From Allomyces macrogynus ATCC 38327 (Eukaryota; Blastocladiomycota; Blastocladiomycetes; Blastocladiales; Blastocladiaceae): 64,000 nt of DNA. Made by a program: the position numbers and the translations under genes. Every line of letters starts with the position of its first letter. The stretch's first letter is position 1. Of the stretch, positions 1-64,000 are shown in pieces. The stretch is taken from positions 1,464,553 through 1,528,552 of the forward strand of contig GG745329.1 of assembly GCA_000151295.1 (NCBI GenBank). The letters are read 5' to 3'. The notes below the pieces were generated by a model. It was given only the letters and a program-made list of their open reading frames with translations. It did no database searches and was not told the DNA's origin.

Positions 1-661
1 GCAGTTCTGGATCGCGTCGTTCATTGGGTGTCTGTGCTTGCCCCACACCGAACCCATCGGGATTGACGTTGTCGCCTCTCGCAGCGTGAGTAAACTTCGT
101 GTTGATGAGCGCTGGCGGTTTTGGAAGCGGCGCGGGATGGACCGCTGAATCGAGTTGAGTGCCCGGATAAATATCAGCGGTCCTGTCTGGCTGTTTGCTT
201 GATTTTTGAGCCGTTTGATTTGGTCGCTGCTGATTTTGTTCAGGAAAGCATTCTGGTCAGACTCCACGTACAGGCAACTTTCAGCTGTGGTTGTGTCCTC
301 ATAAATTGTTGCCAAAGAGTGAAAAAGCAAACACGTTCGGGAGGCAAGCAGCGTACTGTAAGCAACCATCGTGGGAACGCTGGGAACGGGTGCGTGGCGG
401 TGGGTAGAGCGCCTTTGTGCGTTCTGGCTGCCGCACGCTACCACACGCTGCCATAGTCGCTTCGATCGCTGCGACCCAAGCTCCCCGCTTATCATCTTGA
501 TCCAACCTTTGCCACTCCGGGACCAGAAGAGCCAAACCCGTCGCGAAAACTTGAGCACGCGACTCGACCTCGATGTGATCTGCCACTTTTGCACCGCAGC
601 TCACCTGCTCCTGCCGATCCTCGCCCTCCAATCCTGTTTCCTCCGCCGCGAGTTTGCCGCG
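1..661. other. Upstream flank of the first gene, no gene recognised
   Basis: No reading frame here resembles a known protein or shows a convincing exon structure. The last few hundred bases are probably promoter and 5' leader of the membrane protein starting at 662. The frame stays open upstream of that ATG, so a longer N-terminus starting at 371 is formally possible but reads as low-complexity Arg/Cys-rich sequence. Confidence 0.4.
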
Positions 662-1942
662 ATGGGCTGGTTCTACGACCCCAACAACCTCAGCGACCAG
701 CTGCGCGCGTTCAGCCTGTTCCTGCACTTCTGCGGGATCATTGCGATTATTGTGTTGCTAAAGGAGTGCGTGCCGCAAGCGGTCAAGGGGCGGCAAGTGT
801 TTTGGATCGTGTCGATGATTGCGTGCCTGTTCTTGCTCGCGACCTCGCTGCTCGAGATTGTCTACACGCTCACGCGCATCTCGCAGTTTACGTGGTTGCC
901 GTGGCTGAGGATCACGTCGATTGGCGGAGACATTACCGTGCGGTTGGGCACGCTGGATTCAGTGCGCACACGTCGCCGCTCGGTTTGCGATCACCGCCAA
1001 GAGTTTCTCCTCTCCTAGGCTACGCAATCCTCACGACAGTTCGGTTCTGGCGGCTGCGCGCGATCAGCCCTTTCCAGCGGCAATAGTACTTCCCGTACGC
1101 GACGGCCATTGTCTGGATCGTGCTGCTCGTCTCGCTCGGGTGTGCCTCGGCCGTGCGCGTGCTCAAACAAATGTACGGTAACCACGTACCCGTGCCCGAG
1201 GACCGGGTGAACGCGCGGCAGGGCGAGCAGGTGTTGAGCTTCATCGCGTTCCTGATCGTGCAGCTCTTCAACCTGGCCGTCACGTGCTCTTCTACCAATT
1301 TGTTACCAAGAACCTCGACATGCTGCGCGGGTCGACAAAGCAGTCGACGCAGGACGGTGGGTCCGAGTCGGGGTGGTGCAGCCGGAATGGCAGCGGCGGG
1401 GACGACCTTGCTGGCGACCGCGAAGAGCGCGAAAAAGGGCATTTCGGCGTCGGAGAAAGCGTGCGTTTGGTTCTTGCCGATCCCGAAACAGCGACGATGT
1501 CTGACTTGATGGTGGCTGCCTCATAAACAGCCGCCGCGAAGTGATTCTGTCGTTCCCGCCGCCCGTCGCAGTCGACATTGCCTACCTGATCGCACTCATT
1601 GTCTCCATGATCAGCGCCAACACGGCGGGGATCACGCACATGGTCGTGACACTGAACCGGTTTGCGCCAACCGTCGAGGCTGTGATATTCTTTGTCTTCT
1701 CCATCAAGCAGACGCGCAAGCTCGTGCGGTCGAACAACGCCAAGTCGGGGTTGGCCACGTCGCCGTCGACGTCGGCGCTCGTGCACGGCGGCACAAGGGC
1801 GAGTATGAGTGCATCGGCCACGGTTTCGGCCAGTGCTTTACCGCTGGCGAACGTGTGCGTGGCCGCGGCGGGCGCGCCGCCGGCCGGCAAGGTTGGGGGC
1901 GAGTCGTTTATGGCAGCGGACGTCAAAAAGCCGCTTGGTTGA
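662..1942 (+). CDS. Multi-pass (probable 7TM-like) membrane protein, three exons
   Basis: Predicted integral membrane protein of about 361 residues; function not recognised. Exons 662-961, 1087-1460 and 1531-1942 join in frame (phases 0 and 2) across introns of 125 and 70 nt with GT-AG ends; the second donor is gtgcgt. Hydrophobic segments lie at about residues 16-33, 43-64, 101-122, 140-157, 237-255 and 263-285, with a possible further one near 75-95, giving six or seven passes. A basic Ser/Arg-rich loop (about residues 165-225) separates the fifth and sixth segments, and the C-terminus is Ser/Ala-rich, as in many receptor-like proteins. The +1 frame around 1284-1340 also reads as a plausible membrane continuation (VLFYQFVTKNLDM), so a frame error or alternative splice there cannot be excluded. 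A 7TM receptor-like role is inference from topology only. Confidence 0.6.
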
Positions 1943-2973
1943 TGGTGACTTGGGAGCACTCTTGGTGGAGCGGACTGAGACGGCTGAATGAAACGGTTTG
2001 GGCATGGTAAGTGCTGGGTGAAACCCTGATGTATACTTTTAAAATCAAAAGATAGTAGCTTTTTTCCGCCAGCGGCCGGCGCGGACCCCTTTCGTGTCCG
2101 TCCGTCTGCTCACCACCTCGTTGCATTTCTCCTCGCCTGATCCAAACCACCTGCCCGCACAACGCTACCGGCGGGACGGGTGGGCGGCCGGTAGGCCGCG
2201 TAGGTGGTTCTGGTGGTGGTGGTGCGTATCCCGCACGTCGTCGTCGTGAACACGGCCAGGGTTTCACTCCGCAAGCGAACGCGACCAGAGGCACGGAGGG
2301 AGCGGTAAACAGCACCTACAGCAAGGCACACATCGGCTCGACAGCCGGACTCAGGGCTGCACCCACGTCTCGCGGCGGAGGGTGGTGACACACCAATGAT
2401 ATGCACGTGAGAATGCGAGACGTGCCGATGAGCGAACGAGCGAGAGTCCGAAGCAAGCAGTCGCCAGGCGGCCGAGCTGCCGCGGCCGCTCCTGCTGATT
2501 TCCATCACCCATCCACCATCCGCACCTCGTCGTGCCCGCCACTCCGCGCATTTGTGCGGGAAGCGCCCCTCCTCTATCCCGGCCGCTTTCCCCGCCGTTC
2601 TTGCGGCCACCGCACCTCTACCACGCTCCGTCGCGCTGGCCGCGACTGAGTTCGTCTTCCCGACGATCCGGCGCTCCACCTTGCCTCTCCACCTGCTGCT
2701 GACCGCTCTCAGCGGCCGTGGCCCCTCTCGACCAACGCGACCCGCTCGCCCTCTCCTTACCCCGCCCCTGCTGGCCAGGGCGCGCCGCATTTGTCGTTCC
2801 GCCGCCGCATTCACGCTCGTCAACGCCGTTCCCCTGATTGCACTCGTCTATCTCTCAGCCGTTTTTTGATCCACTCACCCGACCAATCTCGCTTCGTGAT
2901 CGACGCGAAGCTCGCCGCCGATCCGCACCTGTCCCCCGTCCTGCCACGGCCTCCGCCACCCGTCTTCACCACC
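1943..2973. other. Intergenic region upstream of the dynein gene
   Basis: About 1 kb between the membrane protein stop and the dynein start. It contains AT-richer sequence just after 1990 (likely 3' end of the upstream gene) and then pyrimidine-rich GC sequence leading to the dynein ATG. Long open frames on the minus strand (for example 2110-2823) are Arg/Ala/Gly-rich and look like by-products of high GC. Confidence 0.5.
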
Positions 2974-5900
2974 ATGGCCGACGCAGTACCATCATTACGC
3001 AGCGGTGCCGAGCGCGGCTCCACCAACAACCTGGCCCTTGGCGGCGACGAGCAGGCCAAGAAAAAGGCCGCGGCCGCGGCCGCGCAGGCCAATGCCATTG
3101 AAAAGCGGCGCGCGAACCTCGACGCGCGTCACCGCGCCCTGCTCGACAAGTTTGCCGAATTGGTCGGCGAAAAGTCGGCGACGCTCGAGGCGAGTTTTTT
3201 GCTCGGGACCAAGATCGAAGTCGTCAACGAGTTTTTCCGCGAGGGCGGGATTCGCCGCGTCCTCTTCTTCTGGAAGAAGGTACGGTGCCGTGAGCCATAC
3301 CTGTCCTGCCGTCCCAGTCGCTCACGCACGCGAACGGTGCAAAATAGGAAGAGCTCTCCAAGTCGACGGCGGCATCAAAGTACCAGCTGATTGTCACCGA
3401 CGGCGTGCGCGACGCGATTGGCGGCATGGGCTGCTTCTTTGTGCGCACCTCGACCAAGGCCATCACCGTCGCCAACTTGGCCACCGATGTCGCGTTTGGC
3501 GTCATCAACAACTCGATTCTGCCCTCGCTCGCGACCGTGGTCAAGCATGTCATTTTGCCGACACTACGGGCGCAGGTACGGCCTGTATACTCTGCCCACC
3601 AAAACTCTTCAACTCACTTCACCGCGCGCTACCGTGCTGCCCACCACGTAGGAGTACTGGGGCGAGTTGAGCAAGCAGAACAAGGGCGAGGGCACGGCCG
3701 ACTTCATCGAGTCGCTGCAGCAGTTTGTCTCCGAGGTCGAGGTAGCCATGGTCAATCTCAAGGACTCGGTGCAACTCACGCCCGTCTCGGTCTCGCTCGA
3801 TGCCTACGCGTCGCCCGCCGACTACCTGAACGCGATCCACGACCCGGCGCTGATCAACGCCCTCGAGGCCGTCGTAACCGAATGGTGTAAGCAGATTGAG
3901 CAGGTGCTCGCCGAGTCAGAGCAGATGCGCAAGGAGGCCGACGATATTGGACCCAACGCCGAGCTCGCGCACTGGAAGGCGCGCATGGTCAAGTTCAACT
4001 CGATCACCGACCAGCTCAAGACGCCCATGTGCAAAAAGGTCATTGGTATTTTGAACGCCGTCAAGTCGCGCGCATTGCTCAGGGCGTGGAAGGACCTCGA
4101 CAACCGCGTGACCGATGCTGCCAACGAGTCCAAGGTGCGTCTTCCTCTATTGCCCGCTCCGCGGCATCTGCGCCCTTCGCTCTGTTGCTCACTCATACCA
4201 CGTCGCATCAATAGGACAACGTCAAGTACCTCTACGCACTCGAGCGTTTCTGCGAGCCGCTCTACCGGTCGGACCCCGTCGGCATGATTCCGGCGATCCC
4301 GGGCCTGATCAACGCAATCAAGATGATCTACAGCATCTCGCGCTACTACAACACGTCGGAGCGCATGACGTCGCTGTTTGTCAAGATCACGAACCAAATG
4401 ATCACGTCGTCTAAGGAGTACATTTACCGCGACGGCGGCGCCAAGCTGTGGGAGCAGGACCGGCCGACGCTGCTGCGCAAGCTCACCGAGTGCATTCAGC
4501 TCAACGAGGCCTACCAAAAGCACTTCCACGAGACGAAGCGCAAGCTGCAAGAGACCAAGTCGGAAAAACAGTTCGACTTTTCGGAAATGTACATTTTCGG
4601 CAAGTTCGACGCGTTCTGCAAGCGCATCCAAAAGGTCGTCGACATGTTCTCGGTCATTGACAAGTTTGTCAAGCTCGAGTCGCTCGGCGTCGAGGGCATG
4701 GACAACATCTTGAAACGGTTCAACAACATTGTCACGTCGATGCAGCGCAAGCCCTACGACATTCTCGACCACCGCAAGATGGAGTACGACCTCGACTACA
4801 ATGCCTTCAAGAAGCAGATTGCCGACCTCGAGGGCGACTTGCAGCAGTTTATCGACAACTCGTTTGACCGGTTGTCGAACACGGAGCAGGCGCTCATTTT
4901 GCTTGAAAAGTTTGCCGAAATTCGCGGTTTACAGCTCGACCTCGAGTCCAAGCAGTACGCCGTCTTCCAGCAGTACACGAAGCGTGACCTCGAAGGCATT
5001 CGCAAGCTCTACCAGAAGAACAAGGACGCTCCTCCGATTCCGCGCAACACGCCGCCGGTCGCGGGCGCGATCGCGTGGGCACGGCAGCTTTACCGGCGCA
5101 TTGAGCGGCCCATGGTGTTTTTCACGGAGCACACGAACGTGCTGGCGCTGCCTGACGCGAAAAAGCACGTCAAGAATTACAACCGCATTGCGCGCGCGCT
5201 CATCGAGTTTGAAATGCTCTACCACCAGGCGTGGCTCGGCACGATTGACCAGGCGAAAGTCGGGCTGCAGGCGACGCTGCTCGTGGCCGATCCGGCGGGC
5301 AACTTGTTTGTCAATTTCGACCCGCAGATCTTGCAGCTCATCAAGGAGACCAAGCACATGCAGCGCATGGGGCTCGAGGTGCCCGAGTCGGTCGCGTCGC
5401 TTGCCGCCAAGGAGCGGTACTTCAAGGGCATCTACATGGACCTGTGCGCCGTCTTGCAGGCCAAGCGCGCGATTGTCGATAGGATCCCGCCGATCTTGAA
5501 GGACGCGACGGCGCCGCACGTGCACGTGCTCGACAAGACGCTCGCGCCGGGGCTCGTGTCGCTGACGTGGAGCTCGATGAACCTCGAGGGGTACATTGCC
5601 AACTGCAACGCGCAGATTGCCAAACTCGACGAGCTGATTGTCAAGGTGCTCGACATTGCTACGTGCCGGATCGCCGTCGGTCTGCGCAAATTGACGGAAA
5701 TGCAGCTGTGCGATATTCCGGGCGAGACCGAGCAGTGGACGCTCGAGCAGTTCCTCGACAAGACCGACAAGCGGTGCGCGTCGGTCGTGCAGCTGATCAG
5801 CAACCGCAGCAATTTGGTCGAGAACGCGACGCGCGACATGATTGCCGAGCTGCAGACGGGTATGCCCGAGAACCTCGTCAAGGGCGACTTGCGATTCTCG

Positions 5901-8900
5901 TACGAAAAGGTCTACTTCCATTTCAACTTGCAGAATTTCGATGCGCTCGTGCAGGCGACCAAGGGGTCGCTCGATATTCTCAAGTCGCGGCTTGGCAACT
6001 ACGCGTCGACGCAGTACGGCAAGTCGGCGCAGCAAAAGCCCTTCTTCAAGGCCGAGCTCGTGCTGCTGATCCCGAACGTGGTCCTGCAGCCCAAGCTCGA
6101 GGATATTCAGTCGGCGCTCAACAAGGCGGCGGTCATGGTTGCCGAGGTCTCGAAGCGGCTGCAGCTTGCGTGGCGCAAGTACCTCGAGGACCCGGCCGAC
6201 GTGCACGTGGCCAAGTCGCCCGAGGAGACGGCGCAGGTCGCCAACAACAAGGACGTGTCGAAGATTGCCGTCATGCTGTCGTCGGCGGTCAACTCGATGA
6301 AGAAGGACCTCGAGGCGCACCGCGAGCAGTTTGCTCGGTTCGACTTACTGTGGAAGGAGGACAAGACCGACACGATCCACAAGTTTTTGGAGTCGAATCC
6401 GGCGATTGCCGACTTCGAGGCCGAGATCAACCGCTACGAGATGATCGAGCGCGAGATTGTCGAGATTCCGCTCACGACGCAGATTGGCCTCCTCTCCGTG
6501 TCGTCGGAGCCGCTCAAGCTGGCGCTCACGACCGAGACCAAGGAGTGGAAGCACGCCTACGGGCTCAACTTGAACCGCAAGGTCAAGCAGGACATGGAGG
6601 AGCTGATTGGCTACATGGAAAAGCAGTCACTCAAGCTCTCGCGCAAGACATCCGATATCGACGACTTGCGGCTCGCGGTCACGACGCTCTCGGAGATTCG
6701 CGAGACCGAGGTCGACATTGACATGAAAGTGCAGCCGATCGAAGAGGCCTACCAGCTGCTCACCAAGCACGGCATCACCGTGTCCAAGGAGGAGACGGAA
6801 ATGGTCGATTCGCTGCGATACTCGTGGAAGAAACTCAAGTCGCTCGTGATCGAGGTGCAGGCCAACTTGTCGCTGATTCAGCCCAAGTTCAAGGCCGACT
6901 TGATTTCGGCCGTGCAAAAGTTCACGCAGGACGTTGACGCGTTCACAGTCGAGTACACGGAGAACGGGCCCATGGCCGGCAACATCCCGCCCAAGACGGC
7001 GTCAGAGCGGCTCAATGTCTTCCAGCGCGCGTTCGACGAACTCAACCGCAAGTGGGAGACGTATTCCGCGGGCGAGGAGCTGTTTTGCTTGCCGGTCACG
7101 CCGTTCCCGACGCTCGTGCGCGTGAAAAAGGAGCTCAAGCTACTGCAGAACCTGTATTCGCTCTACACGGACGTGCTCGAAAAGCGCACGAGCTACTACG
7201 AGATGCTCTGGTCCGAGGTCGACTTCCAACGCATTACCAACGAGGTGGCCGACTTCCAGAACAAGATCAAGAAGCTGCCAAAGGCCATCAAGGACTGGGA
7301 CGCGTTCATGGAGCTCAAGAAAATCGTCGACGACCTGACCGACGTGGTGCCGCTGCTCGAAATGATGAGCCACAAGGCCATTCAGAAGCGGCACTGGGAC
7401 GCGATCATGAAATTGACCAAGACAGAGTTCAACCTCGACCCGGAAATGTTCTACCTGCGCAACCTGCTCGAGGCGCCGCTGCTCAAGTACCGCGAGGACC
7501 TCGAGGACACGTGCACGGCTGCCGTCAAGGAGGCCGACATTGAGGTTAAGCTCAAGCAGGTGATTGCCGATTGGGAGGACCGGTCGTTTGTGTTTGCCGG
7601 GTTCAAGACGCGCGGCAATTTGATTCTCAAGCCGGCGTCGACGTCCGAGATCATCTCGGCCATGGAGGACTCGCTCATGACGCTTGCGTCGCTCATGTCG
7701 AACCGGTTCAACGGCCCGTTCAAGCCCGAGATTCAGCAGTGGGTCTACAACCTGAGCACGGCGTCGGAGGTGATCGAGAGCTGGCTCGCCGTGCAGAACC
7801 TGTGGATCTACCTCGAGGCCGTGTTTGTCGGCGGCGATATCGCCAAGCAGATGCCCAAGGAGGCCAAGCGGTTCCAAAATATTGACAAGTCGTGGTGCAA
7901 GATCATGGGTTCGGCCAACGAGAACCCGAACGTGATCAAATGCTGCGTGACCGACGAGGCCATTCGCAACTTGTTGCCGCACATGACCGAGCAGCTCGAG
8001 CTGTGCCAAAAGTCGCTGTCGGGCTACCTCGAGTCGAAGCGCGCCGTGTTCCCGCGCTTCTACTTTGTCTCGGACCCGGCGCTTCTCGAGATTCTCGGGC
8101 AAGCGTCCGACTCGCACACGATCCAGGCGCATCTAAAGTCGGTCTTCGACAACGTGAATGCCGTCACGTTCCACGAAAAGGAGTACGACAAGATCATTGG
8201 GCTCGAGTCGTCGGAGAGCGAAAAGGTGCCGCTGAGCAAGCCGATCATGGCCGCGGGCAACGTCGAGGTGTGGCTCGGCGTGCTGCTCAAAGCGATGCAG
8301 GTCTCGATCAACGACGTGATCCGCGAGGCCGCGATTCGCATGAACAGCATGCCGCTCACCAAGTTCCTCGACGACTACCCGGCGCAGATTGGCCTGCTGT
8401 GCCTGCAAATTGGGTGGACGACCATGTCCGAGGAGGCGCTCGCCGCGTCCAAGTCGGACAAGAAGAAGATGGCCGCGACCAACCAAAAAGTCACCGACAT
8501 TCTCAACACGCTCATCGAGGTCACGACCAAGGAGCTAAGCAAAATGGACCGCGTCAAGTACGAGACCTTCATTACGATCCAGGTGCACCACCGCGACGTG
8601 TTTGAAAAGCTGCTCAAGTCGCACGTCAAGTCGCCCGATGATTTCGAGTGGCTCAAGCAGTGCCGCTTCTATTGGCGCGAGACCAAGGACGCTTGCATTG
8701 TCTCGATCACCAATTTCGACTTCCGGTACCAGTGCGAGTACCTCGGATGCACGGATCGGCTCGTCATCACGCCGCTCACGGATCGGTGCTACATTACGCT
8801 TGCACAGGCGCTCGGCATGTCGCTCGGCGGCTCGCCCGCTGGGCCCGCTGGCACAGGCAAAACAGAAACGACCAAGGATCTCGGTAAGGCGCTCGGCAAG

Positions 8901-11900
8901 TGGGTCGTCGTCTTCAACTGTTCGGACCAAATGGATTACCGTGGGCTCGGCCGTATCTACAAGGGGCTCGCGCAGTCGGGCTGCTGGGGCTGCTTTGACG
9001 AGTTCAACCGCATCGAGTTGCCCGTGCTCAGTGTCGCTGCGCAGCAGATTGGGTGTGTCTTTGCCGCGCGCAAGGAACGCAAGACGCATTTCGTGTTCAC
9101 GGACGGCGAAACGGTCGAGCTGAACCCAGAGGTCGGCATGTTCATCACCATGAACCCGGGCTACGCCGGCCGTGTCGAGCTGCCCGAGAACCTCAAGGTG
9201 CATTTCCGCTACGTCGCCATGATGGTGCCCGACCGGCAAATCATTATTCGCGTCAAGCTGGCCGGGTGTGGTTTCATCCAAAACATCATTCTCGCCAAGA
9301 AGTTCTTTGTGCTCTACCGGCTCTGCGAGGAGCAGCTGTCCAAACAGGTGCACTATGATTTCGGGCTGCGCAACATTCTCTCGGTGCTGCGCACGTGCGG
9401 GTCCGTCAAGCGTGCCAACCCCGAGGATTCGGAGCACATGATTATCATGCGCGTGCTGCGCGACATGAATCTGAGTAAGCTCGTCGACGAGGATGAGGCG
9501 CTGTTCCTGTCGCTCGTCAACGACCTGTTCCCGGGTCTCTCGGCCAAGAAGGGCAGTTACCCGAACGTCGAGACGGCAATCGACCAGCAGCTGGCCGAGT
9601 CGGGGCTCGTGTCGCACCCGCCGTGGGTGCTTAAGGTCATTCAGCTCTACGAGACGGCCAAGGTGCGCCACGGGATCATGGTGCTCGGGCCAACGGGCAC
9701 GGGCAAGACCAAGTGCATCCACACGCTGCTCAAGGCCATGACGGCGTGCGGCGAGCCGCATAAGGAAGTGCGCATGAACCCAAAGGCCATCACCGATTAC
9801 CAAATGTTTGGCCGCCTCGATGTCGCGACCAACGACTGGACGGACGGCATCTTCTCGTCGCTCTGGCGCAAGACGCTCAAGAAGAAGGGCGAGATTGTGT
9901 GGATTGTGCTCGATGGGCCCGTCGATGCCGTGTGGATTGAGAACTTGAACTCGGTGCTCGACGACAACAAGTGTCTAACGCTCGCCAACGGCGATCGCTT
10001 GCCCATGTCGCCGGCGTGTAAGCTCGTCTTCGAGGTGCACTCGCTGCGCAACGCGTCGCCTGCCACGGTGTCACGGTGTGGTATGATTTACATTGGCATC
10101 ACGGCCTTGACGTGGGACATTTACGTGCAGGCGTGGTACAAGACGCGCGCGCCGGGCGAGGTGGGCGTGCTCGAGCCGCTCTTCAACATGTCGTTTGGCT
10201 CGACGCTCAACTATATTTACCATGAGTTGCACCCGAAAATGACCATGCCCAAAAACTCGTTCATCACCAACACGACGCTGCTGCTCAATGGCCTGATCCC
10301 CAAGAACGACTCGGGCAAGACGCTCGCACCCGACTTCCTGGAAAAGCTCTACGTGTTCTCAATGTTCTGGTCGCTCGGGTCGCTGCTCGAGCTCGACGAG
10401 CGCAAGAAGCTGCAAACCTACCTGCTCGAGCACTACCCGAACATGAGCTACCCGCCGCTCGACCCGTCGTCGCAGGACACGTTCTTTGAGTTTTTTGTCA
10501 ACGAGCAGGGCCAGTGGCAGCACTGGCGCGAGCGCGTGCCGGCGTGGGCCTACCCGCAGGACTCGACCCCCGAGTTTTCGTCAATTATCATTCCGACCGT
10601 CGACAATGTGCGCACCGAGTTCCTCGTCGATACGATCGCCAAGCAGGGCAAGTCGGTGCTGTTGATTGGTGAGCCGGGCACGGCCAAGACCGTGACGCTG
10701 CAGCGGTACCTGGCCAAGCTGTCGCCCGACGCGCACTTGTTCAAGATGGTCAACTTCTCGTCGGCGACGACGCCCAACATTTACCAGCGCACCGTCGAGT
10801 CGTACGTCGACAAGCGCATGGGCTCGACTTACGGTCCGCCGGCGGGCAAAAAGATGACCATTTTCATCGACGATATCAACATGCCCGAGATCAACGAGTG
10901 GGGTGACCAGGTCACGGCCGAGATTCTGCGCCAGCTGGTCGAGTACCAAGGATTTTACTCGCTCGACCGGCCTGGTGATTGGACGAGTATTGTCGACTTG
11001 CAGTTCCTCGGCGCCATGATGCACCCAGGTGGTGGGCGTAACGACATTCCGTCGCGCCTCAAGCGTCAATTCGCGGTCTTCAACTGCACGATCCCGTCGG
11101 ACGTGTCGGTAGACAAGATTTTCGGCACGATGCTCGAGGGCCACTTCTCGGCCGCGCGCAAGTTCCCCGAGGACGTGATTGGCATGGCCGGCAAGATTGC
11201 GTCGCTGACGCGTAAGATGTGGCAAATGACCAAGGTCAAGATGCTGCCGACACCCGCCAAGTTCCACTACATTTTCAACTTGCGTGATTTGAGCCGCATC
11301 GTGCAGGGCATGCTCAACACCAAGTCCGAGGTGATCGTCAACGCCAAGATGCTGCTGCACCTGTGGGAGCACGAGTGCTCGCGCGTGCTGCCCGACCGGT
11401 TCACCAACTCTGAGGACATTGATTGGTTCAACAAGACCATGTTCAACTTTATCAACAAGGAGCTCGGCGAGGACATGGCGCAGGCCGTCGCGACGCGTAG
11501 CTACTTTGTCGACTTCATGCGCGACCCGCCGGAACCCGACGACCCTGAGATTGAAATCAACCCCGAGGACTTCAAGATTTACGAGCGCATTCCGTCGTTT
11601 GACGGGCTGCGCGCGCGCTTGCAAGAGTTCATGAAGCAGTACAACGAGGCGATTCGCGGCGCGAAAATGGACCTGGTGCTGTTCGAGGACGCCATGAAAC
11701 ACATTGTGCGCATCTCGCGCATCATCCGCACGCCGCGCGGTAGCGCGCTGCTCGTCGGTGTCGGTGGGTCCGGCAAGCAGTCGCTCACGCGGCTCGCGTC
11801 GTTCATTGCCAAGGCGCAAGTCTTCCAGATCGCCATCTCCAAGAACTACTCGGTGACCAACCTGATGGAGGACCTCAAGAACATGTACAAGGTCGCCGGG

Positions 11901-14900
11901 TTGCAGGGCAAGCCGGCCACGTTCATTTTCACCGACAACGAGGTCAAGGAAGAAGGGTTCCTCGGGTTCATCAACAACATTCTCACGTCGGGCGAAGTGA
12001 CCAACTTGTTTGCCAAGGACGAAGTGATTGGCATCTCGTCGGATATGCGGCCGATCATGAAGAAGCAGCGGCCGCACACGGTCGACACCATGGAGAACCT
12101 GTGGCAGTTCTTTATCGACCGCGTCAAGGCCAACCTGCATATCGTGCTGTGTTTCTCCCCTGTCGGCGAGAAATTCCGCAACCGCGCGCTCAAGTTCCCG
12201 GGTCTCATCAGTGGGTGCACCATGGATTGGTTTACGAAATGGCCCAATGAGGCGCTGCGCGCCGTCTCGGAAAAGTTCATCAACGAAATGGAGCTCGTGT
12301 GCAGCGACCAGGTCAAGAAAGAAATCATTGCACACATGGCCTTCACGCACGACCTTGTCACGGAAACGTGCAACAACTACTTCCAGCAGTTCCGCCGCAA
12401 GACGCACGTCACGCCCAAGTCCTACCTGTCATTTATCAACTCGTACCGCACGCTCTACAAGCAGAAGCGGTCCGAGGTTGGCGAGCTCGCCGATCGCATG
12501 AACATGGGTCTCAACAAGCTGCTCGAAGCCGCGCAGTCGGTCTCAGTGCTGCAGTCGGAGCTCGTGGTCAAGGAAAAGGATCTCGCAATCGCGTCGAAAG
12601 CCGCCGACGAGGTGCTGGCCGACGTGACGGTGAGTACGGCCGCGGCCGAAAAAGTCAAGGACGAGGTGCTGAAGGTCAAGACGAAGGCCGAGACCATGGC
12701 CAACGCGATCAAGGCCGACAAGTCGCTGGCCGAGGGCGAGCTTGAAGCCGCCAAGCCCGCGCTCGAGGAAGCCGCGAGCGCGCTCAACTCGATTCAGCCG
12801 TCGCACATTTCGTCGGTGCGCAAGCTGGCCAAGCCGCCGCACCTGATCATGCGTATCATGGACGGCGTCGGCCTGCTCATGAAGCGGCGCGTCGACCCGG
12901 TCACGCAAGACCCGGACCGGCCGTGCTGCAAGCCCTCGTGGGCCGAGTCGCTCAAGCTCATGTCGCAGCCCGATTTCCTGAGCTCGCTGCTCAATTTCGG
13001 CAAGGACGAAATCAACGAGGAGACGGTCGAGCTGCTCGAGCCCTACCTCGACATGCCCGATTTCAGCTTGGAGGGTGCCAAGAAGGTATCGGCCGATGTG
13101 GCCGGGTTGGCGTCGTGGGTGCGCGCCATGTCCTCGTACTACCGCATCAACAAGAAGGTCATCCCGCTCAAGGCCAACCTCGTTGTGCAAGAGCACAAGC
13201 TTGCACTCGCCATGGCTGAGCTCAACTCGGCGCAGATGGTGCTCGACGAAAAGCAGGCCGTGCTTGATGTGCTCAAGGAAAAGTACAACCAGGCCATCAC
13301 GACCAAGCAGGCGCTGCAGGCCGACGCCGACAGTTGTAAGCGCAAGATGACGGCGGCCACGGCGCTGATTGGTGGGCTCAAGGGCGAAAAGGATCGATGG
13401 ACTCAGCAGAGCAAGGAGTTTGCCGAGCGGATTGGCCGGCTCGTGGGCGACATGATGCTGTGTTCGGCCTTCCTGTCGTATTCTGGCCCGTTCAACTACC
13501 TGTTCCGCAACCAGCTCATGAGCGACTGGAAAAAGGAGCTCGTCAACCGCAAGATTCCGTTCACGCAGGACCTCGACCTGATTGGCATGCTCGTCGACAA
13601 CACGACGATTGGCGAGTGGAACATCCAGGGGTTGCCCACCGACGAACTGTCGATTCAAAATGGTATTGTCGTCACGCGTGGCAGTCGGTACCCGCTGCTC
13701 ATTGACCCGCAGGGCCAGGCCAAGTCGTGGATCCGCAACCGCGAGGAGCAGAACAAGCTGCAGATCACCAACTTGAACCACAAGTACTTCCGGTCACACA
13801 TTGAAGAGTGTGTCTCGACGGGCCGCCCGCTGCTCATCGAGGACGTGGAGGAGACGCTCGACCCGACGCTCGATAACATTCTCGAAAAGAACTTGATCAA
13901 GTCGGGCAAGTCGTTCAAGCTCATCTTTGGCGACAAGGAGCTCGACTTTGCCGAAGGCTTCTACCTCTACATCACGACCAAGCTGCCAAACCCATCATAC
14001 ACGCCCGAAATCTCGGCCAAGACGTCGATAATCGACTTCACGGTCACGCAAAAGGGTCTCGAGGACCAGCTGCTCGGCCGCGTCATTCTTCGCGAAAAGC
14101 AGGAGCTCGAAACAGAGCGGACCAAGCTGCTCGAGGAAGTGAACAGCAACAAGAAGAAAATGAAGCAGCTCGAAGACAACTTGCTCGAGCGTCTCACGTC
14201 GACCAAGGGCTCACTCGTCGACGACGAGTCGCTCATTGAAGTGCTGGCCACGACCAAGGTCACGGCCGAGGAGGTCAACGAGAAGCTGCTCATTGCCGCA
14301 GAGACGCAAAAGAAGATTTCGATTGCGCGTGAAGAGTACCGCCCCGTGGCGACGCGTGGCTCGATCATCTACTTCTTGATTGCCGAGCTGAGCATGGTCA
14401 ACTGCATGTACCAGACGGCGCTCAAGCAGTTCTTGCAGCTGTTCGATGAGTCGATGGAAAAGTCGGCGCCGTCGCCGATCCCGTCCAAGCGCATCCAAAA
14501 CATCATCGAGTACTGCACGTACCGCGCGTTTGTCTACATTTCGCGCGGCCTCTACGAGGTGCACAAAATCATTTTTGTTCTGCTGCTCGCGCTCAAGATC
14601 GACATTCCGTCGGGCAAGATTGCCCACGAAGAGTTCCGCACGTTCATTCGCGGTGGTGCTGCGCTCGACATCAACGCCGTGGCCAAGAAGCCCTTCAACT
14701 GGATCCCGGACATTACATGGCTCAACTTGGTCGCGCTGTCCAAGATGTCGGCTTTCAGCGACCTGCTCAACCAGGTCGGTAAGAACGAAAAGGCCTGGCG
14801 CGCGTGGTACGAAAAGGACGCGCCCGAAAACGACGTGCTGCCGTCCGGATACCAGAACACGCTCGATGCGTTCCGCAAGCTGCTGCTGCTGCGCTCGTGG

Positions 14901-16769
14901 TGTCTCGACCGCACGGTCATGATGGCCAAGCAGTATATTGCCGAGTCGCTTGGGACGCGGTACGCAGAGTCGCTTGTGCTCGACCTGGACGCGCTGCTCG
15001 GCGAGTCAGACAACCGCACGCCTATGATTTGCTTGCTCTCGACCGGCTCCGACCCGTCGGCCGATATCGAGGCGCTGTCGAAAAAGTACAAGGTCGACAT
15101 CAAGGCCATTTCCATGGGCCAGGGGCAAGAGATCCACGCGCGCAAGTTCCTGCAGCAGTTTATCACGAATGGCGGGTGGCTGCTGTTGCAAAACTGCCAC
15201 TTGGGTATTCCGTTCCTCGATGAGCTGCTCAACACAATTCTCGACACGGAGGCGATGCACGAAAAGTTCCGCATTTGGATCACGACCGACGTGAACCAGA
15301 AATTCCCGATCAACCTGCTGCAAATCTCGATCAAGTTCACGAACGAGCCGCCCCAGGGCGTCAAGGCCGGGCTCAAGCGCACCTACAACTGGCTCACGCA
15401 GGACATGCTTGACATGAGCAACCGGCCGCAGTACAAGCCGCTGCTCTACGGGCTCGCCTTCTTGCACTCGGTCGTGCAGGAGCGGCGCAAGTTTGGGCCC
15501 GTCGGGTGGAACATTCCCTACGAGTTCAACCAGTCGGACTTGGCCGCGTCGGTGCAGTTTGTGCAAAACCACGTCGACGAGCTGCAGCCCAAACAGTCGA
15601 TTTCGTGGATCACGGCGCGGTACATGTTCTGCGAGGTGCACTATGGTGGGCGTGTCACGGACGATTACGATCGCCGCCTGCTCAACACCTACGGCAAGGT
15701 CTGGTTTGGCGACCACATGTTCCTGCCCGAGTTCCAGTTCTACAAGGGGTACACGATTCCGCAGCTCAAGACGATCGAAGAGTACCGCAGCTCGATTGAG
15801 TCGCTGCCGCTCGTCGATTCGCCCGAGGTGTTTGGCCTGCACCCGAACGCCGATATTTCGTCGCAGACCAAGCAGTCGCAGTCGATGCTTGAGACGATCT
15901 TGTCGATTCAGCCCAAGGATTCCGGGTCCGGGACGGGCGAGACGCGCGAGGACGTGGTCAAGCGCATTGCCAACGACCTGCTCTCCAAGCTGCCCGACGA
16001 CTTTGACAAGAACCGCGTCAAGGAGTGCTTGAAAAAGCAGGGTGGGCCCAAGCCGCTCAACATTTTCCTCGGGCAAGAAGTCGACCGCATGCAGACGGTG
16101 CTCTCGGTCGCGCGGTCCGACTTGCAGGACCTCAAGCTCGCGATCGACGGCACGATCATCGTGTCGGCGCAGCTGCAGCAGGCCCTCGATGCGCTCTACG
16201 ACGCGCGTGTGCCCGCAACCTGGGCCAAGGTCTCGTGGCAGGGCGCGACGCTCGGATTATGGTTCACGGAGCTGATCATGCGGTTCCAACAGTACCACAC
16301 GTGGGTGTTTGACGGCCGCCCGCTCGTTTTCTGGCTGACGGGCCTCTTTAACCCGCAAGGGTTCCTGACGGCGATCCGGCAAGAAATCACGCGCGCGCAC
16401 AATGGGTGGGCGCTCGATAACGTGCGGCTCGCGCCCGAGGTCGTCAAGCAAATGAAGGAGGATATCACGGCGCCGCCCAACGAGGGGCTCTACATCCACG
16501 GCCTGTTTATCGAGGGCGCCGGGTGGGACCGCAAGAACGTGCGCCTGACCGACTCGCAGCCCAAAATAATTTACCAGGCGATGCCCGTCGTGCACGTTTC
16601 GGCCGTGAACGGCGCCGACGAGCCGGACCCGAAGCTTTACCGCTCGCCCGTCTACAAACGGCCGCGCCGTACCGACCAGAATTACATCTTTGATATTGAC
16701 GTCAAGACGGTGCAGCCGCCAGAGTACTGGATCTTGCGTGGCGTGGCCATGCTCGCGGCCACGTCGTAA
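2974..16769 (+). CDS. DNAH5: Axonemal outer-arm dynein heavy chain (DNAH5/DNAH8 class)
   Basis: Motor heavy chain that slides axonemal microtubules by ATP hydrolysis. Exons 2974-3279, 3348-3575, 3652-4134 and 4215-16769 join in phase 0 to give about 4,523 residues, the usual axonemal length. The start has a good context (caccATGG) and begins MADAVPSL. The N-terminal two-fifths is tail and linker. P-loops mark AAA1 (GPAGTGKT, about residue 1882), AAA2 (GPTGTGKT, 2164), AAA3 (GEPGTAKT, 2491) and AAA4 (GVGGSGKQ, 2854). The coiled-coil stalk and microtubule-binding tip fall at about 3100-3390, followed by AAA5, AAA6 and the C-terminal domain ending in TAA. The stretch after AAA1, including EEQLSKQVHYDFGLRNILS and [21 protein letters not shown], resembles the DNAH5/DNAH8 (Chlamydomonas gamma) class rather than cytoplasmic or inner-arm chains. 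All three introns lie in the first 1.3 kb; the remaining 12.5 kb is one exon. Confidence 0.95.
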
Positions 16770-17907
16770 GAAGGGCGAGTCGCTTGGCCGGGGTCGGCCA
16801 TGTCGTGGTCGTGGTCGTGGGGCAGGAAGATGGAGAATACTGTTGCGCGCGTGGGAGACTGGCACTTTTTGGGCTTGAGCGTTTCTAGGACTCGTGCTGC
16901 CATTCGTGTTGGGTGGAGAATAATGTAAAATCGTTAATTTGCTTCACTCTTCTCGTTGCGCCTTGGTCGCTCAGGCCGTTATTTCAGTCAAGGTCCACGC
17001 GGTGTCGCGACCGGCATCTGCTGACGTTCCCGCCTCGCTGGCCACACTCCGTGCTGCCGCTGATACTACGCCAACCTTGCACTTCCCTTTCGCGGCTGGC
17101 ACGCTATGCAGGTCATTGAGAATTTGCTCCTTGTTCGCCCCCAGCTGCCACCGGCGCGCAAATGTCCGCGCCAGGTCAGTGACTTAGTCCCATTTTATCC
17201 ACGAATCGTCTGGCATGTTTATGATCCGGGCCGAGCAAATCCGGCTCGACGTGATATGTAGTGTGATGCTTTGGGTTCGATTCTTCCATCTGCTGCTAGA
17301 TGCACACGAGCCACCACCAGCTTGGAACATGCTCAGAGATGTAGCATCGGTGCTGACACTTGCGGATGTACAGCATGTCTGCATGCTGTGGTTCGATGCG
17401 TTGAGCATGCAGGTAAATATCAGCCTGGCCAACGACCAGCAACATGATTCCAGGCAGGTCGAGTTGCCGCCGCGCAAGTCCCAGGACAGCCCCAGATGCG
17501 CCAACACAACCTGACCAGCCACTTCTTGGCCGAGGTCATGCACTTGGAAACGGAACCCCTGGCATGGATGACGGCAAATGTGACTGGACACACTCATTTG
17601 CTTGATGACGTCCTCGGACTGAATGACTAGCATGCACGCATTGAATAGACGGTGATTGGGACGTCGCAGGCGCACGGCCGTGCAGAGTTCGCCAAAATGG
17701 CCGTATACTTTCATCGCACCAACGGAAACGAAGATTTTACACTATACACTCGAGAAACGAACAGAAACGAACGGGTATAGACAAGGACCACAGTGGACGA
17801 GCGTGGAGAAACTGACCGCGCGAAAAGATCGCGCGACCAGTTCACCACCTCTCCATCGGGTGGAAAGACGAAAACCAATCAAATACAAGGCGTGGGTGGT
17901 CTCGGCC
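16770..17907. other. Intergenic region, AT-richer, with one unexplained ORF
   Basis: About 1.1 kb between the dynein stop and the ISA1 stop. The first 250 bases probably hold the dynein 3' UTR. A minus-strand frame of 176 codons spans 17184-17714 in sequence less GC-biased than its surroundings. It is Ser/Cys-rich and matches no family I recognise. I see no tRNA or repeat here. Confidence 0.4.
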
Positions 17908-18495
17908 TTAGATCATAAAGCTCTGGCCGCACCCACACGCCTCCTTGACGTTCGGGTTGTAGAACACAAACTGCGCCGAGAGCTTGTCCTCGACATAGTC
18001 CATTTCCGACCCGAGGATCGAAAGGAGCGCCTTGGAGTCAATGAGAATGCTTGCGCCTGGAGAAAGCAAGGGACCGGGGATTGGTCAGCATCAAATCAAG
18101 CGACGCGACATCAAGACGCCGACGCAATGCGCACCGTCCTGGACCACCTCCTCGTCAAATCGCTGCTTGGCGGATACTTGGTCGATTGTGTAGGACAGTC
18201 CCGAGCAACCTACACCCAACACGGCGCGTCAGCACGCGAGTCGTGTGTGCACGCACGGTATTTGCGAACAGTGGCAACGGACCCTTCTTCTTGACGCCGA
18301 CGCGCAGCAGCGCCTCGGGCTTGGACATTTCCTTGATGCGTGAAACGGCCGCGGGCGTCTGTTTCGGGCGCGTTAACCACCCTGCACATCGTGCGCGGGG
18401 AAGCGGACGGAGCGATGACGGACCATCGACAGCACGGCCTTGCGGGCGCGCGGCATCGACCCGGCCACGGCGCGGACAGTGGCCTGGAGGGGCAT
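17908..18495 (-). CDS. ISA1: Mitochondrial iron-sulfur assembly protein ISA1/ISCA1 (A-type)
   Basis: A-type Fe-S carrier needed for maturation of mitochondrial [4Fe-4S] proteins together with ISA2 and IBA57. Four exons (18424-18495, 18283-18358, 18135-18209, 17908-18056) join exactly into 123 residues, across introns of 65, 73 and 78 nt. The translation begins MPLQATVRAVAG and then follows the family closely: TPAAVSRIKE, GVKKKGCSGLSYT, EEVVQDGASILID, SEMDYVEDKLSAQFVF and the terminal ACGCGQSFMI. The three conserved cysteines (GCSG and the CGC pair) are present; the usual CGCGESF reads CGCGQSF. The N-terminus is basic and hydroxylated, fitting a mitochondrial presequence. Length equals that of human ISCA1-type proteins (about 125-130). 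It converges with the dynein gene and has the same orientation as its upstream neighbour. Confidence 0.93.
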
Positions 18496-18814
18496 GGCGG
18501 CAATCGGCCGATTGGGCGCGGCAGAAACGGGGCAGGGAGAGGTAGTGCTGGTGCCGGTTGGGCGATGGCGGCGTTGGGGCCGGTCCAAATGAGCGTGAGG
18601 TCGGTCGCTGATACTTTTGCGGGCAGCGGCGCGTAGCTGTTGACGCGTGTTGATGCGCGGTGAGGTCGTGCGGGAGAGAGGACGAGGAAAGAGGGAACCA
18701 AGCAACAGAACGATGTCGAAATTTGGTGGGGACAACAATGACAAATGGGCGGCACGCGGACGCTTCTTCAATGTAAGCGTCACATGCCTGCCGCCACGCT
18801 TGAGCACGTCCACG
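18496..18814. other. Intergenic region between ISA1 and the Ser-rich protein gene
   Basis: About 320 bases that must contain the ISA1 promoter and 5' leader and the 3' end of the gene at 18815-20485. No motif stands out. Confidence 0.4.
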
Positions 18815-20485
18815 TCACTCATTCTCGGGCTGGCATCCATTCCCAAAGCATTTGCTCGCCAGCGCTATGGCAGCGCGATCGGCGCGCGGCGTGTCCACTG
18901 CCGAGCGTCCTCTCGTTCCGGGCGACGATTCCGGTAGCGGCGTAATCGTGCCGGCCGCTAACGCGCTCAGCGTGCACCCAGCACGACGCGCAGGCTCGAG
19001 TGTTGCGTACGCAGTCACCATGCTTGCCATGCTGGATGCTTGCAACGGGCGGTCGGGTTCAGAGACGTTCCCAAGGTCGGTGGCGCTGGCATGCGCGGCC
19101 AATTGCTGCTGCGGGTGCCGGAGAGTCGGCGCGGCAGTCACGTCGGTGGGCGGCTCGTCGACGCAAATGACGCCGGTTGCGACAGGCACCGGGAACGCTG
19201 AGGTCGAGGAAGCCAGAGATCTCATGTCGTGCAGGATGTGACGGTTCGACGGGGTCACTGATCCGGACCCGGGTGAGGGCGTCACCGCACCCGACGACGC
19301 GTCGCCGCCCAACCCACTCGCCCGAGACCCAAACTGCGGTCTGGCATCGTGCACGTCGACTGGTATCCTCTCCACCTCGGCATCGTCGGCCACGATCACG
19401 ACCGGTGGCACAATCGCTGGCCGTGGACCGACGTGCTGCATCGCGGCGCCAACCGAGTCCACTGCAGTCAACGTGTCGCTGACGGACGAGGGCGACGACG
19501 ATCGCGCCAAAGCAGCCGCGGTGTCAAACTCCGTGCCGAGACTCAAGTACACGGACGCGGCGGTACTCGTCGATGGCGTCGTGCAGTCGGCGGTCGTAAA
19601 CGTGCCGCTCGCGGATGGCCGTGCATCCATGTACCCGGACCCCGTTCCGTCGCTCAACGGTCTCGACCCGTTGGGCGAGACGGTCGCCGGGTTGAGAGTG
19701 AACGGTAGGTGCTGCAGGAACCCGTCGGACCGGCCGTCGTGCCGTGCCGCCGCGCCAGTGGGTGCGCTCTCGGGTCCAGCGGGCGGCCACGAAGGCGTCG
19801 ACGTCGACAGATCGCCGTAGGTCTTGGACGGGCGGCGGTGTAGCGACACGAGGCGCGATGTCGTGGGTTGTGGCGAGCCGGGCAGCAGGACTGTCGCGGA
19901 AACGGCAGCAGGCGCACTTTCGTCGTACTGGAAGACGACGCGGCACGCAATTGTAGCGGCTCGGCGCGCGACGGGGGTGGCAATGGCGATGCCCGCGGCG
20001 CTCGTGCGTGACGTGCCCAACAGCCAGAGCCGGAGTTGCCGCAGCGTCAGGTTGGCGGCCGTTCCCCCGCCCGCTGGAGGGCCCAGCACGTCGAGGACCG
20101 GACCGAAGCCGTCTTGGCTGGCGAGCGTGTCGCGCACATGGTGCGGCCCAAGGACAATGTCGAGCGAGGTCAAATGCCTGTTTGCGCGCAGCAAGTCGGC
20201 GACCCCGAGCCAGAGGCCAATGGCGGGAGCTTGCGCGCCTTCAGGAGCAGGCGACCCGGGCGGCGGGAACGAGAGCAAAAAGTCGCGCACAGAAGCATTG
20301 TCGTGCAATTCTTGGAACAGTTGGAGGAGCGCCGAGGCAGGAAACGGATCGAGTGAGATGTTAAGTGTGCGTTTGGTCAGGTCGAGGCTCGACAAGTGCG
20401 GGTCGGACAACGAGTCGCTCAAGGCCAGGGTGCTGGTGCTCACGGTCGATGCAAGCGGGGCCGCGTCCATAGCGAGCGGCGCCAT
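18815..20485 (-). CDS. Uncharacterised Ser/Thr/Pro-rich protein with leucine-rich N-terminal part
   Basis: A single open frame encodes about 556 residues if translation starts at the ATG ending at 20485 (MAPLAMDAAPL); the frame stays open upstream, but that part is Arg-rich and looks non-coding. Residues about 30-180 contain Leu-rich helical segments (LSSLDLTKRTLNISLD, ALLQLFQELHDN, RHLTSLDIVLG, NLTLRQLRLWLLG) that recall leucine-rich repeats but are too irregular to assign. The rest is low-complexity Ser/Thr/Pro/Ala sequence typical of disordered, phosphorylated regions. No catalytic motif, signal peptide or membrane segment is visible. It is divergent from the METAP1D-like gene, whose start lies 330 bp away, so the two may share a promoter. 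Coding status is inferred from frame length and codon use. Confidence 0.55.
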   Translation of the reverse strand: MAPLAMDAAPLASTVSTSTLALSDSLSDPHLSSLDLTKRTLNISLDPFPASALLQLFQELHDNASVRDFLLSFPPPGSPAPEGAQAPAIGLWLGVADLLRANRHLTSLDIVLGPHHVRDTLASQDGFGPVLDVLGPPAGGGTAANLTLRQLRLWLLGTSRTSAAGIAIATPVARRAATIACRVVFQYDESAPAAVSATVLLPGSPQPTTSRLVSLHRRPSKTYGDLSTSTPSWPPAGPESAPTGAAARHDGRSDGFLQHLPFTLNPATVSPNGSRPLSDGTGSGYMDARPSASGTFTTADCTTPSTSTAASVYLSLGTEFDTAAALARSSSPSSVSDTLTAVDSVGAAMQHVGPRPAIVPPVVIVADDAEVERIPVDVHDARPQFGSRASGLGGDASSGAVTPSPGSGSVTPSNRHILHDMRSLASSTSAFPVPVATGVICVDEPPTDVTAAPTLRHPQQQLAAHASATDLGNVSEPDRPLQASSMASMVTAYATLEPARRAGCTLSALAAGTITPLPESSPGTRGRSAVDTPRADRAAIALASKCFGNGCQPENE

Positions 20486-20814
20486 GCCGCCAGCATTGGG
20501 GGTGTCGAAGGTGCGGTCAGGACGGCGAGCTGCCCAGGAGGGCACGGCGATCAGGCGGCGAGCCTGCGGCCGCTCGGCTGCGAGACGTGCGACGGCGCAG
20601 GCGACACTTGCCTCGCGCTTTCCACCACCCCGTTTGCTCGTGTTGCTGCGCTGCTCTGCTCGCGTTCTTCTCGGCCACCGTCGCCCACCACCACCTTTGG
20701 CATCAGTGTTGCGAGCGGGCGCTGCGAACGCCGCCCGTCTGCACGCTGCCGATTGACCTGGATTGACCTGTGCCGACGGCCGCTGCGCCCAAGCGGCCAT
20801 TATCCCGTCCGCCC
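20486..20814. other. Divergent promoter region, Ser-rich gene / METAP1D-like gene
   Basis: About 330 bases between two divergent start codons. Pyrimidine-rich stretches lie on both sides; no TATA box or clear motif was seen. Confidence 0.35.
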
Positions 20815-22024
20815 ATGCTGTCGATGATCTCGACCTTGCGGGTCCTTGCCCCCGCTGCGCGTCGCTGGCTGGGCCTCGGTGCTGATATCGCGCATCCACG
20901 TCCAACCCCGCTAGTGTCGACTTCGCTGCTCCTGCGCGCACGACGGCCGCAGAGTAGCTCCTACGCCCGTTTCGCCGCAGCATCCAGCGAACGCAGCGCG
21001 ATCAGCACACGCCGAAACCGCGCACCGTTTGGCCAGTACCGCTTGATCACGCCCGACTTTACCCAGCTGACGACCACAGCCACGGTCAAGCGCACCACGG
21101 CTGCGTGCGCGGCCGCTGCCCAAGTTACCCCCGAACGGCGTCCGCTGTGGGCGCTGAACCCCAACCGGACGGGCAACCCCAACTTTGGCGACGACGTGCC
21201 ACCACGATAGGTGGAGGGTGCCGATCGTGATGCGATGCGTGCTGCTGGGTAGCTTGCGAAACGTATGCTGCGTCTTGCCGGGTCGCTGATGCATGAAGGG
21301 GCGACAACGGCCGCAGTCGACGCGGCGGCGCACGCTGCCGTGGTCGATGCGGGCGCGTACCCGTCGCTGCTCCTCTACCAGGGATTATTCCCGAAGTCGA
21401 TATGCACCAGCATCAACAACGTCATGGCGCACGGCATTCCTGACGAGTGCATTGGTGCTCTTCCTCGTCCGTTGGCCGTGATCAACAGCGGAATGGGAGT
21501 TAACTTGTCTGCCTTATCCAATAAGCGCCCGCTCCAAGCCGGCGACATTCTCAACATTGACGTGACCGTCTACCTCAACGGGTTCCACGGCGACTGCTCG
21601 GCCATGTTTGCTGTTGGCCACGTCGACCAGTCCGCTACAGATCTCATGGCTGCAGTTCGCGCGGCCCTCGACCGTGTGCGAACCCGGTGCCCCGTTTTCC
21701 GTGATCGCCGACACCATTGGCCGCGTTGCGATCGAGGCGCGGTTCGCCGTTTCGCCCGACATGTGTGGCCACGGAATTGGTCGCGACTTCCACTGTGCAC
21801 CGATTGTCCATCATGTCCCGAATCACGCGGCGCGCGACTTTACGTTGGAGCCCGGCATGGCATTTACGATTGAGCCCAATTTGTGCCAAGGGTCGCCCGC
21901 GTTCACGATGTGGCCTGATACATGGACGGTCGTGACCCAGGACGGAGGACGATCTGCGCAGTATGAGGAGACGCTGTTGGTTACCGCGGACGGGATCGAA
22001 ATTGTGACCAAATTTGACAATTGA
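20815..22024 (+). pseudogene. METAP1D: Damaged mitochondrial methionine aminopeptidase (METAP1D type)
   Basis: Homologue of the mitochondrial type-1 methionine aminopeptidase, which removes the initiator Met from proteins in the organelle. The start MLSMISTLRVLAPAARRW is a good mitochondrial presequence. Family blocks follow: YPSLLLYQGLFPKSICTSIN, NNVMAHGIPD, GDILNIDVTVYLNGFHGDC, GAPFSVIADTIG, MCGHGIG, MAFTIEP and YEETLLVT. The metal ligands (two Asp in the NIDV and HGDC blocks, His in GHGIG, Glu in IEP and in EET) are all kept. However, the frame holds TAG at 21208-21210 and at 21250-21252, the latter where the family has Gln (RAAG-stop-LAKRM). The GIPD-to-RPLQ join at 21440-21522 needs either an 11-residue insertion or a one-base slip, and the frame shifts near 21670. 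No splice choice I tried repairs all of these without deleting conserved helices. It may be a recent pseudogene or a stretch with sequence errors. Confidence 0.6.
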
Positions 22025-22808
22025 GTGTCTTTATTTAAATATCATTGAAACCCGACATTCGTCAGATTGGTCTTTGGTGCCAAGGCAAACACGGCTTAGT
22101 TGAAGCGAGTTGATTGCATGAGCACCAGCTCGCAATCAATATCAGTAATAACTCAGCATCTCCCGTTCATAAATATACGACCGGAGGAAACTGAAGCCAA
22201 GTCTTTGCATGATACTCGTAATTCACTTGCGCGGCGCGCTCTATGAAAGCCGAGATCGTGCATTTACAATTGAATGCCCACATGTCGATATCAATATCCG
22301 CTGGGGCCAAAGACCATGCGGCTGTCGCTGCATTCAACTCAGAGACACTATGGTGAAGTTTGAGCGCTTGATGGTGCCGCTGTTGGTATCGCTCAAGGAA
22401 TTGGCACTTAGGGGAGAGCGATGACGCTGTTTTGATTGTGACTTGATCACAATGTACGCTGGAATAACCTCGCATTTCTGCATCTGCAGAGCTCAAACCA
22501 TCCACGCTCTTCAGCCGGCTGGAAGAGACGTCAAGCGCCGCAAGACCCTTCAGCGACCACTCCAACTGTCTTCACCACCCGTCAGAATCGCTGTTGTCTC
22601 TAGCTTTCGAAGCTCCAAAGTAAGGCAAAATGGCGATGGGTCAAGTGTCAAACCCGTTTCGGGATTCTCGGGATGGCAACCAGTCGATCACAGCAGCCAG
22701 AATCACAAATTCAATCCTCTCAATCGCAACGCGGTGAGCCAATAATGACACGGCTGCAATCAAACGCTGAAATATGTACAAGGATCTCCAAATCAAATCA
22801 TGTTCCTT
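22025..22808. other. Intergenic region with leucine-rich-like minus-strand remnant
   Basis: About 780 bases of less GC-rich sequence. On the minus strand (22167-22800) several frames contain short leucine-rich-repeat-like pieces, such as LKGLAALDVSSSRLKSVDGL and LELRKLETTAIL, but they sit in different frames interrupted by stops. A degenerate LRR gene is possible; I could not build an intact protein. Confidence 0.3.
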
Positions 22809-25800
22809 CTAGTCATTGTCGCTATCGTCCTCAATCGGCTCGGCCTTCACGCTCTTCGCATACAAGTCCTTCTCCGCCACATCCCCCAGGGGCAGGTCAC
22901 GCAAGTAGGACTGCAGCGCGCCGACGGGCAACAGCCCGTACACGCACCCGTGCTGCCAGTCGACAATCTCCTCGATAATCGTCGCCACTTTACGCCGCTT
23001 TTCAAAATTGATGTGGTGGTTCTCGGGCAAGAAGTCGGGGTTGCCGTCCTCGACAAACGTCAGGTTGGTGATGTAGACGCCTAGCGACACGACTGGTCAG
23101 CGACGTGGCACTCGATCTGCTGCAAAGTATCAGTGGTTGAACGCACCAAGGAACAGAATGCACGGCTTGGTCGCGGCCTTAAGCGCCTTGCGGTAGTTGG
23201 CGTACTGCCCACTCGCGCTCACCATTTCGGTTAGCCGCGTCAGTGCCTCGCGCGATTATGGTGCTTGGTCGCAAGCACCTACACCCAATCATAATCATTA
23301 AATTGCCGTCCGGCCAGTTCCGCGAGACTTAAACGTCGAAAAACGGGAAGCGTACCCCCCACGTCTTCTCCATCCGATGCACGGGCCCCATGCACAGCCC
23401 CACGACAATCGCTGTGACGGCATTGAAGTTATTCAACGCCGCGCACGCCTGCGCGACATGTACCCAGTGCTTGATCACGGCCAAACGCTCCTTCTCCACC
23501 TCTCTCGCGACGACCATTTGCGTGACCGTGCGCGAGAGCCGGTTCGTGAGCGTGATCATGACGTCGATTGTCGGGGCCATGGCACGGCTCGCTTCGTTGG
23601 TCCTGCCCCAGATCTGGTTCACCCACTCCTTGGTCACGATCGCGCGGAAGTGCTTGGCCTTGAGGAGAGTCTGTTGTCGAGCAATCTCGGTCGCGTCCTG
23701 GTCAAGCAGAGCCGTGGTGATGGCCGGGCGCGACTCGAGTGTCGGCAGGTGTTTGGTGCTGATGACGGACTTGGGCGCGGGCTTGAGGTCGACGACCGGG
23801 TCCGTGTTTTGCGACTCTTGCATCTAGTTCACGAGGACGGTGGGTGTGATCGAGGTTCTCCACCCCTGAGACAAGTGGGCGAGCGGCGCACCTGCGTCTT
23901 CAGGACGGCTAAGATCTGCTCGACGCGGTTCGGCAAGTCGGGCGAGACCTTGCTCTTGAGAAACTCGTAGACCTTGACGTAGAGAGCCTTGTCGTCACTG
24001 AGGAAATCGGCAAAGTGGCTCTTGATCCACTGCGTGAGCACGTCCAGCACTTTACACGGGTGACCGGTCAGTAGGTCAGATTCAGCTCGCGCCGTGCACG
24101 CACGTCTGGGGATTAACTCACTTGCCGCGGACCGGCATCAGGTACCGCTGCACGTAGAGCTGGAACGCCTCCTCGTCGTCGAGCCCCAGGGGTGGCGGCA
24201 CGTCGTAGCGGCGAGTCAGCAGCGCCAGCAAATCGAGCGACGTGGTAAACGAGTGATGCGTGAGCAGGAACGTCTTGACGTACTTGTAGTTTGTCAACGC
24301 CACCCCGTTAGTCCCAGAGCGCACGCAGGCCCACCAATCCTGCAACACACCCTGGTACGACTGATGCGCGAGCACCTCGACTAGCTTGGCCAGCCGCCCG
24401 CCGCGCACTTGCTTCCCCTCATCAAACACGAGCCCGTCATCTGCATACAACTCCTCGGCCTCACGCTGCAACGTCGCGGCACTCGGCTTCTCCAACCCGA
24501 CCTCACCACCGGCCGGCCTTACGAACCGGGACCCGGCGGTCGTCGGCGCCGCGGCCAGCTGCACGTTCACCCACAACCGCACCATGGCACGAATCCTCTC
24601 CCCGTGCATCCACCGCTCCTGCAACTCGAGCGCGTGGTCAATCTCGACCCCCATGACAACCCGCACGCGCGGCACAATCTCACGCACGCGCATGACCTCT
24701 TTCTTCACCTCCAGCAGACTCAGCACCGTCGTATCGAGCATCGCCTGTGCAGCGCCCTCGGGCGGCCACACGCCCGACGCCGCATGCGCGCGCTGGAGCA
24801 CGCCGGCGCCCGCAGCCCGCGCCTTGGCAATATCGTCAGCGAGTGCGGCACGCAAAAAGACAGAACCGTCGGGCGTCGTCAAGTCGTGTGACATGTCGCG
24901 AATCACGCGATACGCGAGCACGTCTTCGGCGACACGGTCGAGCGCCGCGTAGACGGCCGTGGCGCACGCGCGGTACTCGTCCTTGGCCGACCGCTGCACG
25001 GCCGTGCGAAGGTCCTTGACGCGCGCCGCGAGGTGGGCCGACGGCCGAGTCGAGGTCGGTGAAAAATGGCGCGTCCTCGTTGCTTGGCGTGGCGACGGGG
25101 GACGTGGGGGTCGACGTCGGTGCGGCGGATGCCATGGCGTCGGCCTCGGTCCGTTCCTGCGGTGGGGTCCGCGCCATGGACTCAATATTTTGCAGGTTGG
25201 CTTCGCGCCGGTACTCGTCAAAGTCTTTGGCGGCAATCCCGCTGCCCGAAACCGGCCGCGACCCGCTGAGTAAATGGTGCTTGCCGTGCCACAGGTGCCG
25301 CACGAGGTCGGTCACGTTGAGCGTGCCCGCGGGCCAACACCCTGAGACGTTGGCGACGCGCACGAGGTCCTCGACCGCGTCGAGCACGGCCATGGCTTCC
25401 CGGACCATGTCGGGCACGGCCGTCCCGTCAGTGGCGGCCAAATGCCTGACACGAGCCGTGCCGCACGCAAGAGGCCAGGGGCCGATTCGTCCTGAACGCG
25501 TCGGCTCTGATCAGCGGTGGCCGCAGCCACGGCGGGTGGCATTTGTTCGCCGAGAATGCGCGCGCACAGTTTCTGGACGGTGCTGGCGGCAAGTACGGCG
25601 GTTGCCGTGTACTGCGTCTTGTCGGACGCGGCGGCGTGCCGGATCAGGTGGAGAACGTGCAGGGCGAAGCGCGCTACGTCGACGTCGAGATCGGATCCGC
25701 GCGTCGGGAGCCGGTACAGGACGGTTGTGAATGCGACTTGCAGGTCGCCCTCGGGCTCTAAGCGTCGCCTCTCGGTCAGGCCGGACTCGCGTGCACGACG

Positions 25801-25871
25801 CGATCGCCGGAAACTGCCTGTTCGACGTCGCAGACTTGCGCGCCGCCACAGCCGTCGGCGACCGTCTTCAT
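22809..25871 (-). CDS. Ras guanine-nucleotide exchange factor (REM + CDC25 homology domains)
   Basis: Activator of a Ras-family GTPase by GDP release. The C-terminal exons give a clear CDC25 domain: [44 protein letters not shown] (exon about 23365-23823), then [20 protein letters not shown] (about 23152-23243) and [19 protein letters not shown] with [15 protein letters not shown] (22809-23089). The REM/RasGEF-N domain precedes it: [19 protein letters not shown] (before about 24120) and [15 protein letters not shown] (about 23892-24050). Upstream is a long helical, Ala-rich region of unknown role reaching back to an ATG at 25871, 120 bp from the divergent ARL2 start. Frame changes occur near 25770, 25450, 25040, 24110-24050 and 23250. 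Most can be bridged by short GT-AG introns, but the exact exon set is not settled. No SH3 or PH domain was recognised. Domain calls are firm; the gene model is approximate. Confidence 0.85.
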
Positions 25872-25992
25872 TTCGGCAGCGCTCCAACCGAACCACGACT
25901 GCCGCTGCAACAACTTGCCGCACGCACCAGCTCGCAGCCGCATCTCTGTCCTCAGCCCACAGCTCGCAGCAACCGCCACTGCTCCCGGCACC

Positions 25993-26649
25993 ATGGGCCT
26001 GCTCACAATCCTCAAGAAACTGCGCGAAAAAGAAAAGGAGATGCGCGTGCTGATGCTCGGGCTCGACAATGCCGGCAAGACGACAATTCTCAAGCGCATC
26101 ACGGGCGAGCCGATTGCGTCGATCGAACCGACGCTCGGGTTCAATATCAAGACGCTTGACCATAACGGGTTCACGCTGAATGTCTGGGACATTGGCGGGC
26201 AGAAATCGATTCGGTCCTACTGGCGCAACTACTTTGAGCAGACCGACGCGCTCGTCTGGGTCGTGGATTCGGCCGACCGACGCCGGCTCGAAGATTGTCG
26301 CGCCGAGTTGCACGCATTGTTGCTGGAAGAACGGCTCGCGGGCGCGTCGTTGCTCGTGTTTGCGAATAAGCAGGATTTGCCGGGCGCATTGTCGTGCGAG
26401 GAGATTCAACAAGTACGTTTGCTGCGATGTCGCGCGCCTCGCTTGGCAATTTTCTGACCACTTGACGCGGACCCAACCCACCACCAGGTCCTCCAACTCG
26501 ACGAAATCAAGACGCACCACTGGTCGATTGTGCCGTGCTCGGCGGTAACGGGCGACGTCGACGCGGCCGACGAGTTCAACGTGAACCTGCTCAAGGGCAT
26601 GGACTGGATAGTGGGCGACGTCGCCAGTCGCATTTACCTTGTGGATTGA
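25993..26649 (+). CDS. ARL2: ARF-like small GTPase ARL2
   Basis: Small GTPase that acts with tubulin cofactors in tubulin folding and in release of lipidated cargo. Two exons (25993-26412 and 26488-26649) join in phase 0 to give 193 residues, slightly longer than the usual 184. Gly2 follows the initiator Met. GTPase motifs are all visible: GLDNAGKT (P-loop), WDIGGQ (switch II) and NKQD. ARL2-specific stretches include [40 protein letters not shown] and [14 protein letters not shown]. The intron is 75 nt with donor gtacgt. The protein ends IYLVD before TGA. The insert after SAVTGD (about six residues) accounts for the extra length. A motile, microtubule-rich zoospore life stage fits a tubulin-folding role. 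Confidence 0.95.
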
Positions 26650-27025
26650 GCGTGGCCGGTTCCGCTGTTGCTCTCCTCTTTTTTGAACCCAGATGTACAT
26701 TTGCTGCTCACGAAATAATACCTGCCGTCACTTTCGCTGGACAGAACGGGCGACTTTGCAAGACAGTTGTTTCGCTTGGTCTCGCTGCTCGTTCACGGCC
26801 TGACTATTGCCGACCTGCCGGCCTGCGACGGGCGATCGAACGGTGGAGAGGGTGGAGACGATGAAGGAGCACCTCCTGAGCGAACAAAGACGACGAATTG
26901 ACTATTCCCATTATTGCAATAAACCAGGGCGCAAATAAGCAACCAACGAAGAAGAGCAACGAAGGGCGCCCCCACGCTACGAGAAATGAAGGCATTTTAT
27001 GTACAGCAACAAAATGAATCCCCAC
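26650..27025. other. Convergent 3' flanks of ARL2 and the LON/RING gene
   Basis: About 375 bases, AT-richer near 26890-26950 (ttattgcaataaac), which may hold polyadenylation signals of both converging genes. No gene was seen. Confidence 0.4.
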
Positions 27026-29131
27026 TCACATGATGACGCACGCGTTCTCGTCGGCTTGCGCGGCACCCCCACCTCCCCCATCGTCGTGCATCGTCGGGAC
27101 TCGCGCGCGTCCACCTCCCGCCCCGGGCGCGACCGCACCCCACCACTCGAGAACCATGACGAGCCGGGTCGTTGCCGACGGCACCGTCAACAAGTGGTAC
27201 TTGTTCTGGTCGGCGATCGGCAAAATGGTTGCGAGCCAGTAGGCCCACGCGCCCGGGTCCGCGCCGACCGGCGGAAGCGGCCCGGCCTGTGCGCGTACGG
27301 CCGCCTGATCCCGCGGCGAGAGACCCGCGAGGAATCGCTCCGTCCGGCGGCGCAGCCAGACATCCAAGTCGCGCAGGGTCAAATCCCTCGGGTCCATGCC
27401 AATCGCGCGGCGGACGCGAATCTGCGGCACGACCGACCAGATACAGGATGGTACGACCGAGCCAGGCGTGACGTTATCGAGGTCGCTCACGCGCTGGATG
27501 CGGGCGACGACGTACCCGTCGGGTTTGGCCGATTCGAGCACGCGAAACACGTAGGTGCCCGTCGTCTGCACGAGCGACCGGCCGTCCGGCAGCCACTCGG
27601 CGCGGTCGACGGCCATCATCACGCCGTAAGGCATCGGCGAGTACCCGCGCGACGGGTCCGGCAAGCACATGCCGAATTGCCGCGGCGCGCCCGGTTCCAT
27701 GACGCGGCGCAGCATCAGCCGGTACCGCGGCTCAAAGATGTGCAGTGAGCAGGGCGATCCGGGGAAGACGAGACTGCACACGAAAATCGGCGCCGTGTGC
27801 GGTTCGTCCGGGTCGTGCGGTGCTGGTGGCGTCGCGGCTGGGTCGGCGGCACGGCGCGCGGCCAAGAGGTCCGGGAAGAGCGTGGCGATGATGGCGGCGA
27901 GTTTTGGGTTGGGCGGCTGGAAGTGCAGGTCAGCGTAGGCGCCGAGGAGCGCGCGACGGCAGGTGAAGCACCGGAACCCGGTCCCGCCGTGCGCGTTGGC
28001 GGCCTGCTGCGCGCGCACGGGCGTGTGGTCGAGAGAGCGCAGCACGCAGGTGCGGCACGCCGAGTGGCCGCACGGGAAGAGCGTGACGGGGTCGAGGAGC
28101 AACTGGTAGCACAGCGGGCACTCGACGAGCGGCTCGAGGTCGACGAGCGCAGCGTCAGCATCGGCAGCGGCATCGGCATTGATGGGCGGGTGCGAAGTCG
28201 CGGTAGCGGATGTCGGCGCACGCTCAAGCGCGGGCGCGAGAGAATGGGCGTGCGTGGCATGCAGCGGCGAGGTGGAGCGCGACCGTGACCGCGAGCGTGA
28301 GCGGGAGCAATGGCGTGGCCGAGAAGGGGACGGCGACCACGACGGTGCGTTCAAACGGGAGTCATGCAGGTGCATCGGCGGGCCGACCGCGGACGGCCCC
28401 GATCGGGCCGAGGCGGCGACCGCAGAACGCTTGGCCGCCGGCGCGCTTCCGCCCCGCGGATTTGGCTCGCTCCTGACCGCGCCACGGGACACAAGGCCGT
28501 GATGCGCACCGTCGCCGATCGGGCTGGCACCGCGTCCACCGTGGCCGCCCTTGTCAACTCCACCGTCCCGGTCCTCGTGGTGGCCATTGTCGTTGTCGCC
28601 GCTGTCCGACTCGACGCGCTTGCGCTTGCTGCGCGTGGGCGGCGTTGTTGCAACTGCAGCTACGCTCCGGTCGCTTGCACCAGCACCCGCAATCACTGGC
28701 GGCGGCGGCGGCGGCGGCGGTATGAGCTTGGCAACGAGTTCCGTGAGCATCAGGTCGGTACCGAGCGGACCCGAGCCGACCCACGCGTGCGGTCTTGCCG
28801 TGCACGCCGCGACAGGGCACGCGACCGAGCGCACGACGTTCTCGCCCGCGCGCGCGTCTGCGTCCGGAATATGCGGTAGGCAGGCGCGGTGCAGCGCGTG
28901 GCCGCACGGCAGCGAGACGACAGCGGCGCCGCCGCGAGCGAGCGGGTACCGGCAGCGGTCGCAGCAGAGCGCGCCGGCCATGGCGCGCAACGATTCGGCT
29001 AGCGGAGCCGGTGGTGGCACCAGCGCGGCGGGTGCGTCGGCGTTGGCGGGAGTTGGACAGGGATCCATGGTCATGGTCGTACGGGAGCTGCTGTTGCTGT
29101 TGTTGGCGGTCGCGTCATGCGAACGGTCCAT
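27026..29131 (-). CDS. LONRF: LON-substrate-binding and double RING protein (LONRF family) with C-terminal CaaX box
   Basis: Probable E3 ubiquitin ligase. One uninterrupted frame of up to 701 residues; the TATA position leaves open an alternative start at 29074 (MTMDPC). The first RING lies at about residues 57-110 (CCDRC, CGHALHRAC, ACPVAAC). A long disordered linker (poly-Pro, then Arg/Ser repeats) leads to the second RING at about 345-400 (ECPLCYQLLLDPVTLFPCGH, CRTC, FRCFTC). A LON N-terminal domain follows (about 450-660: PIFVCSLVFPGSPCSLHIFE, RRVMEPGAPRQFGMCL, then EWLPDGRSLVQTTGTYVFRV). This order is that of LONRF1-3, minus the TPR repeats of the animal proteins. The last four residues are CVIM, a canonical farnesylation-type CaaX box, unusual for the family and suggesting membrane attachment. 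It lies divergent from importin alpha. Confidence 0.88.
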   Translation of the reverse strand: MDRSHDATANNSNSSSRTTMTMDPCPTPANADAPAALVPPPAPLAESLRAMAGALCCDRCRYPLARGGAAVVSLPCGHALHRACLPHIPDADARAGENVVRSVACPVAACTARPHAWVGSGPLGTDLMLTELVAKLIPPPPPPPPVIAGAGASDRSVAAVATTPPTRSKRKRVESDSGDNDNGHHEDRDGGVDKGGHGGRGASPIGDGAHHGLVSRGAVRSEPNPRGGSAPAAKRSAVAASARSGPSAVGPPMHLHDSRLNAPSWSPSPSRPRHCSRSRSRSRSRSTSPLHATHAHSLAPALERAPTSATATSHPPINADAAADADAALVDLEPLVECPLCYQLLLDPVTLFPCGHSACRTCVLRSLDHTPVRAQQAANAHGGTGFRCFTCRRALLGAYADLHFQPPNPKLAAIIATLFPDLLAARRAADPAATPPAPHDPDEPHTAPIFVCSLVFPGSPCSLHIFEPRYRLMLRRVMEPGAPRQFGMCLPDPSRGYSPMPYGVMMAVDRAEWLPDGRSLVQTTGTYVFRVLESAKPDGYVVARIQRVSDLDNVTPGSVVPSCIWSVVPQIRVRRAIGMDPRDLTLRDLDVWLRRRTERFLAGLSPRDQAAVRAQAGPLPPVGADPGAWAYWLATILPIADQNKYHLLTVPSATTRLVMVLEWWGAVAPGAGGGRARVPTMHDDGGGGGAAQADENACVIM

Positions 29132-29167
29132 GCTTGACAGGCTCTGGAGCGGGGCGGCGTCGCGCTC

Positions 29168-29176
29168 CTATATAAT
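29168..29176 (-). promoter_or_regulatory. Probable TATA box of the LON/RING gene
   Basis: On the minus strand the sequence reads attatatag, 37 nt before the first in-frame ATG at 29131. If it sets transcription start 25-35 nt downstream, that ATG would have almost no leader, which favours the start at 29074. Motif seen; function inferred. Confidence 0.45.
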
Positions 29177-29653
29177 CGTGCCCAAGTAGCGTCGATGACA
29201 AGGCGGGAGCGAAGACAGGGCAGATGCGCGTCGACGAGCGGGCGACGGGGTCGGGGTCGGGGTGGGTCGCCAGTGCAGGCGCAGCGAGGCCCGTGCGCGA
29301 GGCGCGAGCAAGGCGGCGGCAAGCGGGTGGAGAAGGCGGGGAGTCGTGCGCAGCGCGTGCCTGCGCGCAGTCGTGGTCGAGGTTGCTGGACGCATCATTG
29401 GTGGTGGTGGTGGCGGGGTGCTGGTTGTGAAGGCGAACAGGACGGCGGCGGGTCGTGATCGCCCGATGCCGATTTGCTCGGCAGGCCGGCGATGGCGGGA
29501 TGCGCGGCCCTCGCCATCGAAACGAGCTGGCTCGGGTTTGGCCAGGGTTTGCCCGCGTTGCATCCAGCGGCACGCCCCACGCGTCTCCGCGTCATTGGCG
29601 CGCTGCGCAAGGGACGGCCGCCTCGCAGAGCCCGTGGCCTCGTTTCGGTTCGC

Positions 29654-29685
<32 letters not shown>

Positions 29686-29892
29686 GCTGCTGCTGCTGCT
29701 GCTGAAGCTGCAACACGCGCACGATCAAGCTGGCGCCGTGCCCGTCCTCGCCGTCCTCCACAGACAACTGCTTGCCGTCGTCACCCACGGCGCCTGTCGA
29801 CCCGCTGCAGCCGCTCGCCTGTTGTGCCCGCCCGAGCCCGCCTTGCTCGCCCGCGTCGTCCCCGACACTTGCCCTCACCCTCGGACCGGCCC
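29177..29892. other. Divergent region between LON/RING gene and importin alpha
   Basis: About 700 bases of GC-rich leader and promoter sequence for two divergent genes. It contains an interrupted CTG trinucleotide repeat (29655-29704). Arg/Ala-rich open frames on both strands lack family similarity and are considered chance frames. Confidence 0.4.
29655..29704. repeat. Interrupted CTG/CAG trinucleotide repeat, (CTG)10-TG-(CTG)6
   Basis: Ten CTG units (29655-29684), a two-base interruption, then six more (29687-29704), in the leader or promoter region about 190-240 bp upstream of the importin alpha start codon. Read on the plus strand; CAG on the minus. Confidence 0.95.
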
Positions 29893-31713
29893 ATGATGTC
29901 GACGACGCGCCCCGACCGCGCTGCCCAGTACAAGAACCGCGGCGCCTTCCGCCCGGACGAGCTGCGCCGTCGCCGTGACGAGCAGGTCGTCTCGCTGCGC
30001 CGCAAGCAGCGCGACGAGCACCTCGCCAAGCGCCGCAACCTGCCGACCACGCACGACCACGGCGACGACACCGACAGTGACGATGAAGATGATGACGATA
30101 TCGAGACGTCCGAGCAGGTCGGTTCTTTTTTGCGCGGTCGCGGACGACGCGTCGGCACTCTGCCTGCTTGTGCTCGCACCGACTCACTCGGTTGCTGGTC
30201 ACTCCTTGTCCTTGTCCTCTAGACCCTCGCGAACCTGCGCGCCCTCACCGAGCAGGTCTTTAGCGACAATCCCGACGCGCAGCTCGACGCCGTCATCAAG
30301 TTCAGGAAGGTGCTGAGCAAGGGTGCGTGACGAGCAGTTTTGAGCAAGATCGACCTGTGGTCCACTTGCGCAATCGCTGACACACTGACCGATCCCTTCA
30401 TAGAGCGCAATCCGCCCATCGACCCCGTCGTCAACTGCGGCGTTGTCCCGCGCCTCGTGCAATTCCTCGAGTCGCCCGACGCCAAGATGCAATTCGAGGC
30501 CGCCTGGGCGCTCACGAATATCGCGAGCGGCACCGCCGAGCAGACCGAGGTCGTGCTCATGGCCGGCGCCGTGCCGCACTTTGTGCGCCTTCTCCGCGCC
30601 GGGTCGATTGAAGTGCGCGAACAGTGCATCTGGGCTCTCGGCAACATTGCCGGCGACGGGCCCGTGCGCCGCGACCATGTCCTGCAGCAAGGCATCGTGG
30701 AACCGCTGATTGAAGTGCTCGCGCAGGCCATTCAGGCAGCCGGCACGTCGGCCAGCCCACAGGCCATTTCCATGCTGCGTAACGGCACCTGGGTCGTAAG
30801 CAACCTGTGCCGCGGCAAGAACCCGCAGCCGGCGTGGGCGCTCGTACGCCCGCTGCTGCCCTTGCTCGCGCGCCTGCTCTACGTGGCCGACGACGAAGTG
30901 CTGACGGATGCGGCCTGGGCCGCGTCTTACCTGTCGGACGGCGAAAACTACAAGATCCAGGCGCTCATCGAGTCGGGCATGGTCACGCGGCTCGTGGAGT
31001 TGCTGCGGCACCCGCTCCCGACCGTGCAGACGCCGGCGCTGCGCGCGGTCGGCAACGTGGCCACGGGTGACGACAACCAGACGCAGGTCGTGCTCAACTG
31101 CGGTGCGCTGCCGGCACTCGCCGGAATGCTGCGGTCGTCGCGAGACAACATTCGCAAGGAAGTGTGCTGGACGATTTCGAACATTACGGCCGGCACGACC
31201 GAGCAGATCCAGCAGGTGATTGACGCGAACTTGGTCCCGCCGCTCGTGCAAGTGTTGCAAAACGCCGACTTCAAGACCAAGAAGGAGGCGTGCTGGGCCG
31301 TTTCCAATGCCACGTCGGGCGCCGCGACCAACCCGCTGCAGATGCGGTACCTCGTCAACCAGGGCGTGATCAAGCCGCTCTGCGACCTCCTCGCGTCGTC
31401 GGACGTGCGCGCCGTCTCAACGGCACTCGACGCGATTGAAAATATTTTGAAGGCTGGCGAGTACGAGCGCGCGCAGCACAATGACGCCAACCCTTACGCG
31501 CTCTATGTCGAAGAGTGCGGCGGCACCGACATGCTCTACAAGCTCCAGGACCACGCCAATGCCCAGATCTACCAGCAGTCCTACAACATTATCCAGCAGT
31601 ACTTTGACTACGACGACGAGGACGAGGACCAGGTCGCCAACGTCGACGAGCACGGCCAGTTCACGTTCGACATGTCGGGCGCCGGGCAGGGCCAGACGTT
31701 CTCGTTCAACTGA
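29893..31713 (+). CDS. SRP1: Importin subunit alpha (karyopherin alpha, SRP1)
   Basis: Nuclear import adaptor that binds classical nuclear localisation signals and importin beta. Exons 29893-30117, 30223-30322 and 30404-31713 join (phases 0, 1) into 544 residues, the usual length. The N-terminus is the importin-beta-binding domain ([20 protein letters not shown]), followed by an acidic Asp/Glu tract. Armadillo repeats carry the ligand-binding Trp/Asn pattern: [59 protein letters not shown] and [12 protein letters not shown]. The join at intron 2 restores [17 protein letters not shown], as in homologues. The C-terminus is acidic with ILKAGE and DYDDEDEDQ, then a glycine-rich end. Introns are 105 and 81 nt. 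Two ATGs are adjacent (MMSTTRPD); either may be used. Confidence 0.96.
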
Positions 31714-32053
31714 GACCTCGATCGCGTGATGGGATCAGGGCGAGCTGGGCTAGGCTGCGTGTGCGCGTCGAGTCCGTCTGCTTTTTTTCGTTTCTGCGCT
31801 GTTTTCGTGTTCACGATGCGATCGTTCCATATTCAATTCGTTTTTGGTTCCTCATTTTCTTCTCCCCAATCCCCACCCCACGTGTCGCAAGTAGGCATCC
31901 GTAAATATGTCCACCGTTGATTCTGTTTTGAGCCTTTCCGTCGTTTGATTGTTCACGACATTGGTGATTCCCGTGCTCGTTGTGCTTCAGTGCCTCATCT
32001 TTACCACCTCCTAAAGCATGATATTATTGTTCCAACACGAGTGCGACCGTCAA
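31714..32053. other. Convergent 3' flanks of importin alpha and PRP31
   Basis: About 340 bases, T-rich after 31780, with AATAT and ATTATTG stretches suitable for transcript ends. No gene was seen. Confidence 0.4.
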
Positions 32054-34072
32054 TCAGCGCGACCCGCTCGGCTTCCCCGCGCCGCCAGCCGCCGACTTGT
32101 CTTTCCCGACGTGAACAAACCCCATCCCCTTGCCGAACCAGCGCTCGTTGGCCGCCAACACCTTCTTTTGCTGCGCGAGCGGGTCGGCAAACTCGAGCCC
32201 CTGCACGGGCGTGAAGGACAACGATGTCGACAGACCCGACACCGCCGATGTCGCCGTCCCTGCTGCCGGTGCAGCAGCGGCGGCTACCGAACTCGTCGCG
32301 CCTGGACGCACCGATGCGACCCCTGCGGCAAGCGCGAGCGTCGATGTAGCGGTCCCAGCAACCGGCGTCGGCGCAAGCAACGCCGTGGCCGCACCCGGCG
32401 TCGTCGACGTGTACCCGCCAATCGCCTTGAGCTTAGCCTTGAGCTTATCCGACATTTTCGCGCGCGTCTTGGCGTCGACCGCCGGCCCACGGACTTTGCC
32501 CGTCATGACGGTCGAGGTCCCGCGCATGGCCGTGGTACCGGCAACCGTCGCCTGTGCCGACGACGAGAGTAGGCCGAGACCGCGGGTTTCGCCGTAGACG
32601 ATGATTTCTTCTTCGGCGTGCCCAAACGCCACGCGGCTCGCAGCCTTGTGCACGTCGGTGACAGTGTACTGCTCCTTGATTTTCCGCGCGCGACGGCCGC
32701 CGCGGCGCTTCTTCGGAGCTTCGTCGGGGATCGGCAGGGCCTTGGTGGATTTGAGTGGCGGTGGGGCCATGGCCTTTTCGAGGTGCCGGTCGAGGTCGGC
32801 GCGCACTTTTTGGCCGTACGATGCTGTTGATCGGAGACAAGTGTGTCGGTAAGCCGAGGTTCGCAACGAAAAAGGCATCCGAAAAGCCGAGAACGTACCA
32901 TCGCGATGCGCCTTGGCCAAATCCATGCGCGCACAGAGGCACACCTTGGCCGCGACCATGCGCGCGGCCTTTCGCCTGAACTCGGACGGCGTCAACCGCA
33001 CCAGATCCGCGTCCCAGACAAACCCGCGGTGCCTCCCGAGCCCCAAATTACTGAACCCTTGCGGCGCGCCGGCCACCGCCGCACCGACCACTCCACCTTC
33101 ACGCGAGCTACTGACCGCCGCCACGCGCGCCGCCTGGCCGAGCACGAGCAAATTACACGCCGGGATGCGGCACAGCGCGGCCAAGCCGCCAGCGGCACCC
33201 ATGAGCCGCGCGGCCACGGCAGTCCCGACGAGCGCCGACACGTTGGGCGCAAGCACGTGCATGCGAGACTCGATGTACCGCAACAGCGTCGCGCGCGCCT
33301 GGTCCAGCGCGATCGCGACGCGGCACGCCTCGTCGGTCTTGGCCATGGCCTCGGGCGTGAGCGCGCGGCCGCGCGACGTCAGCCGGTACGTTCCCGGCTC
33401 CGCATTGCCGTCCTGCTTGGCCGTCGTCGACAATGCGAGCGTGACCGACAGAACCACAGCTTCAGGCAAGTGCCCACGCAATTTCTCGTGCGGGACGGTG
33501 CTGTCGTCCAAGTCGTGTCCGAGCGCCTGCACCGTGCGAATGTAATCGAGCGGCGACCGGATCAGGCTGGAGAGTTCCGGGAATCGCGGACCCCAGTGGT
33601 CGATCACGTACTTGTGCAGGATCGCGAGGTCGTGGTCGAGGTCCGGAATCAGGTTGTTGGCAGCGACGACCGTCTGGTACTCGGCGTCGTCGACGTCGTT
33701 GCTCCCGGCGGCGGTTGGTGCAGCCGCGGCCGACTGCAGCGCCTCAACGCGCTTCAGTAAATCCTGGAACTGCCGCGAGTAGTAGACGCGCGCCGCGGAT
33801 TGCAAGTCGCCGCGGGCATCGCGCACGAGCGCGGCGACCCGGGCCGCGTAGTCGGCGGCCGCGGCCGCGTCCTCAGCGTCGAGGTCGCCGTCGGCCATTT
33901 CGGCGTCGTCATTGTTGCCGGTGTTGTCGCTAGAAGTTCCTTCGGGGGACGGTGCGGCTGCGCTCGACTCGGCATGGGTCTGGCCGTTGTCGTTGTCGTC
34001 GTCGAGCCCAGGGCCCAGGTCGTCGAGGTCATCGAGGTCGGCGAGCAGCGAGTCGGAAATGTGCGTGGCCAT
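32054..34072 (-). CDS. PRP31: Pre-mRNA splicing factor PRP31 (U4/U6 snRNP)
   Basis: Binds the 15.5K-U4 snRNA complex and is needed for tri-snRNP assembly. Two exons, 34072-32899 and 32823-32054; the 75-nt intron is in frame and has no stop, but removing it restores HRDASYGQKVRADLD as in homologues. The product is about 647 residues. Translation is placed at MATHISDSLLADLDDL, which has a strong context (accATGg) and matches homologous starts; an in-frame ATG at 34141 has a poor context. After an acidic N-terminus come the NOSIC/coiled-coil region (YVIDHWGPRFPELSSLI) and the Nop domain (about 250-370: SRMHVLAPNVSALVGTAVAA, GGLAALCRIPACNLLVLG, GFVWDADLV). The basic tail has KKRRGGRRARKIKEQY. The C-terminus contains an Ala/Thr-rich insert. 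Divergent from the transporter gene. Confidence 0.94.
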   Translation of the reverse strand: MATHISDSLLADLDDLDDLGPGLDDDNDNGQTHAESSAAAPSPEGTSSDNTGNNDDAEMADGDLDAEDAAAAADYAARVAALVRDARGDLQSAARVYYSRQFQDLLKRVEALQSAAAAPTAAGSNDVDDAEYQTVVAANNLIPDLDHDLAILHKYVIDHWGPRFPELSSLIRSPLDYIRTVQALGHDLDDSTVPHEKLRGHLPEAVVLSVTLALSTTAKQDGNAEPGTYRLTSRGRALTPEAMAKTDEACRVAIALDQARATLLRYIESRMHVLAPNVSALVGTAVAARLMGAAGGLAALCRIPACNLLVLGQAARVAAVSSSREGGVVGAAVAGAPQGFSNLGLGRHRGFVWDADLVRLTPSEFRRKAARMVAAKVCLCARMDLAKAHRDGTFSAFRMPFSLRTSAYRHTCLRSTASYGQKVRADLDRHLEKAMAPPPLKSTKALPIPDEAPKKRRGGRRARKIKEQYTVTDVHKAASRVAFGHAEEEIIVYGETRGLGLLSSSAQATVAGTTAMRGTSTVMTGKVRGPAVDAKTRAKMSDKLKAKLKAIGGYTSTTPGAATALLAPTPVAGTATSTLALAAGVASVRPGATSSVAAAAAPAAGTATSAVSGLSTSLSFTPVQGLEFADPLAQQKKVLAANERWFGKGMGFVHVGKDKSAAGGAGKPSGSR

Positions 34073-34582
34073 GGTTTGCAGCAGGTTGCGAGCGTGCTCG
34101 GTCGAGAAATCGAGCGTGGTGGCCGTGCGCGCGCGAATCATCGAAATCGTGAAGAGACAGGGCGACAGGGTGGAGCGTAGCAGTCGCTGTGGTAGGCGTT
34201 TGACTCGAACAGCGGCTGCGACCGCATCACCCGATCAGTCTTGTTCTTTGCGAGAACGCGAACCGGCCGCTTGAGCCGCGAAGGAGCAGCCGACTGTGGA
34301 AAAAGAAATATATCGAGGCTAACGACGCGGAAACTGTGACAATGGCTCTCCTCTTCTGCTCGCCTTCGAAGTGGGCCGGCTGCTTGGTGTCGCTTCTGCT
34401 GAGAGTCTTCGACTGGGACAGAAGAAGCATTAGATGGAACGAGAGAACCCCCAGGCCATGTCCCTGCTGCCGACGCAGCAACAGACGTGTTCAAGAAACT
34501 TGAGCGTCGTCGCGCGTCCTGATCCAACTGCTCTCGCTCCTCTCGCAACTCCGCATTGATCCAACTCGACCAGACACTCATC
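34073..34582. other. Divergent region between PRP31 and transporter gene
   Basis: About 510 bases that should hold both promoters. No TATA box was seen. The minus-strand open frame through 34138-34935 is the reverse of transporter exon 1 and has no family match. Confidence 0.4.
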
Positions 34583-36169
34583 ATGTCCACGTCCTCAAGC
34601 ACTTTCACCGACAGCCGGCCCAACTCGTTCTTACCCGACATCACCGACGATTTCCAGCTCGAGCCCTTGTTCCCACCAACTTGCTCGCCAGGAGCGGACG
34701 ACGTTGCCGCCAACGATTGCGATCCGAACGCGGTGCTCACGACCAAGGATTTGCTGGTGGAGGAGAGCCCATCAATTGGTTCCAAGCTGCCAGATCTGCC
34801 CCCCGCAGCCACCGATGAGGTCGTCTTGACGCGTGAGACTGCGTCTTTGCATGATTTGCCGCCCAATGCAGCACCGGACGGCGGTCTGTCTGCGATACTC
34901 GTCGTGGTTGCGTCGTTTCTAACCAATTTTTGCATTCTCGGTATGGATGCACTGCTTCATGGAGCCTGCCCGTGGACCGCGAACGTGTGATCTGACAGCA
35001 TTGCTCTAGGCATCCAATACTCGTTTGGCATCTATCAGAAATACCTGCCCAACGCCGAGTTCAAGGGCCGCGCGACCGCCGCTGAAGTGTCGCTCGTCGG
35101 CAGTGTCTCGTTTGGCGTCATGAATCTGCTTGGCGTCTACAGTGGGCGACTCGCCGACGTCTACGGGTACCGACTCATGGTCTTTGTCGGCACGCTGATC
35201 ATGGTCTTCGGGCTCGCTCTTTCCGCGTTTTCCACCGAGCTGTGGCACTTGATGGTCACGCAGGGCCTGCTCGTCGGGATTGGGTGCTCGGTCGCGTATT
35301 TCCCGGGCGTAGCCGTCAACGCGCAGTGGTGGGATCGGTACCGGTCGCTGGCGACAGGGATCGCTGTCGCAGGCGCCGGCGTTGGTGGTCTAGCCTTTGC
35401 AAATGGGTCCGAGGTACTGCTCGATACGGTCGGCCTCAAATGGACGTTATTGATCACGGCGCTCGCCACGCTCGTATTGCAACTCGTGGCCGTGGCGCTG
35501 CTCAAGACCCGGTTTCCGACACGGTCACGGCCACTGCGCGAGGCATTGAGTAACGCGATAGATTGGCAGCTGTTCAAGACGCGCGCGTTCCCACCGCTCA
35601 TCATTGGCGTGTTCCTGAATCCGTTTGGGTACTTGATCGCGTATTACTTTATCCCATCGTACTGCCAGGCGCAGGGGCTCGCCGACACCTCGGGCGCGAT
35701 GCTGCTGACCGTGATCAACATCACGTCGGTCGTTGGCCGCATCGCCGTTGGGTTCCTTGCTGACCGATGGGGCAACGTCAACTGCTACTTTGCGTCGACC
35801 ATGTTTGCGGCCATTTCGTGCCTCGGCATCTGGCTGTGGACTGCCGCAATTCCCGGGCTCGTCGTGTTTGCCGCCGTGTTTGGGTTCTGCTGCGGCGGGC
35901 TCGCGTCGCTGATGCCATCCGTGACGGCACAACTGTTTGGGACCAAGGGACTTGCGACGTCGATTGGTCTGATTTACTCGGCCGAAGCCGTGGGCCACCT
36001 GGCGGGTCCGCCGCTCGCGGCGCTGCTGATTCGCGACGATTCGCCGTTGCCGTCGCGCGGGTACGCGGGGCTGATTGCGTACGCGGGTGTGTTCTCGCTG
36101 GCCGCTGGGGTGTGCCTCGCGTACGTGCGGTACGTGGTGCTCGACCGCACCGTGTGGAAGAAATTGTAG
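34583..36169 (+). CDS. MFS monocarboxylate-type transporter (MCH/MCT family)
   Basis: Major facilitator membrane transporter of the monocarboxylate group; substrate not deducible. Two exons, 34583-34940 and 35010-36169, joined in phase 1 across a 69-nt intron, give 505 residues. The first about 95 residues are an acidic, Ser-rich cytoplasmic tail, then PDGGLSAILVVVASFLTNF starts TM1 with the family DGG motif. Join restores LGIQYSFGIYQKYL. Signature stretches include SVSFGVMNLLGVYSGRLADV, VAYFPGVAVNAQWW, RYRSLATGIAVAGAGVGGLA and FLADRWGNVN. About 12 hydrophobic segments are visible, with the second half beginning near FPPLIIGVFLNPFGYLIAYY. The end is short (RTVWKKL). In fungi such proteins include riboflavin and carboxylate carriers as well as orphan members. 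Confidence 0.88.
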
Positions 36170-36471
36170 ATTTTTTGAAAGACGTTGACTTTGGCGGATA
36201 TGCTGGATGTGCAAGAACGGCATCATAAGAAGTGGAAGTCTGAGAAGCGGAAGTCTGAGAAGTGGAAGTCGGGACGCTTGCTTTGTCGCGTCGCGACCAC
36301 CTCGTCCTCGTCGTCCTCCACAACCCCTTTGTCGACACGACTCCCCGCACTGGACCGCCAGCACGATTTCTCGGCAACTAGCCGCACTGCGCTTCGCGCG
36401 CTCTGCTCTCTCAGCGCTGGCCTGGCCGCTGCAGCGTCAGCATCCCGTCAATAACGCTTCCAACAGGCCAG
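36170..36471. other. Intergenic region upstream of ELG1
   Basis: About 300 bases with the transporter 3' end, three tandem 15-bp repeats (36229-36273) and a pyrimidine-rich leader before the ELG1 ATG. Confidence 0.4.
36229..36273. repeat. Three imperfect 15-bp tandem repeats (GAAGTGGAAGTCTGA)
   Basis: Copies at 36229-36243, 36244-36258 and 36259-36273. Copy two has one substitution (T to C) and copy three differs at its last bases. They lie 60 bp after the transporter stop and about 200 bp before the ELG1 start, so a 3' UTR or promoter location is possible. Confidence 0.9.
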
Positions 36472-39391
36472 ATGGCGTTTCTCGGCGCGCGCATGTCTGA
36501 CGTGCCCGTCTGGGACCCCGAAGACGACGAGGACGACATTTCGGCCGTCGACGTGGTCACGGTCACGGCACCCGCGTCCCCGGACACTGCTCCACGAGCG
36601 ACGGCGGCAGCTGCAACAAGGGACTCATTGCGAACCTCGACGACGACTGGCGGCGCCGACACGCTCGGGCCGCCACCTCCAGCGACGGATAATGGCCCCG
36701 TGCCCATGGAAGCTGATGCGCCGTCCCCGCCACCACCGGCGCCACCGACTCGACTGCGACGGACTTCGACGCGTGCGTCCAAACGCCCTAGCGACGCACC
36801 CGTGCACCCGTCTTTACGCGGCGTGCTGCCGCATGGTCGGCCGCAACCACGGCGACTGACGGCGACGCGGGCCGCGAGCAAGACGTCGATGTCCTGTCCG
36901 TCGAGTTCGAGGAGCCGCCGCCCAAGCGGCAGGCCAACAAGGCCGCGAGCAAGGGAGCGAAAGCAGCCGCGACCACGACCAAGCCGTCGGGCCCCACGAC
37001 GCGCAGCACGGGCGCGGCCGCCGCGAAACCTGGCGCATCCACCAAGTCGAAGCCGGCTGCCGCGCCGCTGACCAGTTTCTTCGCGTCTAAGGCGGCCGCG
37101 GCAACGGCTCCCGCCCCGCCACCCGCCGACGCCGATACCGCACCCGATTCCCAATCTGCCGTCGACATCACGACCGTCGACACGGACGACGACTACTTCA
37201 CTGGCCCGCGCCCGCCGACACGACGCCCACCCGCGCGCCGGTTCCCGCACCCACCACCGCATGCCGCAACCCACGGCGTGCTTGCTGACATCTACGACCG
37301 CGACGAATTACTCGACGACGCCGAGGTGCTCGAGCGGCACGTTGCTCGTGACGCGCGGCACGAGGCCGACCGGTCGAATGCGGTGGTGCACAAGTTTTTT
37401 GGTCCAGCGGCAGGCAAGTCGCTTCACCCGTTTTTCCAGAAACGGAGTGCCCCGATCGAGACGATTGTCGTCGACGGCGATAGCGACGTCGAGGTCGTGC
37501 AGACCGGACCGCGCAAGAAGTGGCCGCGGCGGGACGCGCCGATGCCGACCAAAGAGCAGATGCACGTCGGTCGGCTGGAAGACTACATGGATGCATCACC
37601 ACCGTCACCGCACACTCGATTCCCACGCCGCGTCACTTCGCGCTCGACCGATCCGCTCCCGCCGCTCCCGCCGCTCCTCACGCCTGACCCTGACACAAAA
37701 TCCGTACCGCTCCTGTTCTCAGTTGAGGAGGACGAGGTCGTCGTGGAACTGGCCGCATCTAGCGTGCCCGATCCACCTGTGCCACCACTGGGGTCGGACA
37801 CCGACTTGTGGTGCGTCAAGTACGCTCCGCAGCGCGCCGCGGACGTGCTTGGCAACGCTCACATTGCCGCGACGCTCGTGTCGTGGCTGACGGCACGGGC
37901 GCTGGAAAAGAAGGCGCCCGTCAACGCATTTTCCAAGCTCAAGCAGGGCAAGAAGCCATCCGCGGCGGCGCCACCACCCCGGAAAAAGCCGAAGCGGCCG
38001 CGCCTGACCGTGTCGAGCGATTCGGACGACTTTGTCGTGCGCGACCACAGCGGCGACGAGAGCGACTACATGGATCCGTCCGACGGCGACGACGAGGTGG
38101 ATGGCGACGACGCACCACGACGGCGTCGTCGGCGACAGGGTGCCGCAACACGGCACGGATTGCGGTTCCGCAAGTCCGGGATCGTCGTGATCGAGGGCCC
38201 AACTGGGTGCGGCAAGTCGGCGCTCGTCTACGCGGCCGCGGCCGAGACCAGGTTCGCCGTGTTCGAGGTGAACCCTGGGACCAAGCGCGGCGGCAAGGAC
38301 CTCGAGACGCTCGTGGGAGACATGATGCAGAACCACACTCTGACGATGCCAGGTGCCGGTGCCTCCGGCAGTGGCAGCGTCGCTCAGTCGCTGCTGCTAC
38401 TCGACGAGGCCGATATCCTGTTTGACGAGGACAAGACCATGTGGGCGGGCGTGCAGTCCCTGGCCGCACGCACCAAGCGGCCGATTGTTGTGACGTGCAC
38501 GACTGCCGACGACTTGCCGCTCGCCACGATACCGTTGGCCAAGATTTTGACGATGGATGCGCCTGCGCGCGGGATGGTCGTACAGTATCTGCAGGCCGTG
38601 ATGCATGCCGAGGGGCAGTGCTGGGCGCGCGAGACGATTGATGTGCTGCTTCCGCCCGACATGAACTTGCGTGGCGCGATTATGGCCGCGCAGTGGACTG
38701 CGATCGGTGGGCGCCACGCGGTGCCGGCTGCTTTGCTCCGGCTGGCGTCGACCTTGTCCACCCATTTTCATTTGGATGCCGACGACAACAGGGCCAACGA
38801 TCTCGACACGCGGCTCGCACAGCTCGATCTGGCCGTGTCCTGGGACGCGATCCGCTTGCCGCCCGCCGAAGCGTGGAGCGCGACTGAGCCCGAAACCAAG
38901 GTCACGCCGCACGCCGACGCCCTGCTCGGTCCCGTCGGCAACATTCCGGTTCCGCATACCGCAGCCGTAACACCGTGGCAGTCGGCACTCTCGCGACTGG
39001 ACTCGATGCGGCCGCACGTTGCTAGTCTGGACGACTGCGAGGTGGATCCGCACCTGTTTGCCGTCGAGGACTGCCTCGTCCGCGAGCTGCGCGTCGCGCC
39101 GATTGGCCCGGGCCGTGCACGTGCCCAAGTGTGGATGGATGTGGTGGACATGGTCGCGACCATGGCGCGGTACGACTTGGGCGTGCTCGATGCCGCGGCC
39201 AGCGCGCCGGGGCGTAAGACGCGGAGGTATGGACCTGCTCGTTACTCTTTTGCGTATGTACAGACTTGTGGGACTCACTGTGGGTGCTCTTGCTTGCTAG
39301 GCGATACGTCAAGACGCACTTTGAAGCAAACCGCGGCACGCTGCAGCAGCTCGTCGCGGGGACTGTTGGGCCAGTGCGCGATGACAAGTGA
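36472..39391 (+). CDS. ELG1: PCNA-unloading RFC-like large subunit ELG1/ATAD5
   Basis: Large subunit of the alternative clamp loader that removes PCNA from DNA after replication. Exons 36472-36699, 36792-39226 and 39301-39391 join in frame (phases 0, 2) to 917 residues. The N-terminal third is disordered and basic, with three FF-type PCNA-binding-like motifs at residues 166-173 (AAPLTSFF), 272-279 (NAVVHKFF) and 284-291 (GKSLHPFF). The AAA+ module begins at LWCVKYAPQRAADVLGN. It has Walker A GPTGCGKS and Walker B LLLLDEADILFDED, and KRPIVVTC as in ELG1 rather than RFC1 or RAD24. A basic/acidic insert lies between the AAA entry motif and Walker A. The last exon gives RYVKTHFEANRGTLQQLV. Alternatives (RFC1, CTF18) are less likely because there is no BRCT domain and the box after Walker B is ELG1-like. 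Confidence 0.88.
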
Positions 39392-40599
39392 GGGGCGTAG
39401 CTTGGGTGTGCAGAGCAATCCATGAAGCAAAGATTTTGACCCTTGGCGACTTGAGAGGGTATTCACGTCGATTGTCGTCGGCGGGCTCATGACGAATCCA
39501 CGCACAGTGGCGCGGGTTTCCTTGTCGCGCGCAACTCAGGGCGCTTCATATCCTGGACGTTCTCAAAGATTTTTTTATCATATTCTAAGTTGAGAGCTCC
39601 ACCGGATTCGCCAGCTGTCCCTGCACCAGCTTTGCCACATCCAAATGGTTTGACTGATCGAGTGGGGGACTTGAACAAGATATGCGCGTGTGGACAAAGC
39701 TCGTTTTCTTACCAGGATACGGATTACTGAATGGCAACGGTCACGCTACATAATACAGAAATGTCAATGGTTGAAGAGCCTTGGTACACCTCGCAGCTGC
39801 AGCGACGCCTTGGGTTGTGACTTGTGGGCCTCGTGCGGCCATCGACATCAAGAGGGCATGTCGAGCAGGGAAGGGGTGGATGCTTTGTTGAGGACGCCCA
39901 GCGGCGGTAAAATGTGTTTGCGAATGGTTTGACCCAGAGCCAGTCGCAAAGTCGCAAGATTGGTGAGGCCGCAACAAAATCGACACGTGCACGTTGCACG
40001 ACTTGGCAGACTGATGCACAAGCCTGCGATATGCACGATGCAGGCGCGTTATCCATCATGTTGGCCGTTGGGGTTTGTTATTTTTGACTGTCCACGATCA
40101 ACCTCAAACCTGCTTGCGCTTCTCCCGAACCTTTTGGATCACCGTTCAGCACGACCAGCAACGACACGCTAGTTGGCGCAAGGCAGCGACCGCAGCAGCA
40201 GCAGAACCTCGACAACAATACTCGCCGCGACGACGAGCTCGGAATACTCGAGCAGCTGCAACACCAGACCGTCTCCATCGCGTCGCCACTTGCTGCAACG
40301 GCGAGTAACGAGAACAACGATCTCGCGCACCGCGACCGTGACCATTTTCAAAAGGTAGCGCGGTCTCGTCCGACTGGCTGCAGTGATATGGTTGGATTGC
40401 GCGGTTTCGCGCAGACCCTGCTCTTTGCCCTTTGCGATGGGGAACCCAACGACCGTCAATCGCAAGCGTGCCGGCTAACAGACTTGACTGTGCTTTTACT
40501 GCTGCATCAAGGTGATCCTCGTCAAGCAGCACGACAAGCGCGACCAGCAAGCCATTGAACCGGGAACTCTGATAGTGGAAAGCTTCGATTCACCACACG
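39392..40599. other. Long intergenic region upstream of PDX1
   Basis: About 1.2 kb, less GC-rich between 39480 and 40080. Minus-strand frames include a 63-codon piece at 39487-39678 and leucine-rich fragments (LTNLATLRLALG) at 39848-40036, all broken by stops. I could not assemble a gene; decayed coding sequence is possible. The last 400 bases are CA/CG-rich with CAG/CAA runs and probably contain the PDX1 promoter and leader. Confidence 0.35.
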
Positions 40600-41975
40600 A
40601 TGGCCTCTCTCGTTTCGCGACGCTTCCTGCACGCTTCGGCGCGGCGGTACTTCCAGCCGCTCATGATGGTACGCGCGAGTCGCGTCAAGCCGCGTGTTTT
40701 GAGCACCTGGTGCCAACCTGACGCATTCGGTTCGCGCGCCGGTGTAGCCCGCTCTCTCGCCGACCATGACCGAGGGCGCGATTGTGCGGTGGAACATCAA
40801 GGAGGGCCAGACGTTTTCGGCCGGCGACATTTTGTTTGAGGTCGAGACGGACAAGGCGCAGCTCGAGGTCGACGCGCAGGACGATGGCGTGCTGGCCAAA
40901 ATCATGGTTCGTTGGTCATCACGCGCGGCGATTTCTCGATGCGCTGAGCTGACGCTGTGCAAACGGCCAGGTTCCCGCTGGCACCAAGGGTGTTCAGGTC
41001 AACTCGCCGATTGCGGTGCTCGCCGACGAGGGCGAGGACATTGCCGCGCTGGACCTGTCCAAGTGTACGTTCTGATGCTGACGCTCGCGCCTTTTTTGTG
41101 ACGTCAAAGTTGACCCTCTTTGTTCGCAAATGTTTCCAGTTGCTGTGTCGGCCGCTCCGGCTCCGACCCAGGCTGCTGCCGCCGCACCAGCCGCTGCGGC
41201 CGCTCCCGCAGCGCCTCCTGCACCAGCGTCCGCTGCACCGGCTCGTCCTGCCGCTGCCATCACCGCTACGCCGGGCCAAAAGCGCCACGCACACATTTCG
41301 CCCGCCGTCTCGCACCTGATCCACCTGTACGATCTTTCCGACGCGACTGTGGCCACGATCCCGGTGACGGGCCCGCAGGGCCGGTTGCTCAAGGGCGACG
41401 TGCTCGCGTTCGTGCAGGCCGGCAAGATTCCAACGCGCACGGTCGTGCACCCGGAACCGATTGCCGTGGCCGCGCAGACGCCCATCAAGTCGTGCACGCT
41501 CGAAGTTCCCGTGCACCGCCGCACGGCCGGCGCCAAGGACGTGGCGGCGGCACTGGCCTCGGCCAAGGTGCCCGTGCGGATCGTCGTCGATGGCAAGCCC
41601 GTTGCGGGCAAGAAGGACGCGCTCGCCGAAGTACAGCTCAAGGTCGATGGCGTGCACCGCGTGCGCAAGCCCGAGCCGGCCTACTCGCTCAAGAGCAAGG
41701 CTGCGGAACTGGAATTCATTGAGTACCTGTCGGGTGCGCGCGCGGTTGCGCCTGGAGCCGCGGTCAAGGCTGTTGATGCTGAGGTCGAGACTATGGCAGC
41801 AGTCCCGGCACCGCCGCAGGATCTGTACGATTTCCTCGGCAACGTCCCGGCACCCAATGACCCGCGATTCCACTCGGTCCTGCGCGTGCATGTCGCCAAC
41901 GCCAAGGGGGTCAACCCGAAAGAGCTCGAGACCGTGGTCGAGACCGTGCGCGGATCGCTCGCTGCGACGCTGTAG
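40600..41975 (+). CDS. PDX1: Pyruvate dehydrogenase complex E3-binding protein PDX1
   Basis: Anchors dihydrolipoamide dehydrogenase (E3) to the E2 core of the mitochondrial pyruvate dehydrogenase complex. Exons 40600-40668, 40748-40906, 40971-41064 and 41140-41975 join (phases 0, 0, 1) to 385 residues. The N-terminus [18 protein letters not shown] is a mitochondrial presequence. The first join makes [13 protein letters not shown], the lipoyl-domain entry, and the lipoyl lysine is in ETDKAQ at residue 59. A long Ala/Pro linker precedes the peripheral subunit-binding domain ([31 protein letters not shown]). The C-terminal half is short and lacks the catalytic HxxxDG motif of E2 acetyltransferases, so this is the E3-binding protein and not E2. 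Size is close to yeast Pdx1 (410). Introns are 79, 64 and 75 nt. Confidence 0.9.
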
Positions 41976-42346
41976 CAGGCATGATGTCGATTTCGAGGAA
42001 GCCGTCGCGAGAACCGTGCGATTGCGGAAGTTTTGGTTGAACTGTTTATGGGTCATTGTGAAATGAAGACGTCTTTCATCCCAGCCAGCGGAGTGCTCTG
42101 TGGAAGCGCGTTGGTCGGCACCAGCTTGGCGAAAAATGTGGGCATCGCAGCAATCCACGACAAATGATCGGCCCGCCCTGCTCCAACACGGTCGCATCCA
42201 TTGGAGGACCGAGATCAGGTTAGGGTTTGCTGAGGGGCCAGTCACGCTGGAATCCATCGACATTTGCGCCGTTCGACACGCTCGCGCACCGCGACCCTGC
42301 TTGACCACGACGAACCCACTCTTCGACGCTCAAGACTACCCGCAAA
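41976..42346. other. Intergenic region between PDX1 and NDUFS6
   Basis: About 370 bases holding the PDX1 3' end and the NDUFS6 promoter; both genes point the same way. No gene or motif was seen. Confidence 0.4.
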
Positions 42347-43021
42347 ATGATGCGCATCAACGCTTCGACGGCCAGCGTCCGCCGCGCCGCGTCCGCCGCC
42401 ATTGTATGATCCACGCTCCAGCTCTCCAGCAAGCCCAGCCAATAGGGCAGGACCGCGAACATTACCAGAGAATAGTTTCAATTGATCACTGCCAATCCCT
42501 TTCGTTGGTCCCGCGTGGCCATCCTCGCCATCTAGCGCCGGTACTCGTCGGAAGTGGCAACGCAGGCCGATAAGCCCGTGGCCACGCAGTCGGCCAAGTA
42601 CTGGTACTACCAGCACAAGAAGGAGGTCATGAAGGGCTCGCGCTTTGAGCAGACTGACATGTCGGCTCAGGTAGCTTATTACTTTCCATGGGACGCCGGT
42701 GCTCATGATCACGATCATTTGAAGTTGATTTTGCGAACCTGTCTAGCCCGTGCCGATGCCCGCCATTGACCTGATTGCCGAGCAGCCCGTACAAAAGGTG
42801 CACCAGCGCGTTGTGGCCTGCAACGGCGGTGGTGCGTTTTGCGTTCGAACGCGCTTCATGGTCGGTCCGCCCGTGCTGACCCGTTCCTGTTCATTTCGCG
42901 CTCGCTCCCGATAGGCGGTCCGCTCGGCCACCCCAAGGTCTACATCAACCTAGACCAGCCCGGCAACCACTCGTGCAGCTACTGCGGTCTGCGTTTCGAG
43001 CAGGAGCACCACCACCACTGA
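42347..43021 (+). CDS. NDUFS6: Complex I 13-kDa zinc subunit NDUFS6
   Basis: Zinc-binding accessory subunit of mitochondrial NADH:ubiquinone oxidoreductase, needed for late assembly of the electron-input module. Exons 42347-42403, 42536-42670, 42747-42831 and 42915-43021 join (phases 0, 0, 1) to 127 residues. The N-terminus ([16 protein letters not shown], then RRYSSEV after the first join) is a mitochondrial presequence with a probable cleavage at RRYS/S. The conserved C-terminal block reads [20 protein letters not shown] then SYCGLRF, with His and two Cys as zinc ligands, ending EQEHHHH. Its presence shows the organism keeps complex I, unlike Saccharomyces. Introns are 132, 76 and 83 nt. 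Confidence 0.93.
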
Positions 43022-43563
43022 TTGCCCTGGCACTCACCTCCCCTTCCCACCTAGTAAGGTGCGCTGATAATTGCTGACACTCTTGTCTCACCGGGATCGC
43101 ATTCAAAAACTGACCATCATCGTCTTCCGTCATACCTGGTTGCGCTCCGTTCTCAGCATTCTTCGCAACAATACATGTCCGTGCTAAACAATGACAATGA
43201 GAACAGTTTTGTGCCAGCAGGGACAGCATGGACCGGGTCCATCCCGCCAGATCACAACGCCATGATTGGTCGTTGTTGCGAGTCGCTCTTGAATGTTGCA
43301 GACAATTTGGAAATGAGCACGTTTGTGCACCATTTCTGAGTAATTTTGTGCCGATCAGCATCACGCGACCGCGAGGTGCAAGGCAGGGACGCTTCACGAA
43401 CGATCCTTTGGGCGCCGATGCTCCTGTCGCTGCAAACGCAAAAATCTCGCCTCTTAACTCACCAACCACGCTGCAAGTTGGCGCATTCCAGGGATACCAA
43501 CGCGCTAAGAGCATTGTCGCACCCAGACCAGCACTTGGCGCCTACGCAACAGAGCTACCCATT
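43022..43563. other. Intergenic region between NDUFS6 and SEC3
   Basis: About 540 bases in mixed base composition. Open frames on both strands run through part of it (the frame of SEC3 exon 1 extends upstream to about 43228), but without a good start context or family similarity. Likely promoter and leader of SEC3. Confidence 0.35.
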
Positions 43564-46500
43564 ATGTCGCTGGCCGCGAAGCAGCAATTGACGGCCTTTT
43601 TCCGACCATCGGGCGAGGCGCTCCTCGGCGTCGTTCAACTCGTGCGCGACGAGGCCAGTATGTCATCTCTGTGGTCTTTGCTGTGAGATGAATGCGCCTT
43701 TGGCGATGTTCAGTTTCTGACCGGGATGTGTGCACGGCGTCGGCAGAGCGAGCGCGGGAAACGCGAGATGATCCACGATATTTGTGCATTACCGGTACAC
43801 AGATCTCGCCCGTGCTGTTGTTGAGACGTTGGAGCGCTCGTTGACGCGTCGATTGCTGGTCATTTCGGCACGCAGCAAAACGCAACGGCAAGGCCAAGCT
43901 CAACAAGGTCAAGTACAATGCGTCCAGTAACAGCTACTCGGTCACCAAGAGTCTCCTTCTCTCGGAATTGCAGGTCGTGGAGGTGATCGACGTACGTTTC
44001 TCTCCATCGTCTCGACGATGGTCGCAGTACGAGGCGAGCTGGGCGCTAACGCGGACGCTCGACTCCAGAGATCGACGTTTGTCACGGTGTTCAGCAAGCC
44101 GCAGACGTGGCAGTGCACCGACCCGCAGGCCAAGGACGAGTTCTTGACGACGCTCCTCAAGCTGACCAAAAAGAGCCCGCCCAAGCTCATCAATGTCGAC
44201 CAACTGCTCATGAAGGCATCGAACTGTACGGACTCACTGGTGCTCATATGGCTCGTTTCAACAAGCACTGACGCGAGCGCGCCCTTTTTACAGACGATCT
44301 GACGGCAGAGGGACGGAATACTGGCGATTCTGCGGCGCCTGCACCCAAAGGCGAGGATGCGGGTACGCGACCTTTTTTCCACCGTGAAACCCGGACGCCC
44401 ACTCTCAATCATGCCTCATCACTGATCCGTCGCGTTTTTTCTGCAATAGCCGCGACGGGCGGACTCGTCATGGCGCAGGAACTCGTCAACATTGACGAGC
44501 TGCTCAAGGACTTCAATTGGCGCGCTGGCACCGCCAACAACGCGGCAGCTCTGGAGCGAAAGCTTCAGCAAGAGTTGTCGCAGATTGAGTCGGTGCGCGA
44601 ACTGTTCCGAGTTTTCCTCGCGCAGCAACGAATCGGAATTGACCTGCCGCCTCCGTTTCCCAAAAACAGGAAAACATCAACGCCCTCATCGAGAGCACGG
44701 CGCGCACGCAGCTGATTTGCGCGCAGATCGACAAAGCTGTAGCCAAGCTCGACGCTATGAGCGCGTGGCTCGGCGAGTACACGACCGACCTGAACCGGAT
44801 CGGATCGCAAGTCACGTTTATTCAGGGCCGGAACCGCGCGCTCATCAACCAGGCCGCCAACCAGCAACTGCTCCGCGACGAGCTGGCCGCGTTCCTGCGC
44901 GCTCTGGCGCTGCCCGCGCACGTCGGTGACACGCTCGTTCACGCGCCGCTGGATAGCGGGCCCGCGGCGCTCGCGCGGATCGAGGAGGCCGCACAGGCCC
45001 TGCTTGCCGGGATGCAGGCGCAACTCGACCCGGACTTGCGCCACATGGCCGTGGTCCGCGAGCAGGCTGAGCACCGCACCGAGCTGTGCCAGGGGTTCAT
45101 TCAGCGGCTCGCCGGCCACCTGCGGTCGGCCATTTCCCTGCACGTTGATGCTTACTGCAGCGACAAGTCGCGGCTCGCCAAGCGCGGCCAGTTGCGTTTG
45201 CCAGCGCACGACGCGCTTGAAGAGGAGCTCGCGCGGTACCAGGGGCTCACGCGGTGGCTCTACGACGCGGACCTGACGTCCTACCAGGAACTCGTCTCGC
45301 ACTACCTCGTCGAGTGCGCGAAAGTCTACCGGATCGAGGTCAAGGAGCTGCTCGATGTATTGCGCACGCACCACCTGGCCAAACCGTCGGAGGAGGCTGA
45401 GTGGCTGTTTGGCGGCACTTCCAACTTGGCGCCGCCCGCATCGGCGCTCAACAAGAACTTGGCCGGGTCCAAGGCGGCGCTCTCGAACGTGCTGCACCGT
45501 GGGCACACGCGCAAGGAGAGCAGCATGAGTTCCGGATCCGGCGGCGCGAAGCCTACCGCGACGCTCACGCGCGGCAACACGATCACGGAGAGCTCCAACA
45601 ACTTGGCCGTGAGCTCCGAGGAGAAGCTCGACTTTGTGACGGTGCGCGTGTTTGATTTGAGCCCTGCCTGGTTGTCCACCGATCCTGACCTGTTGTTATT
45701 CTCGCAGGCGTTCACGCAAATCCTGCAATTGCTCATTCCGACCATGCTGCACGAGCAGACCTTTCTGGTCACCGTCTTTTCGCTCGAGCGCGCGGCGAGC
45801 ATGAACTCGCCCGAAAAGGTCAAGGATATGCTCGGGGTGCTCTTTGACGGTGTCGCCAAGGATCTCGACGCCCTCATCGACATTGGCCTGCGCGACGGAT
45901 CCACGTCGATTGCCATGCTCAACGTGGTCGAGCGGCACCTCGGCAAGGTCAAGCCGACCGAAATGTTTGTGTACGACTTGCTCTCGACGCTGCAAGCGCG
46001 GCTCAAGGGCGCGTGGTCGCGGTTTGTGGTACGTGCTCGGTTGAGAATGGCCACAATGCTGGAGCATCAACTCACATTCGTATCTCTGGAATGGATTCCA
46101 GGACCATCAAGTGCACGCGATTCAGGAGAGCAAAATGTCCAAGAAGAAGTCGGGGCTTTTGTCGTTTGTTCGCACCCTGCCGGTACGCGTCGTGGACCTT
46201 TCGCAACTCAACCGCTCGCGCTGTTTGCTCACCTCGCATCTTCTATTCAGAACTTCATCGAGCATATGGAGGACAGTGTCGAGTCGCCGCCACCATCGGT
46301 TCGCGCGCTCTTGAACCAGGGCTACGAGCAACTCGTCAAGCTCGTCGTGCATAGCATCGAGTCGATTCCGGCGATCGACGACGACGTGCTGATCTTGGGT
46401 ATGGTTACTGCGACCCTCGACGAAACCGAACCATGTCGTGCAGGTCGAACACTAACGTTTTTCTCCATGGACCTGCAGAAAACACCATGTACCTGACGAC

Positions 46501-47020
46501 CGAGCTCGCGCCCCTCCTCGACCCGACCACCGGCATCGCCTCCGCCGCGGCACCCGCCCTCACCGACCCACTCTCTCGTCTGGCCGACCTGACGCGGCGG
46601 CACCTCGACGCCTACACGCACTACCTGCTGCGCAAGGCCTTTGGCAAGCTCGTCGATTTCGTGCAGGGGATCGAGACGCTGCTCACGACGCAGGCGCCCG
46701 ACGAAGTCGTCTACCATCAGGCGTACACGCGCGCGACCGCCAAGAAACTGTTGGCGCAGTACCCGCCAAAGGAAGTGGCGAAATGCATCGAGTACATGTA
46801 CAAGAAGGTAACCAAGGCGCTCGACGACCCGGATCGTGTGTGGCCGCGGGTTGTTGACGAGGTCGAGGCGTTCCAGGCACGGGCCGCGCGGATGGTCGGG
46901 CGTGTGTACGGCGTGTCGGCGGTGCCAGCGGCGGATGGTGGGGCCGCGCTTGCGGATCCGATCCGCGTCGAGTTTACACTGGCCGACGTTCGCGCGGCGT
47001 GTGCGGCTGTGGGCAAGTGA
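43564..47020 (+). CDS. SEC3: Exocyst complex subunit SEC3/EXOC1
   Basis: Tethers secretory vesicles at sites of polarised growth by binding phosphoinositides and Rho GTPases. Nine exons (43564-43657, 43876-43991, 44069-44225, 44294-44362, 44450-44592, 44670-46028, 46102-46182, 46251-46398, 46479-47020) join with consistent phases into 902 residues. The N-terminal part is the SEC3 PH-like domain: KAKLNKVKYNASSNSYSVTK, LLLSELQVVEVID, SKPQTWQCTDPQAKDEFLTT and LLKLTKKSPPKLINVDQLL. The coiled-coil core follows (ENINALIESTARTQLICAQI, QVTFIQGRNRALINQAANQQ). The helical C-terminal region includes WLYDADLTSYQELVSHYLVE, FVDHQVHAIQESKMSKKKSG and LVDFVQGIETLL. The first intron (218 nt) is longer than the rest (68-80 nt). 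Family assignment rests on the PH region and coiled-coil core. Confidence 0.85.
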
Positions 47021-47507
47021 TCAGCGAGCGCTGTGATTGGTTGAAAGCAATCATTGGAGGTTCTTTGTTCTTGCCTTCCTGTTGAACCAGCTGCAAAGAT
47101 ACCGATGACAGGAAACGCAATGTTACTCAAAGACTCACAGGAAAACAACGAAACAACAGCAGAACATGGAAAGGGAAGGAACAGGAACCGAAAACACCAA
47201 ACCAAACTAGAAAAAAGTGACCCAAGAACGACAAAACCAGAAAAGAAACCCAACGCCAAACTTTCCCAAACGATATGTGCAAAGGAGGGGCGACACGCAC
47301 ACGAAAATCCCAACGAAGCGGCGAGGCGCGGAGGTCTGGCCAAACCCTGCGCGCCTGCGCGACAGATGCTTGAGGCTTTCAGGAACATGGGCACCGCGAG
47401 GGAAGAAGGAGATGAAGGAAGAAAGGACGAAAGCACAAAGGCATCTTACACCCAAAAATCGCGAACAAGCGAACAATCGAATCGTGGCGCATTGCCGGCG
47501 GCGGCGC
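47021..47507. other. Convergent 3' flanks of SEC3 and NOT1
   Basis: About 490 bases, unusually A-rich on the plus strand (47100-47300, many AAC/GAAA runs), consistent with two transcript ends. No gene was seen. Confidence 0.4.
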
Positions 47508-50500
47508 TCAATGGTGGTTGACGCTCCGCGAGACCCCCTCAAACAGCCGCTCCAAATCGGGCGCGCACCGCGTGAACCCGTGCGTCCAGAAGGCGTACTG
47601 CGGGTCGCGGATCAGCTCAATAAACGTGACCAACAACCCCCACGGGTGCGGCCGGTTCACAATCAGCCGCTCGAGCAAGACGCGCGTGATCTGTTCCTGC
47701 ACAGCCTCGGCGACCGCGCCGTCGCCCGGGTTCAGGAAGAGCGCCAGCATCAAACTTGAAAAGTACCGCGTGTGCGCGTTCGGGAACCGCAGGTGATTGG
47801 CCATCGCCGAGAGCACGTGGTGCCGGCCCTCCGAGTCGAGCTGCGTGAGCAAAGCCCGGAAAAAGTCGACGTGGCGAAGCTCGAGCAGCGCGGGCGGGGC
47901 CGCAACAGCTTGGTCGCCGTTGACGGTCACTTGGCCTTGGTGCGCGTCGGCCGCGACCTGCACGTCGGCGTGGCCTGCGAGCGTCACGATCACGCCAATC
48001 AGGGCGACGTGGTAGGCCGACCCGGTCACGTCATCGAGCGGGCCGTTGGGCGGGACGCGCACGGCGGCAGCAACGGCGGCCGCATCCCACGGTGCGGTCG
48101 GGTCAAGCCCGTGCGCGCGGACCTGAGCGTGCAAGCCCGCAACGTCCACGTTCGGAACCACCGCGACTTCGGGCAGAGCGGCCATGCGCAGCGTCGGGCT
48201 GAACGGGTCCGGCAGCCGCATCGCGCGTGGGAACGCCGACAGGACCAGGTTGCGCAGCTGCAGGCACGATGACGGGATGACAGCGCACAGCGCAAGTGCC
48301 TGTTCGCCAAGGAATTCCGGGAAGTCGTGCAGCAGGACGAGCAGCATGCGGAGCGTCCCGCGGTAGAGCACGCGCGCACCGTCATTGAGCCGGCCTTCTC
48401 GTAAGAACGGCACGAGGAACCGCAGGAGCGCCAGCAGGAGCCGCTGGAAGACAGGCCACCCGCGCTGGTCGTCGAGCAGGAGCAGCTTGGGCATGAGCTG
48501 GCGGTGCGCGAGAAGCGCGGCCCACCCGAACGTGAACCGCGGGACCATAGCTGGCTGCAGCGTGTGGAGCATGTCGCACAGCGCAAAGAGCATCGCCTCG
48601 TACTCGTCGGCCGGCTGCGGCCCACCCATCGTCGGCGTTGTGGCCGTGTCCTTGTCGGTCTTGGTGTCGCTGGCCTCGTCCTTGGGAATCGGCACGCAAA
48701 ACGCCTGCTCCTGTGCGTTCAGCTCATGGAAGAGCGACGCGATGAGCCGGAAATACGCGCGCTGGTCAAACGCCATCCCCTGCGACTCGTGCGCGCCGAC
48801 GAGGACGAGCGTGACAATCGCGAGAATTTTCTTGAAGAATGCGGGACGCGACGGCGTATCGGCGAGTGTGTTCTCGACGACTGCGGCCTCATCGCCTTCG
48901 GCTTGTCGCTGCGGCTGCTGTTGTTGCCGGTTGACGGCGGCCACGACAGCGTCCATCTTGACCAGGTCGGCCGACTCCGAGGACGTCCCGTTCGGCATCT
49001 TCCCTTCCTCTTCGGCGGGCTCCTGCGGCTTGTACTTGACGAGCAGCACAATCAGCTTGGCGAGCGCGTCGACGGCCTGGTACGCTTCCACCAAACTCGG
49101 CGGCGGCGCCATGGTCACGGCCGTCGCCGCAGCCTTCGCCGCCGCCTTGGCGGCCGCCTCAACAGCGAGCTCCGTCCCGATCCGGAAAAACAGGGCAAAC
49201 GTATGGTCGTGCTTGAACACATCAAACGCGTGCATCTTGTGCACAAACGCCGCGTGCATCGGTTCCGTCGAATGCGGGTGCTGCACGAGCCGCACCCACT
49301 CGGCAAACGTGTACGCTAGCTGCTCCTTGAGGTGCACCATATCGGCTGCCGCACTGTCGCCGTTGATGTCGCCATTCTCGACCACGACGCCCGCCGCGCG
49401 CCGGCGCAGCATCTCAATCAGTTGCCCGACGTGCGGCGCGGCCTTGCGCGCCATCGCGAGCCGGTTCAAGACGTCGACCGTCTGGAACCAGTCGGTCTCG
49501 ACAGCGAGCGCGCGCGTGAGGGTATGTTCAATCAACTCGACGGCGAAATCGACGAGTTGCGCGACGCGCGGCGGCATCGCGTCGCCTCGGTACCCGGTCT
49601 CGATACTGCGCGCGAGCTGTGCGTCGACGTCAGGCACGGCCAAAACACCCGCGGCCACGAGCGCGACTGTCGGCGCGACCTGCACCTTCCGCTCGTCGTC
49701 CGCATACAACAGCCATTGCACGACCTCGCGTCCGACGCGCGGCGACAGCGCACAAAGATCGCGCAGGAGCGCCGCATACGCGTCGCGCGCAATCGGGAAA
49801 CTCGTTGCAAACAGCGGCTGAATGACTTTCGAGCAGAACATGAGCGTCAAGTCGTCGCGCGACGCCTGGCCTGCGGCGGCACCGGGCACGAGCGCGGGCA
49901 CTTGCCTCATCAAGTGCCGGACGTCGTGGTGTGCGGGCACGTCGGTCCATGCCGACTGCGGCGACTGCTGCCCGAGCGCGGCGAGGTGCGCGTCAATGTC
50001 GGCCATGACTTTGGTGAACCGGTCAACAGCCTGCTGCAGGGTCAAGTCTTCGGCAGGCGGCGCTGGCTGGGACTGGACCTGCGCTTGCTGCTGCTGCGGT
50101 CCAGACATCGTCGACGATCCCGGCGGGTGCGCTGACAACGGACTCTCAGTGGCATTCCCACTCGCGCCCCCACGTGCAGCCGCGGCCGCGGCAACTGCCA
50201 TCGCATGCGGCAATCTCGAATACTCGTCGTAAATCGCGAGCTGGTGCGGTGCGAGCCCACCGAGCTTGAGCCTGAGCGGGTCCGGTAACCCTGCAAGCCG
50301 GTTGCGGTACTCCGCCGTGGCCCCACCGCCGACGGACGCATCAAAGAACGGTTTGCCCACTTCGCGCGCCTGCATCCGCTTCGCGCAATGCGGCGCGAGC
50401 TGGTCGCGCATTTCCGGCGCGGCCTTATCCATGGCGGCGCGCTCGATCAGGTGGCACCCGAGATCGAGGTTATCGTTGACCACCATGAGGAGGAGCGGTT

Positions 50501-53500
50501 CCGAGACGACGTTTTCCGTGAGCCCGTTCTGCAGCAGCAGAGCACGGAGCTGCGACGCCATCGACAGCCGCAGCGGTTCCTTGGACGTGACGAGCGCGAG
50601 CGACCCGGCGAGGTGCTGCGCCATGGCGAGCGCGGCATGCCGGACCTTGGCCTCGTCGGGTTCCGTTGCGAAATCTTTGAGCACCAGCTCGCGTGTGGAA
50701 ATCCCGGCAATCGTGACGGACCGGTCGACGACCGGCGCCATGATCTCGCGAATCGCGCGCTCAAACGCGACGTGCACGAGCCGCTTCACGCCAGGTTGCG
50801 CCGTGAACAGCGGGATCGCCGGGTTGAAGACAAGGTACGACGCGAGGTTGTGCAGGTTCACGTGCGCGGAGGGGTGCGCGACCGCGGCCGCGGTGGCAGC
50901 CGGAGCAGCGGGTGGCGCGGGCGACGCCGAGTTCGCGGGCGCACCCAGCGCGGCCGCCAAGTGCGGCGGCAAGGTGTCGCCGCCCACGGCACCTGGGGGT
51001 GCCGCGAGTCCCGGCGTGACACTGGCACCGGGCACGGTCGGCATGGCTACGGGCCCGAACCCCGCAGCCGCGACGGCGGCCGCAGCGAGTTCCGCGGGCG
51101 ACCGGCGCGTCTTGAGCAACGACGACGGCTTGACATCGGCAATCTCGACGCTCAAGTTCTTGCACAGTACTTCAATCTCAAATTTGAGGTTGAGCTTGAT
51201 GTCGGCCTCGTGGTAGAGCTCCACGAGCAATGCCAAAACGGCCATGAGCCACGGGTTCGGCGGCAAGAACACCTTCGAGTGCTTGGCCTGTTCGAGAATC
51301 TTGCACACGAACGGGACCACGACCATGAGCCGACCCTGGTCGTACCCTTCGAGCAGCAGCGGCTTGACCGCCAAGTGCTTGTGCTTGATGGGTACGTTGC
51401 GCGCGAGCGTCAACCCACCGAGCCACGTGCCGACATTTTTCAGTTTCGCGCGCTCAATCGACGACTCGACAGTGCGTTCCGAATTGAGCACGGCGTCAGC
51501 GAGCCGGTAGGTCTCGTAGAGCACGCACTGGTCGAGCAGCGGCGCGGCCCACGTCTTGAGCAGCGTCGCGTAGAGCGGCTGGTTGTTGGGCTCGATCGCG
51601 GCGCGGCCCGTGACGAGGTACTCAGCAAACCACCGGTAGTAAGCCGGATCGCTCAGCAAATCAGCCGCGTCGCGCGTGCGGTCGGCGACGTTGCCCGTCG
51701 ACAAGTTGTTGACAATGAACAGCAACTTGTCCTTGATCGCCGACGGCGGGACGAGCACGCCCGATGGCGCGTCGGCCGTGACCGAGGCCTCACCGTCCGC
51801 GGGCACCGTGGGCACGGCAGCAATCAAGTCCGAATCGACCTGCAACGACCGGAACGTCTTGGATGGCAATCTGGCCTCGACCAACTGCACCATTTCCGGC
51901 GCGTGCTGCATGAGCGACGGCAGCACGACGAGCTGTTTCGCAAACTCCGGGAACTCGTGCGCGCGGTGAACAAACTGGCCGAGCGTACGGAACCCAAACC
52001 CAAACATCTTCGACTGAATCGGTTCCTGCAGGGCATCCAGGACCACCTGCAACGCCGCTTCGGTCATGGTCGCATCCGCCAACAAATCGTGCGCGATCAG
52101 CTGGCCCAAGAACAGCGCCGACAGGTAGAGGTTCCGTTCCGGGTAGGACGCGACAAACTTGGTCTCCTCCATGATCGTCGTGACCGCACACTGGTAAACG
52201 TCCTGCGCGGCCGGGTCGTGCGTGGCCGCCTTGAGCGCGGCCAAGTGCGCGAGAAAGTCTGGCAGCGCCAGCTCCGTCTTATAGTAGAGATCAAACAGCC
52301 GAATCACTTGATCCTCGACGTGCCGCATGAAACCCGACTCGGTCTTGGTCGCAACCGCGAGCGCGGCAATCGCCTCAGCGACATCCGCAGGCAAGGACGC
52401 GGCCTGTGCCGTGAGCGCCGCCATCAGAACCGCCGTGACTTCCGGCGATAACGGTGCCACCGCCGGCTGCTGCGCTCCCTCGGGCGCCGTCGAAGCGGGT
52501 GCGGCGAGCTTGGCCTGCAGGTACTCGACGGCGGCCGTCGCAAACGCAACGCGGTGGTCGCGAAACATATCCTGGACCCATTTCTCCAAGTGCAGGTACT
52601 CGCGGCGCGACGCGAGCGCAGCCAAGTCGAGCGTGAACGCAAACGGCGCGCGCGTAAGTACTTCGCCCAAGGCCTTGAGGTCGTGAATCACGTCCAGGAG
52701 ACGACCCAGCCGCGCCGGGTCCTCGGCGTGCAGCTCGACCATGCGCGTGATGACAACGGTCGGGTTCAGTGCCCAGAGCCGCGGAAGCACAAACGGCGCA
52801 GTGGGCCGCCCAAGCAAAAACTCGCCCGTAAGGACAGCGACACGGTCGGCGTGCACGGGGTCCCAGGGCGTTTCGAGCTGCACGAGCCCAAGCAAGAGCA
52901 GTTCCGGTGCCTGGACCGACGCGTTCACCAAAAACTGCGCGACGTCCGCGCGGCACGCGTCGTGGCGGAGCAAGTGCACAAAGGTCGCGAGCACATCGAG
53001 CGTATTCAATGCGCGGTTCGGCAGTGCCGTGATTGGCGCGCGCGCGGTGCCCGCGGCGGCAATCGCGAGTTCCTCGTTCGGGACAATGCGCGTCAGGTCC
53101 GGGTACTCGGCGAAATTGAGTGTGTCGGGTGGCGCTGAGACGGCCTGCGCGAGGAGCGTGTACTGTGCTACCGGGTGCCGCCACGGCTCAAAGAGCACGT
53201 GCACGGGGAACTTTTTAGTGCGCGTCGCCTTGCGGTGCGCGTCGACGAGCATCTTGAGCCCCACGAGATCGGTGATGCGCACGGTCGGCGAGTCGAGCGC
53301 GCGGATCGCCTGCGTCCAGTCGAGGTCGGGCGCGGTGGCGACGACGGCGTGCACGAACACGTCGAGGTCCCAGGTGGACCGGCGCGGACGCGCCTCAGCG
53401 ACGAGTGGGGTCCAGGGCGCAGCGACGGGCGCGTTCAGGTCCATGTTAGTGTGCGTCATGGCCATGACGCCGAGCGCGAGACCGACTGCGAGCGGGTCTT

Positions 53501-55046
53501 GCAATGCGGCCGTGGCGGCGGCGGGTGAGCCAAGGTGCGCGGCGAGCACGCGCAAAAACAGGTCAGGCGTGGCCAGGACATTGTACCCCGCCTTGCGCAA
53601 GAAATCGGCGACGATGTCGTGGTCCCCAGCGCTGGTGAACGGGGTGAAACGGGAGGAGTCAGCGACCGACGTGAATGGGTGATCTGAGGCGCAAGCGTGC
53701 ATTACGTACGCGGCGCCCCCGTGGGGCGAGCTGGACGACGCCATGCCGGCCAGCGTGGTCGACGACGGGCTCAGCGACGGTGCAGCGGCTGCCGGGGCGA
53801 GACGCGGATCGGCCGCGGCAGCGACGAGCCGGGCAACGTGCGCGTCGAGCAGCGCGGTTGCGGAGGCCGGGAGCGACGCGCGAAAGGCCGTGTACGCAGC
53901 GACGCGCTGGGCGGCGTGGTCAATGGCTAGCAACGTGAAAACGAGACTGTGAGCCAGGGAGCATGGCGCAACGGACAACAAACAAACTGGAAACGTACCG
54001 AGCGCACGCGGGTACGGCGCGTCAGCAGGTCCTGCGGCTTCGGCAACGAGCAGGGCCAGTACAAACCGCTCGTGCTCGGCAAGGACCGGGAGCGCGAGCA
54101 GCGCCTGCACAAACGCGGCCGCAGGTGGGGCACCCTCTCCGGCAATGGCAGCGGGGATCGCGTGGTCCGGCGCGGCGTTAGCGGCAGCCAAGACGCGCGG
54201 GAGCGCGTGTGCGAGCGCCGACCACCACGCGTCGTGGGCAGCAACGGCAACGGCGCGTCGAACAACGCCCGCGACAAGCGCAGCGGCCGGGTCGGTCTGA
54301 GCCTGTGGAGCACCGGCGAGCAGCAGGCGCAAGAGAACACCAAGCGTGTCGAGCGCGAGCGGCGCGTGCAGCTGAGCGCGGTCGGCGAGGTCGAGCACCG
54401 ACTCGCGCGCGTGCGCGGGCGAGGCCGGCTCAATGGGCGCGTGTTGCACGGCGCCCGGTGGCAGGAACCTGGGCGGCGGCGGCGGCGCGCTGAGCGTGGC
54501 GTCGTCGGCGCGCAGGGCCAGTGGCAGCAGCCGGGCCAGGAGGGCCAGCGGCACGGCCGACGGGGCGAGCGGGTGCGGCGGCAAAATGGTGTTGGGGTGG
54601 TGCAGCGCGGCGGGGTTGACGTGGCCCGAGGGCGGCGGCGGCGGTGGAGCGTGCGGCGGCGGCGGCAGAGGGAGCGCCACGGTGGAAGCGTGTGCAGAGA
54701 GCGGGAACGGCGGCCAGGGCCGGGTCAGGCCGTGCGGGGAAGCGTCGCGACCAGCCGTGTAGCGAGGGCGACGCGCGGCGGAAGCCGCGGGCTTGTGCGC
54801 GACGCGCAGAACAGGGGCCGGTTGGGCGCGGGCAGTCGAGTGCAGCAAGTGGCGGCGGCCGGTCGGGGCGGTGCAGCGCGCGTGCGTCGTGCGACCGATG
54901 TGCCGTCGGCGTCGTCGCTGTGGTCGTGCAGGCCAGGCCGGTGGTGTTCCGTGTCCACGGCGACGTGGTCGTTGCTCAGCTCGACAAGAACGCAGACGCG
55001 CTTCCCAGGCAGCGGCCGGCCCCCACCTGTGGGACCACCTGACCAT
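47508..55046 (-). CDS. NOT1: CCR4-NOT complex scaffold NOT1
   Basis: Scaffold of the cytoplasmic mRNA deadenylase complex. The frame is open over more than 7.5 kb, with one probable 72-nt intron (53927-53998) whose removal gives YPRALAIDHAAQRV. The first in-frame ATG is at 55046; the first 140 or so residues from it are Arg/Pro-rich and may not be coding, so the true start is uncertain and could lie on an upstream exon. Order seen: Leu/Ala-rich HEAT region; FGFGFRTLGQFV (about 51990); CAF1-binding MIF4G domain (about 51740-51120: LLFIVNNLSTGNV, PNNQPLYATLLKTW, NVGTWLGGLTLARN, VFLPPNPWLMAVLALLVELY); CAF40-binding DUF3819 region (about 50790-50520: LVHVAFERAIREIMAPVVDR, ISTRELVLKDFA); C-terminal NOT1 domain recruiting NOT2-NOT3 (DFPEFLGEQALALC, LRFPNAHTRYFSSLML, FWTHGFTRCAPDLERLFEGV). 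Predicted size is about 2,490 residues. Confidence 0.92.
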   Translation of the reverse strand: MVRWSHRWGPAAAWEARLRSCRAEQRPRRRGHGTPPAWPARPQRRRRRHIGRTTHARCTAPTGRRHLLHSTARAQPAPVLRVAHKPAASAARRPRYTAGRDASPHGLTRPWPPFPLSAHASTVALPLPPPPHAPPPPPPSGHVNPAALHHPNTILPPHPLAPSAVPLALLARLLPLALRADDATLSAPPPPPRFLPPGAVQHAPIEPASPAHARESVLDLADRAQLHAPLALDTLGVLLRLLLAGAPQAQTDPAAALVAGVVRRAVAVAAHDAWWSALAHALPRVLAAANAAPDHAIPAAIAGEGAPPAAAFVQALLALPVLAEHERFVLALLVAEAAGPADAPYPRALGTFPVCLLSVAPCSLAHSLVFTLLAIDHAAQRVAAYTAFRASLPASATALLDAHVARLVAAAADPRLAPAAAAPSLSPSSTTLAGMASSSSPHGGAAYVMHACASDHPFTSVADSSRFTPFTSAGDHDIVADFLRKAGYNVLATPDLFLRVLAAHLGSPAAATAALQDPLAVGLALGVMAMTHTNMDLNAPVAAPWTPLVAEARPRRSTWDLDVFVHAVVATAPDLDWTQAIRALDSPTVRITDLVGLKMLVDAHRKATRTKKFPVHVLFEPWRHPVAQYTLLAQAVSAPPDTLNFAEYPDLTRIVPNEELAIAAAGTARAPITALPNRALNTLDVLATFVHLLRHDACRADVAQFLVNASVQAPELLLLGLVQLETPWDPVHADRVAVLTGEFLLGRPTAPFVLPRLWALNPTVVITRMVELHAEDPARLGRLLDVIHDLKALGEVLTRAPFAFTLDLAALASRREYLHLEKWVQDMFRDHRVAFATAAVEYLQAKLAAPASTAPEGAQQPAVAPLSPEVTAVLMAALTAQAASLPADVAEAIAALAVATKTESGFMRHVEDQVIRLFDLYYKTELALPDFLAHLAALKAATHDPAAQDVYQCAVTTIMEETKFVASYPERNLYLSALFLGQLIAHDLLADATMTEAALQVVLDALQEPIQSKMFGFGFRTLGQFVHRAHEFPEFAKQLVVLPSLMQHAPEMVQLVEARLPSKTFRSLQVDSDLIAAVPTVPADGEASVTADAPSGVLVPPSAIKDKLLFIVNNLSTGNVADRTRDAADLLSDPAYYRWFAEYLVTGRAAIEPNNQPLYATLLKTWAAPLLDQCVLYETYRLADAVLNSERTVESSIERAKLKNVGTWLGGLTLARNVPIKHKHLAVKPLLLEGYDQGRLMVVVPFVCKILEQAKHSKVFLPPNPWLMAVLALLVELYHEADIKLNLKFEIEVLCKNLSVEIADVKPSSLLKTRRSPAELAAAAVAAAGFGPVAMPTVPGASVTPGLAAPPGAVGGDTLPPHLAAALGAPANSASPAPPAAPAATAAAVAHPSAHVNLHNLASYLVFNPAIPLFTAQPGVKRLVHVAFERAIREIMAPVVDRSVTIAGISTRELVLKDFATEPDEAKVRHAALAMAQHLAGSLALVTSKEPLRLSMASQLRALLLQNGLTENVVSEPLLLMVVNDNLDLGCHLIERAAMDKAAPEMRDQLAPHCAKRMQAREVGKPFFDASVGGGATAEYRNRLAGLPDPLRLKLGGLAPHQLAIYDEYSRLPHAMAVAAAAAARGGASGNATESPLSAHPPGSSTMSGPQQQQAQVQSQPAPPAEDLTLQQAVDRFTKVMADIDAHLAALGQQSPQSAWTDVPAHHDVRHLMRQVPALVPGAAAGQASRDDLTLMFCSKVIQPLFATSFPIARDAYAALLRDLCALSPRVGREVVQWLLYADDERKVQVAPTVALVAAGVLAVPDVDAQLARSIETGYRGDAMPPRVAQLVDFAVELIEHTLTRALAVETDWFQTVDVLNRLAMARKAAPHVGQLIEMLRRRAAGVVVENGDINGDSAAADMVHLKEQLAYTFAEWVRLVQHPHSTEPMHAAFVHKMHAFDVFKHDHTFALFFRIGTELAVEAAAKAAAKAAATAVTMAPPPSLVEAYQAVDALAKLIVLLVKYKPQEPAEEEGKMPNGTSSESADLVKMDAVVAAVNRQQQQPQRQAEGDEAAVVENTLADTPSRPAFFKKILAIVTLVLVGAHESQGMAFDQRAYFRLIASLFHELNAQEQAFCVPIPKDEASDTKTDKDTATTPTMGGPQPADEYEAMLFALCDMLHTLQPAMVPRFTFGWAALLAHRQLMPKLLLLDDQRGWPVFQRLLLALLRFLVPFLREGRLNDGARVLYRGTLRMLLVLLHDFPEFLGEQALALCAVIPSSCLQLRNLVLSAFPRAMRLPDPFSPTLRMAALPEVAVVPNVDVAGLHAQVRAHGLDPTAPWDAAAVAAAVRVPPNGPLDDVTGSAYHVALIGVIVTLAGHADVQVAADAHQGQVTVNGDQAVAAPPALLELRHVDFFRALLTQLDSEGRHHVLSAMANHLRFPNAHTRYFSSLMLALFLNPGDGAVAEAVQEQITRVLLERLIVNRPHPWGLLVTFIELIRDPQYAFWTHGFTRCAPDLERLFEGVSRSVNHH

Positions 55047-55422
55047 CCTGCCACGCCTGTCGGAACCGGCTTCACGCCTGGCGCTCCGAACGAACGTGCG
55101 CTCAACACCACCGCAAACCACCCCATCACCAAAGCACCATCGCCCGTTACTAAGACCCCATAATACGGTGGGCTCGATTGTATTGCTGTGCGCGCGGTGG
55201 AGAATAGAAAAGCAGATTCAGGTACGGCATGACGGAGCTGGTGTGGTGGCCGGACCCGGCAAGCGGGCACCCCGACCAACCACGAAACAAAGCACGGCGG
55301 TCGCAACCCGCGGGGCCCCCCGGCGCCCAAACCAAACCCGTTCGCGCGCACGCAAAGAGCAAGGACGGACGGAGCACGGAGACCCGGCGACACGACGCAA
55401 CGTGCCTGCCGGTCGGCACCAC
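55047..55422. other. Region between NOT1 start and COX12 stop
   Basis: About 375 bases, same-strand spacing, that should carry the COX12 3' end and the NOT1 promoter and leader. A second open frame covers it on the minus strand but without family similarity. An upstream NOT1 exon could lie here. Confidence 0.35.
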
Positions 55423-56317
55423 TTAGTGGTGCGACGCGGCGGGACGGCCAAAGTGCGGCGACGCCTCGGCCTCGCGCTGCTCGTCCCACTTCTCGGTCTA
55501 TTGGAAGCATTCGCTCGTGAGTCTTCTCTCCGCGCCGAAGACCGAAAGAGAGGCGACACGCACCCACATGGGCGGGCACAGGCTCTTGTAGGCCTTCTGG
55601 AACTGCTTGCACGGCGCAAAGTCCTCACCCTTGGCCTCGACACACTATCAAACCGAGAGCAGAGCGCGTGCGTGAGTCGTCGAGGCCTTCGCCGCCGGTG
55701 AACTGGCAACACTCGACGCGAGCGCGACGTACCTTGAAGTAGTCGACGTAGTTCTGCCTGTCAAAGCAGAACCGAGGTCAACGGTACGCCGTCGAGCACG
55801 GAGTGAGCACGTCAGATACGGCGCGAAAAAAAAAAAACGGCGAAGACAGCCTTTACGGTCGCATGAATGGTCAAGGCGTCTCGACATACCAGCTAAACAT
55901 AGAACAAGATCCCGGTCAGTGAAAGTTCGAAGCACACCGCTGCCAACGAGCACGGCAAATAGAAATCGCGCACGCACCAGTGCTTGGTCTGGTTGGTGTT
56001 GGGGAAGCGGGCGTCTGCAAAACCATAGTTACGGACAGGGGACGTCACGTCAGGGGGCAAGCAAGTCGACACAACCAGCGCTCTGGGTTCGAGCTCATAC
56101 CGAAGCCGACGGTCTCACTGCACGTTCAGGACCGGAGCAATCCAGCGCGTCAGTGACTCCATTCTCGAGGCGGATTCAAGGGAGTGGTCACCCGGTGCCG
56201 CGCGCCATTCAACACGTCGCGGCCATGGAGAGCAGCGGCGCTGTTGTTGGCTGCGGCTTCGCGGCGGCGGCGCGGGCGGGCGGGTCGGCGTGGTACATAC
56301 ACCTTGAAGTCCGACAT
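55423..56317 (-). CDS. COX12: Cytochrome c oxidase subunit VIb (COX12/COX6B), seven exons including a 3-nt micro-exon
   Basis: Intermembrane-space subunit of complex IV at the dimer interface near the cytochrome c site. Seven exons (56301-56317, 56101-56117, 55978-56014, 55890-55892, 55733-55757, 55564-55644, 55423-55497) sum to 255 nt, exactly 84 residues plus stop; yeast Cox12 has 83. Blocks: MSDFK, ETVGFDARFPNTNQTKHC, WQNYVDYFKC, AKGEDFAPC, KQFQKAYKSLCPPMW and EKWDEQR. The twin-Cys helices are C-x9-C (Cys24 to Cys34) and C-x10-C, both disulfide-bonded in the family and imported by the MIA40 route. Exon 4 is the single triplet ctg. It supplies the last base of Cys24 and the first two of Trp25; without it the frame survives but Cys24 is lost. 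Introns are 183, 86, 85, 132, 88 and 66 nt. It is divergent from the small membrane protein gene, 321 bp away. Confidence 0.92.
55890..55892 (-). other. COX12: Three-nucleotide micro-exon of COX12
   Basis: On the minus strand the local sequence is ctatgtttag, ctg, gtatgtcgag: a complete acceptor, three exonic bases and a complete donor. A CTGAC branch-site match lies about 25 nt before the acceptor. It joins cactg (exon 3) to gcagaac (exon 5), producing KHCWQNY, the invariant start of the first CX9C helix. Confidence 0.85.
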
Positions 56318-56638
56318 GATTGCAGGGTGTTTCTCGGTGCGGGCGGGAACGAGAGAGCGGGCAACAGACGCGGCAAGCAAGTCGGCCGGGCGAGCTGGCG
56401 CTGGATGGTGGTGGTGCAGGTGGTGCTGCTTTGCTTTTGGCGCGACCGATGTCGGTTTGGGCGTGACAAGGTTTGCAACTTCAATCCACACTGCACCCAC
56501 GTGACTCTGACCACCGCGCGTCTCGCCGTGCCGATCCTCTGCCACAACGTCGACGACGACGACAACAACGCCCCGACCGCACTGCCTGCTGCTCTGTAAC
56601 TCCCCGCACTGCACGCGCTGTAACGCCAACGACCCGCC
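56318..56638. other. Divergent promoter region, COX12 / small membrane protein
   Basis: About 320 bases between divergent start codons, with pyrimidine-rich segments and CACGTG near 56498-56503 (reads cacccacgtgact), an E-box-like palindrome. Function not shown. Confidence 0.4.
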
Positions 56639-57163
56639 ATGGGCGACCATGACCCCCCGGCCGCGTCTCGCGGCGCCGAAATGGCGCGGCCCGACCAGCC
56701 CTGGCTCGTGCGCTGGTTTGCGCGCCTCGTCGTGAACGGCATCATGCGCGCGCTCGGCCCGCTGCTCTTTGCCACCTCCAACGGGCTCGAACTCAACCGC
56801 GTCGCCTCGCTGCGGTCGGCAGGCGCTTTTATGTTCACGTTCGCCTACTGGAACAACCAAGGTGCATGGGGGCCGAGTCCCCCACGCGATCCCATCGCAA
56901 CCTCTGCTAATTTTTGGTTTGCGGTCAACGTAGACACCGACAGCTGGTTCTACTACATCCGCGCCATCATTGAGGCCCCGCTCCTCGCCATCCTGTTTGC
57001 GCTGCTCTACCTCGGCCTGCGTTGGCCAATCGAGTTTTTTGCGCGCCCACTGACCAAGCTGGTCGTGGCCGCGACCGACTCGGTCGTGCTCACTGGCAAT
57101 GCCGTGGCGAGTACTCTACTGCGCACGCACGTCGGCATTGCGCCCGTGATTCCCTCGTCTTGA
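56639..57163 (+). CDS. Small uncharacterised membrane protein (about 150 aa)
   Basis: Two exons, 56639-56861 and 56934-57163, join in phase 1 across a 72-nt intron to give 150 residues. The start has a good context (cgccATGG) and a hydrophilic lead (MGDHDPPAASRGAEMARPD). A moderately hydrophobic amphipathic stretch (WLVRWFARLVVNGIMRALGP) is followed by AGAFMFTFAYWNNQDTD and then a clear membrane helix (IIEAPLLAILFALLYLGLRW). The C-terminus (ATDSVVLTGNAVASTLLRTH) could be a second, weaker helix or an amphipathic segment. I recognise no family. It shares a promoter region with COX12, which hints at, but does not show, a mitochondrial or organellar role. Confidence 0.65.
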   Translation: MGDHDPPAASRGAEMARPDQPWLVRWFARLVVNGIMRALGPLLFATSNGLELNRVASLRSAGAFMFTFAYWNNQGAWGPSPPRDPIATSANFWFAVNVDTDSWFYYIRAIIEAPLLAILFALLYLGLRWPIEFFARPLTKLVVAATDSVVLTGNAVASTLLRTHVGIAPVIPSS

Positions 57164-57808
57164 TCGAGAGCATGTTGTGTGCTCTCTACTCCCCAATTTT
57201 GTCGCGACTTGCCCATGATCTCTCTTTATGATAGTAATTTCAATACGCACGCGCCGCCGGCCCAGCCCCTGGCCCCCCAATGGGAACACGTCCTGGAAAT
57301 AGAAGTGGAAACACGCTTTATCGTTCACAACACGATTCGATGCGAGCAATGGTAACGACGGCAGAGGGTGGCAAAAAAAGAGACGTTTGATGGCAAGAAC
57401 GACGGGGATCACAACAACAGGAATTACGATGGCAAACGGGAACAAATTAGCCGGGGAAGAACTGCAAACCATAACTGCAAATGCGCACACTACGACGATT
57501 CACGGACGCCCCAACCGCGTCCCAATTTACTCTTCTTCCACCGTGCCCGAACCCCCGCATCGCATTCACGCGACGCACGGACACGCTGCAACCACGGCGG
57601 CCAGGTACCGCGCGACCAACACGGCCAAGACCATCCCCCACCCGCCCATCCACCACATGCGCATCCAAACGAGCCACGCGGGCCCAGGCGCGGGCGCGGG
57701 TGCGACCGCTCTCGGGTGATCTGGCAATGCCACGAACCCCCGGTGCGACGCGTGGTGGTGGTGGTGATACTGATGGTAGTGCTCGTCAATACCTGCCGCC
57801 GCGCCGAG
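57164..57808. other. Convergent 3' flanks, no gene recognised
   Basis: About 640 bases between converging genes. The first 270 are AT-richer (aatttcaatac, acaacaggaatt) and fit transcript ends; the rest are GC-rich with chance frames on both strands. Confidence 0.4.
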
Positions 57809-59068
57809 TCACCGGCGATTCCCACAATGCGCGCAGAACCGGTCAGCGTCGGCGTACTTTTTCCCGCACTGCACGCAGAACCGCGCCTTCCCGCTACCGG
57901 ATCCGGCATTGACGGTCGCCGACACCGAAACGACCGGTCCACCGGGGGCACTGCTGCTGCTCGTCGACACGGCCGACGACGACGACGCGCGCCGGTGCGA
58001 CGCGGACGTCATCACGGCCAGCGGACTCGACCGCCGCGACGAGACGCTGGTGCGCGGCGATTTCGGCGGGACGGGCAGGGCGTTGGATGCAGATGACGAC
58101 GAGGAGGGGCTCGCGGTCGTGACGGACAGGGCCGGCGCGGCACTCGCGCGGCGCGGGCGTGCCGAGACGGTGCGCGCGGGGATCGCGAGGTGCTCGGTCT
58201 CTTTCTCCTTTTCCTTTTCCTTTTCCTTCTCCCTTTCGGGTACCTTGGGCGTCTCGTCGGCCGCGGCCGACTGGCTCTTCCTCCCAAACAGCATGAAACT
58301 GCGCCGCGGCTTCACCGTGCCGGCCCCCGCCTGCGGCGGCCCCGCCGCATTAGACGCACTCGGTGGCGACGACAAATGCATCGCCGATTGCGACTTCCGC
58401 AACGGCGTACTTAACGCGGCCATGGCCGGGCTCAAACACCCGCTCGAGGGTGCCGGCGAGAGCCGGCCCGCTCGGCGGGACCGCGCCCGTGAGCGTGGCC
58501 GACCCGCGCCGTTTTGCCGGGTTCTCCTGCGTGCAGCTGCGGTTATGCACGGCGAGCCGTTCCTCGTCGGCGAATTTGCGGCCGCACCATTCGCACTCGA
58601 GCCGGACGTGTTCGAGGTAGTTTTCGCGCACTTTTGCGTTGTACTGCAGGAGCAGCGCCGGGTCGGTCGGGAAGGAGACGACGACCTGCGGCAGGTCGCT
58701 GCCGGAGAGGGACTTGCGCGGTTTCCCGGAGGAGGTGCGGGTCGGCGAGGACTCGCGCGACGACGACGGGTGCGGGGCCAAGTGCATGCCCGGGACGACG
58801 GGCCGAGTGGGGGGTGGGCGGGCTGCGAGGGCGGTTTCTTGGATTCTTCGAGCGTCCATCGCTCGAAGCACTTGGGCTCGTGGATCGGGAGACTGTGGAT
58901 CGTGAAGTCGCGGCCGCTACGTTGGGGACCGGATCAGCGTGAGCAACGGACGCGAATAGCAGCAGTACCGTCAGACGAGCGAACGTGCCACAGATAGCAC
59001 GTCACGATATTGGCGTTGATCTTGGCGGCCGTGGCCGGCGTGCCAAACGACGCGAGCCCGGTGCTCAT
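57809..59068 (-). CDS. C2HC zinc-finger protein (ZC2HC1/ZNF474-like) with C-terminal zinc ribbon
   Basis: Four exons (58989-59068, 58800-58916, 58504-58698, 57809-58409) join into 330 residues. The first C2HC finger spans the exon 1-2 join: CYLCGRDF then IHSLPIHEPKC, followed by FERW, the family pattern (C-x2-C...H-x3-C). Its second Cys depends on a GC-AG intron (58917-58988). The second finger is CEWCGRKFADEERLAVH with NRSC. A charged KEKEKEKEKE stretch and a long Ser/Pro-rich region follow. The protein ends with a zinc ribbon, CVQCGKKYADADRFCAHC. Intron 2 (58699-58799) has a weak donor (gtcgtc); the alternative is a one-base slip in the C-run at about 58810. Relatives of this finger type are common in flagellated eukaryotes and several are linked to cilia; a flagellar role here is inference. 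Confidence 0.75.
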
Positions 59069-59670
59069 CGTGGAGGAGGCCAGCAGGGTCGGACGGAAGG
59101 GGTAACGGCAGGGAGAGAACGGGCGCTCGGGCGTCTTGGCGCCAGCGGAACGACAACGGCTGCGGGAGCGCGACTAACTTGGCAAGCGGCGCGGCGGCCG
59201 CAGCGGCGTGAGCGGCAGCGCGGTGTCGTGGTCGTCGTCGTCGTGGGGGCGGCGCTGGGGGCGCGGCGCGGGCTCGAAAGGTGGCGCGCCGCGTGGCAAT
59301 GTGCGCGCTTGGGACGAGCTTCGCGGGTAACGGGTCCTCGAACTCGTTGCTGGCAGTGTGCTGGCGTTGTCGTCGTCGCGGAGCGGGGTGCAAGCGGCAG
59401 CAAACTGCGGTAGGTGTGGTGGTTGTCGTTGGGAGAGAGAATGAAGTGCGGGAGAGCAGGGAGCGGTGGTGGTGGTTGCGGTGCTTGCCCAGCGATTGAC
59501 GGACGTGCATTGCGTCTGCCTCGCCAACATGTGTTGCGATGCATGGCTCCCGACCTTCCAAGCTCGACTCGACGACGCGCACGAACGGTGCCCCGCACGC
59601 GACTATTTGCAACGGCACCGCCCTGCCTGCTGCCGCCACCGCCGCCGCCCACCATCGACATGCCGCTGTC
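59069..59670. other. Divergent region between zinc-finger gene and methyltransferase
   Basis: About 600 bases, GC-rich with CGT/CGA triplet runs around 59225-59240 and 59360-59430. Contains both promoters. An in-frame ATG at 59539 would extend the methyltransferase by 44 low-complexity residues. Confidence 0.4.
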
Positions 59671-60480
59671 ATGACGGCCGGCACCAGGCTCGATGCCGCG
59701 ATCCCATCCGCTCTCGTCGATGCCGATGCCGCTCCAGCTCCTCAACAACCCGATAACCCGGCCACGGCTCTCCTCCGCGCACGCGCTGCAGGCTTCGCGC
59801 CCGCCACGGTCGTCGACGACACCCATGACGAGAACGAGATCGAGGCGCCGTTCGTGCCGTGCAGCCACGACGCCGTGCGCGCTGCAGTCGCGCTGCTCGA
59901 CTCGCCCGCTGACGCCGTCGTGATGGACCTCGGGTGCGGCGATGGCCGTGTTCTGGTCGAGGCGTTGCGGTACAGCCGACCGCAACCGAGCGACGCGACG
60001 ACGGATCCGCGGGAGCTGCACTGCCCGCAACCATCCCGGCCGTGGTGGTGCGCGTGGGTCCCGTCGTCATGGACGAGACCATCGCCACCCTCTCCATCCG
60101 ACCCGCCAGGGACCGCACCAGCACCATCACGCCGCGCCATTGGCGTCGAGCTCGACCGCGCCGTCTACGACGCGTGCGCCGCGCACCTGCGCTCTGTCCT
60201 GACCGCGACCGAGTTTGCGCACGTCGAGCTTCGGTGCGAGGACATGTACCGCACCGACCTCGCGACCGCAACGCACATGGTGCTCTACCTATTGCCCGCT
60301 TGTCTCGCCAAACTCGAGCCGCGACTACGTGCCTGGCTCCAGGTCCAAGAGGGGCGTGTGCTCGTCACGGTCGGGTACTCGGTGCCCGCATGGACGCCCG
60401 ACGCGGTCACGCCTGCGGGGCCCGTGCTCATGGCGTTCCGGTACTCGCGGGCCGGGCTGGACTCCAGGGCCCTGGCGTGA
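59671..60480 (+). CDS. Class I SAM-dependent methyltransferase
   Basis: Single open frame of about 269 residues from ATG 59671. The fold is marked by PFVPCSHDAVRAAVALLD, motif I DLGCGDGRVLVEA, motif II IGVELD, motif IV region CEDMYRTDLATATHMVLYLLP, and WTPD near the C-terminus. The LYLLP and WTPD elements are those of the small DOT1-fold/FAM173-like methyltransferases that act on protein lysines in some lineages; substrate here is unknown. About 55 residues of Pro/Ser/Arg-rich sequence separate motifs I and II (59970-60137), where relatives have about 15. This could be a lineage insert or an intron that happens to be open; I found no unambiguous splice pair. No membrane segment or clear presequence was seen. 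Confidence 0.75.
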   Translation: MTAGTRLDAAIPSALVDADAAPAPQQPDNPATALLRARAAGFAPATVVDDTHDENEIEAPFVPCSHDAVRAAVALLDSPADAVVMDLGCGDGRVLVEALRYSRPQPSDATTDPRELHCPQPSRPWWCAWVPSSWTRPSPPSPSDPPGTAPAPSRRAIGVELDRAVYDACAAHLRSVLTATEFAHVELRCEDMYRTDLATATHMVLYLLPACLAKLEPRLRAWLQVQEGRVLVTVGYSVPAWTPDAVTPAGPVLMAFRYSRAGLDSRALA

Positions 60481-60994
60481 GCGGCGTGCGCTGAGGGCTC
60501 TAGTGTAAATATACATTTGTTTACCATGCTGGAATCGGGAGACTGAAGAGGGAACGCCGGTTTTCATGCTGGGGTGTCTGCAGAGCCGTCAAGCTGATGA
60601 GGAGATGCAGCCGCTGGTGCTCGCGGTTTTGCAGGCGGTGCGATCAAAGACTCTTACGCCAAACGTGACCGAGAAGGCCGCCTATTTCAGCCCTCACGAC
60701 CGCTTTTCAAAGAACCACCAAACGTCGCAGCGCCCCGAACCACGCACGACCACGACCACGACCCTTGGTCGACACTTGCCGAGCTGTGCTGAGCTGGCGT
60801 GAGGCCGTCAGGCGCGACGACAAGCCCGCCGATTGCCCGCCGCTGCCGCTGCCGCCGCTCGGCCTCCTTGCTGCAAGTCGCTCCCCTCAACGTCGTCGAG
60901 CCGGCACGCATCACCCGCCTCGCGCCTGCCCCCCCTTCCCGCGCGGGAGCGCGTGCTCGATCGACCTCGCGTGCCGCCACGCAGCACCACCATC
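60481..60994. other. Intergenic region upstream of the WD40 gene
   Basis: About 510 bases: methyltransferase 3' end (AT-rich near 60505-60525), then a pyrimidine-rich leader before the WD40 start. No gene was seen. Confidence 0.4.
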
Positions 60995-63643
60995 ATGTCG
61001 AGCCTGATCCAGCGCCTATTCCCGGGGTCCAAGGGCACCAAGCTCGGCTCGCGCCGCACGCAGTCGACAGCCGTCGTTCGCGGGTCGAATGCGACGAGTA
61101 ACGTCAGCAGCACCAATGGCAGTGGCCACACGCTCGAGCCGGGCGTGCGCATCATTGTGAGGCAAGTCGCTGCGGTTGCACCATGCACGATGGAGAAGGT
61201 GGAGGCTCACGCAAAACTGCTAATTAAAAATTAGCGAGCCGAGCTCAGAATACCTGCGCTCGATTGCCGCCGGGCTCAACGACCTGAGGCCGCCGTGTCT
61301 GCGCGTTATTGGGTCCGCTGTATTCCGCTCTTGGCCCCTCGCGTTGTTCATCAGCAACTGACCTTGTCGTGCATAGCGGCATCGAGTACGTGATCGCCCA
61401 GGCCCTGATCCCCGACAAACCCGTCCAAGTCGTCGAGCGACCCGACGCCGCACCGCACTTGAGCCTCGCCATCTGCCAGACCGGCGCCGTCCTCGCGACG
61501 GGCTCGGCCGACGCGACCATCACGCTCTGGGACTTCAGTGACGGCACCCCGCTCGTGACCTTGACCTGCGACAAGGCCATCCTGCCCGACGAGTCCAACG
61601 CCCCGCTCTCCCGCCGTGCATCCTCGGCACGCCGCGCCTCGTTCACGGCGTTCCTGTCCGCGACCACAGCGCCACTGCTGAACCGCGCGACGGTCCCGGT
61701 GCAATCGATCGAATTTGCCCGGCCCCCATCGACGTCTAGGTCGAGAAGCCTCACCGAATCGCCGCCGCGCACGGAATCGCCCCCGCCGCGGAACGTCAAC
61801 GACGACCGCCTCGCGCGGTCGACGGGCTCGTTCTCGCCCGTGGCCGACGCTCCACCGCGGTCGCGGCTCGCGTCGGTGCCGCCGCCGCGATCGCCGCCAT
61901 TGCTCGCGCAGCGCGCACCGCTCGCGGTCCCGGCGCTCACGGTCGGCGACGCGATGAGCGAGGAAGAGGAGAGTGCTGCGACAGAAACTTCGTCGCCCGC
62001 AGCGGGCATGTCTGAAGCGTCCTTGTCTGTGTCAGCGTCGACGGCGACCTCAGTGTCAGTGTCAGCGTCGAATAACGGACCGGACATGGTGCAACCGGCA
62101 TCTCCATGTGCGTACCCTCGTTGCCTGGCCAATTTCTCTGGATTCGCCAACTGACGCATGTTGCCCACCCTCTCCACCGGTTTTCGGTAGTGCTTGCGGC
62201 CGCGCGCACTCCCATGCTCTTCGGCCGGCGCCACTCGGATGTGGCCCCGGGCGTCTCGTTGACGACTGCGACCCCGCTACACACGGGCTCATCAACGTCC
62301 ACGTCTTCGACAAATTCGGGCACGACGGCGGCACCGCCGCGCGTCGTCAAGCCGGGTGTCTACGCGATCGCGTTCTCGGGGGATGATAATTACCTGGCGG
62401 TCGCGGTCGCGTCCATGACCGAGGGCCACGTCGTGTATATCTGGAAACTTGCGAGCAAGAAGATCAAGGTACGTAACGTCGAAGGGGCTCGCACAGTGCT
62501 GTTTGACGGGAGCCTGACCCGGTAATACCGATCACGATATGTAGATCAAGCTGCGCGGGCACTCGATGCGCATCAACGCTTTGCAATTCACGTTCCAACA
62601 CCGATCGTCGTTGAACGAGTTGGTGCGCGTTGCGTTGCTGCACCTGGTCGGCGCGACGTGCTGCTGTGCTTATCTGTGTCGCATTGGTGCGTGTAGTATT
62701 CGGCGAGCTCGGATGGTACCGTGCGGTTCTGGGACCGATCCAAGTCGAAGCGTACGATCGCTTGCGCACCGAGTCCGGGTGGAGGTGGTTGTCCCATGCT
62801 CACACGTTCGATTGACAGCCACTGTGGTTCTCAAGACGGGCTCCGCCGTCATGTCGGCAACGTTGCTTCAAGAGTGCGTTTGTTGCCGTTGTCTTTACAC
62901 TCTGCTCTGTTCTGCCCCCATGGGCGCTCATACTCCCGGCGCGACCATATTGCAGGGACGTGCTCGTGACGGGGCAGTTTAGCGGCGCCGTGCAAGGATG
63001 GTCAATCGGGAAACGCGAGATGCTGTGGACCATTGACTCGTGCTTTTCGGATTCTCCCTTGACTGCTGTGATTCCTGGACCAGGCACGTCTTCAATTGGA
63101 AAAGGCTCAACAGTGCTTCTCTTTTGCTCACTTGCGCGTGACATAGAACCGCACACGATCATCACGTATTCCAAGGATAACGTCGCCCGGGTCATTCGCG
63201 TCGCGTCGAAGCTGGTGGATTACTCGCTGAGGTGCGGGTGGGTCCATGAATCGGTTCCTGATCGTCAACTGACGGACACGTTTTGGCCCGGTAGCCATTC
63301 GATCCAAAAATCGAGTTCCAACTTTACCAAGATGGCCATGAGTCTCGACAACACGGTGCTCGCGATCGGGTTGAGCGACGGGTCGATCTTGGTGTGGGAC
63401 CTCGACCGGCAGGTCCTGCTGTCGGTCGTCAAGCAGCACTCGTACGTTGACGCGACACAGTGGTGAAGGTTTTTCCCACGACTGACCCGACTGTTTAGTT
63501 CGCCGATTGCGGGCCTCGCATGGAATTTAGGCGGCAACTTGGTATCGGTGGCCGAGGACCGCAAACTGGTGATTTGGGACGGCCGCGAACTGGTGAACCA
63601 GTATTTGCGCACGGGACTGGCGGGGGACGGTGCGGGCGTGTGA
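60995..63643 (+). CDS. WD40-repeat protein, nine exons
   Basis: Nine exons (60995-61156, 61239-61312, 61377-62107, 62191-62468, 62545-62622, 62697-62772, 62819-62873, 62956-63462, 63499-63643) join with matching phases into 701 residues. WD-type repeats are clear: LATGSADATITLWDF, YLAVAVAS with HVVYIWKL, YSASSDGTVRFWDRS, LVTGQFSGAVQGWSI, LAIGLSDGSILVWDL and LVSVAEDRKLVIWDG. A long Ser/Pro/Arg-rich insert (about residues 150-310) interrupts the propeller after the first repeat. The N-terminus is basic and Ser-rich with no signal peptide. Introns of 46 nt (62773-62818) and 36 nt (63463-63498) are very short; the latter is required because the unspliced frame stops at once. I do not recognise the specific family. 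The C-terminal exon ends GDGAGV before TGA. Confidence 0.78.
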
Positions 63644-63649
63644 TGCGAA

Positions 63650-63663
63650 GGGGGGGGGGGGGG
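63650..63663. repeat. Run of 14 G, seven bases after the WD40 stop
   Basis: Uninterrupted homopolymer in the WD40 3' UTR. Its exact length is the kind of feature sequencing resolves poorly. Confidence 0.9.
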
Positions 63664-63790
63664 ACGACTTTGCTGTATAAACTTGTCATTCGGGACCTTG
63701 TCGATCCGCATGAGGACGCACGACTTCTTCTTGGGAAACAAATTGGGCGTCTAGAATCCCCCACCAATCACATCAAACGCGCCCATTCTG

Positions 63791-64000
63791 ATGATCGCCG
63801 TCACCACTGCAGCGACTTCGCATCGTGCTCCTCTTGCCCGTGCGGGACTATTCCCTGACCGGTGCAATCTCGCAGCAGGTTATCGCCTCGGACGACGCCG
63901 CCTTTTCCGCCCGCTGTCTTCTCAGTCGGCTGTTCCTGACCTCCGCGAGCTTCTCAGGCTTGCCAACATTACTGCACTAATAGCGACAATTGCGCCTGTG
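63791..64000 (+). CDS. 5' end of a gene cut by the window edge, presequence-like N-terminus
   Basis: From ATG 63791 the frame stays open for 70 codons to the window end. It starts MIAVTTAATSHRAPLARAG and continues with YRLGRRRLFRPLSSQSAVPD then RELLRLANITALIATIAP. The Arg-rich, acid-poor first 50 residues with RLFRPLS/SQ look like a mitochondrial targeting sequence with a cleavage site. The following helix is amphipathic to hydrophobic. No family can be named from so little. On the opposite strand a short frame ending at about 63751 (GAFDVIGGGF) is also possible. Confidence 0.4.
   Translation, partial: MIAVTTAATSHRAPLARAGLFPDRCNLAAGYRLGRRRLFRPLSSQSAVPDLRELLRLANITALIATIAPV

Follow-up and report, generated by a model that had tools for sequence, protein, structure and literature searches.

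A predicted three-nucleotide exon completes the first CX9C cysteine of COX12 in the early-diverging fungus Allomyces macrogynus

The window analysed here is a stretch of 64,000 nucleotides from the blastocladiomycete Allomyces macrogynus ATCC 38327 (contig GG745329.1). Its minus strand carries, from position 56317 to 55423, a gene for COX12, the COX6B subunit of complex IV, predicted to consist of seven exons that sum to 255 nt, or 84 codons plus the stop codon (Table 1). These coordinates and this sum had been proposed in a first-pass annotation and were reproduced here; the spliced product of 84 amino acids is MSDFKVETVGFDARFPNTNQTKHCWQNYVDYFKCVEAKGEDFAPCKQFQKAYKSLCPPMWTEKWDEQREAEASPHFGRPAASHH. 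Introns 1 to 6 measure 183, 86, 85, 132, 88 and 66 nt, and all six are of the GT-AG type. Exons 3 and 5 are separated by a gap of 220 nt containing gtttag-CTG-gtatgt, and the CACTG end of exon 3, the GCAGAAC start of exon 5, the triplet CTG with its splice sites and the upstream CTGAC were all found as the annotation had described them, with 23 nt between the A of that motif and the exon. The triplet is thus flanked by a canonical acceptor and a canonical donor, together with a branch motif, and at 3 nt it falls under the definition of a microexon as an exon of at most 30 nt (PMC7821500, PMC8042270).

Table 1. Coordinates of the predicted COX12 exons and of the introns that flank the CTG exon, numbered along the window.
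Feature	Position	Strand	Length	Details
COX12 exon 1	56301..56317	-	17 nt	MSDFK plus two bases, phase 2 donor; same donor implied by A. arbusculus model P0007
COX12 exon 2	56101..56117	-	17 nt	protein aligned gap-free with Catenaria P0002
COX12 exon 3	55978..56014	-	37 nt	CACTG end; donor score 5.66, 60th percentile
COX12 intron 3	55893..55977	-	85 nt	gtgcgt...gtttag; CTGAC branch-like motif, A at 55916
COX12 exon 4, predicted microexon CTG	55890..55892	-	3 nt	last base of Cys24 codon and first two of Trp25 codon
COX12 intron 4	55758..55889	-	132 nt	gtatgt...tgacag; CTGAC and CTCAC motifs
COX12 exon 5	55733..55757	-	25 nt	GCAGAAC start; P0007 joins exon 1 to exon 5 as KV-QNY
COX12 exon 6	55564..55644	-	81 nt	
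COX12 exon 7	55423..55497	-	75 nt	including stop

The high intron number of this small gene is an oddity in itself: none of the 86 genes predicted in 264 kb comes near COX12, which has 23.5 introns per kb of coding sequence, the next highest density being 8.7 and the mean 1.42. On the plus strand a predicted two-exon gene (56639-57163) begins 321 bases away from the start codon of COX12 and runs in the opposite direction, so that the two genes may share a promoter region.

The spliced product contains a COX6B domain with a Pfam score of 85.7 bits (cut-off 26), and the solved structure that it matches best is a Cox12 (E 1.7e-34). COX12 is described as carrying a single CX9C and a single CX10C motif, whose structural disulfides are paired (PMC7909247), and the product has both, C24-x9-C34 and C45-x10-C56, with C24 depending on the microexon. 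When exon 3 was joined directly to exon 5 the translation was KHWQ; with CTG between them it was KHCWQ and CX9C was present, the joined codons TG/C and TG/G encoding Cys24-Trp25, which bears out the proposal that the 3-nt exon supplies the first cysteine of the pair. Removal of the exon 4 residue lowered the Pfam score by 13.1 bits to 72.6, still far above the cut-off.

Among the best 120 of 515 homologues, 119 have a cysteine followed by W, F or Y at the place of Cys24. In the 108 of these that matched a search pattern the residue after the cysteine was W in 90, F in 15 and Y in 3, and in 11 further homologues, for which the N-terminal part of the pattern was missed, HCWQ was read from the printed sequence. 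The sole exception is the model from Allomyces arbusculus (P0007), 98% identical over exons 5-7, which is without that stretch. The nearest proteins among the matches listed come from Catenaria anguillulae (83% identity over the whole length) and Blastocladiella britannica (77%). No second COX12 copy was found in the 54-Mb genome by DNA and protein search, in which the best candidates were scored. A second COX6B match, on contig C29 (L001 1426-1851), was rejected as a COX12 copy; it is a COA6-like gene in which a single exon holds the cysteine-motif region, and the only other COX6B-family match reported genome-wide.

The first-pass annotation had allowed for a different junction that might supply the cysteine. 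All GT/GC-AG structures spanning exons 3 to 5 in full, no intron being shorter than 40 nt, were enumerated. The motif FDARFP...C-x9-C was restored by 0 of 169 one-intron structures and by 2 of 2,592 two-intron structures, and the CTG exon was the only one that did so with good splice sites. The second solution, a 7-nt exon CTGGTAT, was rejected, having a poor donor (GTCGAG, score -2.64) and changing Trp-Gln to Trp-Tyr. With splice rules dropped altogether, CX9C was restored by just one of 34,716 single deletions, a GT...GA intron that would give KHCRQNY and so keep the cysteine but replace Trp with Arg. Although unique among the deletions, this intron was also rejected: GA is not a normal splice acceptor, and W, F or Y follows the cysteine in 119/119 homologues that have the stretch (best 120 of 515). 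We give it the lowest probability of all the readings considered.

Splice sites were scored with an unsupervised model from a gene finder trained on 264 kb (200 kb plus the window), with the COX12 locus left out and no use of homology; the 3,221 N of the 200 kb were treated as A, and the window contained none. Training yielded 87 genes and 218 introns, of which 89 were classed as confident (both neighbouring exons well scored, length at most 200 nt); within that length limit their median is about 75 nt and their 5-95% range 61-140 nt. Relative to these 89 introns the CTG exon has an average acceptor (4.77 nats, 56th percentile) and an average donor (5.34 nats, 55th percentile), and the two are the top internal sites within the 220-nt gap. 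Among 1,942 AGNNNGT sites on both strands of the 264 kb, only the CTG exon itself reached both its acceptor and its donor score; by summed score it ranked second, one other site being higher. It was also alone among 12 YAGNNNGTRYGT sites in having a CTNAC motif 8-45 nt upstream. The sequence of the exon, its uniqueness and the quality of its splice sites are matters of direct observation.

These values bear on the reading in which there is no microexon and exon 3 is joined straight to exon 5, giving a COX12 without its first cysteine (KHWQNY). The outer splice sites are both good and the join is in frame; moreover, a single intron of 220 nt would be no strong anomaly, given that intron 1 has 183 nt and that 9 of 221 predicted introns have at least 220 nt. 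However, such a protein would stand alone against 119 of the best 120 of 515 homologues, and there would be no explanation for a CTG that has a canonical acceptor and donor and a branch motif, making this reading very improbable.

Chance occurrence of the site was estimated from dinucleotide shuffles of the gap. AGCTGGT appeared in 1,037 of 200,000 shuffles (0.52%), and the extended site YAGCTGGT[AG][CT]G[TA] in 22 of 200,000 (0.011%), about 1 in 10,000. An assembly or sequencing artefact, in which either exon 3 or exon 5 is missing a triplet and the intronic AGCTGGT stands there by chance, would require an exact in-frame triplet loss in addition to this roughly 1 in 10,000 chance site. The window has no N, and exon 5 appears to begin at the same base in the A. 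arbusculus model; an artefact of this kind is scarcely credible.

When tiny exons were allowed, the gene finder, untrained on this locus and without homology, gave exactly the seven COX12 exons at intron penalties of -10 and -9. At the strictest penalty, -11, the CTG exon was not called and a truncated four-exon false gene starting from 55900 was predicted, which still used the donor of the exon and which resembles the A. arbusculus model with its jump from exon 1 to exon 5. At -10 no other exon of 3 nt was called among the 166 internal exons, those of at most 15 nt measuring 3, 7, 10, 11 and 14 nt; at -9 nine of 184 internal exons had at most 15 nt, one of them 3 nt. Since the penalties were set by hand, this result is support rather than proof. 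Elsewhere in the genome, a 7-nt internal exon was called by the gene finder at C74:1383705-1385152 (L018-L019), in a gene whose protein looks WD-repeat-like by eye.

From these observations we infer that exon 4 of COX12 is very probably a genuine 3-nt microexon, with a transcript that would include it constitutively. Splice sites that are average, and the best in the gap, would fit constitutive inclusion. The first-pass annotation had instead cast the exon as an on/off switch. The coding consequence on which that idea was built holds, in that skipping of exon 4 leaves an in-frame protein of 83 amino acids without Cys24, whereas retention of intron 3 or intron 4 brings an early stop codon, but no sign of regulated skipping was seen. 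Regulation of very small exons has precedents in the glucose-dependent microexon switch described in Trichoderma (PMC11121469) and in the 3-nt exon of Drosophila troponin T, reported to be skipped in some larval muscles (PMC8042270). Here, however, the splice sites are not weak, no complete-domain homologue among the best 120 of 515 is without the cysteine, and an isoform lacking it would lose one structural disulfide. A regulated switch between Cys24 and Cys-less forms, through which splicing would control complex IV assembly or MIA40 import, is accordingly judged very unlikely, and more doubtful still is the idea that inclusion of the triplet is regulated over the Allomyces life cycle and tunes complex IV from zoospore to hypha via the first cysteine of a disulfide-relay substrate. 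The 83-amino-acid form, where it occurs, would more likely be a splicing error than a designed product.

In genomes with short introns, splice sites are likely to be recognised across the intron. With a median of about 75 nt, the introns of this genome are short enough for the spliceosome to recognise each of them as a unit, and because introns 3 and 4 each have complete signals, their sequential removal is possible. Under the constitutive model the two introns would be taken out one after the other, each via its own ordinary sites, and the CTG exon would not need to be defined from both sides simultaneously. The CTG coincides with the three exonic positions (-3 to -1) of the intron 4 U1 site, and this site would therefore be unchanged after removal of intron 3.

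The A. arbusculus model reads MSDFKV-QNYVDYFKC, and exon 1 (GT end) joined to exon 5 (GCAG start) yields GTG CAG, that is VQ; as judged from the protein, the end of exon 1 and the start of exon 5 thus appear at the same bases in another assembly, whose longest contig has 980,400 bases, compared with 2,383,898 for the contig analysed here. Exon 4 is not visible in this public model, in which exon 1 is followed directly by exon 5. When the protein encoded by exons 5-7 was used as a query, 21 matches were returned, among which only P0007 was named Allomyces. Four of 12 additional proteins from that search, all public or metagenomic models, break exactly at the Cys codon, are without the cysteine and resume at x-FQNY, the residue before FQNY being Ser in P0128, P0129 and P0132 and Pro in P0123; three of these proteins carry the names of agaric genera (Asterophora, Pleurotus and Termitomyces). 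Ser-Phe would correspond to AG/C TTC, an intron end read through, which points to a phase-2 intron inside the Cys codon (TG/C) in agaric fungi. This would be the position of COX12 intron 3, a hint drawn from broken gene models, and short exons have possibly been missed at the Cys codon in these four proteins too. The position of intron 3 may then be the older one, and intron 4, 3 nt further on, a later addition that created the microexon, which probably formed as two phase-2 introns ended up only 3 nt from each other. Origin by duplication of one intron was rejected, as introns 3 and 4 are dissimilar (local score 18, reached by 15.6% of 500 shuffles).

Ultra-short exons are already known, and what is new is a probable case in COX12 of an early-diverging fungus. 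The first-pass annotation had placed 3 nt at the known lower limit of exon size, a view made outdated by the 1-nt exons reported for Arabidopsis APC11, where the exon is constitutive (PMC4674806), and for Fusarium CYP621A P450 genes, where it is described with 20 orthologues and RNA reads (PMC12940212). The Fusarium exon resembles that of COX12 in being fungal, in having canonical AG and GT flanks and in having been revealed by a conserved motif (PKG there) that cannot be built without the exon (PMC12940212). In contrast, it has 1 nt rather than 3 and its skipping breaks the frame, whereas skipping is in frame here; it is also backed by its orthologues and reads, whereas the COX12 exon is predicted from genomic sequence. 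In plants, 1-nt exons are reported for APC11 and VPS55, along with widespread misannotation of microexons (PMC8831610); these too are ultra-short exons of conserved genes that annotation missed, but unlike the COX12 exon they have been demonstrated by RT-PCR, reads and reporter assays.

Closer in size is the 3-bp micro-exon of Drosophila homothorax, likewise a single triplet, although it is described as alternative, overlaps a 48-bp exon and belongs to an animal developmental gene (PMC7392893). The 4-bp exon of MPC1, the mitochondrial pyruvate carrier, is a constitutive microexon, as proposed for COX12, and its gene likewise encodes a mitochondrial protein, but its length is not a multiple of three (PMC9929638). 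Phanerochaete P450 microexons are fungal too but longer, the shortest being given as 6 bp (PMC1184071). In the titles and abstract openings of the papers listed by searches for fungal microexons and for 3-nt exons, no fungal 3-nt exon was found, which does not prove absence; what one fungal paper calls a '3-bp exon' is three bases within a longer exon 2 (PMC8379801).

If transcribed as predicted, the COX12 exon would place an early-diverging branch of the fungi among the lineages in which exons of 1-5 nt occur, and would provide a core respiratory gene in which one conserved residue depends on a 3-nt exon. Exons this small are uncommon yet documented, and automated annotation can overlook them; because omission of a triplet leaves the reading frame intact, a conserved residue can drop out of a gene model unnoticed. 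COX12 exon 4 offers a small, testable case of how an exon is spliced when its length does not allow recognition as a unit.
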